Source: Actinomycetes bacterium
GTDB lineage: Bacteria; Actinomycetota; Coriobacteriia; Anaerosomatales; Anaerosomataceae
DNA length: 50,399 nt
Reading direction: 5' to 3'
NCBI GenBank assembly: GCA_021372825.1
Contig: JAJFTR010000070.1
Coordinates: 1-50,399, forward strand
In this document: one piece after another, positions 1 through 50,399 of the stretch
Position numbering within the stretch: the stretch's first letter is position 1
Layout of the letters: every line of letters begins with the position of its first letter
Position numbers and translations under genes: made by a program
Notes under the pieces: model-generated
The model's input: the letters and a program-made list of their open reading frames with translations, nothing else
What the model was told of the DNA's origin: nothing
Database searches by the model: none

Positions 1-1646
1 GTTCCGCCGCTGCTGCGCGAGCGGGCGCGGTCCACGCGGTAGAAACGCTCGAACACTCGCGGAAGGTGCTCCGCGGGGATGCCGATGCCCGTGTCGCGCA
101 CGGTGATGCGCACGCTCTCGCTGTCGGCATCCAGCGTGATCATGACCGAGCCGTGCTCGGTGTACCCGATGGCGTTAGCAAGAGCATTGTCGAGGGCGAT
201 CGCGACGTCGGTGCGGTCCGCGCGCGCGAACACGTCGCTCCCTTCCACCCGCGAGACGTCGACGGTGAGCGCGAGCCCCTTCTCGGTCGCGGAGCGCCGG
301 TGTGCCGACACGGACAGCTCAATGGCTTGGCGGACGTCGGTCACCTCGTCGCGCGCAGCGGGACCCTCGAAGCGTGACAAGTCGAGCAGGTCGAGGACGA
401 GCTGTCGCAGCCGCTGAGCTTCATGTTCGATCTGCGTGAGGAATCCGAGGGCACGGTCCTTGTCGCCATCCGCGGCGGCCTGAGCTGCGGACTGAGCGAG
501 GAGCAGGATTCCGGCTGTGGGGGTCTTCAGCTCGTGCGAGGCGTTCGTCACGAAGTCGCGGCGCATACTGTCCAGCACGGCCCGTTCGGTGATGTCCGAG
601 ACGATCACGAGCGTTCGGGACCGGTCCCCGGACATGCCAAGAGGGACGACGGCAAGGCGCAGTGAGCGCTGCAGCGGGTCAGGTGCGAGGTCGCGCAGCA
701 CGGTGCCGCCCTCGGCCAACGCGCTCTTGATGGCGGCGACAAGCGATGCCGACAGCGGCGTGTCCGCAAGCCGACGGCCTTGCAGTTCGGCCGGGCGTGA
801 GCGCAAGAGCAGGACGGCAGCCCGGTTGTGCAGAGTGATCACGTCGTCCTCGAGCAGGAGGACGGCGTCTTGAAGCCCGTCGACCACCGAGCGCAGGCTC
901 TTGCGTTCGCTCTCAAGGGCGTCGATTCTTTCACGCATCTGCTCACGCAGCTGCTTGAGCGCCGAAGCGAGCGGTTCGAGTGGTCCGGATCCCGCAGGTA
1001 TGGGAGAGGTGAGGTCACCAGCGGCCATCGCGCACGCCGCATCCGCGAGCTGCTCGACGGGCCGAGCGGTGCTTCTCGCGATCCACCCTCCGATAAGAAG
1101 CGCGGCGGCCACACCAGCGATGAGGATGGCCAGTCCCGTGCGCCGCGCGGATGCCGACAACTCCGAGATGCTCGCGAGGGACTCGGACACCCGCACTACC
1201 ACGCGCCGATCGCCGATCCTTGCGGGGACTGCGACGTACATCTGCTCGATGTTCTGGGTAGCCGATAGCCGTACGTCGTGCCCCACGCGTCCCGTGAGCG
1301 CCTCGGCGACTTCGGGCCGGTTCGCGTGATTGGCCATCGAGCGGGGGTCCTCACTGCTGTCAGCAAGGACCTCCCCATCGGCGGCGATCACCGTCATGCG
1401 CAAACCAGTTCCGGCAACGAGACCGCGCACGGCCGACTCGAGATCGCTAGGATGTTCCGAGACCACCAGCGCCCCCGCCTGCGCCACCGATTGCAGGTGC
1501 CCTTGTTGCTGGTCGGTGACGGCGTCAGTGAGCGGCCCGTAGAGACTCCAGCCCCACACGAGGGCCAAGAGCGCTACCACCAAGACGTAGCCCAGCGTCA
1601 TGCGTGTGCGGTAGCGGCCAGCCCAGCCGAGCGTCCGGTCAGTCAC
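1..1646 (-). CDS. phoR: PhoR-like membrane sensor histidine kinase (3' end cut by window edge)
   Basis: This is the sensor kinase of a phosphate-type two-component system; about 549 residues are visible and the C-terminal end lies outside the window. Order of parts: TM helix near residues 18-38, an extracytoplasmic sensor region, TM helix near 172-192, HAMP, a PAS-like region near 255-360, HisKA with the motif NASHELKTPTAG (phospho-His near residue 371), then an HATPase domain with N-box NALANAI near 485 and G1 box DTGIGIP. The last visible residues, FYRVDRARSRSSGG, lead into the G2 box. The GTG start at 1646 overlaps the upstream regulator by 8 bp; the frame is closed by a stop just upstream, so this or an ATG 15 codons later is the start. 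Identification as PhoR rests on domain order and on divergence from pstSCAB. Confidence 0.9.
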   Translation of the reverse strand, partial: MTDRTLGWAGRYRTRMTLGYVLVVALLALVWGWSLYGPLTDAVTDQQQGHLQSVAQAGALVVSEHPSDLESAVRGLVAGTGLRMTVIAADGEVLADSSEDPRSMANHANRPEVAEALTGRVGHDVRLSATQNIEQMYVAVPARIGDRRVVVRVSESLASISELSASARRTGLAILIAGVAAALLIGGWIARSTARPVEQLADAACAMAAGDLTSPIPAGSGPLEPLASALKQLREQMRERIDALESERKSLRSVVDGLQDAVLLLEDDVITLHNRAAVLLLRSRPAELQGRRLADTPLSASLVAAIKSALAEGGTVLRDLAPDPLQRSLRLAVVPLGMSGDRSRTLVIVSDITERAVLDSMRRDFVTNASHELKTPTAGILLLAQSAAQAAADGDKDRALGFLTQIEHEAQRLRQLVLDLLDLSRFEGPAARDEVTDVRQAIELSVSAHRRSATEKGLALTVDVSRVEGSDVFARADRTDVAIALDNALANAIGYTEHGSVMITLDADSESVRITVRDTGIGIPAEHLPRVFERFYRVDRARSRSSGG

Positions 1647-2352
1647 GAGTCACCACCCCGGCCTTCGCCACGGCTTCGAACCGGTATCCCATACCATGGA
1701 CGGTATGGATGTAGATGTACGCCGAGGGCTCCTCTATGGATTGCCGCAGCCGTCGGATATGGACATCGATCGTGCGTGAGGAGGGGAGGAAGTCGTACCC
1801 CCACACTTCGCGAGCCAGACGTTGCCGCGACATCAAGGCACCGGGGTTGGACGCAAGGGCGACGAGCAGCTGGAACTCCTTCAGGCGTAGATGAGCCTCG
1901 TGTTCCGCGACGAAGACGCGGAGTTCTCCGGGCTCGATCCGCAGGTCGCCGATCTCTATCACTTGGCTGTTGCTCACGACCTGACGTTCGCGTACGCGAC
2001 GCAGGTTCGCCCGCACGCGCGCAAGCAGCTCGTCCATCGAAAAAGGCTTGGTGATGTAGTCATCGGCTCCTGAGTCCAGACCGCGCACCTTGTCTCGCTC
2101 GCTGTCCAGTGCGGTGACCATGATGATAGCCACCTCCTGGTCGGTCTCTCTAAGAAGGGTCGCGAGCCGATATCCGTCCATCCCGGGGAGCATCAGATCG
2201 AGCAGTACCAGGTTCGGCTTCTCGCGGCGCGCGAGCTCAAGGGCCTCGTTCCCGTCCTCGGATGTGAGTGTCTCGAATCCTGCGCGCCTGAGAGCGTATT
2301 CCACGGTCTGCCTGATGATCGGGTCGTCTTCGACCACGAGAATGCGTGCCAT
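1639..2352 (-). CDS. phoP: PhoP/RegX3-like OmpR-family response regulator
   Basis: DNA-binding response regulator of 237 residues. The receiver domain (1-~120) has the acidic pair E8/D9/D10, phospho-acceptor D52 in LLDLMLPGMDGY and the conserved Lys in DDYITKPF. The C-terminal winged helix contains the recognition region RTIDVHIRRLRQSIE typical of OmpR/PhoB proteins. I chose the ATG at 2352 because AGGAG lies at the right distance before it; a longer frame to 2406 adds 18 residues with no homology and would run into the divergent regulatory region. It is translationally coupled to the kinase downstream. Expected to bind the 11-bp repeats at 2406-2438 and to activate pstS under phosphate limitation (family knowledge plus position). 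Confidence 0.92.
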   Translation of the reverse strand: MARILVVEDDPIIRQTVEYALRRAGFETLTSEDGNEALELARREKPNLVLLDLMLPGMDGYRLATLLRETDQEVAIIMVTALDSERDKVRGLDSGADDYITKPFSMDELLARVRANLRRVRERQVVSNSQVIEIGDLRIEPGELRVFVAEHEAHLRLKEFQLLVALASNPGALMSRQRLAREVWGYDFLPSSRTIDVHIRRLRQSIEEPSAYIYIHTVHGMGYRFEAVAKAGVVTRD

Positions 2353-2405
2353 CACTTCTCCTGCCTTCGCGTCTGTCACGGCCATTCTCCCACGGTGTCT
2401 GATCA

Positions 2406-2454
2406 TGACACAGACGTTTAACAGTCATTTCACACGTACGCCCAAGTGTTTACA
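2406..2454. promoter_or_regulatory. Candidate Pho box: three 11-bp direct repeats
   Basis: Three consecutive 11-bp units start at 2406, 2417 and 2428. Their leading heptamers are TGACACA, TTTAACA and TTTCACA, and a further TTTACA lies at 2449-2454. The spacing (TTAACA-N5-TTCACA) matches the direct-repeat architecture recognised by PhoP/PhoB regulators in Gram-positive bacteria. It lies between the divergent phoP and pstS genes, so it could serve both. A possible -10 for pstS is TAGTGT at 2486-2491. Binding is inferred, not shown. Confidence 0.6.
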
Positions 2455-2556
2455 TCTGTGCAACCAATCGCGGACGCGGCTCTCGTAGTGTGAGTACCGG
2501 GCCTGAATGCGTGCCCATCTATCGGTGGAACGTGTGGGAAACAAAGGAGCAGACCT

Positions 2557-3447
2557 GTGAATCTCAGGAAGTTCATGGTGCTAGGCGTAAGCGCCGCACT
2601 CGCCGTGAGCGCATTCGCGCTGGCGGGGTGCGGTGGACAGGAGACGGCGACCGAACCGGCGACGAGCCAGCCGCCCGCCGAGGAGCTCTCCGGCACGATC
2701 CAGATACAGGGGTCGGACACTCTGCTCAACGTGGCGTCGGCGTGGGCCGATGCGTTCATGGACGCCAATCCTGGCGTTGACATCTCCGTTCAGGGCGGCG
2801 GGTCCGGAACGGGTATCGCCGCGCTGATCAACGGTACGGTGGACTTCGCAAACGCGTCGCGCGAGATCAAGTCCGAGGAGATCGACCAGGCGAAAGCCAA
2901 CGGGGTCACGCCGGTGGAGCACAAGGTCGCCATCGACGGTATCGCCGTTGTGGTGAACCCGGCCAACACGGTGGAGGGTCTCACGCTCGACCAGCTCGGC
3001 AAGATCTTCCGGGGCGAGATCACCAACTGGAAGGAAGTCGGCGGCGCCGACAAGCCGATAGTGCTGCTCTCGCGTGACAGCTCGTCCGGCACGTACGAGT
3101 TCTTCAAAGAGGCTGTCGTCGCGGCGCAAGACGAGAAGGCGGAATACGCCGCGAGCGCGAAGCTGCTTCCGTCGAACCAGGCCATCGCCGACGAGGTCAA
3201 GGCCAATGATGCGGCGATCGGCTACATCGGGCTCGGCTATGTCACCCCGGACGTGAAGGTGCTCGCCATCGATGGCGTCAAAGCATCGGTGGAGACGGCG
3301 GCCGACAGCAGCTACCCGATCAGCCGCTACCTGTACATGTACAGCAACGGCGAGGTCGACGGTGTCATGAAGGCGTACCTCGACTGGATCTTGGGACCAG
3401 AAGGTCAGAAGCTGGTCGCCGACGAGGGCTTCGTGCCGCTTCCGTAA
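2557..3447 (+). CDS. pstS: PstS phosphate-binding lipoprotein
   Basis: Substrate-binding component of the high-affinity phosphate ABC importer, 296 residues. The N-terminus is a lipoprotein signal with lipobox LAGC (lipidated Cys25), followed by a short linker rich in Thr, Pro and Glu. The mature domain shows PstS features: QIQGSDTLLNV at the start, GGGSGTGI near 85-92, and SRDSSSGTYEFF in the second lobe, all contributing phosphate contacts in the family. The start is GTG at 2557, preceded by AAAGGAG at 2543-2549. It is first in the order pstS-pstC-pstA-pstB, and the triple repeat upstream suggests PhoP control. Confidence 0.95.
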   Translation: MNLRKFMVLGVSAALAVSAFALAGCGGQETATEPATSQPPAEELSGTIQIQGSDTLLNVASAWADAFMDANPGVDISVQGGGSGTGIAALINGTVDFANASREIKSEEIDQAKANGVTPVEHKVAIDGIAVVVNPANTVEGLTLDQLGKIFRGEITNWKEVGGADKPIVLLSRDSSSGTYEFFKEAVVAAQDEKAEYAASAKLLPSNQAIADEVKANDAAIGYIGLGYVTPDVKVLAIDGVKASVETAADSSYPISRYLYMYSNGEVDGVMKAYLDWILGPEGQKLVADEGFVPLP

Positions 3448-3455
3448 GACACTTG

Positions 3456-4385
3456 ATGACGCCCGCCTCCCTCACACCGAACAGGCGTCGGCTCGGCCGC
3501 ACGGTCACCACCCGTGCGGCCGAGGCCGTGCTTCGTGCTCTCATCTACATCTGCGGATGGCTCTGTATCGTGATACTTCTCGCCATTGCGGCTTTTCTCG
3601 TGTACAACTCCGTGCGCTCACTTCGCGAGGCCGGTCTTACGACCATGCTCTCCGGCATGCAGTGGTATCCCACCTCGGACCCTGGCAGGTTCGGGCTCGC
3701 GCCTCTCGTCGTCGGCTCGCTGCTGGTCACGGCCGTCGCGCTTGCGCTCGCGGTGCCGGTGGGCATCGCCGCCGCGGTCTATATCTCGGAGTTCTCGGGC
3801 GGTGCCGTCAAAGAGGTCTCCAAGTCCGTCATCGAGTTCCTCGCCGCCGTGCCTTCGGTGGTGTACGGCCTCATAGGTGTCGCTGTCCTCATCCCGGCAG
3901 TGAAGGACTCGTTCGGTCTTAGCAGCGGGATGACTGCGCTGACGGGCGGTATAGTGCTCGGAATCATGTCGATTCCCACGGTCATATCGATTTCCGAAGA
4001 CGCTTTGCACGCCGTTCCTGTAGAACTGCGGCAAGGCTCCGCAGCCCTTGGTAACACGCGCTGGCAGACCACCTACAAGGTCACCGTGCCTGCGGCGAGT
4101 TCCGGCATATTCGCCTCGGTCATGTTGGGGCTTGGAAGAGCGATCGGGGAGACGATGGCGGTGCTGATGCTCACCGGTAACGCCGCGGTGATGCCCCATG
4201 GCGTCCTCGAATCCGTGCGCACCATGACGGGAACCATCGCGGCCGAGATGGGCGAGGTGGTCCAAGGTGGGCTCCACTACTCCGTCTTGTTCACTGTCGG
4301 TCTCGTCCTTTTCGCGATCACCTTCGGGATCAACCTCGCCGCCGACCTTGTGTTGGAACGGCAGCAGAGGCGGTGGCGCAGGTGA
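3456..4385 (+). CDS. pstC: PstC phosphate ABC transporter permease
   Basis: Integral membrane permease of the Pst importer, 309 residues with about six hydrophobic helices. The binding-protein-dependent transport signature is visible as the EAA-like loop around ELRQGSAALGNTRWQTTYKVTVPAA, and the VPSVVYGLIGV segment is typical of PstC. It starts only 8 bp after pstS ends (ATG 3456; a TTG directly before it at 3453 is also possible). There is no strong ribosome binding site, which suggests coupling to pstS translation. It overlaps pstA by 13 bp. Confidence 0.94.
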   Translation: MTPASLTPNRRRLGRTVTTRAAEAVLRALIYICGWLCIVILLAIAAFLVYNSVRSLREAGLTTMLSGMQWYPTSDPGRFGLAPLVVGSLLVTAVALALAVPVGIAAAVYISEFSGGAVKEVSKSVIEFLAAVPSVVYGLIGVAVLIPAVKDSFGLSSGMTALTGGIVLGIMSIPTVISISEDALHAVPVELRQGSAALGNTRWQTTYKVTVPAASSGIFASVMLGLGRAIGETMAVLMLTGNAAVMPHGVLESVRTMTGTIAAEMGEVVQGGLHYSVLFTVGLVLFAITFGINLAADLVLERQQRRWRR

Positions 4386-5248
4386 CGAGGCTCACACGCG
4401 CTCGTAGGGCCCGCGCTACCGAACAGCTCGCCAGGGTCGTCACGGGTCTTGCGGCGGCGGCCGTCGTGGGAGCGGCGGTATTCGTCGTCGCCTACATCGT
4501 GAAGAACGGAGCGGGGGCGCTCGACGTCGGGTTCCTCACTGGCGCGCCACGCGATCGGGGACGAGCAGGCGGCATCTTCCCGATCATCATGGGCACCATA
4601 TACGTGACCGTCGCGACTGCGGCGTTCACGCTGCCGGTGGGCGTTCTCGCGGGAGTCTATCTTTCCGAGTATGCACCGCGCACCTTCGCCACGCGGGCGA
4701 TCAAGCTGGCGATCACGAACATGGCGGGTGTGCCGTCCATCGTCTACGGCCTGTTCGGTCTCGCAGCGTTCGTTCTCACGGCCGGTCTTGGACGGTCTCT
4801 GATCGCCTCGGCGCTCACGCTCACATGTATGACCCTGCCGGTGGTGATCACGGCTACCGAAGAGGCACTGCGGCAGATCCCCACCGACCTGAGGCATGCC
4901 GCACTCGCTCTCGGCGCGACGAAACTGCGCACCATCCGTACGGTGGTGCTGCCAGCCGCGGCGCCCGGCATCATCACCGGTTCGATCCTAGGGCTCGCGC
5001 GGGCAGCAGGGGAGACGGCGCCCATCCTATTCACGGGCGCGGTGTTCCAGATGAGGCGTTTGCCCGACAGTCCCCTCTCGCAGTTCATGTCGCTGCCGTA
5101 TCACATTTACGCGCAGGTCACCTCCGTTCCTGGGTGGAACAGGACACTCGTGTGGGGGACCGCGCTCGTTCTGGTCGGGGGCGTGAGCATCATCAGCGTC
5201 GCCGCGGCCGTTTGGCGTTCTATCCGGAGGAGGAAGGTCACATGGTGA
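4373..5248 (+). CDS. pstA: PstA phosphate ABC transporter permease
   Basis: Second permease of the Pst complex, 291 residues from a GTG at 4373; a GTG at 4382 is an alternative. It has six hydrophobic segments, the [16 protein letters not shown] segment that parallels PstC, and the cytoplasmic coupling loop around [25 protein letters not shown]. It overlaps pstC at its 5' end and pstB by 7 bp at its 3' end, so the genes are tightly coupled. PstA pairs with PstC to form the channel and contacts the PstB dimer in the cytoplasm. Confidence 0.94.
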
Positions 5249-6111
5249 CAGCAGTCCGCATCGCTCCCGACGGCACGCTCTCGCTCGAAGCGCCGTACGT
5301 GGGTGAGGCCAAGCGGTCTCTTGCCGAGGTCGCCGACATCCAGGGGAGTTTCACGCTCTCCGACGTGTCGGTCGCCTACGGGCGTGAGGTCGTGATCGAA
5401 GGAGTCGATCTCTTCATCCCGCCACGTGCAGTGACTGCGCTGATCGGCCCATCGGGATGCGGGAAGTCGACGTTGCTGCGGTGTCTCAACCGGATGAACG
5501 ACGAGCTTGGCAACGTACACGTCCAAGGCGAGATCTCGCTCGATGGGCAGAGCATCATGGGCCGTGCGATGGACCCTGTGGAGCTGCGGATGCGGGTCGG
5601 GCAGGTGTTCCAGCGTCCGAATCCTTTCCCGATGAGCATCTATGACAACGTGGCCTACGGGCCACGCACGCAAGGCATCAGGAGGCGCAGTGAACTTGAC
5701 AGCCTTGTAGAGGAGTCTCTCAAGGGCGCGGCCCTGTGGGAGGAAGTGAGGAAGAACCTCAAGAAGCACGCGTTCGAGCTCTCCGGGGGGCAGCAGCAGC
5801 GGCTGTGCATCGCACGAGCTCTTGCCACCAAGCCGGAGGTGATCTTGATGGACGAACCGGCGTCGGCCCTCGACCCCATATCCACTCAGCAGATCGAGGA
5901 CACGATCGCCGAGCTGCGGTCATCGGTCACCATCGTGATCGTCACCCATAACATGCAGCAAGCCGCGCGCATCTCGGACCAGACGGCCTTCATGTTGCGG
6001 GAGAGTCTGGACACGCCCGCTCACCTGATCGAGGTCGGCGACACCAAGAAGATCTTCACGAATCCGGACGACCGCCGTACCGAGTCATACATCACGGGCC
6101 GGTTCGGCTAG
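5242..6111 (+). CDS. pstB: PstB phosphate ABC transporter ATPase
   Basis: ATP-binding subunit of the phosphate importer, 289 residues. Walker A is GPSGCGKST (residues 69-77), the ABC signature is LSGGQQQR, and Walker B with the catalytic Glu is [13 protein letters not shown] near 200. The ATG at 5242 is preceded by GGAGGAGGAAGG; the frame stays open far upstream through pstA, but that extension is only an overlapping reading of pstA. About 35 residues precede the usual PstB start, a modest N-terminal extension. No phoU follows: the next gene is an unrelated reductase, so any phoU must lie outside the window. Confidence 0.95.
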
Positions 6112-6162
6112 GCGCTCCAGAAGGTCCGTCATGGGTTCTCGGCGCACGCCGTGAACGTGCGC

Positions 6163-6203
6163 AAAAAAAGGAACGAGGCGCGTTGGGGGTTCGCGCCTCG
6201 TTC
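6163..6203 (-). terminator. Intrinsic terminator-like hairpin after pstB, best on the minus strand
   Basis: A perfect 12-bp stem (6171-6182 with 6192-6203) encloses a 9-nt loop. The only homopolymer is a run of seven A at 6163-6169 on the 5' side, which reads as a U-tract for transcription on the minus strand. On the plus strand the stem is followed by ATTGTG, a weak tail. It may stop pstB readthrough as a stem alone, but in canonical form it would stop leftward transcription entering the pst operon. Confidence 0.7.
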
Positions 6204-6343
6204 ATTGTGAGCGGCGTCCCCGCGTCCGAGGGGGGAGGGAGAAGCGGGTCGCACTGCTCTTGCCGCGATGGATGCAACACGCGTGCCAACTTGCGGAAAG
6301 AGCATCGCGAAACACTGGTCTCGGTAGTGTCGGTCCGACGCAG

Positions 6344-6368
6344 TAGTATGTAAGGCGACGTGAGGAGG
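6344..6368 (+). promoter_or_regulatory. Candidate -10 element and ribosome binding site for the aldo/keto reductase
   Basis: TAGTAT at 6344-6349 fits a -10 hexamer; a purine at about 6356 would be the transcript start, and GAGGAGG (6362-6368) is the ribosome binding site for the GTG at 6375. No convincing -35 was seen. Confidence 0.4.
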
Positions 6369-6374
6369 ACCGCC

Positions 6375-7328
6375 GTGGAGCGTGTTCGCATACCTGCCTT
6401 GGACCGCGAGGTCAGCCGTGTGGCGCTTGGTACATGGTCGATGGGTGGATGGATGTGGGGCGGAGCCGACACCCGCGCGGCCCGCGCAACGATACACCGC
6501 GCTCTCGATGAAGGGATCGACATCATCGACACGGCGCCAGTGTACGGTTTCGGCCTTTCCGAAGAGCTTGTGGGGGATGTGCTGGCCGAACGGGGTTGTC
6601 GTGACCAGGTCGTGATCGCCACGAAGTTCGGGATGGTCTTCGATGAACGTCACGAGCCGTGGCGGGACTGTTCGCCCGCGAGCATCCGGCGTGAAGTGCA
6701 TGCGTCTCTCAAGCGCCTCAGGACCGACGTCATCGACATCTACCAGGCTCACTGGCCGGATGATTCCACGCCCTTTGAGGAGACAGCGGCGGAACTCGAG
6801 CGGCTTCGTGACGAAGGGCTGGTCAAGGCGGTCGGCGTGTGCAACTACAGCGCCGCGCAGATGGCGGCTTTCGAGGGCGGCGGACACCTTGATACCACTC
6901 AGTTCAGGTACAACATCTTCGAACGCGCGCCAGAAGCGGGAGTGCTTCCCTATGCGATATCACGCAGTCTCGCGACGTTCGCGTACAGCCCGCTTGCGCG
7001 AGGCCTTCTCACAGGGACGATGACCTCAGGGCATGAGGCGCACGATCAGGCGCGCCGGGCCGAGATGTTCCATGGAGAGGCGTTCGAGCGGCACCTGGCC
7101 GCAGTTACCCGTCTCGACGAGTTCGCACGCCGAGAATACGGCAGGCGCGTGATCCACCTGGCGATCAGATGGGTGCTCGACCAGCCGGGCATGCTGGTGG
7201 CGCTGTGGGGGGCGCGCAAGCCCGAGCAGCTTTCGCCGGTGAGCGGCGTGTGGGGGTTCTCGATCGATGACGACGCGCGCGCCGAGATCGACCGCATCGT
7301 CGCTGAGGAGACAGGCGCCGCTCGCTAG
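6375..7328 (+). CDS. Aldo/keto reductase
   Basis: NAD(P)H-dependent oxidoreductase of the aldo/keto reductase superfamily, 317 residues, a (beta/alpha)8 barrel. The catalytic tetrad is readable: D52, Y57 (in DTAPVYGFG), K84 (in ATKFG) and H126 (in YQAHWPD). The C-terminal half contains FAYSPLARGLLTG, a typical cofactor-pocket segment. The start is GTG 6375, placed six bases after GAGGAGG; another GTG at 6360 precedes the ribosome binding site and is unlikely. The physiological substrate cannot be read from the sequence. The gene is monocistronic and its stop overlaps the stop of the convergent MFS gene by 3-4 bp. Confidence 0.92.
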   Translation: MERVRIPALDREVSRVALGTWSMGGWMWGGADTRAARATIHRALDEGIDIIDTAPVYGFGLSEELVGDVLAERGCRDQVVIATKFGMVFDERHEPWRDCSPASIRREVHASLKRLRTDVIDIYQAHWPDDSTPFEETAAELERLRDEGLVKAVGVCNYSAAQMAAFEGGGHLDTTQFRYNIFERAPEAGVLPYAISRSLATFAYSPLARGLLTGTMTSGHEAHDQARRAEMFHGEAFERHLAAVTRLDEFARREYGRRVIHLAIRWVLDQPGMLVALWGARKPEQLSPVSGVWGFSIDDDARAEIDRIVAEETGAAR

Positions 7329-8644
7329 CAGCGCTGTCCTTCGTCACACAAGAGCCCGGGACGCAGCAGCAGAAGGGCGCCGAAGGCCAGAGTGACGGCG
7401 CCGCCTATCGCGATAGCGGTGGGAGTGCCGAGCCGCTCGCCAAGCGTTCCGAAGAGCGCCGCCCCCACGGGCATCATCCCAAGGAAGGCGAGCACATAAA
7501 GCGCCATCACGCGGCCGCGTATCTCGCTCGGCACGTAGACCTGCAACGTAGTGTTGACACTTGAAATGATGGCGAGGAAGGCGGCGCCGAGGACCACCAG
7601 CAGACCGACGGTCAGTGGCACCGAGCGCGAGAGCGCCAACCCGACGTCAGCGGCACCCATCACCACGTAGCCGGAGCGGATGATGCGCTCTCGGCGGATC
7701 GTCTTGGAGTAGCTCGCCACAAGAAGGGCGCTTGTAAGTGCGCCGAGGCCGTTTGCCGCCAGCAGCATCGAATACCCCGTCTCACTCAGGCCGAGAGTGT
7801 TCTTTGCCAGTGCTGGCATGAGTGCGGTGTAGGGGGTGCCGAAGGTCGTGAGCATCGCCGCGCTGGTGAGGAGCCACGCGACGCGCGAGTGCGTGCGCGC
7901 ATAAGTGAGACCCCCAGCCATGATCGACCAGGCGGATTCATCGTCATGGCGGTGCACGGTCTGTCGCGGCCGGATCACGCTGAGCGCCCAGATGACGAAC
8001 AGGAAGCTCGCGGCGTTCACGTAGAAGACCTCTGTCACGCCCAGGGTGGCGAACACCAGGCCGCCCACCATCGGTCCGACGAGCCGCGCCGCGTTGAACT
8101 GCGCGGAGTTGAGCGCGATGGCGTTCATCAGGGACTCACGGGGGACCAGATCGGGCGTCATCGCCTGCCAGCTCGGTGACATGAACGCCGAGGCGACGCC
8201 GCCGGCGAGCGACAGCGCGTAGATCCAGGCCATCGTGATATGACCTGTCTGATTGAGTACGCCGAACATCACTGCTTGGACCAACAGCAACGCTTGGACC
8301 GCTATCAACATCTTGCGCCGGTCGACCCTGTCGGCGAGCGCTCCGGCGAAGATGCTCAACACCATCACCGGCAGACCCGCGAGTGCGTTCATGAAGCCCA
8401 GCGCCTGAGAGGACCCCGTGAGGTCGAACACCACCCACCCAAGTGCCATCGTCTGCATCCACGTGCCGATGTTGGAGAGGAGCGAGCCGGTGAATGCATA
8501 CCTGAAGTCGCGATAGCGGAAGCTCTCGAAGGTGTTGACCCGCCTCAAGATGCCGCGCGGGGGGCTCGCGGCGTCGGCCTCGGCGGTGACGGCGTCTTGC
8601 GGGGGTTGTACAGGGTAGCGGTCGGCAGAGTCGGGTTCTGGCAA
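7325..8644 (-). CDS. MFS transporter, EntS-like (MFS_3) exporter family
   Basis: Major facilitator superfamily protein of about 439 residues with roughly 12 hydrophobic helices. After a 35-residue polar N-terminus comes FRYRDFRYAFTGSLLSNIGTWMQ, the characteristic opening of EntS-like MFS proteins, and the loop motif GALADRVDRRKM after the second helix pair. The family includes siderophore and drug exporters; the substrate here is unknown. I chose the TTG at 8644 because GAGGA lies five bases before it. A longer frame reaches 8818, but it would include a hairpin and a palindrome that look like leader DNA, so the extension is unlikely. Confidence 0.85.
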   Translation of the reverse strand: MPEPDSADRYPVQPPQDAVTAEADAASPPRGILRRVNTFESFRYRDFRYAFTGSLLSNIGTWMQTMALGWVVFDLTGSSQALGFMNALAGLPVMVLSIFAGALADRVDRRKMLIAVQALLLVQAVMFGVLNQTGHITMAWIYALSLAGGVASAFMSPSWQAMTPDLVPRESLMNAIALNSAQFNAARLVGPMVGGLVFATLGVTEVFYVNAASFLFVIWALSVIRPRQTVHRHDDESAWSIMAGGLTYARTHSRVAWLLTSAAMLTTFGTPYTALMPALAKNTLGLSETGYSMLLAANGLGALTSALLVASYSKTIRRERIIRSGYVVMGAADVGLALSRSVPLTVGLLVVLGAAFLAIISSVNTTLQVYVPSEIRGRVMALYVLAFLGMMPVGAALFGTLGERLGTPTAIAIGGAVTLAFGALLLLRPGLLCDEGQRC

Positions 8645-8666
8645 GGCGGTCCTCGGTAAAGGCGGA

Positions 8667-8716
8667 GCTGCCAGCGACGCGCTGGCAGCAAGAGGTGGTC
8701 CACTTACTCCGGAGTA
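8667..8716 (-). promoter_or_regulatory. Leader hairpin and 12-bp palindrome upstream of the MFS gene
   Basis: A 9-bp perfect stem (8667-8675 with 8681-8689, 5-nt loop) lies just upstream of the MFS ribosome binding site. A perfect palindrome, TACTCCGGAGTA, lies at 8705-8716. The palindrome could be an operator for a dimeric repressor of the exporter, and the hairpin may act in the transcript. No regulator gene is adjacent. Confidence 0.4.
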
Positions 8717-8725
8717 TACAGCAAG

Positions 8726-8754
8726 GCGGGCGCTCCCTTGCCGGAGGCGCCCGC
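8726..8754 (-). terminator. Hairpin downstream of the glutamate synthase gene
   Basis: GCGGGCGC at 8726-8733 pairs with GCGCCCGC at 8747-8754, with a further TCC/GGA pairing inside. It lies 24 bp past the stop of the leftward glutamate synthase gene. No U-tract follows, so it is a weak or factor-assisted terminator, or a 3'-end stabiliser. Confidence 0.5.
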
Positions 8755-8777
8755 TATGGCGTCGGACGTGTCGTACG

Positions 8778-10370
8778 TTATGCGTCGATGATGGCGAGCG
8801 CTTCGTCTCGGTATGCATCCATCACGTACTGGATACCTGAGACCTCCGCCGCCTCGCGGGTGAGCGCCATGATGTCGCTGCGCGAGATCGTCGACAGACG
8901 CATATTGCGGGTGCCGCTCATCAGCTGCTGCAGGCCCACCTTGATCTTGTCGGCGTATGTATAGATGCCGATCGCGCCGAGCGGGAACGTCTCGACCTCG
9001 TCCCCGTACTTGGATCGAAGCGTCTCGTACGACACGAAGATCTCTTCTTTGGTGGTACCGAACTCCGACACGGTCTTGGGAAGGTCGTTGTCCTCTATCC
9101 ACTTGCCGATGTTCTTGCCCACGAAGCCTGGGATCATGAGAGCCCGCCCCATGCAGACGGCCTTGGTGTGCGGAGCGCCCATCGCGAGAGCCTTGAAGAC
9201 GTGGTCTTCCGTCGAAAAACCGCCGGCGATGGCGATATCGGGGACGTAGGCGCCCTTGGCCCGCAGGTGCTCCACCAGCTCGTTGGCCATGCTTTGGAGG
9301 TAGAACGTGGGGACGCCCCACTCCTCCATCATTCGCCAGGGGCTCATGCCAGTGCCGCCGGGCGCGCCATCGATCGTGAGAAGGTCGATCTTGGCGTTGC
9401 TCGCCCATTTGATAGCCATGGCCAGCTCACGCATCGGGTACGCGCCTGTCTTGAGGGTCACCCGCTTGGCGCCCAGGTCACGAAGGCGCTGGACCTCCGC
9501 GTAGAAGCCCTCCTCGTCGACGAATCCCAGACGACTGTGCCGCTCGAAGTGCTTGATCGCGGTGGCCCGGTACGCGGCCTGTACGGCGGGGTCCTCGGGG
9601 TCCGGCGTCACCAGGTAGCCCCGGCTCTTGAGCTCCAGCGCTCGCTCGAGCGAGTCCACCTTGATCTCGCCCCCGATGCACTTGGCGCCCTGCCCCCACT
9701 TGAGTTCCATCGTGGTGACGCCGAGCTTCTCGATGCAATACTCGGCGACACCGAGGCGCGTGTCCTCGACGTTCATCTGCACCAGGATGTCGCCGTAGCC
9801 CTCCTCTTGATAGCGTCGGAAAAGCTCCACGCGACGCTTCATGTCGGGCGCGTTGGTCACCTTGCCGCGAGAGTCGCGTTCGAGCGCGGGGTCGATGCCG
9901 CACACGTTCTCTCCGCAGACGATCGAGATGCCCGAGATCGCGGCGCCGATGGCGAAATGCTCCCAGTTCTTGCGTGCGATCTCCGTGGAGCCCAGGGCTC
10001 CAGTGAAGATGGGCACCCGCATCTTGACCTTGTGCTCGTACCCGAACTCCGTCTCGGTGTCCACCATGGGGAACAGCGTGTTGTCCGGAGTGCCCTCCAC
10101 TCCCTCAGGAAGTCCTTTTGCGCCGAGTGCGTAGCCCATGATGTTGAGGTGGGAGTAGTCCACCGGGTAGTCCTTGTCTGCGCCTGCGGTGATCTCACCG
10201 AACGGGCCGGGGTAGATCACCTCGCGTCCCCGGAACGTGGCCTTGAACACCTCGCAGTTCCCTCGGCAGCCGTCCACGCATCTCGTACAGATGCCCGAGG
10301 AGGGCGACACATCCCGCGAACGGTTGCTCGTCAGTGTCGCCTCGTTGGCGTTTGGTCGTCGCAACGTCAT
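8778..10370 (-). CDS. FMN-binding glutamate synthase domain protein (GltB central-domain type)
   Basis: Protein of 530 residues matching the alpha-subunit synthase domain that in classical GOGAT converts 2-oxoglutarate and ammonia to glutamate. It lacks the N-terminal glutaminase domain and the C-terminal beta-helix of bacterial GltB. The N-terminus carries a cysteine cluster C28-x2-C31-x3-C35-x3-C39, likely an Fe-S site. The FMN barrel is marked by ELKWGQGAKCIGGEIK, LLTIDGAPGGTGMSPW and IAGGFSTEDHVFKALAMGA. Such stand-alone proteins are common in anaerobes and archaea and need a partner for electrons or ammonia. It is divergent from glutamine synthetase across a shared regulatory region, which supports a nitrogen-assimilation role. 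The ATG at 10370 has AGGGGG nine bases upstream. Confidence 0.88.
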   Translation of the reverse strand: MTLRRPNANEATLTSNRSRDVSPSSGICTRCVDGCRGNCEVFKATFRGREVIYPGPFGEITAGADKDYPVDYSHLNIMGYALGAKGLPEGVEGTPDNTLFPMVDTETEFGYEHKVKMRVPIFTGALGSTEIARKNWEHFAIGAAISGISIVCGENVCGIDPALERDSRGKVTNAPDMKRRVELFRRYQEEGYGDILVQMNVEDTRLGVAEYCIEKLGVTTMELKWGQGAKCIGGEIKVDSLERALELKSRGYLVTPDPEDPAVQAAYRATAIKHFERHSRLGFVDEEGFYAEVQRLRDLGAKRVTLKTGAYPMRELAMAIKWASNAKIDLLTIDGAPGGTGMSPWRMMEEWGVPTFYLQSMANELVEHLRAKGAYVPDIAIAGGFSTEDHVFKALAMGAPHTKAVCMGRALMIPGFVGKNIGKWIEDNDLPKTVSEFGTTKEEIFVSYETLRSKYGDEVETFPLGAIGIYTYADKIKVGLQQLMSGTRNMRLSTISRSDIMALTREAAEVSGIQYVMDAYRDEALAIIDA

Positions 10371-10428
10371 CTACAAAACCCCCTGTGCTGATGAAGTCCC
10401 CTCACGGGACCGCCTGATTTGGGCTATC

Positions 10429-10466
10429 GTAACGTATCAGAAACGTAAGCGAAACGCGTATGTCAT
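10429..10466 (+). promoter_or_regulatory. Candidate GlnR box between glutamate synthase and glnA
   Basis: The pattern GTAAC-N6-GAAAC-N6-GAAAC-N6-GTCAT is present, with elements starting at 10429, 10440, 10451 and 10462, an exact 11-bp period. This matches the actinomycete GlnR operator layout (gTnAc-n6-GaAAc repeats) known from Streptomyces nitrogen genes. It ends 26 bp before the glnA start and lies in the intergenic space of two divergent ammonia-assimilation genes. Confidence 0.65.
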
Positions 10467-10492
10467 ACGACACCGCGGATCAGGGAGGCGTC

Positions 10493-11821
10493 ATGCCGCA
10501 GGACCTGCGACAGAATGTGATCGATGCGATCCAAGAAGAGAAGATCGAGTTCATCCACCTTTGGTTCACCGACGTCCTAGGCTTCCTCAAGTCCTTCACC
10601 ATGGACGTGGAAGAGCTGGAACAAGCGATGACCGAGGGGATGGGCTTCGACGGCTCGTCCATCCAGGGGTTCGCGCGGATCCAAGAGTCCGACATGGTGG
10701 CGTTCCCCGACCCGTCGACCTTCAAGAGTCTGCCGTGGCGGCAAAGCGGGCAGAAGGTGGCCACGATGTTCTGCGATATCGTCCGGCCTGATGGGACGCC
10801 CTACGAGGCCGATCCGCGCTACGTCTTGAAGAGGCAGCTCGAAAGAGCCGCCAAGATGGGATACACGTTCTTCGTCGGCCCCGAGCTGGAGTACTACTAC
10901 TTCAAGAGCGACAGTGGCACCGAGCTGCTCGACCACGGCACGTATTTCGACCAGACCACGCGTGACCTCGCGGTGGACCTGCGCAAGGACACCGTGCGCG
11001 CGCTCAAGCGCTTCGGTATCCAGGTCGAGTACAGCCATCATGAGGTCGGGCCGAGCCAGCACGAGATAGACCTGCGCTACGCCGAGGCGCTCACGATGGC
11101 CGACAACGTCATGACCTATCGCGTCGTCGTCAAAGAAGTCGCGCAGGCCAATGGCCTGTACGCGTCCTTCATGCCGAAGCCGATCTACGGCCAGGCGGGA
11201 AGCGGCATGCACGTGCATCAGTCGCTCTTCAAAGATGGCCGAAACGCGTTCTACGACCCGAGCGACGAGTATCATCTGTCGGCTGTTGCACGCAGCTACA
11301 TCGCGGGCATCCTCGCCCATGCCCGTGAGACGTGCCTCATCACCAACCAGTGGGTCAACAGCTACAAGCGGCTCGTCTCGGGATATGAGGCTCCCGTGTA
11401 CATCTGCTGGGCCCATCGTAACCGCTCAGCCCTTGTGCGCGTCCCGATGTACAAGCCGGGCAAGGAGGCCGCCACTCGCGTGGAGCTGCGCTCACCGGAC
11501 CCCGCGTGCAACCCGTATCTGGCGTTCGCGGTGATGCTCGCGGCCGGCCTCGACGGGATCGAGAAGGGGCTCGAGCTTCCGGCGGACGTGACCGACGACG
11601 TGTACGAGATGACCGATGAGGAGCGCGCGGCTCGCCAGATCTCGACTCTGCCCGGAGACCTGGATGAGGCGATCGTGGAGATGGCGGCAAGTGAGCTTGT
11701 GCGCGAAACGCTCGGAGACCAGGTCTTCGAGTACATCCTGCGGAACAAGCGCGCCGAGTGGATGGACTACCACACACGGGTGACGCCCTTTGAGATCGAA
11801 GAGTACCTGCCACTGCTCTGA
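10493..11821 (+). CDS. glnA: Type I glutamine synthetase
   Basis: Makes glutamine from glutamate, ammonia and ATP in the cytoplasm; 442 residues, the usual length for the short type I-alpha form. Readable motifs: GFDGSSIQGF near the N-terminus, GPELEYYYF at the start of the catalytic metal site, AGSGMHVHQSL in the ATP/metal region, NRSALVRVP and the ELRSPDPACNPYLAF segment. I see no type I-beta adenylylation-loop insertion with its conserved Tyr, so control by adenylylation is unlikely. The ATG at 10493 follows GGGAGG by four bases; an upstream ATG at 10460 falls inside the GlnR-like box and is rejected. A strong terminator follows. Confidence 0.95.
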   Translation: MPQDLRQNVIDAIQEEKIEFIHLWFTDVLGFLKSFTMDVEELEQAMTEGMGFDGSSIQGFARIQESDMVAFPDPSTFKSLPWRQSGQKVATMFCDIVRPDGTPYEADPRYVLKRQLERAAKMGYTFFVGPELEYYYFKSDSGTELLDHGTYFDQTTRDLAVDLRKDTVRALKRFGIQVEYSHHEVGPSQHEIDLRYAEALTMADNVMTYRVVVKEVAQANGLYASFMPKPIYGQAGSGMHVHQSLFKDGRNAFYDPSDEYHLSAVARSYIAGILAHARETCLITNQWVNSYKRLVSGYEAPVYICWAHRNRSALVRVPMYKPGKEAATRVELRSPDPACNPYLAFAVMLAAGLDGIEKGLELPADVTDDVYEMTDEERAARQISTLPGDLDEAIVEMAASELVRETLGDQVFEYILRNKRAEWMDYHTRVTPFEIEEYLPLL

Positions 11822-11844
11822 TGGCAACGCGCAGGCACGAGAAG

Positions 11845-11878
11845 AAGGCCCGTCTGGCGTAGCCAGACGGGCCTTTGT
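11845..11878. terminator. Strong bidirectional terminator between glnA and a CWB2 gene
   Basis: A 14-bp perfect stem (11845-11858 with 11862-11875) with a 3-nt loop, followed by TTTGTT on the plus strand and preceded by AAGAA that gives U-rich sequence on the minus strand. It lies between the convergent stops at 11821 and 11900. Confidence 0.85.
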
Positions 11879-11899
11879 TCGGGTCGCGCGAGTGGCGCT

Positions 11900-13486
11900 C
11901 TAGTGCGTGAACGCGCCGACTTTGGCCTTGACATCGGAGACGTCGATCTTCTCACGCAACCGCGGCGTGGCCGTGCGTGGCGTGTTCGCCATGCGCAGGC
12001 CCGAGCTGAGAACCTTGTTGGTGAGGGCGATCGGCGAAACCGACGTGGAGGTGAGGGTGATGAAGCCCTCAGGATCGTCGATGTCGTAGATGTCGGTACC
12101 GAGTGCGGCGATCGCGGCCTGGAAGGTGGCGTTACTCACCGCGCCCGTGCCGCCGAAGCACGCGAGGTCGAGGTCGTAGGGCCCATTGGCCCACAGGGTG
12201 TAGTCCGCCTCGGCGTGCAGGGACGTCGGCGGCGTGAGGACGAGAGTGCCGCCCCAGGCGCCGACACCCGCGCCGCCGGCCAGAGCGTCGGGGTAGTTCG
12301 CGCCGCTTGCCAGCCCCATGAAGTCATAGGGACCGAACCAGCCGGAGAAGAAGTCCGCCACCACAGAGGCGGTGCCGTAGCGGTCGGAACCCTCCAGCCG
12401 GTCGCCGTAAAGACCGCCCGGCACCCGGCTGTCCATCTGCGCGATGACGTTGTCGCTCACCGCGCTCGTGCCGCCTATGACGAAGGCCATGTCAGTGCCG
12501 TGGTCGACGAGGTACTGCCAGGCGCGCTGCGACTCGGTCGGGAGTGCGCCCGGCTGCGTGAGCAGGATGGGGAAGCCGTCGTAGTACGCGAAGGGCGAGG
12601 CGGAAAGCGCGTCAGCGAAGGCGTCACCGCGTGCGACGAGAGCGACCGTGCCGTCCTCGATGTACTCCATCGGCAGCTCGCGGATCACGAGCTCACCGGT
12701 GTGGTACCGGTTGTTGCCGGCGATGCGCTGGATGGTGACGCCACGCGCCGCGATCTGCGCCGCGCAGCCGGCGTCCACGACGCCTGTGCCGCCGATGATG
12801 TAGGCCTTGGTGGCGCCCAGGGCCTCGATCTCGTCGCCTACGACATCGGGAAGAGTGCTCTTGGAGGTGAGCAGAAGGGGTGCGCCGTAAGCGCCGGCCA
12901 GCGTCGAGGCCGAAAGAGCGTCGGCGAACGACGCTCCGCTCGCGATCACGACCGTGTCTGCGGAGCCGAAGTAGTACTGGGAGATCCTCACGGCCGTCTC
13001 GTAGCGATCGACGCCCGCGACCCGGCTCGTGCGGTTTGCGAACAAGTCGCCCAGCGTCATCAGGTAGCCGTCCACGTTCGACGTCTCGCTCGCGTCCTCG
13101 CTGCCGGTCATGAGTCCATAGGGCGACCACTCGACCGGCTTGCCGGTTCCGGGCCAGACCATGTCGCGGTGTGTGCCGGTAGTGTCAGCGAAAGCGACGA
13201 TCACGACGGTATCGTTGGGCAGCCCCGTGATCGTATACGTCCCGTCAGCGGCCGTGATGGCACTGCCGTACGATGTGAGGGTGCCGTCGGTCCAGATGTC
13301 ACCGGCGTCAAAGACCTCGACCTTCACATTGCCAAGCATCGGGCCGCCACCTTCCGCCGCCCATTCTTTGACTGTGCCGGTGATCGTCGATGCCAACGCT
13401 TGTGCCGGCAGTGCCGTCACCAGCGCGATGGCGAGCACCGCGACGGCGCGGGTGCGCCGCCTGTTGATACGTGCGTGCATCTTCAT
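11900..13486 (-). CDS. Secreted CWB2 protein with N-terminal beta-sandwich domain
   Basis: Exported surface protein of 528 residues. A signal peptide (about residues 1-28, ending near AQALA) is followed by a region with GTYTITGLPNDTVVIVAF, the pattern of a carboxypeptidase-regulatory/SpaA-like beta-sandwich. Three cell wall binding repeat 2 units follow, recognisable by R(V/I)AG-DRY, FADALSAS, APLLLT and AYIIGGTGVV-type motifs. CWB2 triplets are known to hold proteins non-covalently on cell-wall polymers in clostridia. The ATG at 13486 has GGGAGG just upstream; the frame continues to 13867 but that part lacks protein-like composition. It is one of four CWB2 proteins in the window, each with a different N-terminal module. 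Confidence 0.9.
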   Translation of the reverse strand: MKMHARINRRRTRAVAVLAIALVTALPAQALASTITGTVKEWAAEGGGPMLGNVKVEVFDAGDIWTDGTLTSYGSAITAADGTYTITGLPNDTVVIVAFADTTGTHRDMVWPGTGKPVEWSPYGLMTGSEDASETSNVDGYLMTLGDLFANRTSRVAGVDRYETAVRISQYYFGSADTVVIASGASFADALSASTLAGAYGAPLLLTSKSTLPDVVGDEIEALGATKAYIIGGTGVVDAGCAAQIAARGVTIQRIAGNNRYHTGELVIRELPMEYIEDGTVALVARGDAFADALSASPFAYYDGFPILLTQPGALPTESQRAWQYLVDHGTDMAFVIGGTSAVSDNVIAQMDSRVPGGLYGDRLEGSDRYGTASVVADFFSGWFGPYDFMGLASGANYPDALAGGAGVGAWGGTLVLTPPTSLHAEADYTLWANGPYDLDLACFGGTGAVSNATFQAAIAALGTDIYDIDDPEGFITLTSTSVSPIALTNKVLSSGLRMANTPRTATPRLREKIDVSDVKAKVGAFTH

Positions 13487-13587
13487 GCTCCCTCCCAGGT
13501 CGAAGACCGCTGATACCTGCAGTGTACGCCAGGTGGGCATGCCGGCGTGAGAGGAGTTTCGCGCGCCGGTGTGGGCCTCGGCGGCTA

Positions 13588-13875
13588 TCAGAGTGGCTCG
13601 ATGGTACCCGTGACGTTGATGACCACGGGGACGCCATCGATCGCCTTGGGGATCGCGGCACGCGCCGCGATCCCATCGGCGGACATCCCGATGACGATCG
13701 CGGGTCGGCCGCTCTCGTCTCGGCCGACGCCGATGGACATCACGCCCCGCATGCGCATGAGCTCTCCCGCATGACGGGTGAGCACCGCCTCGGGGCGCTC
13801 GCCGGCGTTCTCGGCGCCCGTGCCGCGCTTTGCCGCCTGGCTGCGCGATCGCATCCGTTCGAACCACCCGGCCAT
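13588..13875 (-). CDS. Small protein homologous to the N-terminal domain of the adjacent trypsin-like protein
   Basis: Protein of 95 residues, start ATG 13875 after AAGGAAA, lying 11 bp downstream of the trypsin-like gene. No signal peptide is evident. Its C-terminal 60 residues align by eye with the first ~80 residues of that neighbour: both share GVG, a variable strand, then IDGVP followed by V-TG-I and a final PL/AL. It therefore looks like a stand-alone copy of the protease N-terminal domain. A regulatory, chaperone-like or inhibitory role toward the protease is an inference. The basic N-terminal 30 residues have no recognisable domain. Confidence 0.7.
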   Translation of the reverse strand: MAGWFERMRSRSQAAKRGTGAENAGERPEAVLTRHAGELMRMRGVMSIGVGRDESGRPAIVIGMSADGIAARAAIPKAIDGVPVVINVTGTIEPL

Positions 13876-13886
13876 CAGTTTCCTTC

Positions 13887-14894
13887 CTACAGCGACACGT
13901 CCAGTGCGGCGAACACGTGCTCGATCCGGTTGATCACGGTCGTACTCTCGCTGCCTGCGAACAGGAGGCCCACCACGCGATGCTGAGCATCGAGTACCAC
14001 AGACCCGCTGTCGCCACCGGCACTCACGGCACCCGCCATCATCTGGTCGCTGAAACGTGCGACCTGCTGACCGTATCGCACGTCGACCGTTACGTCCACC
14101 TGCTCTATCGTACCGTTCGTCACGCCGGTCGTTCTCCCGCTCTTGACGATGGGTTCGCCTAGTCCCGCTCGTGCCACGCCTGTGGCGGGTCCGATCCCCA
14201 AGATGTCGACGTCGACGTCGCGCACATCGATCGGGGCGGCGATCGCCGCGTCCACGAGGTTCTCGACCGTGGTTGTGCTCACGACACGCATACGAGCGTT
14301 GCTGCCGACAAGTCGCGCGACGCCGTTGGCGAGGTCCGCGGCCGCTCGCGCAAGCGCGCATCCGCTCGGCTGCTCGGCCATGACGATGGGCACGAACGCC
14401 TCCAGCGTGGCGATCCGGTCGGCCGGGTCGGTCCCCGAGTCTATCGGACCCGGCTGAAGGATCGCATCGCCTGGTGCTCCGGCGTTGCTGTTGGCGAGCA
14501 CATGATTGTTGGAGAGGAGAAACACGCGGTCGCCGCGACGCACCAGGCACCCGAGTGTGCCCGCGGTGATGTCGTGGTGCCCAAGAGAAACGCCTCCGGG
14601 AGCAGGCCGGAGGCGCACCGTGTGCGCGGCTGAAGAAGGGCCGGCAAGCGCACGGATCCGCCCGGTCGCGACCACGTCGGTAGGCACTCCGTCGATCTCG
14701 GGCGGAACGACGTCAGCTGTGGACAGCGCCGCAAGAGGCAGCTTCTCCAGCACGGAGCACACGATGGACAGTGTGCCAGTGCGCTGGCCTTGCGACACCT
14801 TGAATCCGACGCCGGTCGCGACCACATTCGCTTTGTCGAGGAGCCGCTCGCGCGCGTGCGCCAGAATCGCGGAGATGTCGCTCGTCTCGTGCAT
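13887..14894 (-). CDS. Trypsin-like (S1-fold) serine peptidase-like protein
   Basis: Protein of 335 residues. The N-terminal ~80 residues form a small domain containing ATGVGFKV and PPEIDGVPTDVV. The rest has a trypsin-like fold with the His motif SNNHVLA (H131) and the nucleophile motif AGGDSGSVVL (S296). The catalytic Asp cannot be assigned with certainty. No signal peptide is evident, so it may act in the cytoplasm, as do plant Nal1-related proteins of similar design. The ATG at 14894 sits eight bases after AGGGG; a GTG two codons earlier is possible. It lies in a minus-strand cluster with thrC and a small unknown protein. Confidence 0.82.
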   Translation of the reverse strand: MHETSDISAILAHARERLLDKANVVATGVGFKVSQGQRTGTLSIVCSVLEKLPLAALSTADVVPPEIDGVPTDVVATGRIRALAGPSSAAHTVRLRPAPGGVSLGHHDITAGTLGCLVRRGDRVFLLSNNHVLANSNAGAPGDAILQPGPIDSGTDPADRIATLEAFVPIVMAEQPSGCALARAAADLANGVARLVGSNARMRVVSTTTVENLVDAAIAAPIDVRDVDVDILGIGPATGVARAGLGEPIVKSGRTTGVTNGTIEQVDVTVDVRYGQQVARFSDQMMAGAVSAGGDSGSVVLDAQHRVVGLLFAGSESTTVINRIEHVFAALDVSL

Positions 14895-14945
14895 GCCCAC
14901 GTCCCCTCTGTCACACTCCATGTTACTCCCCCGAAGGCGAGCGTC

Positions 14946-15221
14946 TCACTCGAACGTGCCGAGTGTCCGTCCCCAGCCGTGAGCGGTGATCGCGGAGTTG
15001 AGCTGGTCGCAGAGCCTCGAGCGCGTGTAGGCGCCGGGTGGCAGGAGGTTCACGATGTCCAGAGCGGCAGGGGACAGGTCGGCGAGCTCGGCCCGCACGA
15101 CGATCTCCAGACGCGGCACATCACTGCGACCACGGAAGAGCGTGTCGATCAGCCGGGCCAATGCGTCATGATCGTCGGCCTTCGGAGTGGAAGGATCGTG
15201 GGCGCTCAGCTGTCGAGCCAC
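14946..15221 (-). CDS. Conserved-looking small protein of unknown function
   Basis: Protein of 91 residues from a GTG at 15221 that overlaps the end of thrC by 16 bp. I do not recognise a family with confidence. The C-terminal half, LSPAALDIVNLLPPGAYTRSRLCDQLNSAI, resembles a small helical domain and has protein-like composition, so it is probably real. No membrane segment or signal peptide is present. The ribosome binding site is weak (AAAGG inside thrC), which fits translational coupling to thrC. Confidence 0.6.
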   Translation of the reverse strand: MARQLSAHDPSTPKADDHDALARLIDTLFRGRSDVPRLEIVVRAELADLSPAALDIVNLLPPGAYTRSRLCDQLNSAITAHGWGRTLGTFE

Positions 15222-16744
15222 CTTTGCACCGCGCCCTCCACGCCGTCACGACCGGCGTCGACCACGTGTCCGAACCGCTCGGGAAGCGCATCGAGCTCGG
15301 CCAGACCCCTCGGTATGTACGCGTCGCCTCCCGCGAAAGCCGCGATGCGCTCGAGAAGCTGCACTCCCGTGAGCGAGCGGTACTCGGCGGGAAGCTCCTC
15401 GTCGTACGCGACGCCGGTGAGTGCGCGGCACACATCGGCGCCGAACTTCGCCCAGTGGGCGGTGGACACGACGAGCACCGGGTTGCTGGAGCGAAGCCGC
15501 TCGGCCACCTCCCATGCGACTGCCGTGTGCGGGTCCATCAGATAGCCTGTCTCGGCGAACACGCGCCGGATGGTGGCAAGGGACTCGTCGTTGTCCACCC
15601 AGTCGCCGCTCATGCAGCCGCGCAGGGAAGTGAAGGTCTCCCGGTCGACACGGAAGCGGCCCTGCTCGGCAAGGGAGGCCATCCACTGGCGTACCGCTTC
15701 AGGACCTGCCAGGTGGTAGAGAAGCCGCTCGAGGTTGCTGGAGATGAGGATGTCCATGCTGGGACTCGGCGTCATCACGAACTCGCGCGAGGATATGTCG
15801 TAAGCGCCGCTTGCGATGAAGTCCGAGAGCACCTTGTTGGTGTTGCTCGCGCACAGGAGTCTTTCGATGGGCACGCCCATGTGCTTCGCGTAGTACGCGC
15901 CGAGGATGTTGCCGAAGTTGCCCGTCGGAACGCACACATCGATCGGCTCGCCTGCGACCACACCACCGGCCGCCACCATGTCCACGTAGGCGCTCGCGTA
16001 GTACGCGATCTGCGGCAGCAGCCTTCCCCAGTTGATGGAGTTGGCCGAGGAGAGCCGCAGCGAATAGCGATCGTGCAGGCGCCGGTTGAAGTCGGCGTCG
16101 TTGAAAGCCGCTTTGACGGCGTTCTGACAGTCGTCGAAGTTCCCGCGCACCCCGAACACGGCCACGTTGTCCCCGCGCTGCGTCACCATCTGCTTGCGCT
16201 GTATGTCCGAGACGCCCCCGCTCGGGTAGAACACGGCGATGCGCGTGTGCGCGCGGTCCGCGAAGCCCTCAAGTGCTGCTTTTCCGGTGTCGCCGGAGGT
16301 TGCGACGAGTACCAGGAAGTCATCATGCAGCGTGCCTCGCGCCTGCTGCATCGAGATGGCTTCCGAGAAGAACAGCGGCATGCATTGGAGCGCCATGTCT
16401 TTGAACGCCGAGGTCGGGCCGTGCCAGAGCTCCAGCACATGGAGGCCGGGCACGACTTCCTCGACCGGCGCGATGCGCTCGTCGTCCCACTGCGCGCCGT
16501 ACGCCTGCGCCATGAGCTCACGGATGCGCTGCGGCGCCACGTCCACTCCGAAGAGCTCGAAGACACGTGCGGCGCGCTCAGCGTACGGGACCTCCCAAAG
16601 GGCCAGGAGGTTCTCGGGGGCGAGCGATGGCAACGCCTCGGGCACGTACAGCCCGCCGCCCGGCGCGATCCCCTTCACGACGGCCTCAGTGAACGTGGGC
16701 CTCGTGTCGTCAAGTCCGCGGGTGTCGATGTAGCGCGTCGTCAT
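15206..16744 (-). CDS. thrC: Threonine synthase
   Basis: PLP-dependent enzyme converting O-phosphohomoserine to threonine, 512 residues, matching the longer form found in many bacteria. The N-terminal motif YIDTRG, the PLP Lys motif GPTSAFKDMALQ (K115), the substrate region ATSGDTGKAA and the phosphate loop VPTGNFGNILGAYYAK are all present. The start is ATG 16744; there is no ribosome binding site, but TACGAT lies exactly six bases upstream, suggesting a leaderless transcript. The frame extends further to 16795 without support. Homoserine use by this gene competes with methionine synthesis encoded elsewhere in the window. Confidence 0.95.
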   Translation of the reverse strand: MTTRYIDTRGLDDTRPTFTEAVVKGIAPGGGLYVPEALPSLAPENLLALWEVPYAERAARVFELFGVDVAPQRIRELMAQAYGAQWDDERIAPVEEVVPGLHVLELWHGPTSAFKDMALQCMPLFFSEAISMQQARGTLHDDFLVLVATSGDTGKAALEGFADRAHTRIAVFYPSGGVSDIQRKQMVTQRGDNVAVFGVRGNFDDCQNAVKAAFNDADFNRRLHDRYSLRLSSANSINWGRLLPQIAYYASAYVDMVAAGGVVAGEPIDVCVPTGNFGNILGAYYAKHMGVPIERLLCASNTNKVLSDFIASGAYDISSREFVMTPSPSMDILISSNLERLLYHLAGPEAVRQWMASLAEQGRFRVDRETFTSLRGCMSGDWVDNDESLATIRRVFAETGYLMDPHTAVAWEVAERLRSSNPVLVVSTAHWAKFGADVCRALTGVAYDEELPAEYRSLTGVQLLERIAAFAGGDAYIPRGLAELDALPERFGHVVDAGRDGVEGAVQRWLDS

Positions 16745-16750
16745 ACGCGC

Positions 16751-16756
16751 ATCGTA
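16751..16756 (-). promoter_or_regulatory. Candidate -10 element for leaderless thrC
   Basis: On the minus strand TACGAT precedes the thrC ATG by six bases, so transcription would begin at or next to the start codon. Same geometry as upstream of 22073, 33279 and 38951. Confidence 0.5.
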
Positions 16757-16769
16757 GCAGAAGCATGCT

Positions 16770-18728
16770 CTAGCGCAGGTACCCCCTGATCGCATTGTAC
16801 GAAGCGGCAGAGACCGCGCTCGTGCCGCCGTAGAGTTCCAGAGAGCCGAAACCGTATCGGTTGCCGTTGAAGAGCGTGCTCACCGCCGAGGGCACTCCCG
16901 TGCTGCTGGTAAGGACGATGGGGCTGCCGGCGTACCCGCATGCCGCGCCGCCTCCCAGCGCATCGGCGAACGTGGAGCCGGTGGCCACCCCGATCATGTC
17001 GTAGTCGAGCCATCCGTCGTTCACGGCGGATGTTGCGCACGCCACCGACGTTGCGTAACGGTCGGGACCTTGGATGCGGTTCGCGGTCGGCCATCCGCCG
17101 TTGTCGGCGATGTAACCCTCGATCTCGGACTTGGTGGCATCTGAGATGGCCGAGGTGCCGCCCACAACCGTTCCGGCGATGAGGTCACAGAACTGGATGG
17201 CCTCGACGGTGTCCACCGGAACGTCGCCCGTCTGCACCAAGAGGATCGGCACCTTGCGCGCGTAGGCGAGAGGCGAGACCGCAAGGGCGTCAGCAAAGGA
17301 GTCTCCCCGTACGAAGTATGCCTCCTGCGCCCACGCATCGTCGTTGTTGCGGATGTCCATCACGCGATAGGCCACCTGTTTTGCCGTGGCATACCGGTTG
17401 CCACCGGACACGCGCTCGACGGTACCGTACGTCGAGAGCTGATCGTAAACATCCTGGGATACGGCTGAGCTGCCGCCCACGATCACGACGTGCTTCGCGT
17501 TTAGGCGATCGAGTTCGTCTTGCACGACTGTCGGCACGGTGTCGGTGCCCACGAGAAGGAGTGGACAGTCCATCGCGCCAGCGAGGCCAGAAGCGGCAAG
17601 CGCATCGGGGAAGTCAAGCCCCGTGGCTACTACCACATCGGCTGAATCCAGGAAGTGCTTCTGGCAGATCTCCACGGCCGTCGCATAGCGGTCGACCCCC
17701 GCGACACGCGTTGCGTCGACAGTCGTCGTCGCCATGTAGATGCTGCCGTACGAGGTGCGCTCGTCTTGCCACACCACCCGGTTGCCCCAGACGTGCGGGT
17801 ACAGCTGGTCGTCCGCGGCGGCGGTGACCTCCGAGTACCCTGAGATGTCCGATCGCGACCACAGCAAGATGTCTTCGTTGCCGTTTCGGGCGTCTTGCCA
17901 AGCGACGTACTGTCCGAACACCGAGGGGCGCTGCTGCGTGGACGTGTTCGCGGTGATCTGCCCGGTCTGGCCATCGCGCAGGTCAGCTGCGTAGATGTTC
18001 TTGTCGGCTGGCGAAGCGTGTAGGTACTCGGTCCATGCGACGTAGTCTCCGTGGATCACGGTATCGGCGACATCCACTCCCGCGGCGGCGAGCTTGACAC
18101 GCGTCTCGCCGCCGTCGATGTCGTAAACGTACACACCGAAACGCCCAGACGGGTCCTTGTCGTCGTAGTAGACGATGCGGCCCTTGTCCACGGAAGCGCC
18201 GTTGGGATGGGCCGTTCCCGAGACGACGCCACTGCCACCCGTAAGCATGTTGCGCCAGTGGATGGTCACAGGGGGCGTGATGCCCTCCATCCAGATCGCG
18301 ATGTTCCCGTCGATGTCCGGGCCGACGTCATCAACCGAGTTGGTCGTGAGCCGGATACGCTGCGCGATGCGCATGTCGTAGTACCAAACCTCGGAGTCCG
18401 CCTCGCTCTGGTCCACATACACGAGGCGCTGCTCGGAGATCGCCGGGTCCCGTTGGTCTCCGTCGCCATAGGCGGTGGCCATCGTGGCGACTCCGCTTGC
18501 AAGGTCCTTGACCCACACGTTCCACTCTATAGGGTTGCCCCACAAGGCCAGAAGGTTCTGCCCGGCATAGGCGACGAAGCGACCCGAGGTGACCGGGAGT
18601 TCGTAGTCGTTGCTCGCGCTCGTGACGAGTACCGACTCCGTGAAGTCGACCTCGGCGCCTGCCTCGGCAGGCATCATCGCCACAAGAAGAGCCGCTGCCA
18701 TTGTGAGCGTGAGCAGTCGATTGCGCAT
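16770..18728 (-). CDS. Secreted CWB2 protein with N-terminal beta-propeller
   Basis: Exported protein of 652 residues. The signal peptide covers about residues 1-25 (ending AEAGA). Residues ~30-330 carry repeated blades with VYVDQSEADSEVWYYDM, IVYYDDKDPSGRFGVYVYDI, VAWQDARNGNEDILLW and VVWQDERTSYGSIYM, the spacing of a TolB/WD40-like propeller. Three CWB2 units follow (RVAGVDRYATAV, RVSGGNRYATAK, RIQGPDRYATSV as unit starts). The ATG at 18728 follows AAGGGGG by six bases. Its promoter region, shared with the divergent phosphoglycerate mutase gene, contains two inverted repeats. Likely a wall-anchored binding protein; ligand unknown. Confidence 0.9.
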   Translation of the reverse strand: MRNRLLTLTMAAALLVAMMPAEAGAEVDFTESVLVTSASNDYELPVTSGRFVAYAGQNLLALWGNPIEWNVWVKDLASGVATMATAYGDGDQRDPAISEQRLVYVDQSEADSEVWYYDMRIAQRIRLTTNSVDDVGPDIDGNIAIWMEGITPPVTIHWRNMLTGGSGVVSGTAHPNGASVDKGRIVYYDDKDPSGRFGVYVYDIDGGETRVKLAAAGVDVADTVIHGDYVAWTEYLHASPADKNIYAADLRDGQTGQITANTSTQQRPSVFGQYVAWQDARNGNEDILLWSRSDISGYSEVTAAADDQLYPHVWGNRVVWQDERTSYGSIYMATTTVDATRVAGVDRYATAVEICQKHFLDSADVVVATGLDFPDALAASGLAGAMDCPLLLVGTDTVPTVVQDELDRLNAKHVVIVGGSSAVSQDVYDQLSTYGTVERVSGGNRYATAKQVAYRVMDIRNNDDAWAQEAYFVRGDSFADALAVSPLAYARKVPILLVQTGDVPVDTVEAIQFCDLIAGTVVGGTSAISDATKSEIEGYIADNGGWPTANRIQGPDRYATSVACATSAVNDGWLDYDMIGVATGSTFADALGGGAACGYAGSPIVLTSSTGVPSAVSTLFNGNRYGFGSLELYGGTSAVSAASYNAIRGYLR

Positions 18729-18744
18729 CGCGAACCCCCTTGGC

Positions 18745-18780
18745 TAGTAGCCACTACTACCAGTCTATCCCCCGATAGAC
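18745..18780. promoter_or_regulatory. Two inverted repeats in the divergent promoter region
   Basis: TAGTAG-CCA-CTACTA lies at 18745-18759, and GTCTATC-CCCC-GATAGAC at 18763-18780. On the minus strand TAGACT (18762-18767) is a plausible -10 for the CWB2 gene and lies within the second repeat, so a bound regulator would block it. Confidence 0.4.
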
Positions 18781-18846
18781 GGCATGAGCGACCGTCACAC
18801 ACCGTGGTACCCTCATGGTACCCGACGCCGACGCGAGGGAGGACGC

Positions 18847-20061
18847 GTGAAACACGTCATCGTCATCTTGGACGGCGCGGCCGGATGGCCGCTCCCCGAG
18901 CTCGACGGCCGAACGACACTCGAGGCCGCGCACACGCCTCATCTGGACGAGCTCGCTCGGCGGGGGATCCTCGGCCGAGCACAGACGGTCCCCGCGGGCG
19001 CGGAGCCCTCCTCCTCGGCGGCATGCACCTCCATCTTGGGCTACGACCCCGTGGCGAGTTTCGTGGGCCGGGGCGCCATCGAGGCAGCGAGCATGGGCGT
19101 CACGCTCGCTCGTGACGAGGTGGCGCTGCGCATGAACCTGGTGCATGTGGCCGATGGCCGGATGGTGTCGTACGCATGCGGCCACATCTCCAGCGCTGAG
19201 TCACGCGCAATCGTCTCGGACCTGGCCTCAGCGCTCGACGATGGGACCTTCACGATGCACCCGGGCGTCGCCTACCGGCACATCCTCGTTGTGAAGGGCC
19301 ACCTCGAGCTGCTGGGGTGTGGCTACACGCCACCACACGACATCTCCGACAAGCCTGTCGAAGGCCATCTGCCCCGCGGACCGGGCGCCGAACTCCTGCT
19401 CGAGCTCATGGAGCGTGCGCGTCCCGTGCTCGCCTCCTCGCCGGCGAACCGCGCTCGTGCTGAGGCGGGAAAGCTGCCCGCCACCGACATCTGGCCGTTC
19501 TGGCCGGGGATGTCTCCTGTGGGGCTCCGCCTCTTCTCGGAAGTTCGAGGCGTGAGTGCCGCACTCACCTCAGGAGTCGATCTGCTGAACGGGCTGGCGG
19601 TTCTTTTCGGCATCGACCGCCTCGAGATCCCCGGGGTCACCGACGGGCCCGACACCGACTACGCCGCGCAGGCGCGGGGCGCTCTTGACGCGCTGCAGGA
19701 CCACGATCTTGTGGTGATCCACATCGAGTCTCCCGACGAGCAGGGCCATGCGGGGGACGTGCGTGGCAAGATCGCAGCCATCGAGGCGATCGACCGCGAG
19801 GTCGTCTCGAGAGTGATGGAGCACCCTGGTGAGCTGCGCATACTCGCCATGCCCGACCACCCCACGCCGATCGCGCTCAAGACCCACGTGGGGGAACCTG
19901 TGCCTTTTGTGGTGGCGGGAGCGGGCGTGGCGCCGTGTGGAGCACGCGCCTTCGACGAGGCGGCGGCCATGGCGGGTCCGCTCGTCGATCCGGGACACCA
20001 GGTGATGGACCTGCTTCTCGGTACGGAGCGGCCCTTCTCGGCAGGGAAGGGAGGCGAGTGA
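18847..20061 (+). CDS. apgM: Cofactor-independent phosphoglycerate mutase, archaeal (ApgM) type
   Basis: Interconverts 3- and 2-phosphoglycerate in glycolysis/gluconeogenesis; 404 residues of the alkaline-phosphatase superfamily. The N-terminal metal-site motif ILDGAAGWP, the phospho-Ser region AEPSSSAACTSILGYDP and the C-terminal metal motifs HIESPDEQGHAGD and MPDHPTP are clear. The GTG at 18847 follows GAGGGAGGA; an in-frame ATG at 18784 is less well placed. It is followed after 3 bp by the LigD-like gene, so the two are co-transcribed although their functions seem unrelated. A direct repeat TGGTACCC occurs twice upstream (18805-18812 and 18816-18823). Confidence 0.9.
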   Translation: MKHVIVILDGAAGWPLPELDGRTTLEAAHTPHLDELARRGILGRAQTVPAGAEPSSSAACTSILGYDPVASFVGRGAIEAASMGVTLARDEVALRMNLVHVADGRMVSYACGHISSAESRAIVSDLASALDDGTFTMHPGVAYRHILVVKGHLELLGCGYTPPHDISDKPVEGHLPRGPGAELLLELMERARPVLASSPANRARAEAGKLPATDIWPFWPGMSPVGLRLFSEVRGVSAALTSGVDLLNGLAVLFGIDRLEIPGVTDGPDTDYAAQARGALDALQDHDLVVIHIESPDEQGHAGDVRGKIAAIEAIDREVVSRVMEHPGELRILAMPDHPTPIALKTHVGEPVPFVVAGAGVAPCGARAFDEAAAMAGPLVDPGHQVMDLLLGTERPFSAGKGGE

Positions 20062-20064
20062 ACG

Positions 20065-21474
20065 ATGGCAGGCATCTATGTGGTCCAGAAGCATGCCGCG
20101 ACACGCCTGCACTACGACTTTAGACTCGAACTCGACGGCGCGCTCAAGAGCTGGGCGGTGCCGAAGGGGCCGAGCATGGACCCGGCGCAGAAGCGGCTTG
20201 CCGTGCCAGTGGAGGACCACCCGATCGACTACGCCACGTTCGAGGGTGTCATCCCCTCGGGTGAGTATGGAGCCGGGACGGTGATGGTGTGGGACCGCGG
20301 CACGTGGGACCCTGTAACCGACCCTCATGAAGGTTATGCGAAAGGAAGCATGAAGATCCGCCTGAACGGAGAGAGACTGCATGGCGGGTTCGCGCTGGTG
20401 CGTCTCAAGCCACGGCCAGGCGAGGACCAGCCCGGCTGGCTGCTCATCAAGGAGAAGGACGAGTATGCGCGCCCACTCGCGGCCGGCGACGTGCTCGACC
20501 AGGACACGTCCGTGCTCACCGGGCGCACGATGGACGAGATCGCGTCTGCGGCGGCGGACCAAGACCCGCAGGAGGCGCCGGAAGCGGTCGAGGTCGCGGG
20601 CGTGCGTCTCACGCACCCTGATCGCGTTCTGTTCGCCGAGATGGGCGCCACCAAACTCGATCTCGCGCGGTACTACGAAGCGGTCGGCGAGCGCATGCTG
20701 CCCTACGTGGCGGACAGGCCGCTCGTGCTCGTGCGATGTCCCGAAGGCACGGGTGGCGAGTGCTTCTACCAGAAGGATGTCTCGCAAGGTTTCCCGGACC
20801 GCATCGCGACCGTGGAAGTGCGTCACGAGGAGGGCCCTGTCCACTACGCGCTGGTCGAGGACGTTGGGGACCTTGTGACCCTGGTGCAGCTCGGCGTGCT
20901 CGAGATCCACACGTGGGGCGCGTTGGCGCGTGACGTGGAGAAGCCCGACCGCGTGGTGATCGACCTGGACCCCGGGCCCGGGGTGGTGTGGGAGGCGGTG
21001 ACCCGGGCCGCGCTCGCAGTCCGCGACGAGCTGGTCGCCCTCGGTCTGGTCCCGTTCGTCAAGACCACCGGGGGAAAGGGCCTCCATGTGGTGGCGCCCA
21101 TCGTGCCCGAGGGAGACTGGGACACAGTGAAGGCGTTCGCGCGAAAGCTCTGCGAGAAGATCGTCTCGGCAGAGCCTGACCGGTACACCACCAACCCGCT
21201 CAAGACCCGCCGCGAGAAGAAGGTCTTCATCGACTATCTGCGCAACGCACGCGGGGCGACGGCGGTGGCGCCCTACTCTACACGCGCGCGTGCGGGCGCG
21301 ACCGTGGCGATGCCCGTCACGTGGGAGGCGGTCATCTCGGGCGTCACTCCCGACGCGTACACACTGAAGAACGTGCCTACGGCGGTCGCCGACAGTGCCG
21401 ATCCGTGGGCAAACCATGCGGGATCGGCCAGGCCGATCACTGCTGATGCGCTTCGCGCACTGGGGGTCGTCTGA
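20065..21474 (+). CDS. LigD-like protein with phosphoesterase and polymerase domains but no ligase domain
   Basis: Protein of 469 residues related to LigD, the repair enzyme of bacterial non-homologous end joining. Residues ~1-165 form the 3'-phosphoesterase domain (RLHYDFRLELDGALKSWAVP, EDHPIDYATFEGVIPSGEYG). Residues ~180-469 form the primase-like polymerase domain (THPDRVLF, CFYQKDVSQGFPD, the metal motif VIDLDPGPG, and KTTGGKGLHVVAP). The ATP-dependent ligase domain that normally accompanies these is absent and no Ku gene is in the window. Domain order PE-POL matches Pseudomonas LigD with the central ligase removed. A separate ATP ligase, or the NAD ligase at 40024, would be needed for sealing. 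The ATG at 20065 follows GGGAGGCG. Confidence 0.88.
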   Translation: MAGIYVVQKHAATRLHYDFRLELDGALKSWAVPKGPSMDPAQKRLAVPVEDHPIDYATFEGVIPSGEYGAGTVMVWDRGTWDPVTDPHEGYAKGSMKIRLNGERLHGGFALVRLKPRPGEDQPGWLLIKEKDEYARPLAAGDVLDQDTSVLTGRTMDEIASAAADQDPQEAPEAVEVAGVRLTHPDRVLFAEMGATKLDLARYYEAVGERMLPYVADRPLVLVRCPEGTGGECFYQKDVSQGFPDRIATVEVRHEEGPVHYALVEDVGDLVTLVQLGVLEIHTWGALARDVEKPDRVVIDLDPGPGVVWEAVTRAALAVRDELVALGLVPFVKTTGGKGLHVVAPIVPEGDWDTVKAFARKLCEKIVSAEPDRYTTNPLKTRREKKVFIDYLRNARGATAVAPYSTRARAGATVAMPVTWEAVISGVTPDAYTLKNVPTAVADSADPWANHAGSARPITADALRALGVV

Positions 21475-21490
21475 GCGCTGGGTGATATGC

Positions 21491-21522
21491 GGACGACCCG
21501 GGCCGTGCGGCCCAGGTCGTCC
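21491..21522 (+). terminator. Hairpin after the LigD-like gene
   Basis: GGACGACC (21491-21498) pairs with GGTCGTCC (21515-21522), continued by GGGCC/GGCCC around a 4-nt loop with one mismatch. There is no U-tract. It lies 16 bp past the stop codon. Confidence 0.6.
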
Positions 21523-21538
21523 TGGAGAGGGAGGGGTT

Positions 21539-21570
21539 GGGCGGGACCCGAGGGGGTTGAGGTCCCGCCC
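21539..21570. terminator. Second hairpin between convergent genes
   Basis: A perfect 10-bp stem (21539-21548 with 21561-21570) with a 12-nt loop lies between the LigD-like gene and the SHOCT gene. With no U-tract on either side, it is likely a bidirectional or factor-assisted stop. Confidence 0.5.
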
Positions 21571-21598
21571 GATGCGGGGGAGGGAAGGAGGATGCGCT

Positions 21599-21928
21599 TT
21601 ATCCTCGAAGCGCCTGTTCAATCGCGGAGTACTGCTCCACATCGATCTCACCGCGCGCCAGCCGCTCGCGCGCGATCTTCAAAGCGGCGTCGTCTGCCGG
21701 CGCCGCTGCGGCGGCGTCTGAGGGGGCCGGATAGGTCGTGGCGCCATGCACGCTCTGAGCGCGCTTCGAGTGCCCGACGGCCCAGACGATCACGCCGATC
21801 ACGACGGCGAGGACGAACAGCCCGAACAGCAGATGGCCGAACGCGAACAGCGATCCGTCGCCGAAGCCGTCGGGCCCGTAACCGTAGCCTCCCATCATGC
21901 GGCCGCCCATGTGTGCCAACCCGATCAT
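21599..21928 (-). CDS. Small membrane protein with C-terminal SHOCT domain
   Basis: Protein of 109 residues. A Gly/Met/Tyr-rich N-terminus is followed by one hydrophobic helix (about residues 29-52, LFAFGHLLFGLFVLAVVIGVIVWAV), a low-complexity Ala/Pro linker and a C-terminal SHOCT motif (ARERLARGEIDVEQYSAIEQAL). SHOCT domains are short helical modules often found at the end of small membrane proteins; they are thought to mediate oligomerisation. The ATG at 21928 is preceded by AAAGGAG. No function can be assigned from context. Confidence 0.82.
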   Translation of the reverse strand: MIGLAHMGGRMMGGYGYGPDGFGDGSLFAFGHLLFGLFVLAVVIGVIVWAVGHSKRAQSVHGATTYPAPSDAAAAAPADDAALKIARERLARGEIDVEQYSAIEQALRG

Positions 21929-22060
21929 TGCGGGTGCTCCTTTCGTAGTGTCAACCGATCACATTGCAGACTATGACCCGCAGGTATGGAGCGCCCATGT
22001 GGGGAGTGTGAAGATGGTATGGACGTTGCGCCCGCGCCGCGCGACGTCTGCGCCGTCGTG

Positions 22061-22066
22061 TAGAGT
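22061..22066 (+). promoter_or_regulatory. Candidate -10 element for leaderless Nudix gene
   Basis: TAGAGT ends exactly six bases before the ATG at 22073, and no ribosome binding site is present. No clear -35 is seen. Confidence 0.45.
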
Positions 22067-22072
22067 GTGTGC

Positions 22073-22540
22073 ATGAGCAAAGTCGACCACCCACGTCCCG
22101 GCCTCACCGCTGACACCGTCGTCGTGCGCGGAGCGCCGGGACGCCGAGAAGTGCTCCTTATCCGGCGCGGCAACCCGCCGTACCAGGGCATGTGGGCGCT
22201 GCCGGGAGGATTCCTCGATCCGTTCGAGCCTCCGGTTGACGCGGCGCGCAGGGAGCTTGCCGAGGAGACAGGGCTTGTCTACGATGGTCCGCTCGTCCTC
22301 GTGGGCGTGTATGGCGAGCCTGGCCGTGATCCCCGTGGATGGACGGTCTCGGCCGCGTATCTCGCGCTCGCGCCAGACGACTCCGGTCCTGTAGCAGGCG
22401 CGGATGATGCCGCGGAGGCCCGGTGGTTTCCCGTGGGTGATCTTCCTGCGCTTGCATTCGACCATGTCGTGATCGTGCGCGACGCGCTTACGGCATTGGG
22501 TGAGGAGCTGCCGGGCTCCAGCGCCGCCGAGCCGCTGTGA
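22073..22540 (+). CDS. Nudix hydrolase
   Basis: Protein of 155 residues hydrolysing a nucleoside diphosphate linked to another moiety. The full Nudix box is visible starting at GGFLDPFEPP and ending RELAEETGL, fitting GX5EX7REUXEEXGU. The preceding RRGNPPYQGMWALPGG is typical of ADP-ribose or NADH-type Nudix enzymes, but the substrate is not certain. The start is ATG 22073; a GTG two codons upstream is possible. With TAGAGT six bases before the ATG, a leaderless message is likely. It is followed after 52 bp by a CWB2 gene that has its own candidate -10 (TACGCT, 22541-22546). Confidence 0.88.
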   Translation: MSKVDHPRPGLTADTVVVRGAPGRREVLLIRRGNPPYQGMWALPGGFLDPFEPPVDAARRELAEETGLVYDGPLVLVGVYGEPGRDPRGWTVSAAYLALAPDDSGPVAGADDAAEARWFPVGDLPALAFDHVVIVRDALTALGEELPGSSAAEPL

Positions 22541-22592
22541 TACGCTGATCGCAGTACCGCATGTCTGCGTGCACGATGGTGAGGAGGGCGCC

Positions 22593-24785
22593 ATGAGAGG
22601 CCTGCGGATGTTCGTGGCGGTAGTAGTGTCCGTCACGCTCACGTGCGGCGTCCTGCCGCCGTCCGCGGCAGTCGCCGACACCCGCACCGCTCGCACGGAT
22701 ATGCCGCTTCGGCGGCTCGATGCGCAAGGGGTCGTGCGGCTGCTCGACGCCGACGACCAGATCCCCGGAGTGCCGCTCGACACCTACCCCGTGGTGTCGC
22801 ATACGGTGACCGGCACGCTCGACGCGTATCCTACGACAGAGCCCCCCGCCGACGGCGTGGACGTGTACTCGGTCTACCTGGCTCCGGGCGACCAGATCTC
22901 GCTTGTTCTTGCGGGTACCGGCGTGAACTTCGACCTGTATCTGTGGTCGCCCGCCTCGCTCACGGTGCAATCCGCGGAGTACGTGCTCTCCTCGGACGGG
23001 CCGGCAGCCAGCGAGCACATCTGCTACACGGCATCGAGCCGCTTTGGAGCAGGCCGCTACTACGTGGCTGTCTCCACGTTCGATTCGGAGGGCTCCTACA
23101 CGCTCGAGTGGCAGGTATCGGGCCGCTCAGACGGTAACGTACCTGGCGTCGAACTCACCTCACGAGCGGTCACGGGGACCGTCGACCCCGTGAGCGACGG
23201 AGACGACGTCTTCAGGCTGTGGCTGCCCGAGGGACAAAGCGCCACCTGCACGCTTACGGCTGAGGCGCCCGGCGACACGTTCGAGCTGTGGCTCTTGCCG
23301 CCCAGATGGAACAACGGCGGTATCCTCGAAGACACGCAGGACGTCTATCACGCGGCGGAGGGCTTCTACAAGAAGGGCGCCTCGGTGACGATCACCACCA
23401 CTGTCGGCGACGGTCGCGGCGGATGGCACTACATCGACGTGCGCGCCGGGGATTCCGGTGGAGGCTATACACTCCAGTGGGAGGTCGGTGTGGACATCCC
23501 CGGCGTCCCGCTCCAGGGCGCGATCACCACAGGCACGCTGCCAGCGGTGAGCGTGTTCTCCACGCGACCGCTGCGCTGGGGGCAGACCGTGCATGCCTCG
23601 CTGTGGGTCACGCCGACCGCCGCGCCTACGGACATGCGCCTGTGGGAGCCTGGCGCCTTCAGCATCACAGGGGACCCTGCGCGTGTGGTCGCCGAGGATA
23701 GCGGCAGCTTCGCCTATCAAGTCCCCGACGAGTCCTCCGAAGGGGCGCACTTCCTCGAGGTGGCGGGGGCCGGGTCTCCGCTCTTCGAGCTTCGGACCCA
23801 CGTGGTGACGGAGTCGCGGCGCCTTGCGGGCGCCGACCGGTACGCCACTGCGGTGCGCATCTCACAGTCCACCTTCCGCGAAGGCGCGAACACGGTGGTG
23901 GTCGCGAGCGGTGCGGGCTTCGCGGACGCGATCGCTGCCTCTTCCCTTGCCGGTGCATACGATGCGCCGCTGCTGCTCGTCGGCTCGGATTCCCTTCCGA
24001 GTGTGGTCTCCTCCGAGATCGCCAGGCTCGGTGCGACGCAGGCGTTCGTCGTGGGCGGGCCGGCAGCAGTGAGCGCACGCGTCGTGGACGCGATCGACGC
24101 ACTCGCCGGCATGGACACCCCGACGAGGGTGGCCGGCCCTGATCGCTACGCGACATCCGCGGAAGTCACGCGGCGTGTGCTCTCGCGGCTCGGGCCCGAT
24201 TGGGATGGTGGCGTGTTCGTCGCGCGTGGGGATGCGTTCCCGGACGCGCTTGCCGTGGGGCCTCTCGCGTGGCAATCGATGCGCCCTGTGATACTCACAC
24301 GGCCGACGGTGCTCCCCCTGGCGAGCGCGGAGTTGCTCGACCAGATCGCTCCGGTCCAGGCGGTGATAGTGGGGGGAACGAGTGCGGTGAGCGCGAGCGT
24401 GGAAGAGCGTGTCGACTCCCTCGCGGGCGAGGTGCAGCGTGTGGATGGAGCGGACCGCTACGCAACCGCCGCGAATGTGGCGGCCTACGGTATCGACCAG
24501 GGCATCGTACAGCCTCGCTTCGTGGGCCTGGCCACGGGCGCCACGTTCCCGGACGCCCTCGCTGGTGGCGTCGCGTGTGGGGTGGAGAAGGGCGTGCTCC
24601 TGCTCACCTCCCCGGACGCCCTGGCCCCGAAGGCGCTCGCGTTCGTGCAGACGCGCTGCGATCTGGCCGAGATGGACGCGGCGCGTGTCTTCGGTGGGAC
24701 CGCGGCTGTCCATGACAGCGCGGTGGCCAGGCTCGACGAGTCGCTCGCCTATACATGGGTCGAGGCTCCGCCAGCGTGGTGGTGA
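22593..24785 (+). CDS. Secreted CWB2 protein with PPC-like domains
   Basis: Exported protein of 730 residues. The signal peptide spans residues 1-~29 (ending AAVAD). Three beta-sandwich domains resembling bacterial pre-peptidase C-terminal (PPC) modules follow; each opens with an (I/V)PGV(P/E)L motif, then TGT(L/V), and the first two contain DVYSVYL or DVFRLWL and end with SYTLEW/YTLQW strands. Three CWB2 units form the C-terminus (RLAGADRYATAV, RVAGPDRYATSA, RVDGADRYATAA). The ATG at 22593 follows GAGGAGG by five bases. Its transcript may start near 22553 after TACGCT. Probably a wall-anchored carbohydrate- or protein-binding protein; no catalytic domain is visible. Confidence 0.9.
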   Translation: MRGLRMFVAVVVSVTLTCGVLPPSAAVADTRTARTDMPLRRLDAQGVVRLLDADDQIPGVPLDTYPVVSHTVTGTLDAYPTTEPPADGVDVYSVYLAPGDQISLVLAGTGVNFDLYLWSPASLTVQSAEYVLSSDGPAASEHICYTASSRFGAGRYYVAVSTFDSEGSYTLEWQVSGRSDGNVPGVELTSRAVTGTVDPVSDGDDVFRLWLPEGQSATCTLTAEAPGDTFELWLLPPRWNNGGILEDTQDVYHAAEGFYKKGASVTITTTVGDGRGGWHYIDVRAGDSGGGYTLQWEVGVDIPGVPLQGAITTGTLPAVSVFSTRPLRWGQTVHASLWVTPTAAPTDMRLWEPGAFSITGDPARVVAEDSGSFAYQVPDESSEGAHFLEVAGAGSPLFELRTHVVTESRRLAGADRYATAVRISQSTFREGANTVVVASGAGFADAIAASSLAGAYDAPLLLVGSDSLPSVVSSEIARLGATQAFVVGGPAAVSARVVDAIDALAGMDTPTRVAGPDRYATSAEVTRRVLSRLGPDWDGGVFVARGDAFPDALAVGPLAWQSMRPVILTRPTVLPLASAELLDQIAPVQAVIVGGTSAVSASVEERVDSLAGEVQRVDGADRYATAANVAAYGIDQGIVQPRFVGLATGATFPDALAGGVACGVEKGVLLLTSPDALAPKALAFVQTRCDLAEMDAARVFGGTAAVHDSAVARLDESLAYTWVEAPPAWW

Positions 24786-24793
24786 GGTATCGT

Positions 24794-24822
24794 TTGACAG
24801 AGATGCGTGAGGCTCCTAGACT
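24794..24822 (+). promoter_or_regulatory. Near-consensus housekeeping promoter for the methionine operon
   Basis: TTGACA at 24794-24799 and TAGACT at 24817-24822 are separated by exactly 17 bp, the best sigma-70-type promoter in the window. Transcription would start near 24829, giving a leader of about 360 nt before the first gene. Confidence 0.8.
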
Positions 24823-24828
24823 ATGCAC

Positions 24829-25177
24829 CCAACCTGATATGTCCGCCGTTGACGGGGATGAGTACGCGGGACCGACAGGTCCGCCAGAGAGCCGGGGAAG
24901 CTGAGAACCGGCGACGTGAGGCCCGCGGAACATGGCCCCTGAGGCATCCGGAGGAAACGCGAGATCGCGGAGTAATGCCGGACGGAAGCCCCCGTTACCT
25001 CAGGCTGCAGAGCATACGGACCTCCTCGGCCAAAGCACTCCCGCCCGCCGAGCGGCATCCACCACCGGTCCCGTGCTCGAGAAGAGGCCGCGACTGCTCG
25101 CGGCGAAGTCGGGTGGTACCGCGAAGGCTACGACGCCTCTCGCCCTGACGCACAGTCCGGGGCGGGAGGTGTTTTTT
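24829..25177 (+). ncRNA. T-box riboswitch (tRNA-Met sensing) with intrinsic terminator
   Basis: tRNA-sensing leader of the methionine operon. The T-box sequence GGGTGGTACCGCG is at 25111-25123; its UGGU bulge would pair with the 3' end of a tRNA carrying discriminator A, as tRNA-Met does. Stem I is recognisable: AGTA at 24861-24864 opposite GGAA at 24927-24930 (loop E) flanks the CGCGGG/CCCGCG helix (24865-24870 with 24922-24927). Distally, AGAGAGCCGG (24886-24895) closes with CCGGC (24908-24912). The triplet after GAAC is ATG (24932-24934), followed by purine G, giving a Met specifier. CGCGG near 25099-25103 with CCGCG (25119-25123) forms the antiterminator. The terminator stem pairs 25133-25145 with 25160-25172, followed by six T (25172-25177). 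Uncharged tRNA-Met should permit readthrough. Confidence 0.88.
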
Positions 25178-25191
25178 GTTGGAGGTGGAAC

Positions 25192-26364
25192 GTGAGCAAG
25201 TCATGGGAGGAGATCAACGCGCGCATCGCGTCGGGGGAGGCGGTGGTGCTCACCGCCGAGGAGTTCGGCGCTCTGGCGGCGGACGAGGGCATCAAGACCG
25301 CCGCGCGCAAGGTGGATGTGGTGACGACAGGCACCTTCGGGCCGATGTGTTCGTCGGGAGTCGTGCTCAACTTCGGGCACAGCGACCCGCCGATCCGCAT
25401 GGCGAAGATCACCTTGAACGACGTCGAGGCCTATGGCGGTCTCGCCGCGGTGGACACCTATCTGGGCGTGACGCAGCCTAGCTCGGTGCGAGGCATCGAG
25501 TACGGGGGCGCGCATGTGATCGAGGATCTGCTGCGTGGACGCGCGGTGCGTCTGCGTGCGTCGAGCCCGGGCACGGACTGCTACCCGCGCACCGAGATCG
25601 ACACGTGGGTGAGGCTCGCCGACCTCAATCAGGCGTACTTCTTCAACCCGCGCAACGCGTACCAGAACTACGCGGTGGCGGTGAACTCCACAGACCGGGC
25701 GCTGCACACCTACATGGGGACGCTCTTGCCACGCCTCGGCAACGCGACGTACTCCTCAGCGGGTGCGCTCTCACCTCTTCTGAACGATCCCTTGTACCGT
25801 ACCATCGGTATCGGCAGCCGCGTGTTCGTCGCGGGCGCGCCCGGATTCGTCGCGTGGCAGGGGACGCAGCACAATCCCGACCAGCCGCGTGACGAACATG
25901 GTGTGCCCGTCGCTTCCGCCGGCACGCTCGCGGTGATCGCCGACCTTAAGCAGGCCAGCGCGGAATACTTCGCCGCGGCGACCTTCACGGGCTATGGGAC
26001 GAGCGCGTTCGTCGGTGTCGGCGTACCCATACCTGTGCTCGACGAGGACCTAGCCGCCACGCTCGCGCTCGGCGATGCGGATCTGCAGGCGACGGTGATC
26101 GATTACGGGGTCCCTCGGCGCAGCAGGCCCTCTGTCGGGCGTGTGACGTACGCGCAACTCCGCAGCGGGTGGATCGAGATCGAGGGCAAGAAGGTGCAGA
26201 CGGGCCCGATATCCTCGCTCCCCAAGGCGCGCGCGATCGCCGCGGAACTCAAGCGGTGGGTCGCCGAGGAGCGCTTCACGCTCACGCCGCCCATTCAACG
26301 GCTTCCGCAACCGGGCGAAGCGTCCATCCACACGCTCGAGATCCGCACCGAGGAGGCGGTCTAG
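25192..26364 (+). CDS. Homocysteine biosynthesis protein (HcyBio/DUF39, COG1900)
   Basis: Protein of 390 residues of the HcyBio family, found in anaerobes and methanogens, where it makes homocysteine from aspartate semialdehyde and sulfide without acylated homoserine. Features include TTGTFGPMCSSGV with C53, the substrate region NFGHSDPPIRM, and SSPGTDCYPR with C130; paired conserved cysteines at these places are candidates for persulfide chemistry in the family. The start is GTG 25192, preceded by GGAGGTGG (25181-25188). It is the first gene behind the Met T-box, followed without gap by the NIL-ferredoxin gene. The assignment relies on recalled family work on methanogens; the reaction here is inferred. 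Confidence 0.88.
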   Translation: MSKSWEEINARIASGEAVVLTAEEFGALAADEGIKTAARKVDVVTTGTFGPMCSSGVVLNFGHSDPPIRMAKITLNDVEAYGGLAAVDTYLGVTQPSSVRGIEYGGAHVIEDLLRGRAVRLRASSPGTDCYPRTEIDTWVRLADLNQAYFFNPRNAYQNYAVAVNSTDRALHTYMGTLLPRLGNATYSSAGALSPLLNDPLYRTIGIGSRVFVAGAPGFVAWQGTQHNPDQPRDEHGVPVASAGTLAVIADLKQASAEYFAAATFTGYGTSAFVGVGVPIPVLDEDLAATLALGDADLQATVIDYGVPRRSRPSVGRVTYAQLRSGWIEIEGKKVQTGPISSLPKARAIAAELKRWVAEERFTLTPPIQRLPQPGEASIHTLEIRTEEAV

Positions 26365-26772
26365 ATGCCACGCAAGCGGTTCGACCTCACCTTCCCGCCA
26401 CGTCAGGCGACCAAGGCGATCACCTACCACCTGGTAAAGGACTTCGACCTTGTCCCGAACATCTTGCGCGCGGCGATCCAGCCCGGACAAGAAGGCCGGA
26501 TGCTGCTTGAACTCACAGGGCGCAAGGAGGACTTCGAGGCGGGGATCGCATTCCTTGAGGCCGAGGGCATCACCGTCTCTCCTGCCGCGAGTGACATCCG
26601 GCTGGACGAGGAAACGTGCGTGCTCTGTGGCCTGTGCACGGCGGTGTGCAAGCCACATGCTCTGGAGCTGGCCTTCGAAGAAGGTGTGCTGCACTTCGAC
26701 AAGGACAAGTGCGTCTACTGTGAAGCGTGCGTGATAGCCTGTCCGAGACGGGCTATCACGCTGTCGTTCTAG
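26365..26772 (+). CDS. NIL-domain ferredoxin, partner of HcyBio
   Basis: Protein of 135 residues. Residues 1-~75 form an NIL (ACT-like) domain; residues ~80-135 form a two-cluster [4Fe-4S] ferredoxin with CVLCGLCTAVCKP and CVYCEACVIACPR. In methanogens and sulfate reducers, genes of this design sit next to HcyBio and are thought to provide electrons for reductive sulfur insertion. The ATG at 26365 directly follows the HcyBio stop codon, with GAGGAGG eight bases before it inside HcyBio, so the two are coupled. It lacks a signal peptide and should be cytoplasmic. Confidence 0.9.
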   Translation: MPRKRFDLTFPPRQATKAITYHLVKDFDLVPNILRAAIQPGQEGRMLLELTGRKEDFEAGIAFLEAEGITVSPAASDIRLDEETCVLCGLCTAVCKPHALELAFEEGVLHFDKDKCVYCEACVIACPRRAITLSF

Positions 26773-26799
26773 TCGCAAGGATGAAGGGAGACACGCAGG

Positions 26800-29199
26800 A
26801 TGCCGGACATCCAGCTTCGGCTCGGCCGTGAGGTCCTCGTGATCGATGGCGCGACGGGCACCATGCTCGAGCGTGCCGGCATCCCTGCCGAGCAGTGCCC
26901 TGCACAGTTGTGCCTACTCGATCCCGATATCGTGCTGGACATCCATCGCAACTACGTCTTGGCTGGAGCAGATTGCGTGACCACCAACAGTTTCGGCGGC
27001 ACGCGCGCCAAGCTTGCTCACTACGGGCTGGACGGCCAGATGGCGCAGATCAACCGCGCCTCGGTGCGGATCGCACGTGCGTCGGGCGCACAACACGTGC
27101 TCGCGGACGTGGGGCCGAGCGGGCGCGTGCTCGCTCCTGTCGGCGACGCGGAGTTCGACGATGTGTACGCCGACTTCTTCGACCAGGTGCAGGCTCTCGC
27201 ATCGGAGGGTCCTGACGCGATCCTCATCGAGACGATGACCGATATCGCCGAGGCCCGCTGCGCCGTGCTCGCGGCGAGGGCAGCGTGTGACCTGCCGGTG
27301 TTCGTGACGGTGTCTTTCGGCTCGTCTGGGCGGATGGACCTGTCGGGAACGGACCCCGAGACCGCCGCGGTGATCCTTGCAGGCGCTGGTGCTCATGCGG
27401 TGGGGATCAACTGCGGACTTGGGCCCGAACAGATGCTCCCGCTCGTCGAGGGCATGGCCGCAGCCACCTCGCTTCCGATCATCGTTCAACCCAACGCCGG
27501 TCTCCCTCGACGTGTAGGCGAGACGGCCGTCTTTCCGGGAACGGCCGAGGAGATGGGCCATTACGCCGAGAGGTTCGCCGAGGCGGGCGCGTCTTTGATC
27601 GGCTCGTGCTGCGGATCGACACCGGCGTTCACCGGAGCGATAGCCGATCGCGTGAAAGAACGCGCTGTGGCGACGCGGCGCCCGGTCCCGGAGGGCGTCG
27701 CAGTGGCGGGTCCCCGTCGTGTGGTGCGCATCGGTGCCGGCCAGCCTCTTGCGGTGATCGGCGAGAGGATCAACCCGACAGGCAAAAAGGCGCTTGTCGC
27801 GTCGCTCGCGTCCGGATCGATGTCGGTGGTGCGCGACTGTGCTCTCACCCAGCAACAGCAGGGCGCCCACCTGCTTGACGTGAACGTCGGAGCGCCGGAG
27901 ATCGATGCGACGGCGGTCCTGCCCCAGGTAGTAGAAGCGCTCGAAGGCATAGTCGATCTGCCGCTCGTTCTCGATAACACCGACCCTGTCGCGCTTGAGC
28001 GTGCACTCAAGGTCTACCCAGGTCGCGCACTCATCAACAGCGTCAACGGCTCTGACGACTCTATGGCCTGTGTACTGCCCCTGGCCAAGCGTTATGGTGC
28101 GGCGGTACTCGTGCTCGCGCTCGATCAAGACGGCATCCCATCGACCGCCGAGGGGCGCGTCGCGATCGTCGACCGAGTTTGTGCGCGTGCTCACGAACTC
28201 GGTCTCACGGACCAGGACCTCCTCGTGGACTGTCTCGTGCTGACCGCCGCCGCTGACCCGCATGGCGCCCGGGCGACACTGGATGCCGTCCATGTCGTGT
28301 CGCACGATCGCGGGCTTGCCACCGTGCTCGGTGTGAGCAACGTGAGCCATGGCCTGCCCGGGCGCGCGTCCTTGAACGCGACCTACCTTGCGATGGCGGC
28401 GGGGTGCGGGTTGGATGCTGCGATCGTGAACCCGGGCGACGCTGAGGTCATGCGCACCGTCGCGGCGGTCAACGTCTTACGCGGTGCTGACGAGCTCGCG
28501 TCGGCGTGGATCGCCCGTGTGCAGGACGAGAGCAAGCCAAGCGCTGCACGCCCGGAGCTCTTTGCGTCCGGGGCGAGCACCGTGGCCGGGCGTCTTGCGG
28601 CGGCCGTCGAGCACGGTGACGCGGACAGCGCACCGGTCCTGGTGGAGGAGCTTCTGCAAGCGGGCATGGCGCCGGGAGCGGTCGTCTCCGACGTGCTCAC
28701 TCCCGCTATCCAGCGCCTGGGTGACGCCTATGGCCGAGGCGATGTGTTCTTGCCTCAGCTGATCGCCGCCGCTGGGGCGATGAAGGCCGCTGTCGAGGCG
28801 GCGAAGGCCCATCTTCCCGCAGGCGAGGACACCGCAGAGGGCCGGGTAGTGTTCGGCACCGTCAAAGGAGACATCCATAGCATCGGCAAGGACATCTGCA
28901 TCTCGATGCTGGAGAGTCGGGGCTTCGCGGTGAGCGACCTGGGTGTGGACGTCGCTCCTGAGACCTTCGCGCGTGCGGCGAGCGAGGCCGACGTGGTGTG
29001 CCTCTCGGCGCTCATGACCACCACGCTCGGTGCGATGGAGGACACCGTCGAGCTTCTTGCCGAGACCGGCGTGCCCGTGCTCGTGGGAGGAGCCGTCGTG
29101 ACCGAGGACTATGCGCAGACGATCGGGGCAGGGTATGCGCCTAACGCACCGGGGTGCGTGGAGGCGGTCCGCGCAGCGATCGAAGGAGTGCCGAGATGA
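26800..29199 (+). CDS. metH: Cobalamin-dependent methionine synthase lacking the reactivation domain
   Basis: Protein of 799 residues that transfers methyl groups from methyltetrahydrofolate to homocysteine through cobalamin. Order: homocysteine S-methyltransferase barrel (1-~290) with Zn ligands in GINCG and GSCCGS; pterin-binding barrel (~310-570) starting IGERINPTGKK; B12 cap (~590-670); B12-binding Rossmann domain with DIHSIGKDI, H693 being the lower axial ligand. The C-terminal AdoMet-binding reactivation domain of E. coli MetH (about 1,200 residues) is absent, as in many anaerobes that reactivate cobalamin with a separate protein. The start is ATG 26800. The stop overlaps metV by 4 bp. 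Confidence 0.93.
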   Translation: MPDIQLRLGREVLVIDGATGTMLERAGIPAEQCPAQLCLLDPDIVLDIHRNYVLAGADCVTTNSFGGTRAKLAHYGLDGQMAQINRASVRIARASGAQHVLADVGPSGRVLAPVGDAEFDDVYADFFDQVQALASEGPDAILIETMTDIAEARCAVLAARAACDLPVFVTVSFGSSGRMDLSGTDPETAAVILAGAGAHAVGINCGLGPEQMLPLVEGMAAATSLPIIVQPNAGLPRRVGETAVFPGTAEEMGHYAERFAEAGASLIGSCCGSTPAFTGAIADRVKERAVATRRPVPEGVAVAGPRRVVRIGAGQPLAVIGERINPTGKKALVASLASGSMSVVRDCALTQQQQGAHLLDVNVGAPEIDATAVLPQVVEALEGIVDLPLVLDNTDPVALERALKVYPGRALINSVNGSDDSMACVLPLAKRYGAAVLVLALDQDGIPSTAEGRVAIVDRVCARAHELGLTDQDLLVDCLVLTAAADPHGARATLDAVHVVSHDRGLATVLGVSNVSHGLPGRASLNATYLAMAAGCGLDAAIVNPGDAEVMRTVAAVNVLRGADELASAWIARVQDESKPSAARPELFASGASTVAGRLAAAVEHGDADSAPVLVEELLQAGMAPGAVVSDVLTPAIQRLGDAYGRGDVFLPQLIAAAGAMKAAVEAAKAHLPAGEDTAEGRVVFGTVKGDIHSIGKDICISMLESRGFAVSDLGVDVAPETFARAASEADVVCLSALMTTTLGAMEDTVELLAETGVPVLVGGAVVTEDYAQTIGAGYAPNAPGCVEAVRAAIEGVPR

Positions 29200-29867
29200 T
29201 CATCACACGCCCCCGTGAGTGGGAGCGCATACGCGACGACCTCGACCAGATCGGTGCCCGCGCCGTCTTCATCATGGGTTGCGGGCAATGCGCGACCGTG
29301 GCGCACACCGGGGGCGAGGAAGAGGTCCTCCGCACCACAGCGCTACTCGAGCGGGACGGTAGAAAGGTGACCGGCTGGGCTGTGGGCGAGGTCACGTGCC
29401 ACTTGGGCGGTACTCGCCTTGACGCGCGCAAGCACGCCGATGAGATCGCGGCTTCCGACGCCATACTCGTGCTCGCGTGCGGGGCTGGCGTGCAGACGAT
29501 GGCCGATGCGGTCGCCAAACCGGTCTACCCTGGTCTGGAGTCGGTGTTCTTGGGCAACGTGGTCCGCCATGGAGTATTCGAGGAGCGCTGCCAGATGTGC
29601 GGCGAGTGCGTCCTGGATAAGACCGCGGGGATCTGTCCCGTGACGACCTGCCCGAAAGGGCTGCTCAACGGCCCGTGCGGCGGTATGTGGGACGGCAAGT
29701 GCGAGGTCCTGCGCGACCGCGAATGCGTGCATGTCAAGATCCGCCGTCGGCTTGCCGAGCAAGGCCGTCCCGTCCCAGGAGTGCTGCCACCGAAGGACTA
29801 CTCCAAGAAGCTCAAGCCGGGCTCCGTGAACGTGCGTGAGAGCCGGGCAGGCGGTGGCGGACGATGA
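29196..29867 (+). CDS. metV: MetV-type methylenetetrahydrofolate reductase subunit
   Basis: Protein of 223 residues of the methylene-THF reductase C-terminal-domain family (MetV), the Fe-S partner of MetF in acetogens and related anaerobes. It has CGQC near residues 29-33 and, from about 142, a cysteine-rich stretch CQMCGECVLDKTAGICP followed by TTCPKGLLNGPCGG, which should bind zinc or Fe-S. The ATG at 29196 follows AAGGAG and overlaps the metH stop; the end overlaps metF by 4 bp (ATGA). The metH-metV-metF overlap chain points to one translationally coupled methyl-transfer unit. Confidence 0.9.
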   Translation: MIITRPREWERIRDDLDQIGARAVFIMGCGQCATVAHTGGEEEVLRTTALLERDGRKVTGWAVGEVTCHLGGTRLDARKHADEIAASDAILVLACGAGVQTMADAVAKPVYPGLESVFLGNVVRHGVFEERCQMCGECVLDKTAGICPVTTCPKGLLNGPCGGMWDGKCEVLRDRECVHVKIRRRLAEQGRPVPGVLPPKDYSKKLKPGSVNVRESRAGGGGR

Positions 29868-30739
29868 GCCGGCTTTCGGATGCGCTCGCGCACGGGGAGT
29901 TCGTCGTGACCGGTGAGGTGGCACCACCTCGCGGCACGGACCTTTCCGCGATGACCGCGACGATGGCGCTTCTCGGCCCGCACTGCCACGCACTCAACAT
30001 CACCGACAACCAGGGGGCGTCGCTGCACCTGTCGAGCCTTGCCGCCTCGCGCGTGGCGCGTGAGATGGGGTTCGAGCCGATCTTCCAGCAGACATGTCGC
30101 GACCGCAACCGCTTGGCCCTCCAGTCCGACCTGATGGCGGCATGGACGCTCGGCCTTGAGAACGTCCTCATGGTCACGGGAGACGATCCCCGCTCGGGCG
30201 ACCATCCGCAGGCCAAGCCGGTCTTCGACATCGACTCCACGCAGCTGTTGCGCGTGGCGGCGGGTATGAACGAGGGCCACGACATGCTCGGCCGGCCACT
30301 CAAGGGTGGGACCGGGTTCTTCTTGGGGGCGGCGATGTTCCCCGAAGCGGAGCCGTGGGACGTCCAGCTCGAACGCGCGAGAGCCAAGGTGGAAGCGGGC
30401 GCGCGATTCTTCCAGACACAGGCGATCTTCGACATCGACAAGCTCGCGCGAGCGGTCGAGGCGATGCACGAGGTGGGAGCGAAAGTGATCGCGGGCGTGC
30501 TGTTGCTGAGGAGCCCGCGCGCCATCGACTTCATCAACGAGCGGCTCGCCGGCCTCATGGTCCCCGACGCGATCGCCCAGCGCATCCGGCGGGCGGCGGA
30601 CCCCGTCGCGGCCGCGGTGGAGCTGGCCACCGAGCAGGTCATCGCCATGAAGGAGGTGGCTGACGGCGTGCACATCATGCCGCTCGGGCTCACCGAGGCC
30701 GTCCCGCAGATCCTCGATCAAGCCGGCGTCGGCTTGTAA
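29864..30739 (+). CDS. metF: Methylenetetrahydrofolate reductase
   Basis: Flavoenzyme of 291 residues reducing methylene-THF to methyl-THF, which supplies MetH. Family features: GEVAPPRGTD at the N-terminus, LNITDNQGA, the flavin/folate region FQQTCRDRNRLALQSDL, MVTGDDPRSGDHP, and FFQTQAIFD in the C-terminal half. It forms a (beta/alpha)8 barrel and likely works as a complex with MetV, with ferredoxin or NADH as electron source. The ATG at 29864 overlaps metV. It is the last gene of the T-box-controlled methionine operon; the next gene has a separate candidate promoter. Confidence 0.94.
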   Translation: MSRLSDALAHGEFVVTGEVAPPRGTDLSAMTATMALLGPHCHALNITDNQGASLHLSSLAASRVAREMGFEPIFQQTCRDRNRLALQSDLMAAWTLGLENVLMVTGDDPRSGDHPQAKPVFDIDSTQLLRVAAGMNEGHDMLGRPLKGGTGFFLGAAMFPEAEPWDVQLERARAKVEAGARFFQTQAIFDIDKLARAVEAMHEVGAKVIAGVLLLRSPRAIDFINERLAGLMVPDAIAQRIRRAADPVAAAVELATEQVIAMKEVADGVHIMPLGLTEAVPQILDQAGVGL

Positions 30740-30776
30740 GAAGCTCACCCTCTCGTACAGCGGCCGGGCGCTGCCG

Positions 30777-30782
30777 TATCAT
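30777..30782 (+). promoter_or_regulatory. Candidate -10 for the soluble kinase gene
   Basis: TATCAT would start transcription near 30789, 23 bp before the kinase ATG. It suggests the two-component genes can be transcribed apart from the methionine operon. No -35 is evident. Confidence 0.35.
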
Positions 30783-30811
30783 GGTCGCGGGACGCACAGA
30801 CGGCAGGCACG

Positions 30812-31738
30812 ATGCGCACCGAGGCGATGAGCATGGCCGAGAAACGCCGGGATCGTCCGGCCGCAAGCAACACGAGCTTCAGGCAGAGCGAGGGCGCGCA
30901 GGTGACGGCTGACGTGCTGGCCGATCGGGACTCTCGGCTCGGAAGCGTGCTCGAGGCGCTTCAAGAAGCGCGCGACGATGCGGCTCGTCTGGCGCAGGAG
31001 GTGGAGCGCCTCGAGCACGTGAAGTCCGACTTCATCGCCGTGGCGTCGCACGAGCTCACAGAGCCTATGTCGGTGATCCGCCTCTACTGCGACATGCTTG
31101 CGAGCGGGGTCTACGGTGAACTTGCTGAGGACGCCCGAGAAGCGCTGGACGTGATCAGCTCGGCGGTCGCACGTATGGCGTCCATTGTCTCCAACCTCAC
31201 GGACGTCGCCTCGTTCGAGCACGGAGTGGCCACGCTTTCGGCCGAGGAAGTCGATCTGGACGCCTTGACGCGCGGATGCGCCGAGGAACACGCGCGCACG
31301 GCGTCTGCGCGCGGCATCACGGTGGAGTGCTCCCACGCGCCCTGTAGCGTGCGCGTACGAGGGGACGCGGTCCGCTTGCGCCAGGCGCTCGACAACCTTG
31401 TCGGCAACGCCGTGAAGTACTCCTACGACGCAGGCTCGGTACAAATCGAGCTTAGTGCGCAGGGCGGTGACGCGGTGATACGGGTCATCGACGAGGGCCA
31501 AGGGATGCCTCGGGCGGGTCGCGAAGCGGTGTTCGAGCCTTTCAGGAGGCTGGATCACGGCGACGGCCGCCAGGTTCCCGGTATCGGACTCGGCCTCAGC
31601 GTCGCCGAGCATATCGTGGTGGCGCACGGCGGACGGATCGACATCGAGCACAGTGCGCCAGGCGAGGGCAGCGCCTTCGCGATCCGACTGCCGCTGATCG
31701 ACTCGGATGCAGGCACGCTTCCTGGCGATCACCGATGA
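30812..31738 (+). CDS. Soluble sensor histidine kinase
   Basis: Histidine kinase of 308 residues with no membrane segment, so it should sense a cytoplasmic cue or act with a partner. Residues ~45-75 form a short coiled coil (LEALQEARDDAARLAQEVERLEHV), HisKA has VASHELTEPMSVIRLY, and the HATPase domain has N-box LDNLVGNAVKYS, G1 DEGQGMP and G2 GIGLGLS. No PAS, GAF or other known input domain is visible. The ATG at 30812 has only a weak ribosome binding site; ATGs at 30827 and 30833 are alternatives. It is followed after 7 bp by a LytTR regulator, its probable partner. Confidence 0.87.
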   Translation: MRTEAMSMAEKRRDRPAASNTSFRQSEGAQVTADVLADRDSRLGSVLEALQEARDDAARLAQEVERLEHVKSDFIAVASHELTEPMSVIRLYCDMLASGVYGELAEDAREALDVISSAVARMASIVSNLTDVASFEHGVATLSAEEVDLDALTRGCAEEHARTASARGITVECSHAPCSVRVRGDAVRLRQALDNLVGNAVKYSYDAGSVQIELSAQGGDAVIRVIDEGQGMPRAGREAVFEPFRRLDHGDGRQVPGIGLGLSVAEHIVVAHGGRIDIEHSAPGEGSAFAIRLPLIDSDAGTLPGDHR

Positions 31739-31745
31739 GGGTGAG

Positions 31746-32486
31746 ATGAGCGGCGCGCATCGGCAGAAGGTCATGGTCGTCGATGACGATGTCGACCTGG
31801 TAGCAGGACTGGTGCGGCTCCTTGAGCACGAGGGGTACGTCGCGATACCGGTCACGCGCGGGGTCGATGCTCTTCGCACCGCTCTCCGCGAGCGCCCCGA
31901 CGCGATCGTCGTGGACGTCGTCATGCCTGGCGTCGACGGACGGGAAGTGCTGCAACGGATCCGCTCGAACGCCTCGCTTACGACGACTCCCGTGATGATG
32001 CTTAGCGCCGAACCGTCTGTTGACGAGCGCGTGCTCGGGCTAGGCATGGGCGCGGAGGACCTTCTCTTGAAGCCGTTCGCGTCCAAGGAGTTCATCGCAC
32101 GCGTCAAGGCCCTTCTCAGGCAGGGCGGGGCAAGACCGGATGTGGAGTGCCGCCTTCCCATCATTTCCGAGGGGGCGGAACAGGAGTTCTGCGACACCTC
32201 CGAGGTGCTCTATATCGAGGCGCGGGGGAACCGGTGCGTCCTGCACACGACACGGGGCGATCTTCTCACTCGCCTGAGTCTTGCCGAGATACAGGAGCGT
32301 GTCCGCGTGCGCTTCATGAGGGTCCACCGCTCCTTCATCGTCAATCTCGACGCGGTCCGCGGATGCCGGTGGGTGACGCGCTCGGCCTTCGTGCTCATCA
32401 TGGCCGGTGACGCGCAGGTTCCGGTAAGTCGTGCTCTTGTCGGGGAAGTCCGGAGGAGGCTAGGACTCACATGCCAAGGCGGCTAG
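31746..32486 (+). CDS. LytTR-family response regulator
   Basis: Response regulator of 246 residues. The receiver domain (1-~125) has the acidic cluster VVDDDVD, phospho-acceptor Asp in IVVDVVMPGVDG and the Lys in LLLKPF. The output domain (~150-246) is LytTR, marked by VLYIEARGNRCVLHT and FMRVHRSFIVNLDAVRG, a beta-rich DNA-binding fold. The ATG at 31746 follows GAGGGTGAG. Pairing a LytTR regulator with a soluble HisKA-type kinase is uncommon, since LytTR regulators usually partner membrane LytS-type kinases. It overlaps the downstream metallophosphoesterase gene by 16 bp. Confidence 0.88.
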   Translation: MSGAHRQKVMVVDDDVDLVAGLVRLLEHEGYVAIPVTRGVDALRTALRERPDAIVVDVVMPGVDGREVLQRIRSNASLTTTPVMMLSAEPSVDERVLGLGMGAEDLLLKPFASKEFIARVKALLRQGGARPDVECRLPIISEGAEQEFCDTSEVLYIEARGNRCVLHTTRGDLLTRLSLAEIQERVRVRFMRVHRSFIVNLDAVRGCRWVTRSAFVLIMAGDAQVPVSRALVGEVRRRLGLTCQGG

Positions 32487-33262
32487 CACTTTACTCGGAC
32501 ATACATGCCAACCTGCTGGCGCTTGATGCCGTTCTCGCGGACATCGCAGCCAGCAACATCACCGAGCGGTACTGTCTGGGGGACCTGGTGGGGTACGGAC
32601 CGGCACCCTCACAGGTCATCGAACGGATACGCTCGATCGGCGACCCGGTGATCCAGGGGAACTACGACCGGGGCGTGGGCGGGCGCTTGGGGGATTGCGG
32701 CTGCTACTACGCGACCGCCCAGGCGCGAGCCGACGGCGCGGCGTCCTACGATTTCACGGTAGCGGCGACGAGTCCCGAGGAAGCAGCGTATCTCTCGGGC
32801 CTCATGCCGAGTCTCAGGCTCGAGGTCGAAGGGGCGGAGATGCTCCTGTGCCACGGCAGCCCGCGGAAGGTGAACGAGTACCTCATGCCCGACCGGCCCG
32901 CGGAGCAGTTGGTGAGGCTCGCGCGTGAGGCCGACGCGGACCTCGTGTGCTGCGGGCACGTCCACATCCCGTACCACCGCAGACTCGAAGGACCCGACGG
33001 TCACGTCCACTACGTGAGCACAGGTTCCGTGGGCAAGCCCAAAGACGGGGATCCCCGGGCGTGCTGGGTTGAACTCGTCCTGGGTGATGAGGCGGAGGTG
33101 CGTGCTGCCTGTACAGACCCCGCTCAAGGCGCGATCGGCAGGAGCGACGTCCATGCCGGGATCGTTGTCCACCGCGTTGGATACGATGTGACCGCGGTCG
33201 CGCAGGCGGTGATCGCCGTGGGGCTTCCTTCGACGCTTGCCGAGGCGCTCTTGTCCGCGTGA
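32471..33262 (+). CDS. Calcineurin-like metallophosphoesterase (YfcE/MPE family)
   Basis: Protein of 263 residues with all five metallophosphoesterase blocks: SDIHAN, LGDLVGYGP, GNYD, CHGSP and GHVH, which bind two metal ions and hydrolyse a phosphodi- or monoester. The C-terminal ~60 residues are extra to the minimal fold. It resembles the predicted phosphoesterases often found in anaerobes, but the substrate is unknown. The ATG at 32471 overlaps the LytTR gene by 16 bp, so the two are co-expressed; a signalling-nucleotide substrate would be consistent but is not shown. Confidence 0.88.
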   Translation: MPRRLALYSDIHANLLALDAVLADIAASNITERYCLGDLVGYGPAPSQVIERIRSIGDPVIQGNYDRGVGGRLGDCGCYYATAQARADGAASYDFTVAATSPEEAAYLSGLMPSLRLEVEGAEMLLCHGSPRKVNEYLMPDRPAEQLVRLAREADADLVCCGHVHIPYHRRLEGPDGHVHYVSTGSVGKPKDGDPRACWVELVLGDEAEVRAACTDPAQGAIGRSDVHAGIVVHRVGYDVTAVAQAVIAVGLPSTLAEALLSA

Positions 33263-33266
33263 TGCG

Positions 33267-33272
33267 TATACT
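33267..33272 (+). promoter_or_regulatory. Candidate -10 element with leaderless geometry
   Basis: TATACT, a near-perfect -10, ends six bases before the ATG at 33279. The transcript would start at that ATG. Confidence 0.5.
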
Positions 33273-33278
33273 GAGCGC

Positions 33279-33308
33279 ATGTTGTTCCAAGACGAGGAGG
33301 GCACATGA
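33279..33308 (+). CDS. Possible leaderless nine-codon leader peptide
   Basis: ATG at 33279 opens a frame encoding MLFQDEEGT and ends TGA at 33306-33308, overlapping the next gene's ATG in the ATGA arrangement. The ribosome binding site of the downstream gene (GAGGAGG, 33294-33300) lies within it. If transcription begins at the ATG, as the -10 at 33267 suggests, ribosomes would translate this peptide and reinitiate on the MoaE-like gene. Existence of the peptide is an inference; the arrangement is read directly from sequence. Confidence 0.35.
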   Translation: MLFQDEEGT

Positions 33309-33682
33309 CAACGCCAGGACCACGTCCGTCTTTGGACGCATGGCTTGCCGAGATCAAAGCGACGACGGATGTCTCGGGCACGGGGATGTACCTCATGCAT
33401 AACGGCGTCGTTCGCGCGCCGTCGCGCGACGGCAGGCCGGTGAGCGGGATGACGCTCTCGGTCGACAGGGCGCGCCTGGCCGAGATCCTCGCGACTGCCG
33501 AGCTCATGGAGGGTGTCACCCATGTACGGGCGTGGGTGAACGAGGGCGCGCTTTCTGTGGGCGACGACATCATGTACGTGCTGGTCGGAGGCGACATCCG
33601 CGACCACGTCTTCGAAGCGCTCCAGGCGTTGGTGCGCATGATCAAGACCGAAGTGGTGACCGAGGAGGAGCACAGGCCCTAA
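33305..33682 (+). CDS. MoaE-like protein
   Basis: Protein of 125 residues resembling MoaE, the large subunit of molybdopterin synthase. The match is in HNGVVRAPSRDG at the N-terminus and in the core VRAWVNEGALSVGDDIMYVLVGGDIRDHVFEALQALVRMIKTE. The conserved Lys of the IK position is kept, but the usual PxWKxE ending with the second catalytic Lys is replaced by VVTEEE. No moaD, moaA or other molybdenum cofactor gene is near. It may have lost synthase activity or act in another role. The ATG at 33305 follows GAGGAGG. The stop overlaps the convergent GGDEF gene. Confidence 0.75.
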   Translation: MTTPGPRPSLDAWLAEIKATTDVSGTGMYLMHNGVVRAPSRDGRPVSGMTLSVDRARLAEILATAELMEGVTHVRAWVNEGALSVGDDIMYVLVGGDIRDHVFEALQALVRMIKTEVVTEEEHRP

Positions 33683-35349
33683 TCCGGCGCGTGCACCTGT
33701 CGGGGTGTGAGGACTCCCGGGTCTGCGAAGCGGAAGGGCACACCCTCGTTCTTGCAGGCGTACATCGCCATGTCCGCTGCATGCATCAGCTGGCTGAAGG
33801 TCTTGCCGTCTGCCGGGTAGAATGCGATCCCGATCGACAGCTCGATGGGCACGGGGCCGCTACTGGTCAAGGCGGGCTCTTCCATCACTCGCGAGATCTT
33901 TCTGGCCACTTGCGCCGCGGCCTGGCGGCTATGGACCTTCGGCAGCAGCACGGTGAACTCGTCTCCCCCGAGGCGCGCGACCGTGTCGCTCCTGCGGACG
34001 ATCCTGCTCAGTCGGCGAGCGACCTCCACCAGTAGTTCGTCGCCGACGCTGTGACCGTACGCGTCATTGACTCCCTTGAAGTCATCCATGTCCATGAACA
34101 TGACAGCGAAGCCGATGTCTTCACGCTGTGCATGAGCGACGGCGAGGCCGAGCCGGTCGTCGAAAAGAGCGCGGTTGGGCAGACCGGTAAGTGGGTCGTA
34201 GTACGCCATGCGACGGATGGTCTCTTCCGCTCGTTTGCGATCGGTGATGTCATGTCCTACCGCCTGTACCGCGGCGCGGCCATGGTACACGAGAGGGGTC
34301 GCGGCGATCCGGATGTCCACGCGGCTTCCGTCTCGGCGCACGAAGCAGATCTCGGCGGGTGAGATGGGCTGCCGGTCGTGGACCGTGGTCCGCAGATGCG
34401 AGGTGGCGATGTCCCTGCTGTCCGTGTCAACGAGGTCCATCACGTGGATGCCGAGCAGTTGCGCGGACTGGTCATAACCGAGCAGCTGGGCTCCATAAGG
34501 GTTGATGAACGTGATGATCCCCTCGATATGCACCAAGATGAGGTCCGGTGCGAGTTCGACGAGACTTCGGAAGCGTTCCTCGGATTCCCGAAGCGCTTTT
34601 TCCGCGCGTCGCCGTTCGGAGATCTCCTGGGTCAGATCGGCATTGGCTCTCTCGAGTTCCTCGGTGCGCACTCGCACGCTCTCCTCAAGGTCCTCGCTGT
34701 ACTGCTGCATCGCCAGTTCTGCGCGCTTCACGTCGGTGATGTCTTTGGATATCTCCACCACCGATTCAACGACGCCGTCGTGAGCGAACACCGGATACCA
34801 CATCCGCTCGACCCAGTAGTCGCGGCCGTTTGCGGCGGTCTGGTGCTTCACCGCTACCTGGGGCACACCACTTGCGATCGCGGACTCAAGAAGGCATCCG
34901 TCACAGGGACCGTCTCCATCGTTGAGCACAGCTTCGTGGCAAGGCTTCCCTCTCATCTCTGCGGCGGGCAGGCCCACAAGCTGCTCGGCGACGGGATTCG
35001 CGTAGGTCACCGTGAGTCCCGCGTCTATGATGAGGATGGCGGTAGGGTTGTGGTCGTACACCAGTTGCAGCTTGTAGCGCTCGTGATCGAGTTCGTGAGC
35101 GAGCATCGCGTGCTGATCTATGAGTCGCTGCGTGTAGTACCCGCCTCCGAGGGCCATCACCGCGACCAGCATCCGGCCGAACAAGGTGGGCGGACTCGGC
35201 GAAAGGAGTTCGTCGATGAATCGGCCGCCTGCGGGGTCGAGGGCGCTTTGGATGAAACTCACGCCCAACCAGTACACGATGAACGCGAGCAGGGCGAGGA
35301 GCGGCAAGTGTGGACGCCGGGTCGGTTTTGACCGTCTTGCTTCGCTCAT
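33679..35349 (-). CDS. Membrane PAS-PAS-GGDEF diguanylate cyclase
   Basis: Protein of 556 residues making cyclic di-GMP. Two hydrophobic segments (about 14-34 and 56-74) are followed by a PAS domain with an unusual Cys-rich loop (CHEAVLNDGDGPCDGC), a coiled coil (~215-250), a second PAS domain with PAC motif, and GGDEF (LGGDEFTVLLP). An RxxD inhibitory site (RRSD) lies five residues before GGDEF. There is no EAL domain. The Cys-rich loop of the first PAS may bind metal or sense redox. The ATG at 35349 has a poor ribosome binding site. It is convergent with the MoaE-like gene, with 4 bp overlap. Confidence 0.9.
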   Translation of the reverse strand: MSEARRSKPTRRPHLPLLALLAFIVYWLGVSFIQSALDPAGGRFIDELLSPSPPTLFGRMLVAVMALGGGYYTQRLIDQHAMLAHELDHERYKLQLVYDHNPTAILIIDAGLTVTYANPVAEQLVGLPAAEMRGKPCHEAVLNDGDGPCDGCLLESAIASGVPQVAVKHQTAANGRDYWVERMWYPVFAHDGVVESVVEISKDITDVKRAELAMQQYSEDLEESVRVRTEELERANADLTQEISERRRAEKALRESEERFRSLVELAPDLILVHIEGIITFINPYGAQLLGYDQSAQLLGIHVMDLVDTDSRDIATSHLRTTVHDRQPISPAEICFVRRDGSRVDIRIAATPLVYHGRAAVQAVGHDITDRKRAEETIRRMAYYDPLTGLPNRALFDDRLGLAVAHAQREDIGFAVMFMDMDDFKGVNDAYGHSVGDELLVEVARRLSRIVRRSDTVARLGGDEFTVLLPKVHSRQAAAQVARKISRVMEEPALTSSGPVPIELSIGIAFYPADGKTFSQLMHAADMAMYACKNEGVPFRFADPGVLTPRQVHAPD

Positions 35350-35544
35350 CTACTGGCGCCTGCGTTCCGTATCCCCAGTGGACACCTGGTACGTTGATGG
35401 TATCGGCGTGATCCCAGGTGTGCTGAAGCCAACGTAAGCAGTTTGTGCACCGGTTCACAAGCTACTGAGATGGCGTTCGGACAAGCGGTAGAGCTGTTGC
35501 GCTGGACGGCAGCTGTTCGGAGACACGAGGGTGCTTCCGGGTGC

Positions 35545-35550
35545 TACAAT
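35545..35550 (+). promoter_or_regulatory. Candidate -10 for lpd
   Basis: TACAAT would start transcription near 35557, leaving a 29-nt leader with GGAGG before the ATG at 35586. The 236-bp region 35350-35585 holds no gene that I can support. Confidence 0.5.
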
Positions 35551-35585
35551 CTTCCGACACGTCGGCTGGAGGGGATGGAGGCGTC

Positions 35586-36986
35586 ATGCGCATCGCGATT
35601 CTCGGCGGAGGCCCCGGGGGCTACTCTGCCGCCTTCGAGGCGTCACGTCTTGGCGCCGAGGTCGTGCTGGTCGAGCACGAACGGCTCGGCGGGACGTGTC
35701 TCAACCGAGGGTGTGTCCCCACCAAGGCGATCCTGCGCTCGGCGCAGGTGGCCGCTGATGCGCGGCAAGCCTCCGAGCTCGGGCTTGTGGCCACAACACC
35801 GAGTGTGGATCTTCCAGCGTTGCGTACGCGCAAAGAGAGCATCGTCGACGAGCTGGTCTCCCAGCTCGAGGACGCCGCGCGGCGATCTAAGGTCCATCTC
35901 GTGACAGGTGATGGCCGCCTGCGCGATGCGCGTTCGATCGAGGTGACGCTGGCCACTGGTGGGACCGAGATCATCCACGCAGACGCGATCATCCTCGCGA
36001 CGGGCTCCGTCGTCTTACAGCTACCGGGGATCGACCACGACCTTGAAGGAGTATGGACGAGTGATGATGCGGTCTCGGTGACGGCGATCCCCAATGAGAT
36101 CGTGATCATCGGAGGAGGCGTCATAGGGCTCGAGTTCGCGTGGGCGTACGCGGCCTTCGGGGCCAAGGTCGCCGTGGTGGAGCTGACAGAGCAGGTGCTT
36201 CCCGGCAACGACCGTCGCGTGGCACGAGCGACGCAGCGCTCCCTTGAGAGGATGGGCGTGGAGTTCTTCTTGGGAGACGCGGTCGAAAGCGTAGCGCCCG
36301 AGAAGGGCGCGATGCGCTCGACTCTGAGAAGCGGACGGGTGCTTGTGAGCGATGTCGTCCTGTCGGCAGTCGGGAGGGTGCCCGACGGAACGGGCCATGG
36401 GTTCGAAGAAGCCGGTGTCCAGTTCGACCGTCGTGCTGTCAAGGTGGACCAGCACCTGCGTACGAGCGTGCCGGGCGTGTATGCAGCCGGTGACCTCATC
36501 GGAGGCATGATGCTCGCGCACGTCGCCGATGAGGAGGGTGCGGTGGCGGCCCGCAATGCGGTGAGCGAGCTTGCGGCACGCACGACAGGCGAGCCGCCGC
36601 GTCTGGAGAGTGTGCGCTACGACTGCATCCCCGCATGTGTGTACACGACGCCGAACATCGCGACGGTAGGTATGACGCGCGACGCGGCGACGGGTGCGGG
36701 CGTAGACGCCGTTCAGGCGATCTCCAAGTACACGGGTAACGCCAAGGCTCTTGCGGAAGGCGAGGCGGATGGCTTCGTGCAGGTGACGGCAGAGCGCGAG
36801 ACGGGCCGTCTGCTCGGCTGTCAAGTGGTAGGACCGCACGCTGTGGAGACTATCCATGAAGTAGCGCTCGCTATGAGGTATGGGATCACCGTGCGTCAGG
36901 TCGCCGACACGGTGCACGCGCATCCCACCGCTTCCGAGGCGATCAAGGCGGCATGTCGTGACGCCGCTGACAAGTGCGGTCGCTGA
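35586..36986 (+). CDS. lpdA: Dihydrolipoyl dehydrogenase
   Basis: FAD- and NAD-dependent E3 enzyme of 466 residues reoxidising dihydrolipoyl groups of 2-oxoacid dehydrogenase or glycine cleavage complexes. The N-terminal FAD motif GGGPGGYSAAFEA, the redox disulfide GGTCLNRGC (C38/C43), the NAD motif IIGGGVIGLEFA, the second FAD motif YAAGDLIGG and the C-terminal catalytic HAHPTASEA are all present. The ATG at 35586 follows GGAGGCG. The lipoyl synthase gene starts 2 bp after its stop, so the two form a lipoate unit. No E1, E2 or glycine cleavage gene lies in the window. Confidence 0.94.
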   Translation: MRIAILGGGPGGYSAAFEASRLGAEVVLVEHERLGGTCLNRGCVPTKAILRSAQVAADARQASELGLVATTPSVDLPALRTRKESIVDELVSQLEDAARRSKVHLVTGDGRLRDARSIEVTLATGGTEIIHADAIILATGSVVLQLPGIDHDLEGVWTSDDAVSVTAIPNEIVIIGGGVIGLEFAWAYAAFGAKVAVVELTEQVLPGNDRRVARATQRSLERMGVEFFLGDAVESVAPEKGAMRSTLRSGRVLVSDVVLSAVGRVPDGTGHGFEEAGVQFDRRAVKVDQHLRTSVPGVYAAGDLIGGMMLAHVADEEGAVAARNAVSELAARTTGEPPRLESVRYDCIPACVYTTPNIATVGMTRDAATGAGVDAVQAISKYTGNAKALAEGEADGFVQVTAERETGRLLGCQVVGPHAVETIHEVALAMRYGITVRQVADTVHAHPTASEAIKAACRDAADKCGR

Positions 36987-36988
36987 GA

Positions 36989-37870
36989 GTGTCCTACGAG
37001 CACGGACAGGGCGCGAAACGCATGCCGGGATGGATGCGCCGTCCAATCGCGCACCAGGGCGACTATCGGGCGGTCAAAGGTCTCATGGACCAGCTGGGTC
37101 TGCACACCGTCTGCCAGTCAGCCAAGTGCCCGAACCAAGGAGAGTGCTTCGCCTCGGGCACGGCCACGTTCCTTGTCGCAGGTGATGTGTGCACGCGCGG
37201 ATGCCGCTTCTGCGCGGTCACGACCGCGACGCCGCAGCCGCTCGACGCCCAAGAGCCCGCGCATGTGGCCGAGGCCGTCGTGGCGTTGGGTCTCGCGCAT
37301 GTGGTGATCACGATGGTCACTCGCGACGACGTGGAGGACGGCGCAGCGGGGCACCTGGCCGCGGTTCTGCGCGCAGTGAGGCGCGCGGCGCCCAAGACCC
37401 GCATCGAAGTGCTCACGAGTGACTTCGGCGGCAAGATGTCATCAGTCGATGCGGTCATCGAGGCGGGTCCAGACGTCTTCAACCACAACCTTGAGACGGT
37501 GCCGCGCCTGTACGGCGCGGTCCGACCCGGCGCCGAGTACACCCGAAGTCTCGCCGTCTTGTCGCGAGTGAAGCAGCGCGCTCCTGAGATGCCCACCAAG
37601 TCGGGCCTCATGCTCGGACTCGGCGAGACCCCCGGAGAGGTGGTCGAGGTGATGCGTGATCTTAGAGGTGTGGGCTGTGACATGCTCACACTGGGTCAGT
37701 ACCTTAGACCGAGCGCCCGTCATCTTCCTGTCGCCGAGTTCGTGACGCCTGAGGTCTTCGAGTCCCTTGCCTGTGAGGCGACATCGCTTGGGTTCTCGGC
37801 GGTCGCCTCGGCGCCGTTCGTGCGGAGCAGCTATCATGCGGCCGAGATGGTCACACAGCCCCGAGGATGA
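36989..37870 (+). CDS. lipA: Lipoyl synthase
   Basis: Radical SAM enzyme inserting two sulfurs into protein-bound octanoyl groups; about 293 residues from GTG 36989 (GTG 36974 would overlap lpdA, and ATG 37022 is also possible). It has the LipA-specific auxiliary cluster motif CQSAKCPNQGEC and the radical SAM motif CTRGCRFC, plus GETPGEVVEVMRDL and QYLRPSARHLPV near the C-terminus. The family's final auxiliary-cluster serine is likely in APFVRSSYHA. Immediately downstream of lpdA. Its 3' end overlaps the convergent GGDEF gene by 20 bp. Confidence 0.94.
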   Translation: MSYEHGQGAKRMPGWMRRPIAHQGDYRAVKGLMDQLGLHTVCQSAKCPNQGECFASGTATFLVAGDVCTRGCRFCAVTTATPQPLDAQEPAHVAEAVVALGLAHVVITMVTRDDVEDGAAGHLAAVLRAVRRAAPKTRIEVLTSDFGGKMSSVDAVIEAGPDVFNHNLETVPRLYGAVRPGAEYTRSLAVLSRVKQRAPEMPTKSGLMLGLGETPGEVVEVMRDLRGVGCDMLTLGQYLRPSARHLPVAEFVTPEVFESLACEATSLGFSAVASAPFVRSSYHAAEMVTQPRG

Positions 37871-38894
37871 CGGCTTCCGCAGCGCGGGCCCGGCCCGACT
37901 GTTTGGCGAGGTAAAGCGACTGATCAGCGCTCGCCAGAAGCCGGTCGGCGCTCCTCGGCAATGAACCCGGAGGGTCGCACGCCACGGTACCTCCGACACT
38001 CACCGAGACCGGCACATGCGCGCCCGTGCTCGTCACAAGGTCGATCGCCCGTACGGCATGTAGGATCCGGTCGGTGAGCTGTTCGTAGTCCTCGGGTCCC
38101 GTCTCCGGTGCGATCACGGCGAACTCGTCGCCACCGTAGCGCGCGACGAAATCGGACGCCCGTGTCGCCGACTGTAACGCCTGGCCCACTGCTTTGAGTG
38201 CCTCATCACCGAATCCGTGGCCGTAGTCATCGTTGAGGCCTTTAAGGAAATCGACATCCGCGAGCAGCACGGTGAGTGGATGGCCATATCGCGCCGACCA
38301 CGCTGCCCACTGGCGCAGATGTGCGTCGAGCGCGCGACGGTTGTAAAGCCCGGTGAGCGCGTCTCGCGTCGCGTATGCCGCAAGTGTCATGTTGTCGCGC
38401 CAAGCGCGCTGTAGCATGCCCGCGAGGAAGCTCGCGAGCGAGCCGCGTTGATAGTAGTGCTCCACGGCGGCGATGACCCTCTTGATATGGGCTGAGTACT
38501 GAGCATGGCGCTGTTCGGCGCCCCCTGGTTCCGTGAGGTCGATGAGTTCGCCGAACACCGGATCGATCATGTAGAACTCGATGCGAGCCGCGAGCCCAAG
38601 CATCTGATCGGCGCTCATGCCGTCAACGCCGCTGGCTATCGCCGCCTGTAGTTCGTCGCGCAACGCGGTCAGCCGGCGCGTGAGTTCCTCGGTATCGCTC
38701 ACCACATCGGGCAGAAGGCCGCGTTCCCAGGCGTCCACGAGGTCCTCCCACCACCCTACATGGGCGCCCTCCTCCGAGGCGAGTATCGTGAATGTACGAG
38801 AGAGTTCGGGAATCGTGCATGTCCGCGCCATCGCCTCGTACGTCTTTTCCGCAAGCGAGTCCATCTCGATGCACAACTCAAGGATTGCTCTCAT
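37851..38894 (-). CDS. Diguanylate cyclase with N-terminal ferritin-like domain
   Basis: Protein of 347 residues. The first ~165 residues look like a ferritin/rubrerythrin-type four-helix bundle: E10 and E17 in helix 1, EEGAH (E41/E42 with H45, an ExxH motif) in helix 2, E106 in helix 3 and H130/H136 in helix 4. The rest is a GGDEF domain with RYGGDEFAV and an RxxD inhibitory site (RASD) five residues upstream; it has no EAL domain or membrane segment. A di-iron input would make it an oxygen, redox or iron sensor controlling cyclic di-GMP. Metal binding is inferred; the fourth-helix ligands are not canonical. I prefer ATG 38894, seven bases after AAAGG, over the ATG two codons earlier. Confidence 0.82.
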   Translation of the reverse strand: MRAILELCIEMDSLAEKTYEAMARTCTIPELSRTFTILASEEGAHVGWWEDLVDAWERGLLPDVVSDTEELTRRLTALRDELQAAIASGVDGMSADQMLGLAARIEFYMIDPVFGELIDLTEPGGAEQRHAQYSAHIKRVIAAVEHYYQRGSLASFLAGMLQRAWRDNMTLAAYATRDALTGLYNRRALDAHLRQWAAWSARYGHPLTVLLADVDFLKGLNDDYGHGFGDEALKAVGQALQSATRASDFVARYGGDEFAVIAPETGPEDYEQLTDRILHAVRAIDLVTSTGAHVPVSVSVGGTVACDPPGSLPRSADRLLASADQSLYLAKQSGRARAAEAVILGAV

Positions 38895-38938
38895 GTGCAT
38901 ACCTTTCGACCGCTACTGAGAATATCCCCTCTCCCTGG

Positions 38939-38944
38939 TAGGAT
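38939..38944 (+). promoter_or_regulatory. Candidate -10 element for leaderless UPF0280 gene
   Basis: TAGGAT ends six bases before the ATG at 38951, and there is no ribosome binding site. Confidence 0.45.
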
Positions 38945-38950
38945 TACCGT

Positions 38951-39676
38951 ATGGCGTACGAGCCGAGGACATATCGCTGGAAAGTCGATCCCGCGGGGCT
39001 GGTCACATTCAGGGTCGTGCGTGCCGAGACCGACCTTGCCGTGAGCGCGCGGCAGAACCTCTCGGAACAAGCGCTCGCGCTCGTCGACGATGCGCGCCAG
39101 GCGCTCGAGAGCTACATCGCGGCGAACCCGCGATTCGCTGAGAGCCTCGTCCCGGTGGGCGTCCCTGAAGGGGCGCCGCCGATCGTGCGTGCCATGGCCG
39201 ATGCTGCGCGCGTGGCGGGAGTAGGCCCGATGGCGGCGGTGGCGGGCGCGGTGGCCGAAGAGGTGGCTCAAGGCCTCGAGCCGCTCTCGGCGGAAGTCAT
39301 CGTGGAGAACGGGGGGGACGTCTTCTTGATCTCTGAGGTGGACAGGGTGGTGCTCCTGGGCGCCGGTGACTCTCCTTTGTCCGAGCACGTGGCGATCGCG
39401 ATCCGCGCCGAGGAGATGCCGATCGCGGTGTGCACGTCTTCGGCAAAGGTCGGTCCATCGTTGAGCCTGGGGAGCGCGCACGCGGCCACCGTGCTCGCGC
39501 GCAGCGGGGCGCTCGCTGACGCGGCGGCTAGTGCGGTGGGAAACCTGGTGCACGGTCCGGGTGACATCGAGCGCGCGCTTGCCCGCGCGAGGGAGATCCC
39601 CGGCGTGGCTGGTGCGGTCGTGGTGTGTGAAGACAAGATCGGCGCAGTGGGTACGCTCTCGCTTATCAAGGTGTAG
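38951..39676 (+). CDS. UPF0280 family protein (COG2122)
   Basis: Protein of 241 residues of the UPF0280 family, distantly related to the ApbE fold. Readable family traits are the N-terminal YRWKV strand, GVGPMAAVAGAVAEEVAQGL, EVIVENGGDVFL, VCTSSAKVGPSLSLG and a late HGPGDIERAL. In methanogens and sulfate reducers this family is genomically associated with HcyBio and NIL-ferredoxin genes and a role in homocysteine synthesis has been proposed; the same two genes lie 12 kb to the left here. That link is inference from genome association. The start lacks a ribosome binding site and appears leaderless. It is the first of a run through DUF2469 and ligA. Confidence 0.82.
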   Translation: MAYEPRTYRWKVDPAGLVTFRVVRAETDLAVSARQNLSEQALALVDDARQALESYIAANPRFAESLVPVGVPEGAPPIVRAMADAARVAGVGPMAAVAGAVAEEVAQGLEPLSAEVIVENGGDVFLISEVDRVVLLGAGDSPLSEHVAIAIRAEEMPIAVCTSSAKVGPSLSLGSAHAATVLARSGALADAAASAVGNLVHGPGDIERALARAREIPGVAGAVVVCEDKIGAVGTLSLIKV

Positions 39677-39719
39677 GATGAACGGCCGGGTCTTGGTACC
39701 CGATGTCGAAAGGGGCGAC

Positions 39720-42123
<2,404 letters not shown>

Positions 42124-43143
42124 ATGGCGACGCGCCGGATCATCGTCAATCCACGTTACTGTGACCGGTGCGGCCGCTGTCTCGAAGCGTGCCGGATCAA
42201 CGCGCTTCGCATCGGACGCGCGTACATCATGGTGGACTGGTCGCGCTGCGACGGCTGCATGGCCTGCGTGCGTGCGTGCGAACGGGGGGCGATCACGAGC
42301 AGCGCGAACGCGGCAGCTGCGGCGGCGCGGTCGAGACCGCCCCGGCCCGGCTCGGAGAGCGCACGGCCAGGCCGTGTGGCGCAGGCGAAGCGGTCGCGGT
42401 CGGCCGGCGTCGTGCCGCGGGAGCGGCCGAGTGTCACGGTCGGCCACTTCGCGTGGACCCCTCTTGAGGCGGCCGCCATGCTGTCGGTCACGTTCGCGGC
42501 TTTCATGGCCAAGGAGCTGGTGCTCTCGGGCAGTACCGTCCAAGCGTTGCCGGCCGAGGGCCTCGTGGCCGTCCGCGCGCTCGTGCTGGCCGCCTACTAC
42601 GCGGTCCAGATGGCCGTGCTCAGGTGGCTGGTCCGCCGGCGTGGCGGAGAGTTCGCGGATGCTTTGGGGCTGCGGACATCCGGCGGTGGCTGGCGAGGGG
42701 TCCTCGCATCGGCAGGATCGGTGGTTGCCGGGCTCGTGGTGACGAGGCTGGTCGCCACCGTCTACGGTCTGGCGACTCGTGAGTTCGGGATCACTCCCGA
42801 TACCACTGCGGTGACGCGGGTGTTCGGTACGACACCGGGCGGGCTTGCCCTTGCGGCGCTCATGGTGGTCCTCGTCGGTCCGTACGTGGAGGAGTGTGTG
42901 TTCAGGGGTGCGCTCCTGCGGGGGCTGGAAGCGCGGATCGGCGCATGGCCCGCCATCATCGTTCAGGCTCTCCTGTTCGCTGTGTTCCACCGTTCATGGT
43001 GGCTGCTCTTCCCGATGTCCGCGCTCGGCATCGTGCTCGGGTGGCTCGCGCGGGAGAGAGGGAGTCTGTGGCCCGCCATCGCTCTGCATGCCGCGTACAA
43101 CGCGATCACGGTCGCGGCTGTCGTACTCGTCGCACTGGAGTGA
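42124..43143 (+). CDS. Ferredoxin-domain/CPBP intramembrane metalloprotease fusion
   Basis: Protein of 339 residues. Residues 1-~60 hold two [4Fe-4S] motifs, C13-x2-C16-x2-C19-x3-C23 and C42-x2-C45-x2-C48-x3-C52, with Arg or Glu instead of the usual Pro after the last Cys. A basic, Ala/Arg/Pro-rich linker (~60-105) leads to a polytopic region (~110-338) with the CPBP (Abi/Rce1-type) motifs EECVFRG (E256, E257, R261), FAVFHRSWW and HAAYN. CPBP proteins are membrane proteases or related peptidases; a fused ferredoxin would put the protease under redox or electron-transfer control. The ATG at 42124 directly follows the ligA stop. Confidence 0.87.
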   Translation: MATRRIIVNPRYCDRCGRCLEACRINALRIGRAYIMVDWSRCDGCMACVRACERGAITSSANAAAAAARSRPPRPGSESARPGRVAQAKRSRSAGVVPRERPSVTVGHFAWTPLEAAAMLSVTFAAFMAKELVLSGSTVQALPAEGLVAVRALVLAAYYAVQMAVLRWLVRRRGGEFADALGLRTSGGGWRGVLASAGSVVAGLVVTRLVATVYGLATREFGITPDTTAVTRVFGTTPGGLALAALMVVLVGPYVEECVFRGALLRGLEARIGAWPAIIVQALLFAVFHRSWWLLFPMSALGIVLGWLARERGSLWPAIALHAAYNAITVAAVVLVALE

Positions 43144-43169
43144 AGCCGCCCGTATCGGCCTCCATGCCG

Positions 43170-43175
43170 TAGAAT
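43170..43175 (+). promoter_or_regulatory. Candidate -10 for gatC-gatA
   Basis: TAGAAT in the 66-bp gap after the fusion gene; transcription would start near 43182 with AAGGAAGG before the gatC ATG. No clear -35. Confidence 0.45.
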
Positions 43176-43209
43176 AGGCAGGTCACGTCCGTATCAAGGA
43201 AGGACTCGA

Positions 43210-43512
43210 ATGTCGATCTCACGCGCAGACGTCCAGCATGTGGCGCTCCTTGCGCGGCTCAAGCTCGATGACGAACAGGTCACCCTTCTGCAGGGGGAGC
43301 TTGATGCCATCCTCGGCTACATCAGCGAGATCCAGAAGCTTGATCTTTCGGGAGTAGAGCCCACCGCGCATGCGATCCCTATGGTGAACTCGACGCGGCC
43401 CGACGAGGTGCGGCCAGGCCTTTCTCGCGAAGACGCGCTCCGCAACGCCCCGGAGCACGCTGGAGGCGCCTTTGTGATACCGCGTATCGTGGGCGTGCAA
43501 GAGGAGGCGTGA
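43210..43512 (+). CDS. gatC: Asp-tRNA(Asn)/Glu-tRNA(Gln) amidotransferase subunit C
   Basis: Subunit of 100 residues that stabilises GatA-GatB. The family pattern is clear: ADVQHVALLARLKLDDEQ at the N-terminus, LDAILGYISEIQKLDLSGVEP in the middle, then RPDEVRPGLSREDALRNAPE and a final FVIPRIV. The ATG at 43210 follows AAGGAAGG. It is 3 bp before gatA, the usual coupled arrangement. Its presence implies glutaminyl- or asparaginyl-tRNA is made by transamidation in this organism. Confidence 0.95.
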   Translation: MSISRADVQHVALLARLKLDDEQVTLLQGELDAILGYISEIQKLDLSGVEPTAHAIPMVNSTRPDEVRPGLSREDALRNAPEHAGGAFVIPRIVGVQEEA

Positions 43513-43515
43513 GCC

Positions 43516-44991
43516 GTGGACCACGCTGAGATCGGCTCCATGGGCGCGCGCGCCATATCCGAGGGGATCGCAAGTAAGGAGTTCTCGGCGCGTGAGGTGA
43601 CGGAGGCCACATACGCACGCATCGAACGTCTTGAGCCTGCGATCCATGCGTTCAACCAACTCACGCCTGATCTCGCGATGAGTGCGGCGGACCGTATCGA
43701 CGCACTCGTGGCTGCGGGCGGGCCTCTGCCCCCTCTGGCGGGCGTGCCCGCAGGGATCAAGGACAACATGAACCTTGTGGGCACGCGGACGACGTGCGGC
43801 GCGCGGATGCTCGAAGATTACGATAGCGTCTACGATTGCACGGCGGTCCGCCGGCTGCTCGATGCGGGTGCGTTACCTGTCGGCAAGTGCAACATGGACG
43901 AATTCGCTTTCGGCTCGTCCACCGAGAACTCCGCTTTCGGCCCCACCAGGAACCCGTGGGACCTCGAGAGGGTTCCTGGAGGCTCGAGCGGCGGGAGCGC
44001 GGCGGCGGTGGCCGCCGGCATGGTCACGATCGCTCTGGGAAGTGACACGGGAGGCAGCATCCGGCAGCCGGGAGCGCTCACGGGGACGGTCGCGATGAAG
44101 CCGACGTACGGGCGTGTGAGCCGCTACGGCCTGGTCGCATTCGCATCCTCACTCGACCAGATCGGACCGTTCAGCAGGAGCGTCGAAGACTCGGCGCTCG
44201 TCTGCAACGCTATCGCGGGGAAGGACCCGTTCGATGCGACGAGCGTGGATACGCTGGTAGGCGACTACACGGCGAACCTTCGAAGCGGCGTCGAGGGCAT
44301 GCGCGTGGGCATCGTGCGGGACATGCTCGACTTGGAGGGCTGCGATCCCGAGGTGCGAGAGGCCACGGTCGCGGCGGCTCAGTTGCTTGCCGAGCAAGGT
44401 GCTCTCGTCGACGAAGTGGACCTCCCGACCAGCCGGCACGGGCTGGCGGCGTACTATGTGATCGGTCCCGCCGAGGCTTCCTCCAATCTTGCGCGCTTCG
44501 ACGGGATCCGGTACGGGCGCCGCTCGCCGGGCGCCGAGGACGTGGTGGACCTTTACATGCGCTCGCGTGCCGAGGGCTTCGGCGCCGAGACGATCCGCCG
44601 CATCATGCTGGGGACGTACACGCTGTCGGCAGGGTACTACGACGCATACTACGGGCAGGCGCAGAAGGCGCGGACGCTCATCGCGCGAGAGTTCGCCGAG
44701 GCCTTCCAGCGCTTCGACGTCCTTCTCACGCCGACTTCTCCTACCGTGGCCTTCAAGCTCGGCGAGAGAGCGAAGAGCCCCGTGGCGATGTACCTGTCGG
44801 ACGTATACACAGTGCCGCTCAATCTTGCCGGACTTCCAGGTGTGAGCGTGCCGACCGCACTCGCGCCGTCCAGTGGGCTGCCCATCGGCGTCCAGGTCGT
44901 GGCAGACCACTTCGACGAAGCGACGATGTTCCGGGCGGCGTTCGCGCTAGAGTCCTCGGCAGGCTTCGTGTGCACACCTGCCCGAGAGTAG
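43516..44991 (+). CDS. gatA: Asp-tRNA(Asn)/Glu-tRNA(Gln) amidotransferase subunit A
   Basis: Amidase subunit of 491 residues that releases ammonia from glutamine for transamidation. The amidase-signature triad is visible: K82 in GIKDN, cis-Ser S157 in PGGSSGGSAAA and nucleophile S181 in SDTGGSIRQP. The GTG at 43516 has GAGGAGG inside the end of gatC. Subunit B is not next: it begins at 49323, with about 4.3 kb of surface-protein genes on the same strand in between. Confidence 0.96.
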   Translation: MDHAEIGSMGARAISEGIASKEFSAREVTEATYARIERLEPAIHAFNQLTPDLAMSAADRIDALVAAGGPLPPLAGVPAGIKDNMNLVGTRTTCGARMLEDYDSVYDCTAVRRLLDAGALPVGKCNMDEFAFGSSTENSAFGPTRNPWDLERVPGGSSGGSAAAVAAGMVTIALGSDTGGSIRQPGALTGTVAMKPTYGRVSRYGLVAFASSLDQIGPFSRSVEDSALVCNAIAGKDPFDATSVDTLVGDYTANLRSGVEGMRVGIVRDMLDLEGCDPEVREATVAAAQLLAEQGALVDEVDLPTSRHGLAAYYVIGPAEASSNLARFDGIRYGRRSPGAEDVVDLYMRSRAEGFGAETIRRIMLGTYTLSAGYYDAYYGQAQKARTLIAREFAEAFQRFDVLLTPTSPTVAFKLGERAKSPVAMYLSDVYTVPLNLAGLPGVSVPTALAPSSGLPIGVQVVADHFDEATMFRAAFALESSAGFVCTPARE

Positions 44992-45062
44992 CGGCCCCAT
45001 GGGCGGAGGCGTACTCTCGTATTACAGCGCCACAAGCGGCGCCAAGAAGACGGGGGTCAGGC

Positions 45063-46958
45063 ATGGGCAGGCGCACGCGTTTTGGCACCATCATCGCAGT
45101 CACGCTCGCTCTCGCAACGTATCCGGCGGTGGCTGACGCGGCAGTCTCCGTCATCTGGGAGCGGAACTGGGGATCGACCGGCCTGGAAAACGGCCAGGTC
45201 CAGTTCCCGCCGGACGTGGCGACGGACAAGTGGGGCAATGTGTACGTGGCTGGAGGCGAGAATGGCGATCATCGAGTCCAGATGTTCGACGGCAGCGGTG
45301 TCTTCTTGAAGTCGATCGGAAGCACCATGACTCCAAGCCCCGGGCCGCTGTATAGTCCGCGCTGTGTGGCCACGGATCGTTGGGGAACGATCTACGTGGG
45401 TGATAAATCGTCCGAGTCGGCCAGCACCAGCGCGATCTGGATGTTCAACCCGCGGCTGTACAGCATTCTTGGCACCTTTCAAGAAACCGCTGCCAATGAG
45501 ATTTCGAACCCCCTGAACCTTGCCGTCAGCCTCGACGGGGATGTGGTGAGTTCCGACGACGGTACTACGCTGCAGGTGTGGCGACACCGTGGTCTGAGCC
45601 GGTCATGGACCGCTCTGGGCACGCCGAGCGTAGGGCTGGCGGTCACACAAGACGGAACGGTGCTCACCACGACCGACATCAGTGCAGGGACCACCAACTC
45701 CGTCGTCACCTACGATCTTTGGGGCACTTACCAGGATTCATGGGGCGGTCTTGGGACTGCGGACGGCCAGTTCAGACGACCCTACGACGTGGGCGCCGAT
45801 CCGCTGGGAAACGTGTACGTGGTCGAATCTCAGGGTGCGCGGGGGCAAGTGTTCGCACCCGATGGGACGCACCTTACGACTTTCGGTTCCTGGGGAGCAG
45901 GGGACATGCAGTTCGAGTCTCCCTATGGAATCGCGGTAGGACTGGACCGCACGCTGTACGTCGCGGACTCCGACAACGACCGAATCTCCAAGTGGAAGGT
46001 CACAGTGCCCACGGAATCCACTCAGGTCGCCGGCGCTGATCGCATCTCAACAGCCGTGGAGGCATCTAAGCGCGCATATCCGGACGGCGCCATGACCGTG
46101 GTGCTCGCGACTTCCACGAACTGGCCTGACGCTCTCGGTGGTGCTGCGCTTGCGGGAGTGGCGAAGGCCCCGCTTCTGCTCGTTCCGAAGGATTCACTGC
46201 CTGCGGCGGTCGCTACCGAGATCACTCGTCTGGGTGCGCAGCACGTCTACGTGCTCGGAGGTCCGGGTGTGGTGAGTGATTCCGTCTTCAGCGCGGCACG
46301 AGGACTCGTTCTGGGGGGTTCGGGCGCGCGCCTGGGCGGAGACAACCGCTACGAGACGGCCAACACGATCGCGGCGGAGGTCGTACGCCTCAAGGACCTC
46401 ACGGGCGGTTACGATGGGACGGCATTCGTTTGCACGGGGTCGAACTTCCCTGACGCGCTTTCCGCAGCCCCGATCGCGGCAGCGAACGGGTGGCCGGTCT
46501 ACCTGAGCGAGCCCGGTTCTCTTTCGGTCGCGACGAGGGCGGCGATGATCGACAACGCGAGCAACCATGGATACATCGTCGGCGGCTTGGGTGCGCTCTC
46601 AGCAGCTGTCGATGCCCAGCTGGATGCGTCTCCGTTCGTCGGGTTCACGCGATACGCCGGAGGCAATCGGTATCAAACCTCCGCGCTCCTTGCGCAGAGA
46701 GGTTTCGAAGGGATGGGTATGCTGTGGTCACGGCCTGCACTTGCCACCGGTGAGAACTTCCCCGACGCGCTTGCGGGGGGTGTCCTGCAAGGTAGCGACT
46801 GCTCGGTGCTTCTGCTCACTCCGACTGCGAGTCTTGATGCCTCGGCTGCCGCAGCGATCGCGGCGAACAAGGACTCGATCTATGAGATCAGGTTCCTAGG
46901 AGGCTCCGGAGCCGTAAGTACGCAGGTCCGGACGAGTGCGCGTGCGCTGCTCTGGTGA
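45063..46958 (+). CDS. Secreted CWB2 protein with N-terminal NHL-type propeller
   Basis: Exported protein of 631 residues. The signal peptide ends near residue 28 (VADAA). Residues ~30-315 carry NHL-type repeats, seen as FPPDVATDKWGNVYVAGG, YSPRCVATDRWGTIYVGD, FRRPYDVGADPLGNVYVVES and FESPYGIAVGLDRTLYVADS. Three CWB2 units follow (QVAGADRISTAV, RLGGDNRYETAN, RYAGGNRYQTSA). The first unit is less conserved (RIS for RY-). The ATG at 45063 has GGGGG six to ten bases upstream; the frame opens earlier at 44970 within the gatA end. It is placed between gatA and gatB and ends in a strong hairpin. Confidence 0.9.
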   Translation: MGRRTRFGTIIAVTLALATYPAVADAAVSVIWERNWGSTGLENGQVQFPPDVATDKWGNVYVAGGENGDHRVQMFDGSGVFLKSIGSTMTPSPGPLYSPRCVATDRWGTIYVGDKSSESASTSAIWMFNPRLYSILGTFQETAANEISNPLNLAVSLDGDVVSSDDGTTLQVWRHRGLSRSWTALGTPSVGLAVTQDGTVLTTTDISAGTTNSVVTYDLWGTYQDSWGGLGTADGQFRRPYDVGADPLGNVYVVESQGARGQVFAPDGTHLTTFGSWGAGDMQFESPYGIAVGLDRTLYVADSDNDRISKWKVTVPTESTQVAGADRISTAVEASKRAYPDGAMTVVLATSTNWPDALGGAALAGVAKAPLLLVPKDSLPAAVATEITRLGAQHVYVLGGPGVVSDSVFSAARGLVLGGSGARLGGDNRYETANTIAAEVVRLKDLTGGYDGTAFVCTGSNFPDALSAAPIAAANGWPVYLSEPGSLSVATRAAMIDNASNHGYIVGGLGALSAAVDAQLDASPFVGFTRYAGGNRYQTSALLAQRGFEGMGMLWSRPALATGENFPDALAGGVLQGSDCSVLLLTPTASLDASAAAAIAANKDSIYEIRFLGGSGAVSTQVRTSARALLW

Positions 46959-46997
46959 TCGCCATCGAACGGTAAGGTTCTGGTAAACAACTGGGAG

Positions 46998-47040
46998 AGA
47001 CCCTCGCGTTAGGCTTGGAGAAGCCGCGACGCGGGGGTCT
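46998..47040 (+). terminator. Terminator-like hairpin after the fourth CWB2 gene
   Basis: A 12-bp stem (46998-47009 with 47029-47040, one G-U pair) is capped by an inner perfect 5-bp stem (47012-47016 with 47021-47025). The following TCCGTTCC is only partly U-rich. It separates the CWB2 gene from the transpeptidase leader. Confidence 0.65.
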
Positions 47041-47151
47041 TCCGTTCCCGGGGAGGGGGGTGACAGACACGGTGCGTGTCGCGACGTTCGCCGGGGCAGA
47101 AGCATGTCCATCAAACGCCTACCGGCGCAAGTCTCTTAGGGGGGACGAGAG

Positions 47152-48054
47152 ATGTCTCGATCTTTTTCTCGCACGACGCACCATCTTGCGGGAGTGGTGC
47201 TTGCGGCAAGCATGCTCCTTGCGTCTACCAGTGCAGCGTGGGCAGCGAGCGGCGCACCCGCGCGACCAGTCGAGGAGGGCTGGCCGCAAAGCCACTTCCT
47301 TGAGAACGACCCTAAGCCGGGCGAACCCGGATACTCTGAAGCGGCGCCGTCTCCAGCGCCTCCGCAGGGGATGACAGACGCGCGGCTGCGCGTCGTCGAC
47401 CCAGATGGTTATCAGGCTCTGCTCTCGGAGCGCACCGCACGGGAAAGGACACTGCTGTCCAAGGCGCGCTCGACACTCAAGTCCTCGGGTATCACTCCCG
47501 GCTCCACGATGAGCGCGGCCACTTTGAGACGAGCAGATGCGTTACTCGCTCAGACCGCTGTGTCGCCTTACGGTTTCCTGAAGTTCCGGCTCGTCCCCTC
47601 GAACAGTACGTACGCCAGGAACGGATACCTCGGAACGCTGTACTTCACGTACGGCATCTACTCGCCTGTGACAGACAGCTACAAGTGGTACACGGCGTCG
47701 TGGCCGGCAAGGTCAGGCAACAACAGGCCCAGAGACCAGCGTGTGGTCGGAGTGGGTCCCATCCCCGAGTACGCGTGGGTCTTCGGCTTCGCGAACCGTG
47801 TGTGGTATGGCTACCAGCCTGACGCGCGAGAGTCGTTCGCGCCAGGTAAGTGGAGGCTCGATCCGTGGACAGGGGGTCCCTACGGTCGGGGTTATCTGGA
47901 AGTCCACGGAGGGATCAACGAGCACCAGTTCGCCGCCACCAACGGTTGCATCCGGCTTCACCCAGGCAATATCTCGGCGTTGAAGTCGTACTACGACACC
48001 AAGATGGCGAACAAGAAGGATCGATCCACCGCGAAGCTCACGGTGGACTATTAG
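47152..48054 (+). CDS. Secreted L,D-transpeptidase (YkuD domain)
   Basis: Exported wall enzyme of 300 residues. A signal peptide ends near residue 31 (AAWA), followed by a Pro-rich linker (~35-75), a helical region (~75-140) and a YkuD domain with the catalytic signature VHGG...ATNGCIRLH, H252 and nucleophile C266. The family forms 3-3 cross-links in peptidoglycan or attaches proteins to it. The ATG at 47152 follows GGGGGGA and lies in the loop of a 5-bp hairpin (CGAGA 47146-47150 with TCTCG 47155-47159), which may affect initiation. It is followed 10 bp later by a lipoprotein gene. Confidence 0.88.
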   Translation: MSRSFSRTTHHLAGVVLAASMLLASTSAAWAASGAPARPVEEGWPQSHFLENDPKPGEPGYSEAAPSPAPPQGMTDARLRVVDPDGYQALLSERTARERTLLSKARSTLKSSGITPGSTMSAATLRRADALLAQTAVSPYGFLKFRLVPSNSTYARNGYLGTLYFTYGIYSPVTDSYKWYTASWPARSGNNRPRDQRVVGVGPIPEYAWVFGFANRVWYGYQPDARESFAPGKWRLDPWTGGPYGRGYLEVHGGINEHQFAATNGCIRLHPGNISALKSYYDTKMANKKDRSTAKLTVDY

Positions 48055-48064
48055 AGGAGGACGT

Positions 48065-49171
48065 ATGCTATCACGCGGAAAGGGCCGCCCCCGGGCGGCC
48101 CTGACCGCCGTCGTCACACTGGTGGCGACGGCGCTCGTGCTCGTACCGGGTTGTTCTGTGGCGCCCGAGCCGAAGAGTACAGTGGGCGAGGGCGAGGCGG
48201 CGGGGGCCGTCTTCGAGCCCAGCTCACTCGCGTGGGCTCCGTCGGCTCTTGAGGCGCATCTGCCCGGGATCGTAGGGTGGCGGCAGGTTTCGGAGGCCGC
48301 TCCTGGCCAAGTCGTGGTGCTGTCGGAGGAGTCCTCACCGGCCGTTGTGTGGGAAGGACCTTCTGATGTCGTGAGCAGTCTCGTGTCTGTGGACGCCAAG
48401 CTCGGTATGCTCGCCGTCACCGTCCGCCCAGCGGACGGCAGAGCGTTCGAGGAGACCACGTACCTGTGTCATCCCAGCGGGACGGTCGTTGCGATCAAGG
48501 CGCCAGAAGGCTATGAGCCGCCGGGCTCGCTCGTCTTTCTTGGGAACGGTTCCGCACTCGCGCTTGCGACGCGCTTCGGCGCTGAGGCGATAGAGTCCAC
48601 GATAGGTGTCGTCTCCATCGACGGCTCGTGGTCACAGGTCGCGCTTACCGGTGAGCTGCCTGAGTTCCAGTACGTCGAGAGGCTCTTCCCTGTTCCAGGC
48701 ACAGATGCGTTCGCGGTCGTGCTCAAGACCGCCGGCACCCCGGCGAACCGGGATGATGAGGCGCTTGTCCTTGCGCGCTATGAAAACGGTGCGTTGCGCT
48801 CGTTCACGCCCCCGTTCCGCGACGACTGTCTTCCCAATGCGGTGCCTCTCTGGAACACGACCGGTGTGGTGTTCGTGCGGTCGTGGCGTACTGACGCCCA
48901 AGGTCAGGCCATCGCCGACCTTGTCGAGGCGGTCTTCTCCAACGGCCAGTGGGCGGAGCGTGTTCTGGCCTCAGGCGGTGGCATGACCCTGGGGATCGAG
49001 TCGGGCACAGTGGCGGTGCCGCTGCCGGACGGCAAGGTGCTGGTGCGCACAGCGGGGTCTTTCGAAGAAGGAGAGCCCACCGCTCTTGTCGCGGTCGAGA
49101 GCAAGGGAGCTCTTGCTAAGACTGGCCTGGACGTCACCGGCACGACGTCTTTGCTGTGGATGGAGAAGTAA
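48065..49171 (+). CDS. Lipoprotein of unknown function
   Basis: Protein of 368 residues with a lipoprotein signal: a basic N-terminus, a hydrophobic stretch (~12-28) and lipobox LVPGC, lipidated Cys near residue 30. A Glu/Gly-rich linker is followed by a beta-rich region with repeated hydrophobic strands and no recognisable catalytic motif; the pattern could be a degenerate propeller. I do not recognise the family. The ATG at 48065 follows GAGGAGG. Co-transcribed with the L,D-transpeptidase, so a role at the cell envelope is likely. A hairpin terminator follows. Confidence 0.82.
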   Translation: MLSRGKGRPRAALTAVVTLVATALVLVPGCSVAPEPKSTVGEGEAAGAVFEPSSLAWAPSALEAHLPGIVGWRQVSEAAPGQVVVLSEESSPAVVWEGPSDVVSSLVSVDAKLGMLAVTVRPADGRAFEETTYLCHPSGTVVAIKAPEGYEPPGSLVFLGNGSALALATRFGAEAIESTIGVVSIDGSWSQVALTGELPEFQYVERLFPVPGTDAFAVVLKTAGTPANRDDEALVLARYENGALRSFTPPFRDDCLPNAVPLWNTTGVVFVRSWRTDAQGQAIADLVEAVFSNGQWAERVLASGGGMTLGIESGTVAVPLPDGKVLVRTAGSFEEGEPTALVAVESKGALAKTGLDVTGTTSLLWMEK

Positions 49172-49201
49172 CCCGCCTAGATGACGAGTCCTGTTCTCTT
49201 C

Positions 49202-49239
49202 GTGACCCCGGCCGGATCCTCACATCGGGCCGGGGTCAC
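49202..49239 (+). terminator. Hairpin after the lipoprotein gene
   Basis: A perfect 12-bp stem (49202-49213 with 49228-49239) with a 14-nt loop lies 30 bp after the lipoprotein stop. There is no U-tract. A candidate -10 for gatB follows. Confidence 0.65.
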
Positions 49240-49263
49240 GGCGCGTCCCGGGGTGTCATGCAG

Positions 49264-49269
49264 TAGAAT
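49264..49269 (+). promoter_or_regulatory. Candidate -10 for gatB
   Basis: TAGAAT would start transcription near 49276, 47 bp before the GTG at 49323. This fits gatB being transcribed separately from gatCA. Confidence 0.45.
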
Positions 49270-49322
49270 CGTGCGAGCGTATAGCGTGCTTGCCATCATC
49301 GTCTGCCAAAGGAGTCCCCGCT

Positions 49323-50399
49323 GTGGTCGAAGGTCGTGTCGCCGAGGTTCTCGATCGCTACGAGGCCGTGATCGGGCTTGAGATACACACGGAGCTCACC
49401 AGTGTCAGATCCAAGATGTTCTGCGGCTGCGCGGTCGTGTTCGGCGGCGAGCCGAACACGCGCGTATGTCCGGTCTGTCTTGGTCTGCCGGGCGCCCTTC
49501 CTGTTCCGAACGAAGCGGCCATAGAGGCGACGGTTCTTGCAGGACTCGCACTGCAGTGCGAGATCGCAGTCACCAGCCAGTTCCACCGGAAGAACTACTT
49601 CTATCCCGACATGCCCAAGAACTATCAGATCTCGCAGTACGATCGTCCTTTCTGTGGGCCGGGGTATCTGGATGTCGAGATCGTGGATAGTAAGGGGAGG
49701 TATGTCACCCGCGTCGGTATCACCCGCATCCACTTGGAAGAAGACACGGGCAAGATGGTTCATGTGGGCGGCGCCGAAGGGCGGATCGCGGGTGCTGACC
49801 ACTCCTTGGTCGATTTCAACCGTGCGGGAACCCCTCTCATGGAGCTAGTGACCGAGCCAGACATCCGCACACCGGAAGAGGCGCGCCGATTCGCACAGCA
49901 ACTCAGGACCACGTTCCTGTACTTGGGAGTCTCCGACTGCAACATGGAGGAAGGCTCGATGCGGGTGGACGCCAACGTGAGTGTTCGCACTCGTGGAACG
50001 AGTACGCTCGGGACCAAAGTCGAGATCAAGAACATGAACTCCTTCAAGGCTCTGCACGACGCTTTGGCCTACGAGATCGTGAGGCAGGTCGACCTCATCG
50101 AAGCGGGGGGCAGCGTGGTGCAAGAGACCCGGCACTGGGATGCGAGCGCGAAGCGTACCAGCACCCTTCGGTCGAAAGAAGAGGCCCACGACTATCGCTA
50201 CTTCCCCGAGCCGGACATGGTGCCGTTCGAGTTCAGCGACGAGTGGGTCGAGAGCATGCGGGCGCGTCTTCCCGAGCTGCCAGCCGCGCGGCGTGATCGC
50301 TTCATGCGTCGATTCGGGCTGTCTGCTTACGACGCGGCGGCGCTCACCGAGGACGTCTCACTCGCGGACTACTTCGAAGAAGCAGTCGCAACCGCGGGT
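49323..50399 (+). CDS. gatB: Asp-tRNA(Asn)/Glu-tRNA(Gln) amidotransferase subunit B (3' end cut by window edge)
   Basis: Kinase and tRNA-binding subunit of the amidotransferase; 359 codons are visible of the usual ~480. Family motifs are clear: [14 protein letters not shown] at the start, FCGC followed by [12 protein letters not shown] (zinc-binding cysteines), [42 protein letters not shown] and EIKNMNSF. The visible part ends in the helical domain before the YqeY-like tail. The GTG at 49323 follows AAGGAG by eight bases. Separated from gatC-gatA by three envelope genes. Confidence 0.95.

Follow-up and report, generated by a model that had tools for sequence, protein, structure and literature searches.

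A predicted methionine-specific T-box leader, with an extra hairpin, upstream of an HcyBio operon in Anaerosomatales-type Coriobacteriia

In the DNA analysed here (the window, a stretch of 50,399 nucleotides), a five-gene operon for homocysteine and methionine synthesis is preceded by a leader that, judging from its sequence, is very probably a methionine-specific class I T-box. The full reading, to which we assign a probability of roughly 0.92, is that uncharged methionine tRNA would favor an antiterminator within this leader, so that the operon is read. The features of the leader and the operon are listed below.

24794-24822, + strand: promoter, with -35 TTGACA at 24794-24799 and -10 TAGACT at 24817-24822 (N17 spacer, 10/12 consensus)
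24840-25150, + strand: class I T-box leader (full RF00230 match, 63 bits)
24861-24864, + strand: S-turn AGUA in Stem I (cmscan alignment)
24886-24890, + strand: distal motif AGAGA (cmscan alignment)
24932-24934, + strand: specifier AUG (Met) in the loop GAAC-AUG-G (cmscan alignment; register calibrated by four sister T-boxes)
24944-24997, + strand: stem II (GAAA...AGUA) and stem IIA/B element CGG...CCGUUA (cmscan alignment)
25009-25079, + strand: extra hairpin of ~66 nt between stem II (IIA/B) and stem III (covariation; fold z -3.4)
25038-25045, + strand: apical-loop motif CUCCCGCC of the extra hairpin
25061-25066, + strand: internal-loop motif ACCACC of the extra hairpin
25087-25104, + strand: stem III (cmscan alignment, fold)
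25108-25149, + strand: antiterminator containing the T-box core (-18.3 kcal/mol)
25111-25123, + strand: T-box core GGGUGGUACCGCG, inside the antiterminator
25114-25117, + strand: UGGU acceptor bulge, within the T-box core
25132-25177, + strand: intrinsic terminator, hairpin 25132-25173 and U6 tract 25172-25177 (fold; conservation)
25192-26364, + strand: HcyBio (PF01837, E 4e-144), homocysteine biosynthesis sulfur-incorporation enzyme, with Shine-Dalgarno GGAGG at 25181-25185
26365-26772, + strand: protein with NIL domain and 2x[4Fe-4S] ferredoxin (Pfam/NCBIfam)
26800-29199, + strand: MetH core with homocysteine, folate and B12 domains, without the activation domain (TIGR02082 matched to position 830 of 1182)
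29196-29867, + strand: MetV-like MTHFR partner (PF12225 only)
29864-30739, + strand: MetF, methylenetetrahydrofolate reductase (Pfam/NCBIfam)

The leader, its operon and their conservation

Using cmscan in E-value mode, the T-box covariance model RF00230 was aligned to window positions 24840-25150 over model positions 1-219, i.e., across the whole leader, with a score of 63 bits and an E-value of 2.2e-13. The alignment includes a Stem I with the S-turn (AGUA/GAA), the specifier loop and the distal AGAGA motif, followed by stem II, the stem IIA/B element and stem III. At the default gathering threshold, an Rfam scan gives no match in the leader (63 versus 93 bits); the 93-bit score is a curation threshold, not a structural feature. 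Four of the five T-boxes in the window's genome fall below this cut-off and one passes it, and many T-boxes in relatives likewise score below it; the shortfall probably reflects GC-rich composition. A chance match is excluded, because the AUG specifier is identical in all 38 complete leaders, that of the window included. The minimum-energy fold of the whole leader, with a z of -1.2, is uninformative. All elements named in a preliminary description of this DNA, namely the T-box core, Stem I with loop E, the AUG specifier, the UGGU bulge, the terminator and the promoter, were located within 24794-25191, and the RF00230 match that it proposed to look for was obtained, though under the gathering score. 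The promoter agrees with the consensus at 10 of 12 positions, where shuffled sequences are expected to yield 0.1 such sites, and TTGAC together with a TAnnnT -10 element is kept in most relatives with upstream sequence.

The five genes are co-directional, with overlaps or short gaps, and their order is kept in relatives with long enough contigs. Pfam/NCBIfam assignments bear out the gene content first proposed (HcyBio, NIL-ferredoxin, MetH, MetV and MetF), that of MetV through PF12225 only. In Desulfovibrio, DUF39 (HcyBio) and NIL/ferredoxin proteins are genetically required for homocysteine, without a homoserine intermediate (PMC5764234). The MetH encoded here has no C-terminal activation domain; reactivation of its B12 presumably depends on a separate protein, and none is seen in the operon.

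Among 61 genomes searched, including the window's own, HcyBio was found in 43; two of these matches are cut at the gene start and were left out, leaving 41 testable genes. The T-box core lies directly upstream of HcyBio in 39 of these 41, all in Anaerosomatales-type Coriobacteriia; the preliminary description had proposed to look for this recurrence in related genomes. In the remaining two genomes, which belong to one family of the order, HcyBio has no upstream T-box (G042 and G056; L016, L029, L048 and L049, and for G042 also L077). Every one of the 38 complete specifier loops reads GAACAUGG (GAAC-AUG-G). Among records that carry a name, these loci occur in Coriobacteriia and Actinobacteria MAGs, of which one is labeled Anaerosomatales, and in Coriobacteriaceae bacterium EMTCatB1; it is from these names that we infer the order. 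In a 149-genome sample of the class, all HcyBio matches among those listed are in the Anaerosomatales-type order.

Specificity and mode of control

The specifier columns of the covariance alignment read GAA-C-AUG-G-CC. The same columns in the four other T-boxes of the genome give CUG before ilvD, UGG before trpE, AUC before ileS and UUC before pheS; that is, in four out of four cases the specifier agrees with the downstream gene (Leu, Trp, Ile and Phe, respectively). In this calibrated register the leader reads AUG, and the genes that follow it are those of methionine synthesis. Two tRNAs with a CAU anticodon were found in the genome, one of elongator type and one with an initiator-like GGG/CCC anticodon stem. 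Both have discriminator A, and the UGGU bulge of the T-box core fits A73 of each. The elongator-type tRNA is presumably tRNA-Met rather than the Ile2 tRNA. The bulge of the trpE T-box is UGGC and tRNA-Trp has G73, while the other T-boxes of the genome have UGGU. The methionine specificity first proposed is upheld by the calibrated AUG, its invariance in 38 leaders and the fit of UGGU to A73.

Since the neighboring triplets of the specifier loop are also codons, one may ask whether the true register is CAU (His) or UGG (Trp), in which case another tRNA would be sensed. We consider this extremely unlikely: these alignment columns yield the expected amino acid for all four sister T-boxes, the downstream genes are methionine genes, and a Trp specifier would face a tRNA with G73, for which the genome's own Trp T-box carries UGGC and not UGGU. 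Within the methionine reading itself, a further question is which of the two CAU tRNAs is sensed. The AUG specifier alone does not settle it, because the S. aureus met T-box bound and preferred the initiator tRNA and tolerated an altered specifier (PMC3771891). This precedent, the A73 shared by both CAU tRNAs, and the presence of the extra hairpin only in the Met T-box among those of the genome make it conceivable that the leader senses initiator tRNA-fMet, perhaps with the help of that hairpin. However, no sequence feature tested separates the two tRNAs, and three relatives (L035, L038 and L072) have lost the hairpin while keeping the T-box; sensing of the initiator in preference to the elongator is thus possible but on the unlikely side.

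The terminator hairpin has a folding energy of -32.2 kcal/mol (z -4.5), which none of 200 shuffles equaled. It shares positions 25132-25149 with the antiterminator, so that the two folds are mutually exclusive, and a hairpin with a U-rich tract recurs in the leaders of relatives. A simple terminator scan found no terminator in the leader, and the assignment therefore rests on fold and conservation. Because a strong terminator with a U6 tract excludes the antiterminator, we conclude that control is very probably transcriptional, and at the level of sequence the transcriptional arrangement in the preliminary description is sustained by the conserved hairpin and U6. A mainly translational T-box, which would hide the ribosome-binding site as is thought for the ileS T-boxes of other actinobacteria, has its precedent in the first T-boxes described from Actinobacteria (PMC1262725). 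For the leader studied here it is very unlikely: in place of a hairpin hiding the Shine-Dalgarno sequence, the terminator hairpin runs directly into U6 and ends before position 25181, leaving GGAGG outside and 3' of it; a hairpin and U-rich tract recur in relatives, and Stem I is of the long form with distal motifs.

According to the mechanism we favor, the leader would be transcribed from the promoter at 24794, and its AUG specifier would bind a methionine tRNA through the CAU anticodon. When this tRNA carries no amino acid, its 3'-terminal A73-C-C-A would pair with the UGGU bulge and stabilize the antiterminator, shifting the balance by analogy with the T-box family; the terminator would then be blocked, and the operon encoding HcyBio, NIL/ferredoxin, MetH, MetV and MetF would be read. 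With charged tRNA, the terminator would form and transcription would stop ~15 nt 5' of the start codon. The cell would thus make homocysteine (from aspartate semialdehyde) and methionine only when Met-tRNA charging falls. The tRNA binding, readthrough and physiological response in this scheme are predicted from sequence, predicted structure, conservation, specifier register and the match to the tRNA end.

An extra hairpin domain

Between stems IIA/B and III, the leader contains a hairpin that counts as an insertion relative to the Rfam model and has much the same fold in the relatives carrying one. Both sides change in 9 of its 17 pairs, and 95.9% of cells pair; none of 500 shuffles reached any of five covariation measures, and slid structures drop to 24-38% paired. 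A covariance model of the hairpin finds one site per genome, coinciding with the HcyBio leaders, with the exception of one weak match (G030, E 4e-4). Of the T-boxes in the window's genome, only the Met T-box has the hairpin, and L035, L038 and L072 have lost it with the T-box kept. Against 396 genomes of the phylum, the model gives four matches, in the window's genome and three relatives of the same family, and we therefore reject the idea of a general actinobacterial element. From its sequence and covariation, the hairpin appears to be a new, lineage-specific extra domain; no description of an extra T-box hairpin of this kind was found in the open-access literature searched.

The apical-loop motif CUCCCGCC can base-pair with the terminator's 3' arm, and ACCACC with the T-box core; ACCACC also includes the tRNA 3' end sequence ACCA. 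Pairing between the insert loop and the terminator arm is strong in every leader, at -16 to -26 kcal/mol. When partners were swapped, the total of the true pairs was reached in 1071 of 5000 permutations, and with 13 divergent representatives in 1596 of 5000, which is not significant; shuffled C-rich loops average -16.3 in the same pairing. The swaps, which do nearly as well as the true pairs, lend no support to coevolution of loop and terminator, and we treat the pairing as hypothetical. A CAU anticodon-like triplet beside ACCACC was rejected as a candidate, since it is not conserved in relatives. It is doubtful, in our view, that the hairpin is a working part of the switch. If it were, CUCCCGCC might capture the terminator 3' arm and/or ACCACC might occupy the T-box bulge, as a built-in competitor or second antiterminator; alternatively, the hairpin might contact the tRNA and select between initiator and elongator tRNA-Met, which we consider because of the preference of the S. 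aureus met T-box for the initiator (PMC3771891).

Control of HcyBio elsewhere and relation to known systems

T-boxes with a Met specifier also precede HcyBio outside the order. In the Atribacteria contigs L094, L099 and L105 the loop reads GAA-AUG-G, and in L101 it reads GAAC-AUG-G; these four score 110-135 bits, the Atribacterota pairing being cited at 133-135 bits. In two Bacillota MAGs, a SAM riboswitch lies directly upstream of HcyBio (L089:192-292 and L091:1-98). In those MAGs the RNA element on this gene family responds to SAM, the end product, whereas the T-box described here would sense tRNA charging. The window's genome has a SAM-I-like element of its own before metK (G000:C78:33652-33758, L160; 36.9 bits, below the cut-off).

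As a separate observation, nine HcyBio contigs from Chloroflexota, Spirochaetota, Omnitrophota, Atribacteria and Actinomycetota share a conserved upstream leader with a short ORF, at the following sites.

L097:2375-2441
L102:1894-1960
L104:6389-6455
L110:6412-6478
L115:3258-3324
L116:1476-1542
L118:3338-3404
L128:1669-1735
L129:6394-6460

The layout is a Shine-Dalgarno sequence, a short ORF in which UAUGG and AUG are invariant, and a small hairpin whose variation seems compensated (GCCC-GAAA-GGGC, GCUCC-GGUU-GGAGC). The ORF codes for LW[IVLT]M, or for IWIM in L129, and its frame is the same throughout despite differing start codons. A 14-mer of this leader occurs once per genome in four genomes tested, and no Rfam model matched the leader in the contigs scanned; it may represent a leader peptide or RNA of HcyBio that has yet to be described. 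In the Geothermincola contig L097, a Met T-box-like element with an AUG-bearing stem I, a stem II and a degenerate T-box core (L097:2115-2418, 82.6 bits) is followed by a terminator-like hairpin, the LWIM short ORF and HcyBio.

With class I T-boxes (RF00230), the leader in the window shares the Stem I S-turn, distal motifs and specifier loop, stem II, IIA/B, stem III, the core and the terminator/antiterminator pair; it differs in its GC-rich composition, its score below the Rfam cut-off and the covarying extra hairpin. Met T-boxes are well known in Firmicutes, mainly in Lactobacillales and staphylococci (PMC3766115, PMC3771891), and these have in common with it an AUG specifier and transcriptional control of methionine synthesis genes. 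The staphylococcal one, however, controls metICFE-mdh, whereas the leader here would govern homoserine-independent synthesis through HcyBio; it also belongs to an actinobacterial order, in a genome where metK is preceded by a SAM-I-like element. In an early survey of Actinobacteria, ileS was the only gene preceded by T-boxes, which were thought to be translational, and methionine operons showed no conserved RNA structure (PMC1262725); a later survey reports 32 T-boxes, spread over 12 of 19 genomes (PMC2494555). The ileS T-boxes of the same phylum sequester the Shine-Dalgarno sequence (PMC1262725), whereas the leader studied here has an intrinsic terminator and reads AUG. The mostly Ile-specific, translational picture of actinobacteria given in the preliminary description does not fit this order: with four more on ilvD, trpE, ileS and pheS, full-length RF00230-type T-boxes are the rule in the lineage. 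What may be new, as that description proposed, is the pairing with HcyBio genes, Met T-boxes themselves being familiar from Firmicutes. No paper in the open-access literature searched names T-box and HcyBio together, and T-box with DUF39 returned only a Bacillus transcriptome paper; judged from this literature, the pairing is likely to be new.

Taken together, these data point to methionyl-tRNA charging as the likely physiological signal for the HcyBio pathway, a homoserine-independent route with enzymes that are still little understood, and this signal supports a role of HcyBio in the methionine supply of uncultured anaerobic actinobacteria. They also suggest a division of labor within one genome, with tRNA charging governing methionine synthesis and a SAM-I-like element governing metK. 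Transcriptional Met T-boxes are thereby extended beyond Firmicutes, to Anaerosomatales and Atribacterota, alongside a SAM riboswitch on HcyBio in two Bacillota, and the extra hairpin provides a testable addition to T-box architecture.

Follow-up and report, generated by a model that had tools for sequence, protein, structure and literature searches.

The gene discussed here lies in a window of 50,399 nucleotides, the whole stretch of DNA that was analysed, and it raises the question of whether a ferritin-like, metal-binding domain can serve as the input of a diguanylate cyclase. A review and a 2022 census of c-di-GMP sensory domains name hemerythrin domains as the non-heme iron inputs to c-di-GMP signaling (PMC9388753, PMC8846402); the census includes neither ferritin nor rubrerythrin (PMC8846402). 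In the literature searched, with subscription journals mostly outside its scope, we found no description of a ferritin- or rubrerythrin-GGDEF sensor. As argued below, we think it probable that the protein is a metal-based sensor of oxygen or redox state, of a kind not described before.

Gene, cyclase domain and neighborhood

The original prediction placed a ferritin-like bundle fused to a GGDEF domain in this span and gave no strand; the open frame confirms it, on the minus strand (Table 1). Translation starts at the ATG at 38894 or, alternatively, at an ATG two codons farther upstream (38900). Neither a sigma-70-like promoter nor a terminator could be found in the surrounding sequence, and there were no Rfam matches within the window.

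Table 1. Coordinates of the ferritin-like/GGDEF gene and its parts
Feature	Position	Strand	Basis
Whole gene, ferritin-like/GGDEF protein, 347 aa	37851..38894	minus	open frame fills span
N-terminal ferritin-like domain and start of linker, residues 1-166	38397..38894	minus	
D12, putative ligand position, helix A	38859..38861	minus	hhalign: aligned with rubrerythrin-like Glu
Y19, putative second-shell Tyr, 7 residues after D12	38838..38840	minus	
E42xxH45, first ExxH, helix B (EEGAH = residues 41-45)	38760..38771	minus	
E106, putative ligand position, helix C	38577..38579	minus	hhalign: aligned with Glu
Y133xxH136, helix D, aligned with second ExxH	38487..38498	minus	Tyr replaces Glu
Connecting helix 153-176, bundle to cyclase	38367..38438	minus	AlphaFold model
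GGDEF domain, residues 175-336	37887..38372	minus	Pfam PF00990, E 5e-39
RASD (RxxD) inhibitory site, residues 245-248	38151..38162	minus	sequence
GGDEF motif, residues 254-258	38121..38135	minus	sequence

Judged by its sequence, the GGDEF domain is intact and is predicted to be a diguanylate cyclase, and the RxxD inhibitory site that had been proposed along with it is present. The domain matches TIGR00254 with 147.6 bits, and RASD ends exactly five residues ahead of GGDEF (RxxD-x5-GGDEF), with R245 and D248 invariant (alignment A1). Together with these residues and the GGDEF motif, D213, K218, N221, D222 and D230 complete the canonical A-site and I-site set. D230, which by reference to PleD we take to be the guanine-contacting Asp of c-di-GMP-type cyclases, is kept in 59 of 61 orthologs. 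The same genome has eleven further sequences that match the GGDEF part. A PAS-PAS-GGDEF gene (556 aa, 33679-35349, minus strand), 2.5 kb downstream, encodes a second predicted diguanylate cyclase, and a homologue of it is also found near the ferritin-like/GGDEF gene in several genomes of the same family.

The N-terminal domain is present in 60 of 68 genomes sampled from the same coriobacterial order and in none of the genomes of other orders in that sample; the gene is a core gene throughout this order, whose members are little known. In 55 of 61 loci the ortholog adjoins a convergent lipoyl synthase gene, and its usual further neighbors are ligA and a divergent gene of PRK04334 type. In the window, the order lpdA-lipA, ferritin-GGDEF, PRK04334-type gene, ligA occupies 35541-42123, and many families of the order share this arrangement. 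The plus-strand gene at 42124-43143, also conserved next to ligA in relatives, encodes two N-terminal CxxCxxC...C ferredoxin-like clusters fused to an apparent CPBP-type membrane protease, domain names that come from reading the sequence by eye.

The contig search returned one full-length relative only, and the domain profile found nothing significant in other loci. Plasmids gave partial GGDEF-type matches only, and viral contigs held no relative of the N-terminal domain. No fusion was found among 279 sampled genomes of the phylum of L008, and samples of the phyla of L017 and L012 yielded no convincing fusion, their partial weak matches being mostly short rubrerythrin-like frames; these negatives describe samples and are not proof of absence.

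The N-terminal bundle and its putative metal site

The Pfam Rubrerythrin family (PF02915) matches the window protein with 21.1 bits, slightly short of the curated cut-off of 22.8. A match at E ≤ 1 is seen in 48 of 55 orthologs (best 3e-8), and one relative, L134, lies above the cut-off with 26.8 bits. The solved proteins matched by the domain profile are TM1526, symerythrin, ferritins and designed diiron bundles. By hhalign, the domain aligned with stand-alone rubrerythrin-like proteins at a probability of 98.3% (E 1.9e-14, 153 columns), a somewhat favorable figure because those proteins were themselves collected with this domain's profile; the Pfam and PDB profile results are independent of that comparison set. 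We also considered a hemerythrin identity, which was rejected, as no hemerythrin family appeared at E ≤ 10 in the Pfam scan.

Because GGDEF domains swamped the fold search of the full-length model, the N-terminus was folded alone. AlphaFold returned a confident bundle (pLDDT 91.3, pTM 0.88), and the helices of the domain span residues 2-25, 29-57, 68-86, 95-109, 112-121 and 126-147. VIA-align placed TM1526 first for this model (Z 13.8, 137 residues, 2.5 Å), followed by 3EZU (12.6) and then by Dps and ferritins, and nearly all of the best rows were ferritin-like proteins. Foldseek alone was weak, with no E below 0.001. Since helical bundles commonly give high Z, the claim to this fold is carried by the sequence evidence. 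The left-handedness of the bundle, in a model that is predicted and not solved, was judged only via the fold matches to ferritin-like proteins. Taken together, the profile matches and the predicted model support a ferritin-like four-helix bundle in the N-terminal ~150 residues, as had been anticipated. Rubrerythrin features that the window protein does not show are a score above the Pfam cut-off, a second ExxH motif and a rubredoxin-like Cys4 domain, in place of which the GGDEF domain follows.

Conservation was counted over 166 N-terminal positions in 66 relatives, with rows of known decay omitted. Five positions are invariant, namely E42, W49, E106, Y133 and H136, and W49 is the sole one outside the candidate ligand set. 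Y19, H45 and D12 rank 6th, 7th and 13th: position 19 is Y in 64 relatives and F in 2, H45 is kept in 64, and position 12 is D in 62 and E in 3. This conservation excludes chance as the source of the N-terminal motifs, including the ExxH (EEGAH) that had been noted at the outset.

In the hhalign comparison, D12, E42 and E106 pair with Glu, H45 and H136 with His, and Y133 with Glu, and the second ExxH reads YxxH in all 66 relatives. Carboxylate or His ligand positions are found on all four helices: D12; E42 and H45; E106; and H136 with Y133. E16, tried as the helix-A ligand, is not conserved and was rejected in favor of D12. The rubrerythrin-type di-iron spacing of the original prediction therefore holds in part. 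The ligand columns align with those of diiron proteins, and the site, as read from the alignment, is rubrerythrin-like but non-standard, with an invariant Tyr for the bridging-type Glu and an Asp on helix A. The comparisons made here show the order of the two domains, a cyclase motif that is intact, and a bundle homologous to diiron proteins, ligand columns included. Column homology further suggests that the six residues would form one diiron-type site, and a metal-tyrosinate may form with this unusual ligand set. With Tyr instead of the bridging Glu, two irons may not be held. From the invariant Tyr, an Fe(III)-tyrosinate band is predicted in the visible range, which makes the idea testable by a spectrum.

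Conserved ligands ahead of an intact cyclase would also suit a sensor of metal availability, in which occupancy by iron, manganese or zinc, and not redox state, is read out with the logic of the zinc-responsive CZB-domain cyclase; metal-binding CZB helical bundles are listed as input domains in the c-di-GMP census (PMC8846402). The ligand set, however, is that of O2- or peroxide-reactive diiron sites, and the conserved Tyr at the putative metal would point to redox chemistry. We regard a pure metal-availability sensor as decidedly unlikely.

Other outputs and altered sites among relatives

In a second phylum, that of a Geobacteraceae MAG, the domain is joined to a GGDEF in L115, L131 and L132, and in five genomes (L133, with the fusion at 1360-2220, and L134-L137) a short C-terminal CxxC...HGxCPxC-like segment replaces the GGDEF. 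This Cys-rich segment of about 45 residues has no significant Pfam match and is possibly an uncharacterised zinc-binding output. On the tree the five are split between two or more places, so that the pairing of this bundle with different outputs has happened repeatedly, as it does with sensor domains. The ligand columns persist where the output differs and are kept across two phyla.

The nearest and only solved homologue is 3EZU of Geobacter sulfurreducens (NP_951600.1), which has the same two-domain architecture as the window protein (E 3.4e-37 for the N-terminus with profile A3, 1.4e-61 for the whole protein). It was solved in 2008 and deposited as function unknown; the papers found do not describe its function, and a literature search under the presumed locus name GSU0542 returned nothing. 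According to PMC2954221, which does not say which domain holds it, the deposited structure contains an unidentified ligand. Such a ligand would be in keeping with a bundle that senses not redox but a small organic molecule or lipid, bound in a pocket and perhaps held by metal, as in oxygenase-like ferritin folds. The persistence of fold and fusion in 3EZU although its metal site has changed, and the presence of aldehyde-deformylating oxygenases among the weak matches in the fold list, are consistent with this. Invariance nevertheless sits on the acid, His and Tyr ligand columns and not on pocket-lining residues in general, and a ligand sensor of this type seems to us rather unlikely. The redox-sensor reading, which we prefer, would also point to a role for 3EZU, a structure that has lacked a functional assignment since 2008.

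The site is intact in 65 of 75 rows, and in all three lineages with multi-residue site changes the cyclase is altered as well. Across the seven site positions the 3EZU lineage (L116, L117) reads E, F, T, H, Q, Y, Y, so that, unlike the window protein, it carries T at E42, Q at E106 and Y at H136, together with a DGDEF motif and an altered NDxxGH. L138, L139 and L147 have lost both site and GGDEF, while L105 and L106 have changes at E42 and Y133 and a motif that is DDDEF or cut off. The longest internal branches of the tree are those of the 3EZU lineage and the L138/L139/L147 lineage. Exceptions to joint decay are L053 and L055, close orthologs with H45 replaced by N or R and an intact GGDEF, and L107, which keeps the site with a degraded GGDEF. 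Across three lineages, the alignments are suggestive of metal-site decay going with cyclase decay, and L053 and L055, with a broken ExxH and an intact GGDEF, are natural tests of whether the site matters.

We consider it highly improbable that the bundle is a structural dimerization unit with a relic metal site that senses nothing and a constitutive cyclase. The Geobacter lineage does retain the bundle with an altered site, but the six ligand columns are invariant or nearly so across 66 relatives, many of them only 20-60% identical, and altered sites accompany altered cyclases, with two such lineages on very long branches.

Proposed mechanism and comparison with known systems

Our favored reading, to which we give a somewhat better than even chance, is a soluble diguanylate cyclase with a ferritin-like, metal-binding input, most likely for iron, in which O2, peroxide, redox state or metal loss controls c-di-GMP. 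The bundle would bind one or two metal ions through D12, E42, H45, E106 and H136, with Y133 at the bridging-glutamate position. The packing of the bundle or dimer would shift when the metal is lost or is oxidized, whether by O2, by peroxide or through some other redox change, and the shift would travel along helix 153-176 to the paired GGDEF domains, moving c-di-GMP up or down. Metal binding, the nature of the signal, its transmission to the GGDEF domain and control of the cyclase are steps that we infer.

MshEN is a c-di-GMP-binding domain of type II secretion and type IV pilus ATPases. The genome contains four MshEN domains, in frames of 557-635 aa, and no match to PilZ. The four MshEN proteins are candidate receptors, and because MshEN binds c-di-GMP in such ATPases, pilus control is a plausible target.

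If the favored reading is correct, the ferritin/rubrerythrin fold has been recruited as a sensor, and the ferritin-like input would be a second, unrelated non-heme iron solution for c-di-GMP control. A broader proposal, in which we place slightly less than even confidence, is that of a new signaling domain family: a modular ferritin-like redox or O2 sensor, its metal-tyrosinate site made up of D, E, H, E, Y and H, that in uncultivated coriobacteria feeds into c-di-GMP synthesis and elsewhere into at least one other, Cys-rich output.

With respect to known systems, TM1526-type rubrerythrin-like diiron proteins (1VJX) share the fold, and stand-alone proteins related to TM1526 share their ligand columns with the window protein (hhalign). 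They differ in being stand-alone proteins of ~150-170 aa with two ExxH motifs and without a signaling output. Symerythrin (3QHB), whose site is of the oxidase/peroxidase type with an extra carboxylate, is also a ferritin-like diiron bundle, and the profile matches each of its halves, but it is not a signaling protein. In Bhr-DGC of Vibrio cholerae, a hemerythrin-GGDEF protein, a non-heme iron four-helix bundle likewise stands ahead of the GGDEF domain and c-di-GMP synthesis is redox-controlled, the diferrous form being about 10 times more active than the diferric one (PMC9388753). Bhr-DGC has a hemerythrin fold with five His, one Glu and one Asp, whereas the window protein has a predicted ferritin-like fold with ExxH and YxxH. 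By analogy, the window protein would resemble a hemerythrin cyclase in its working, yet it is not a hemerythrin cyclase.
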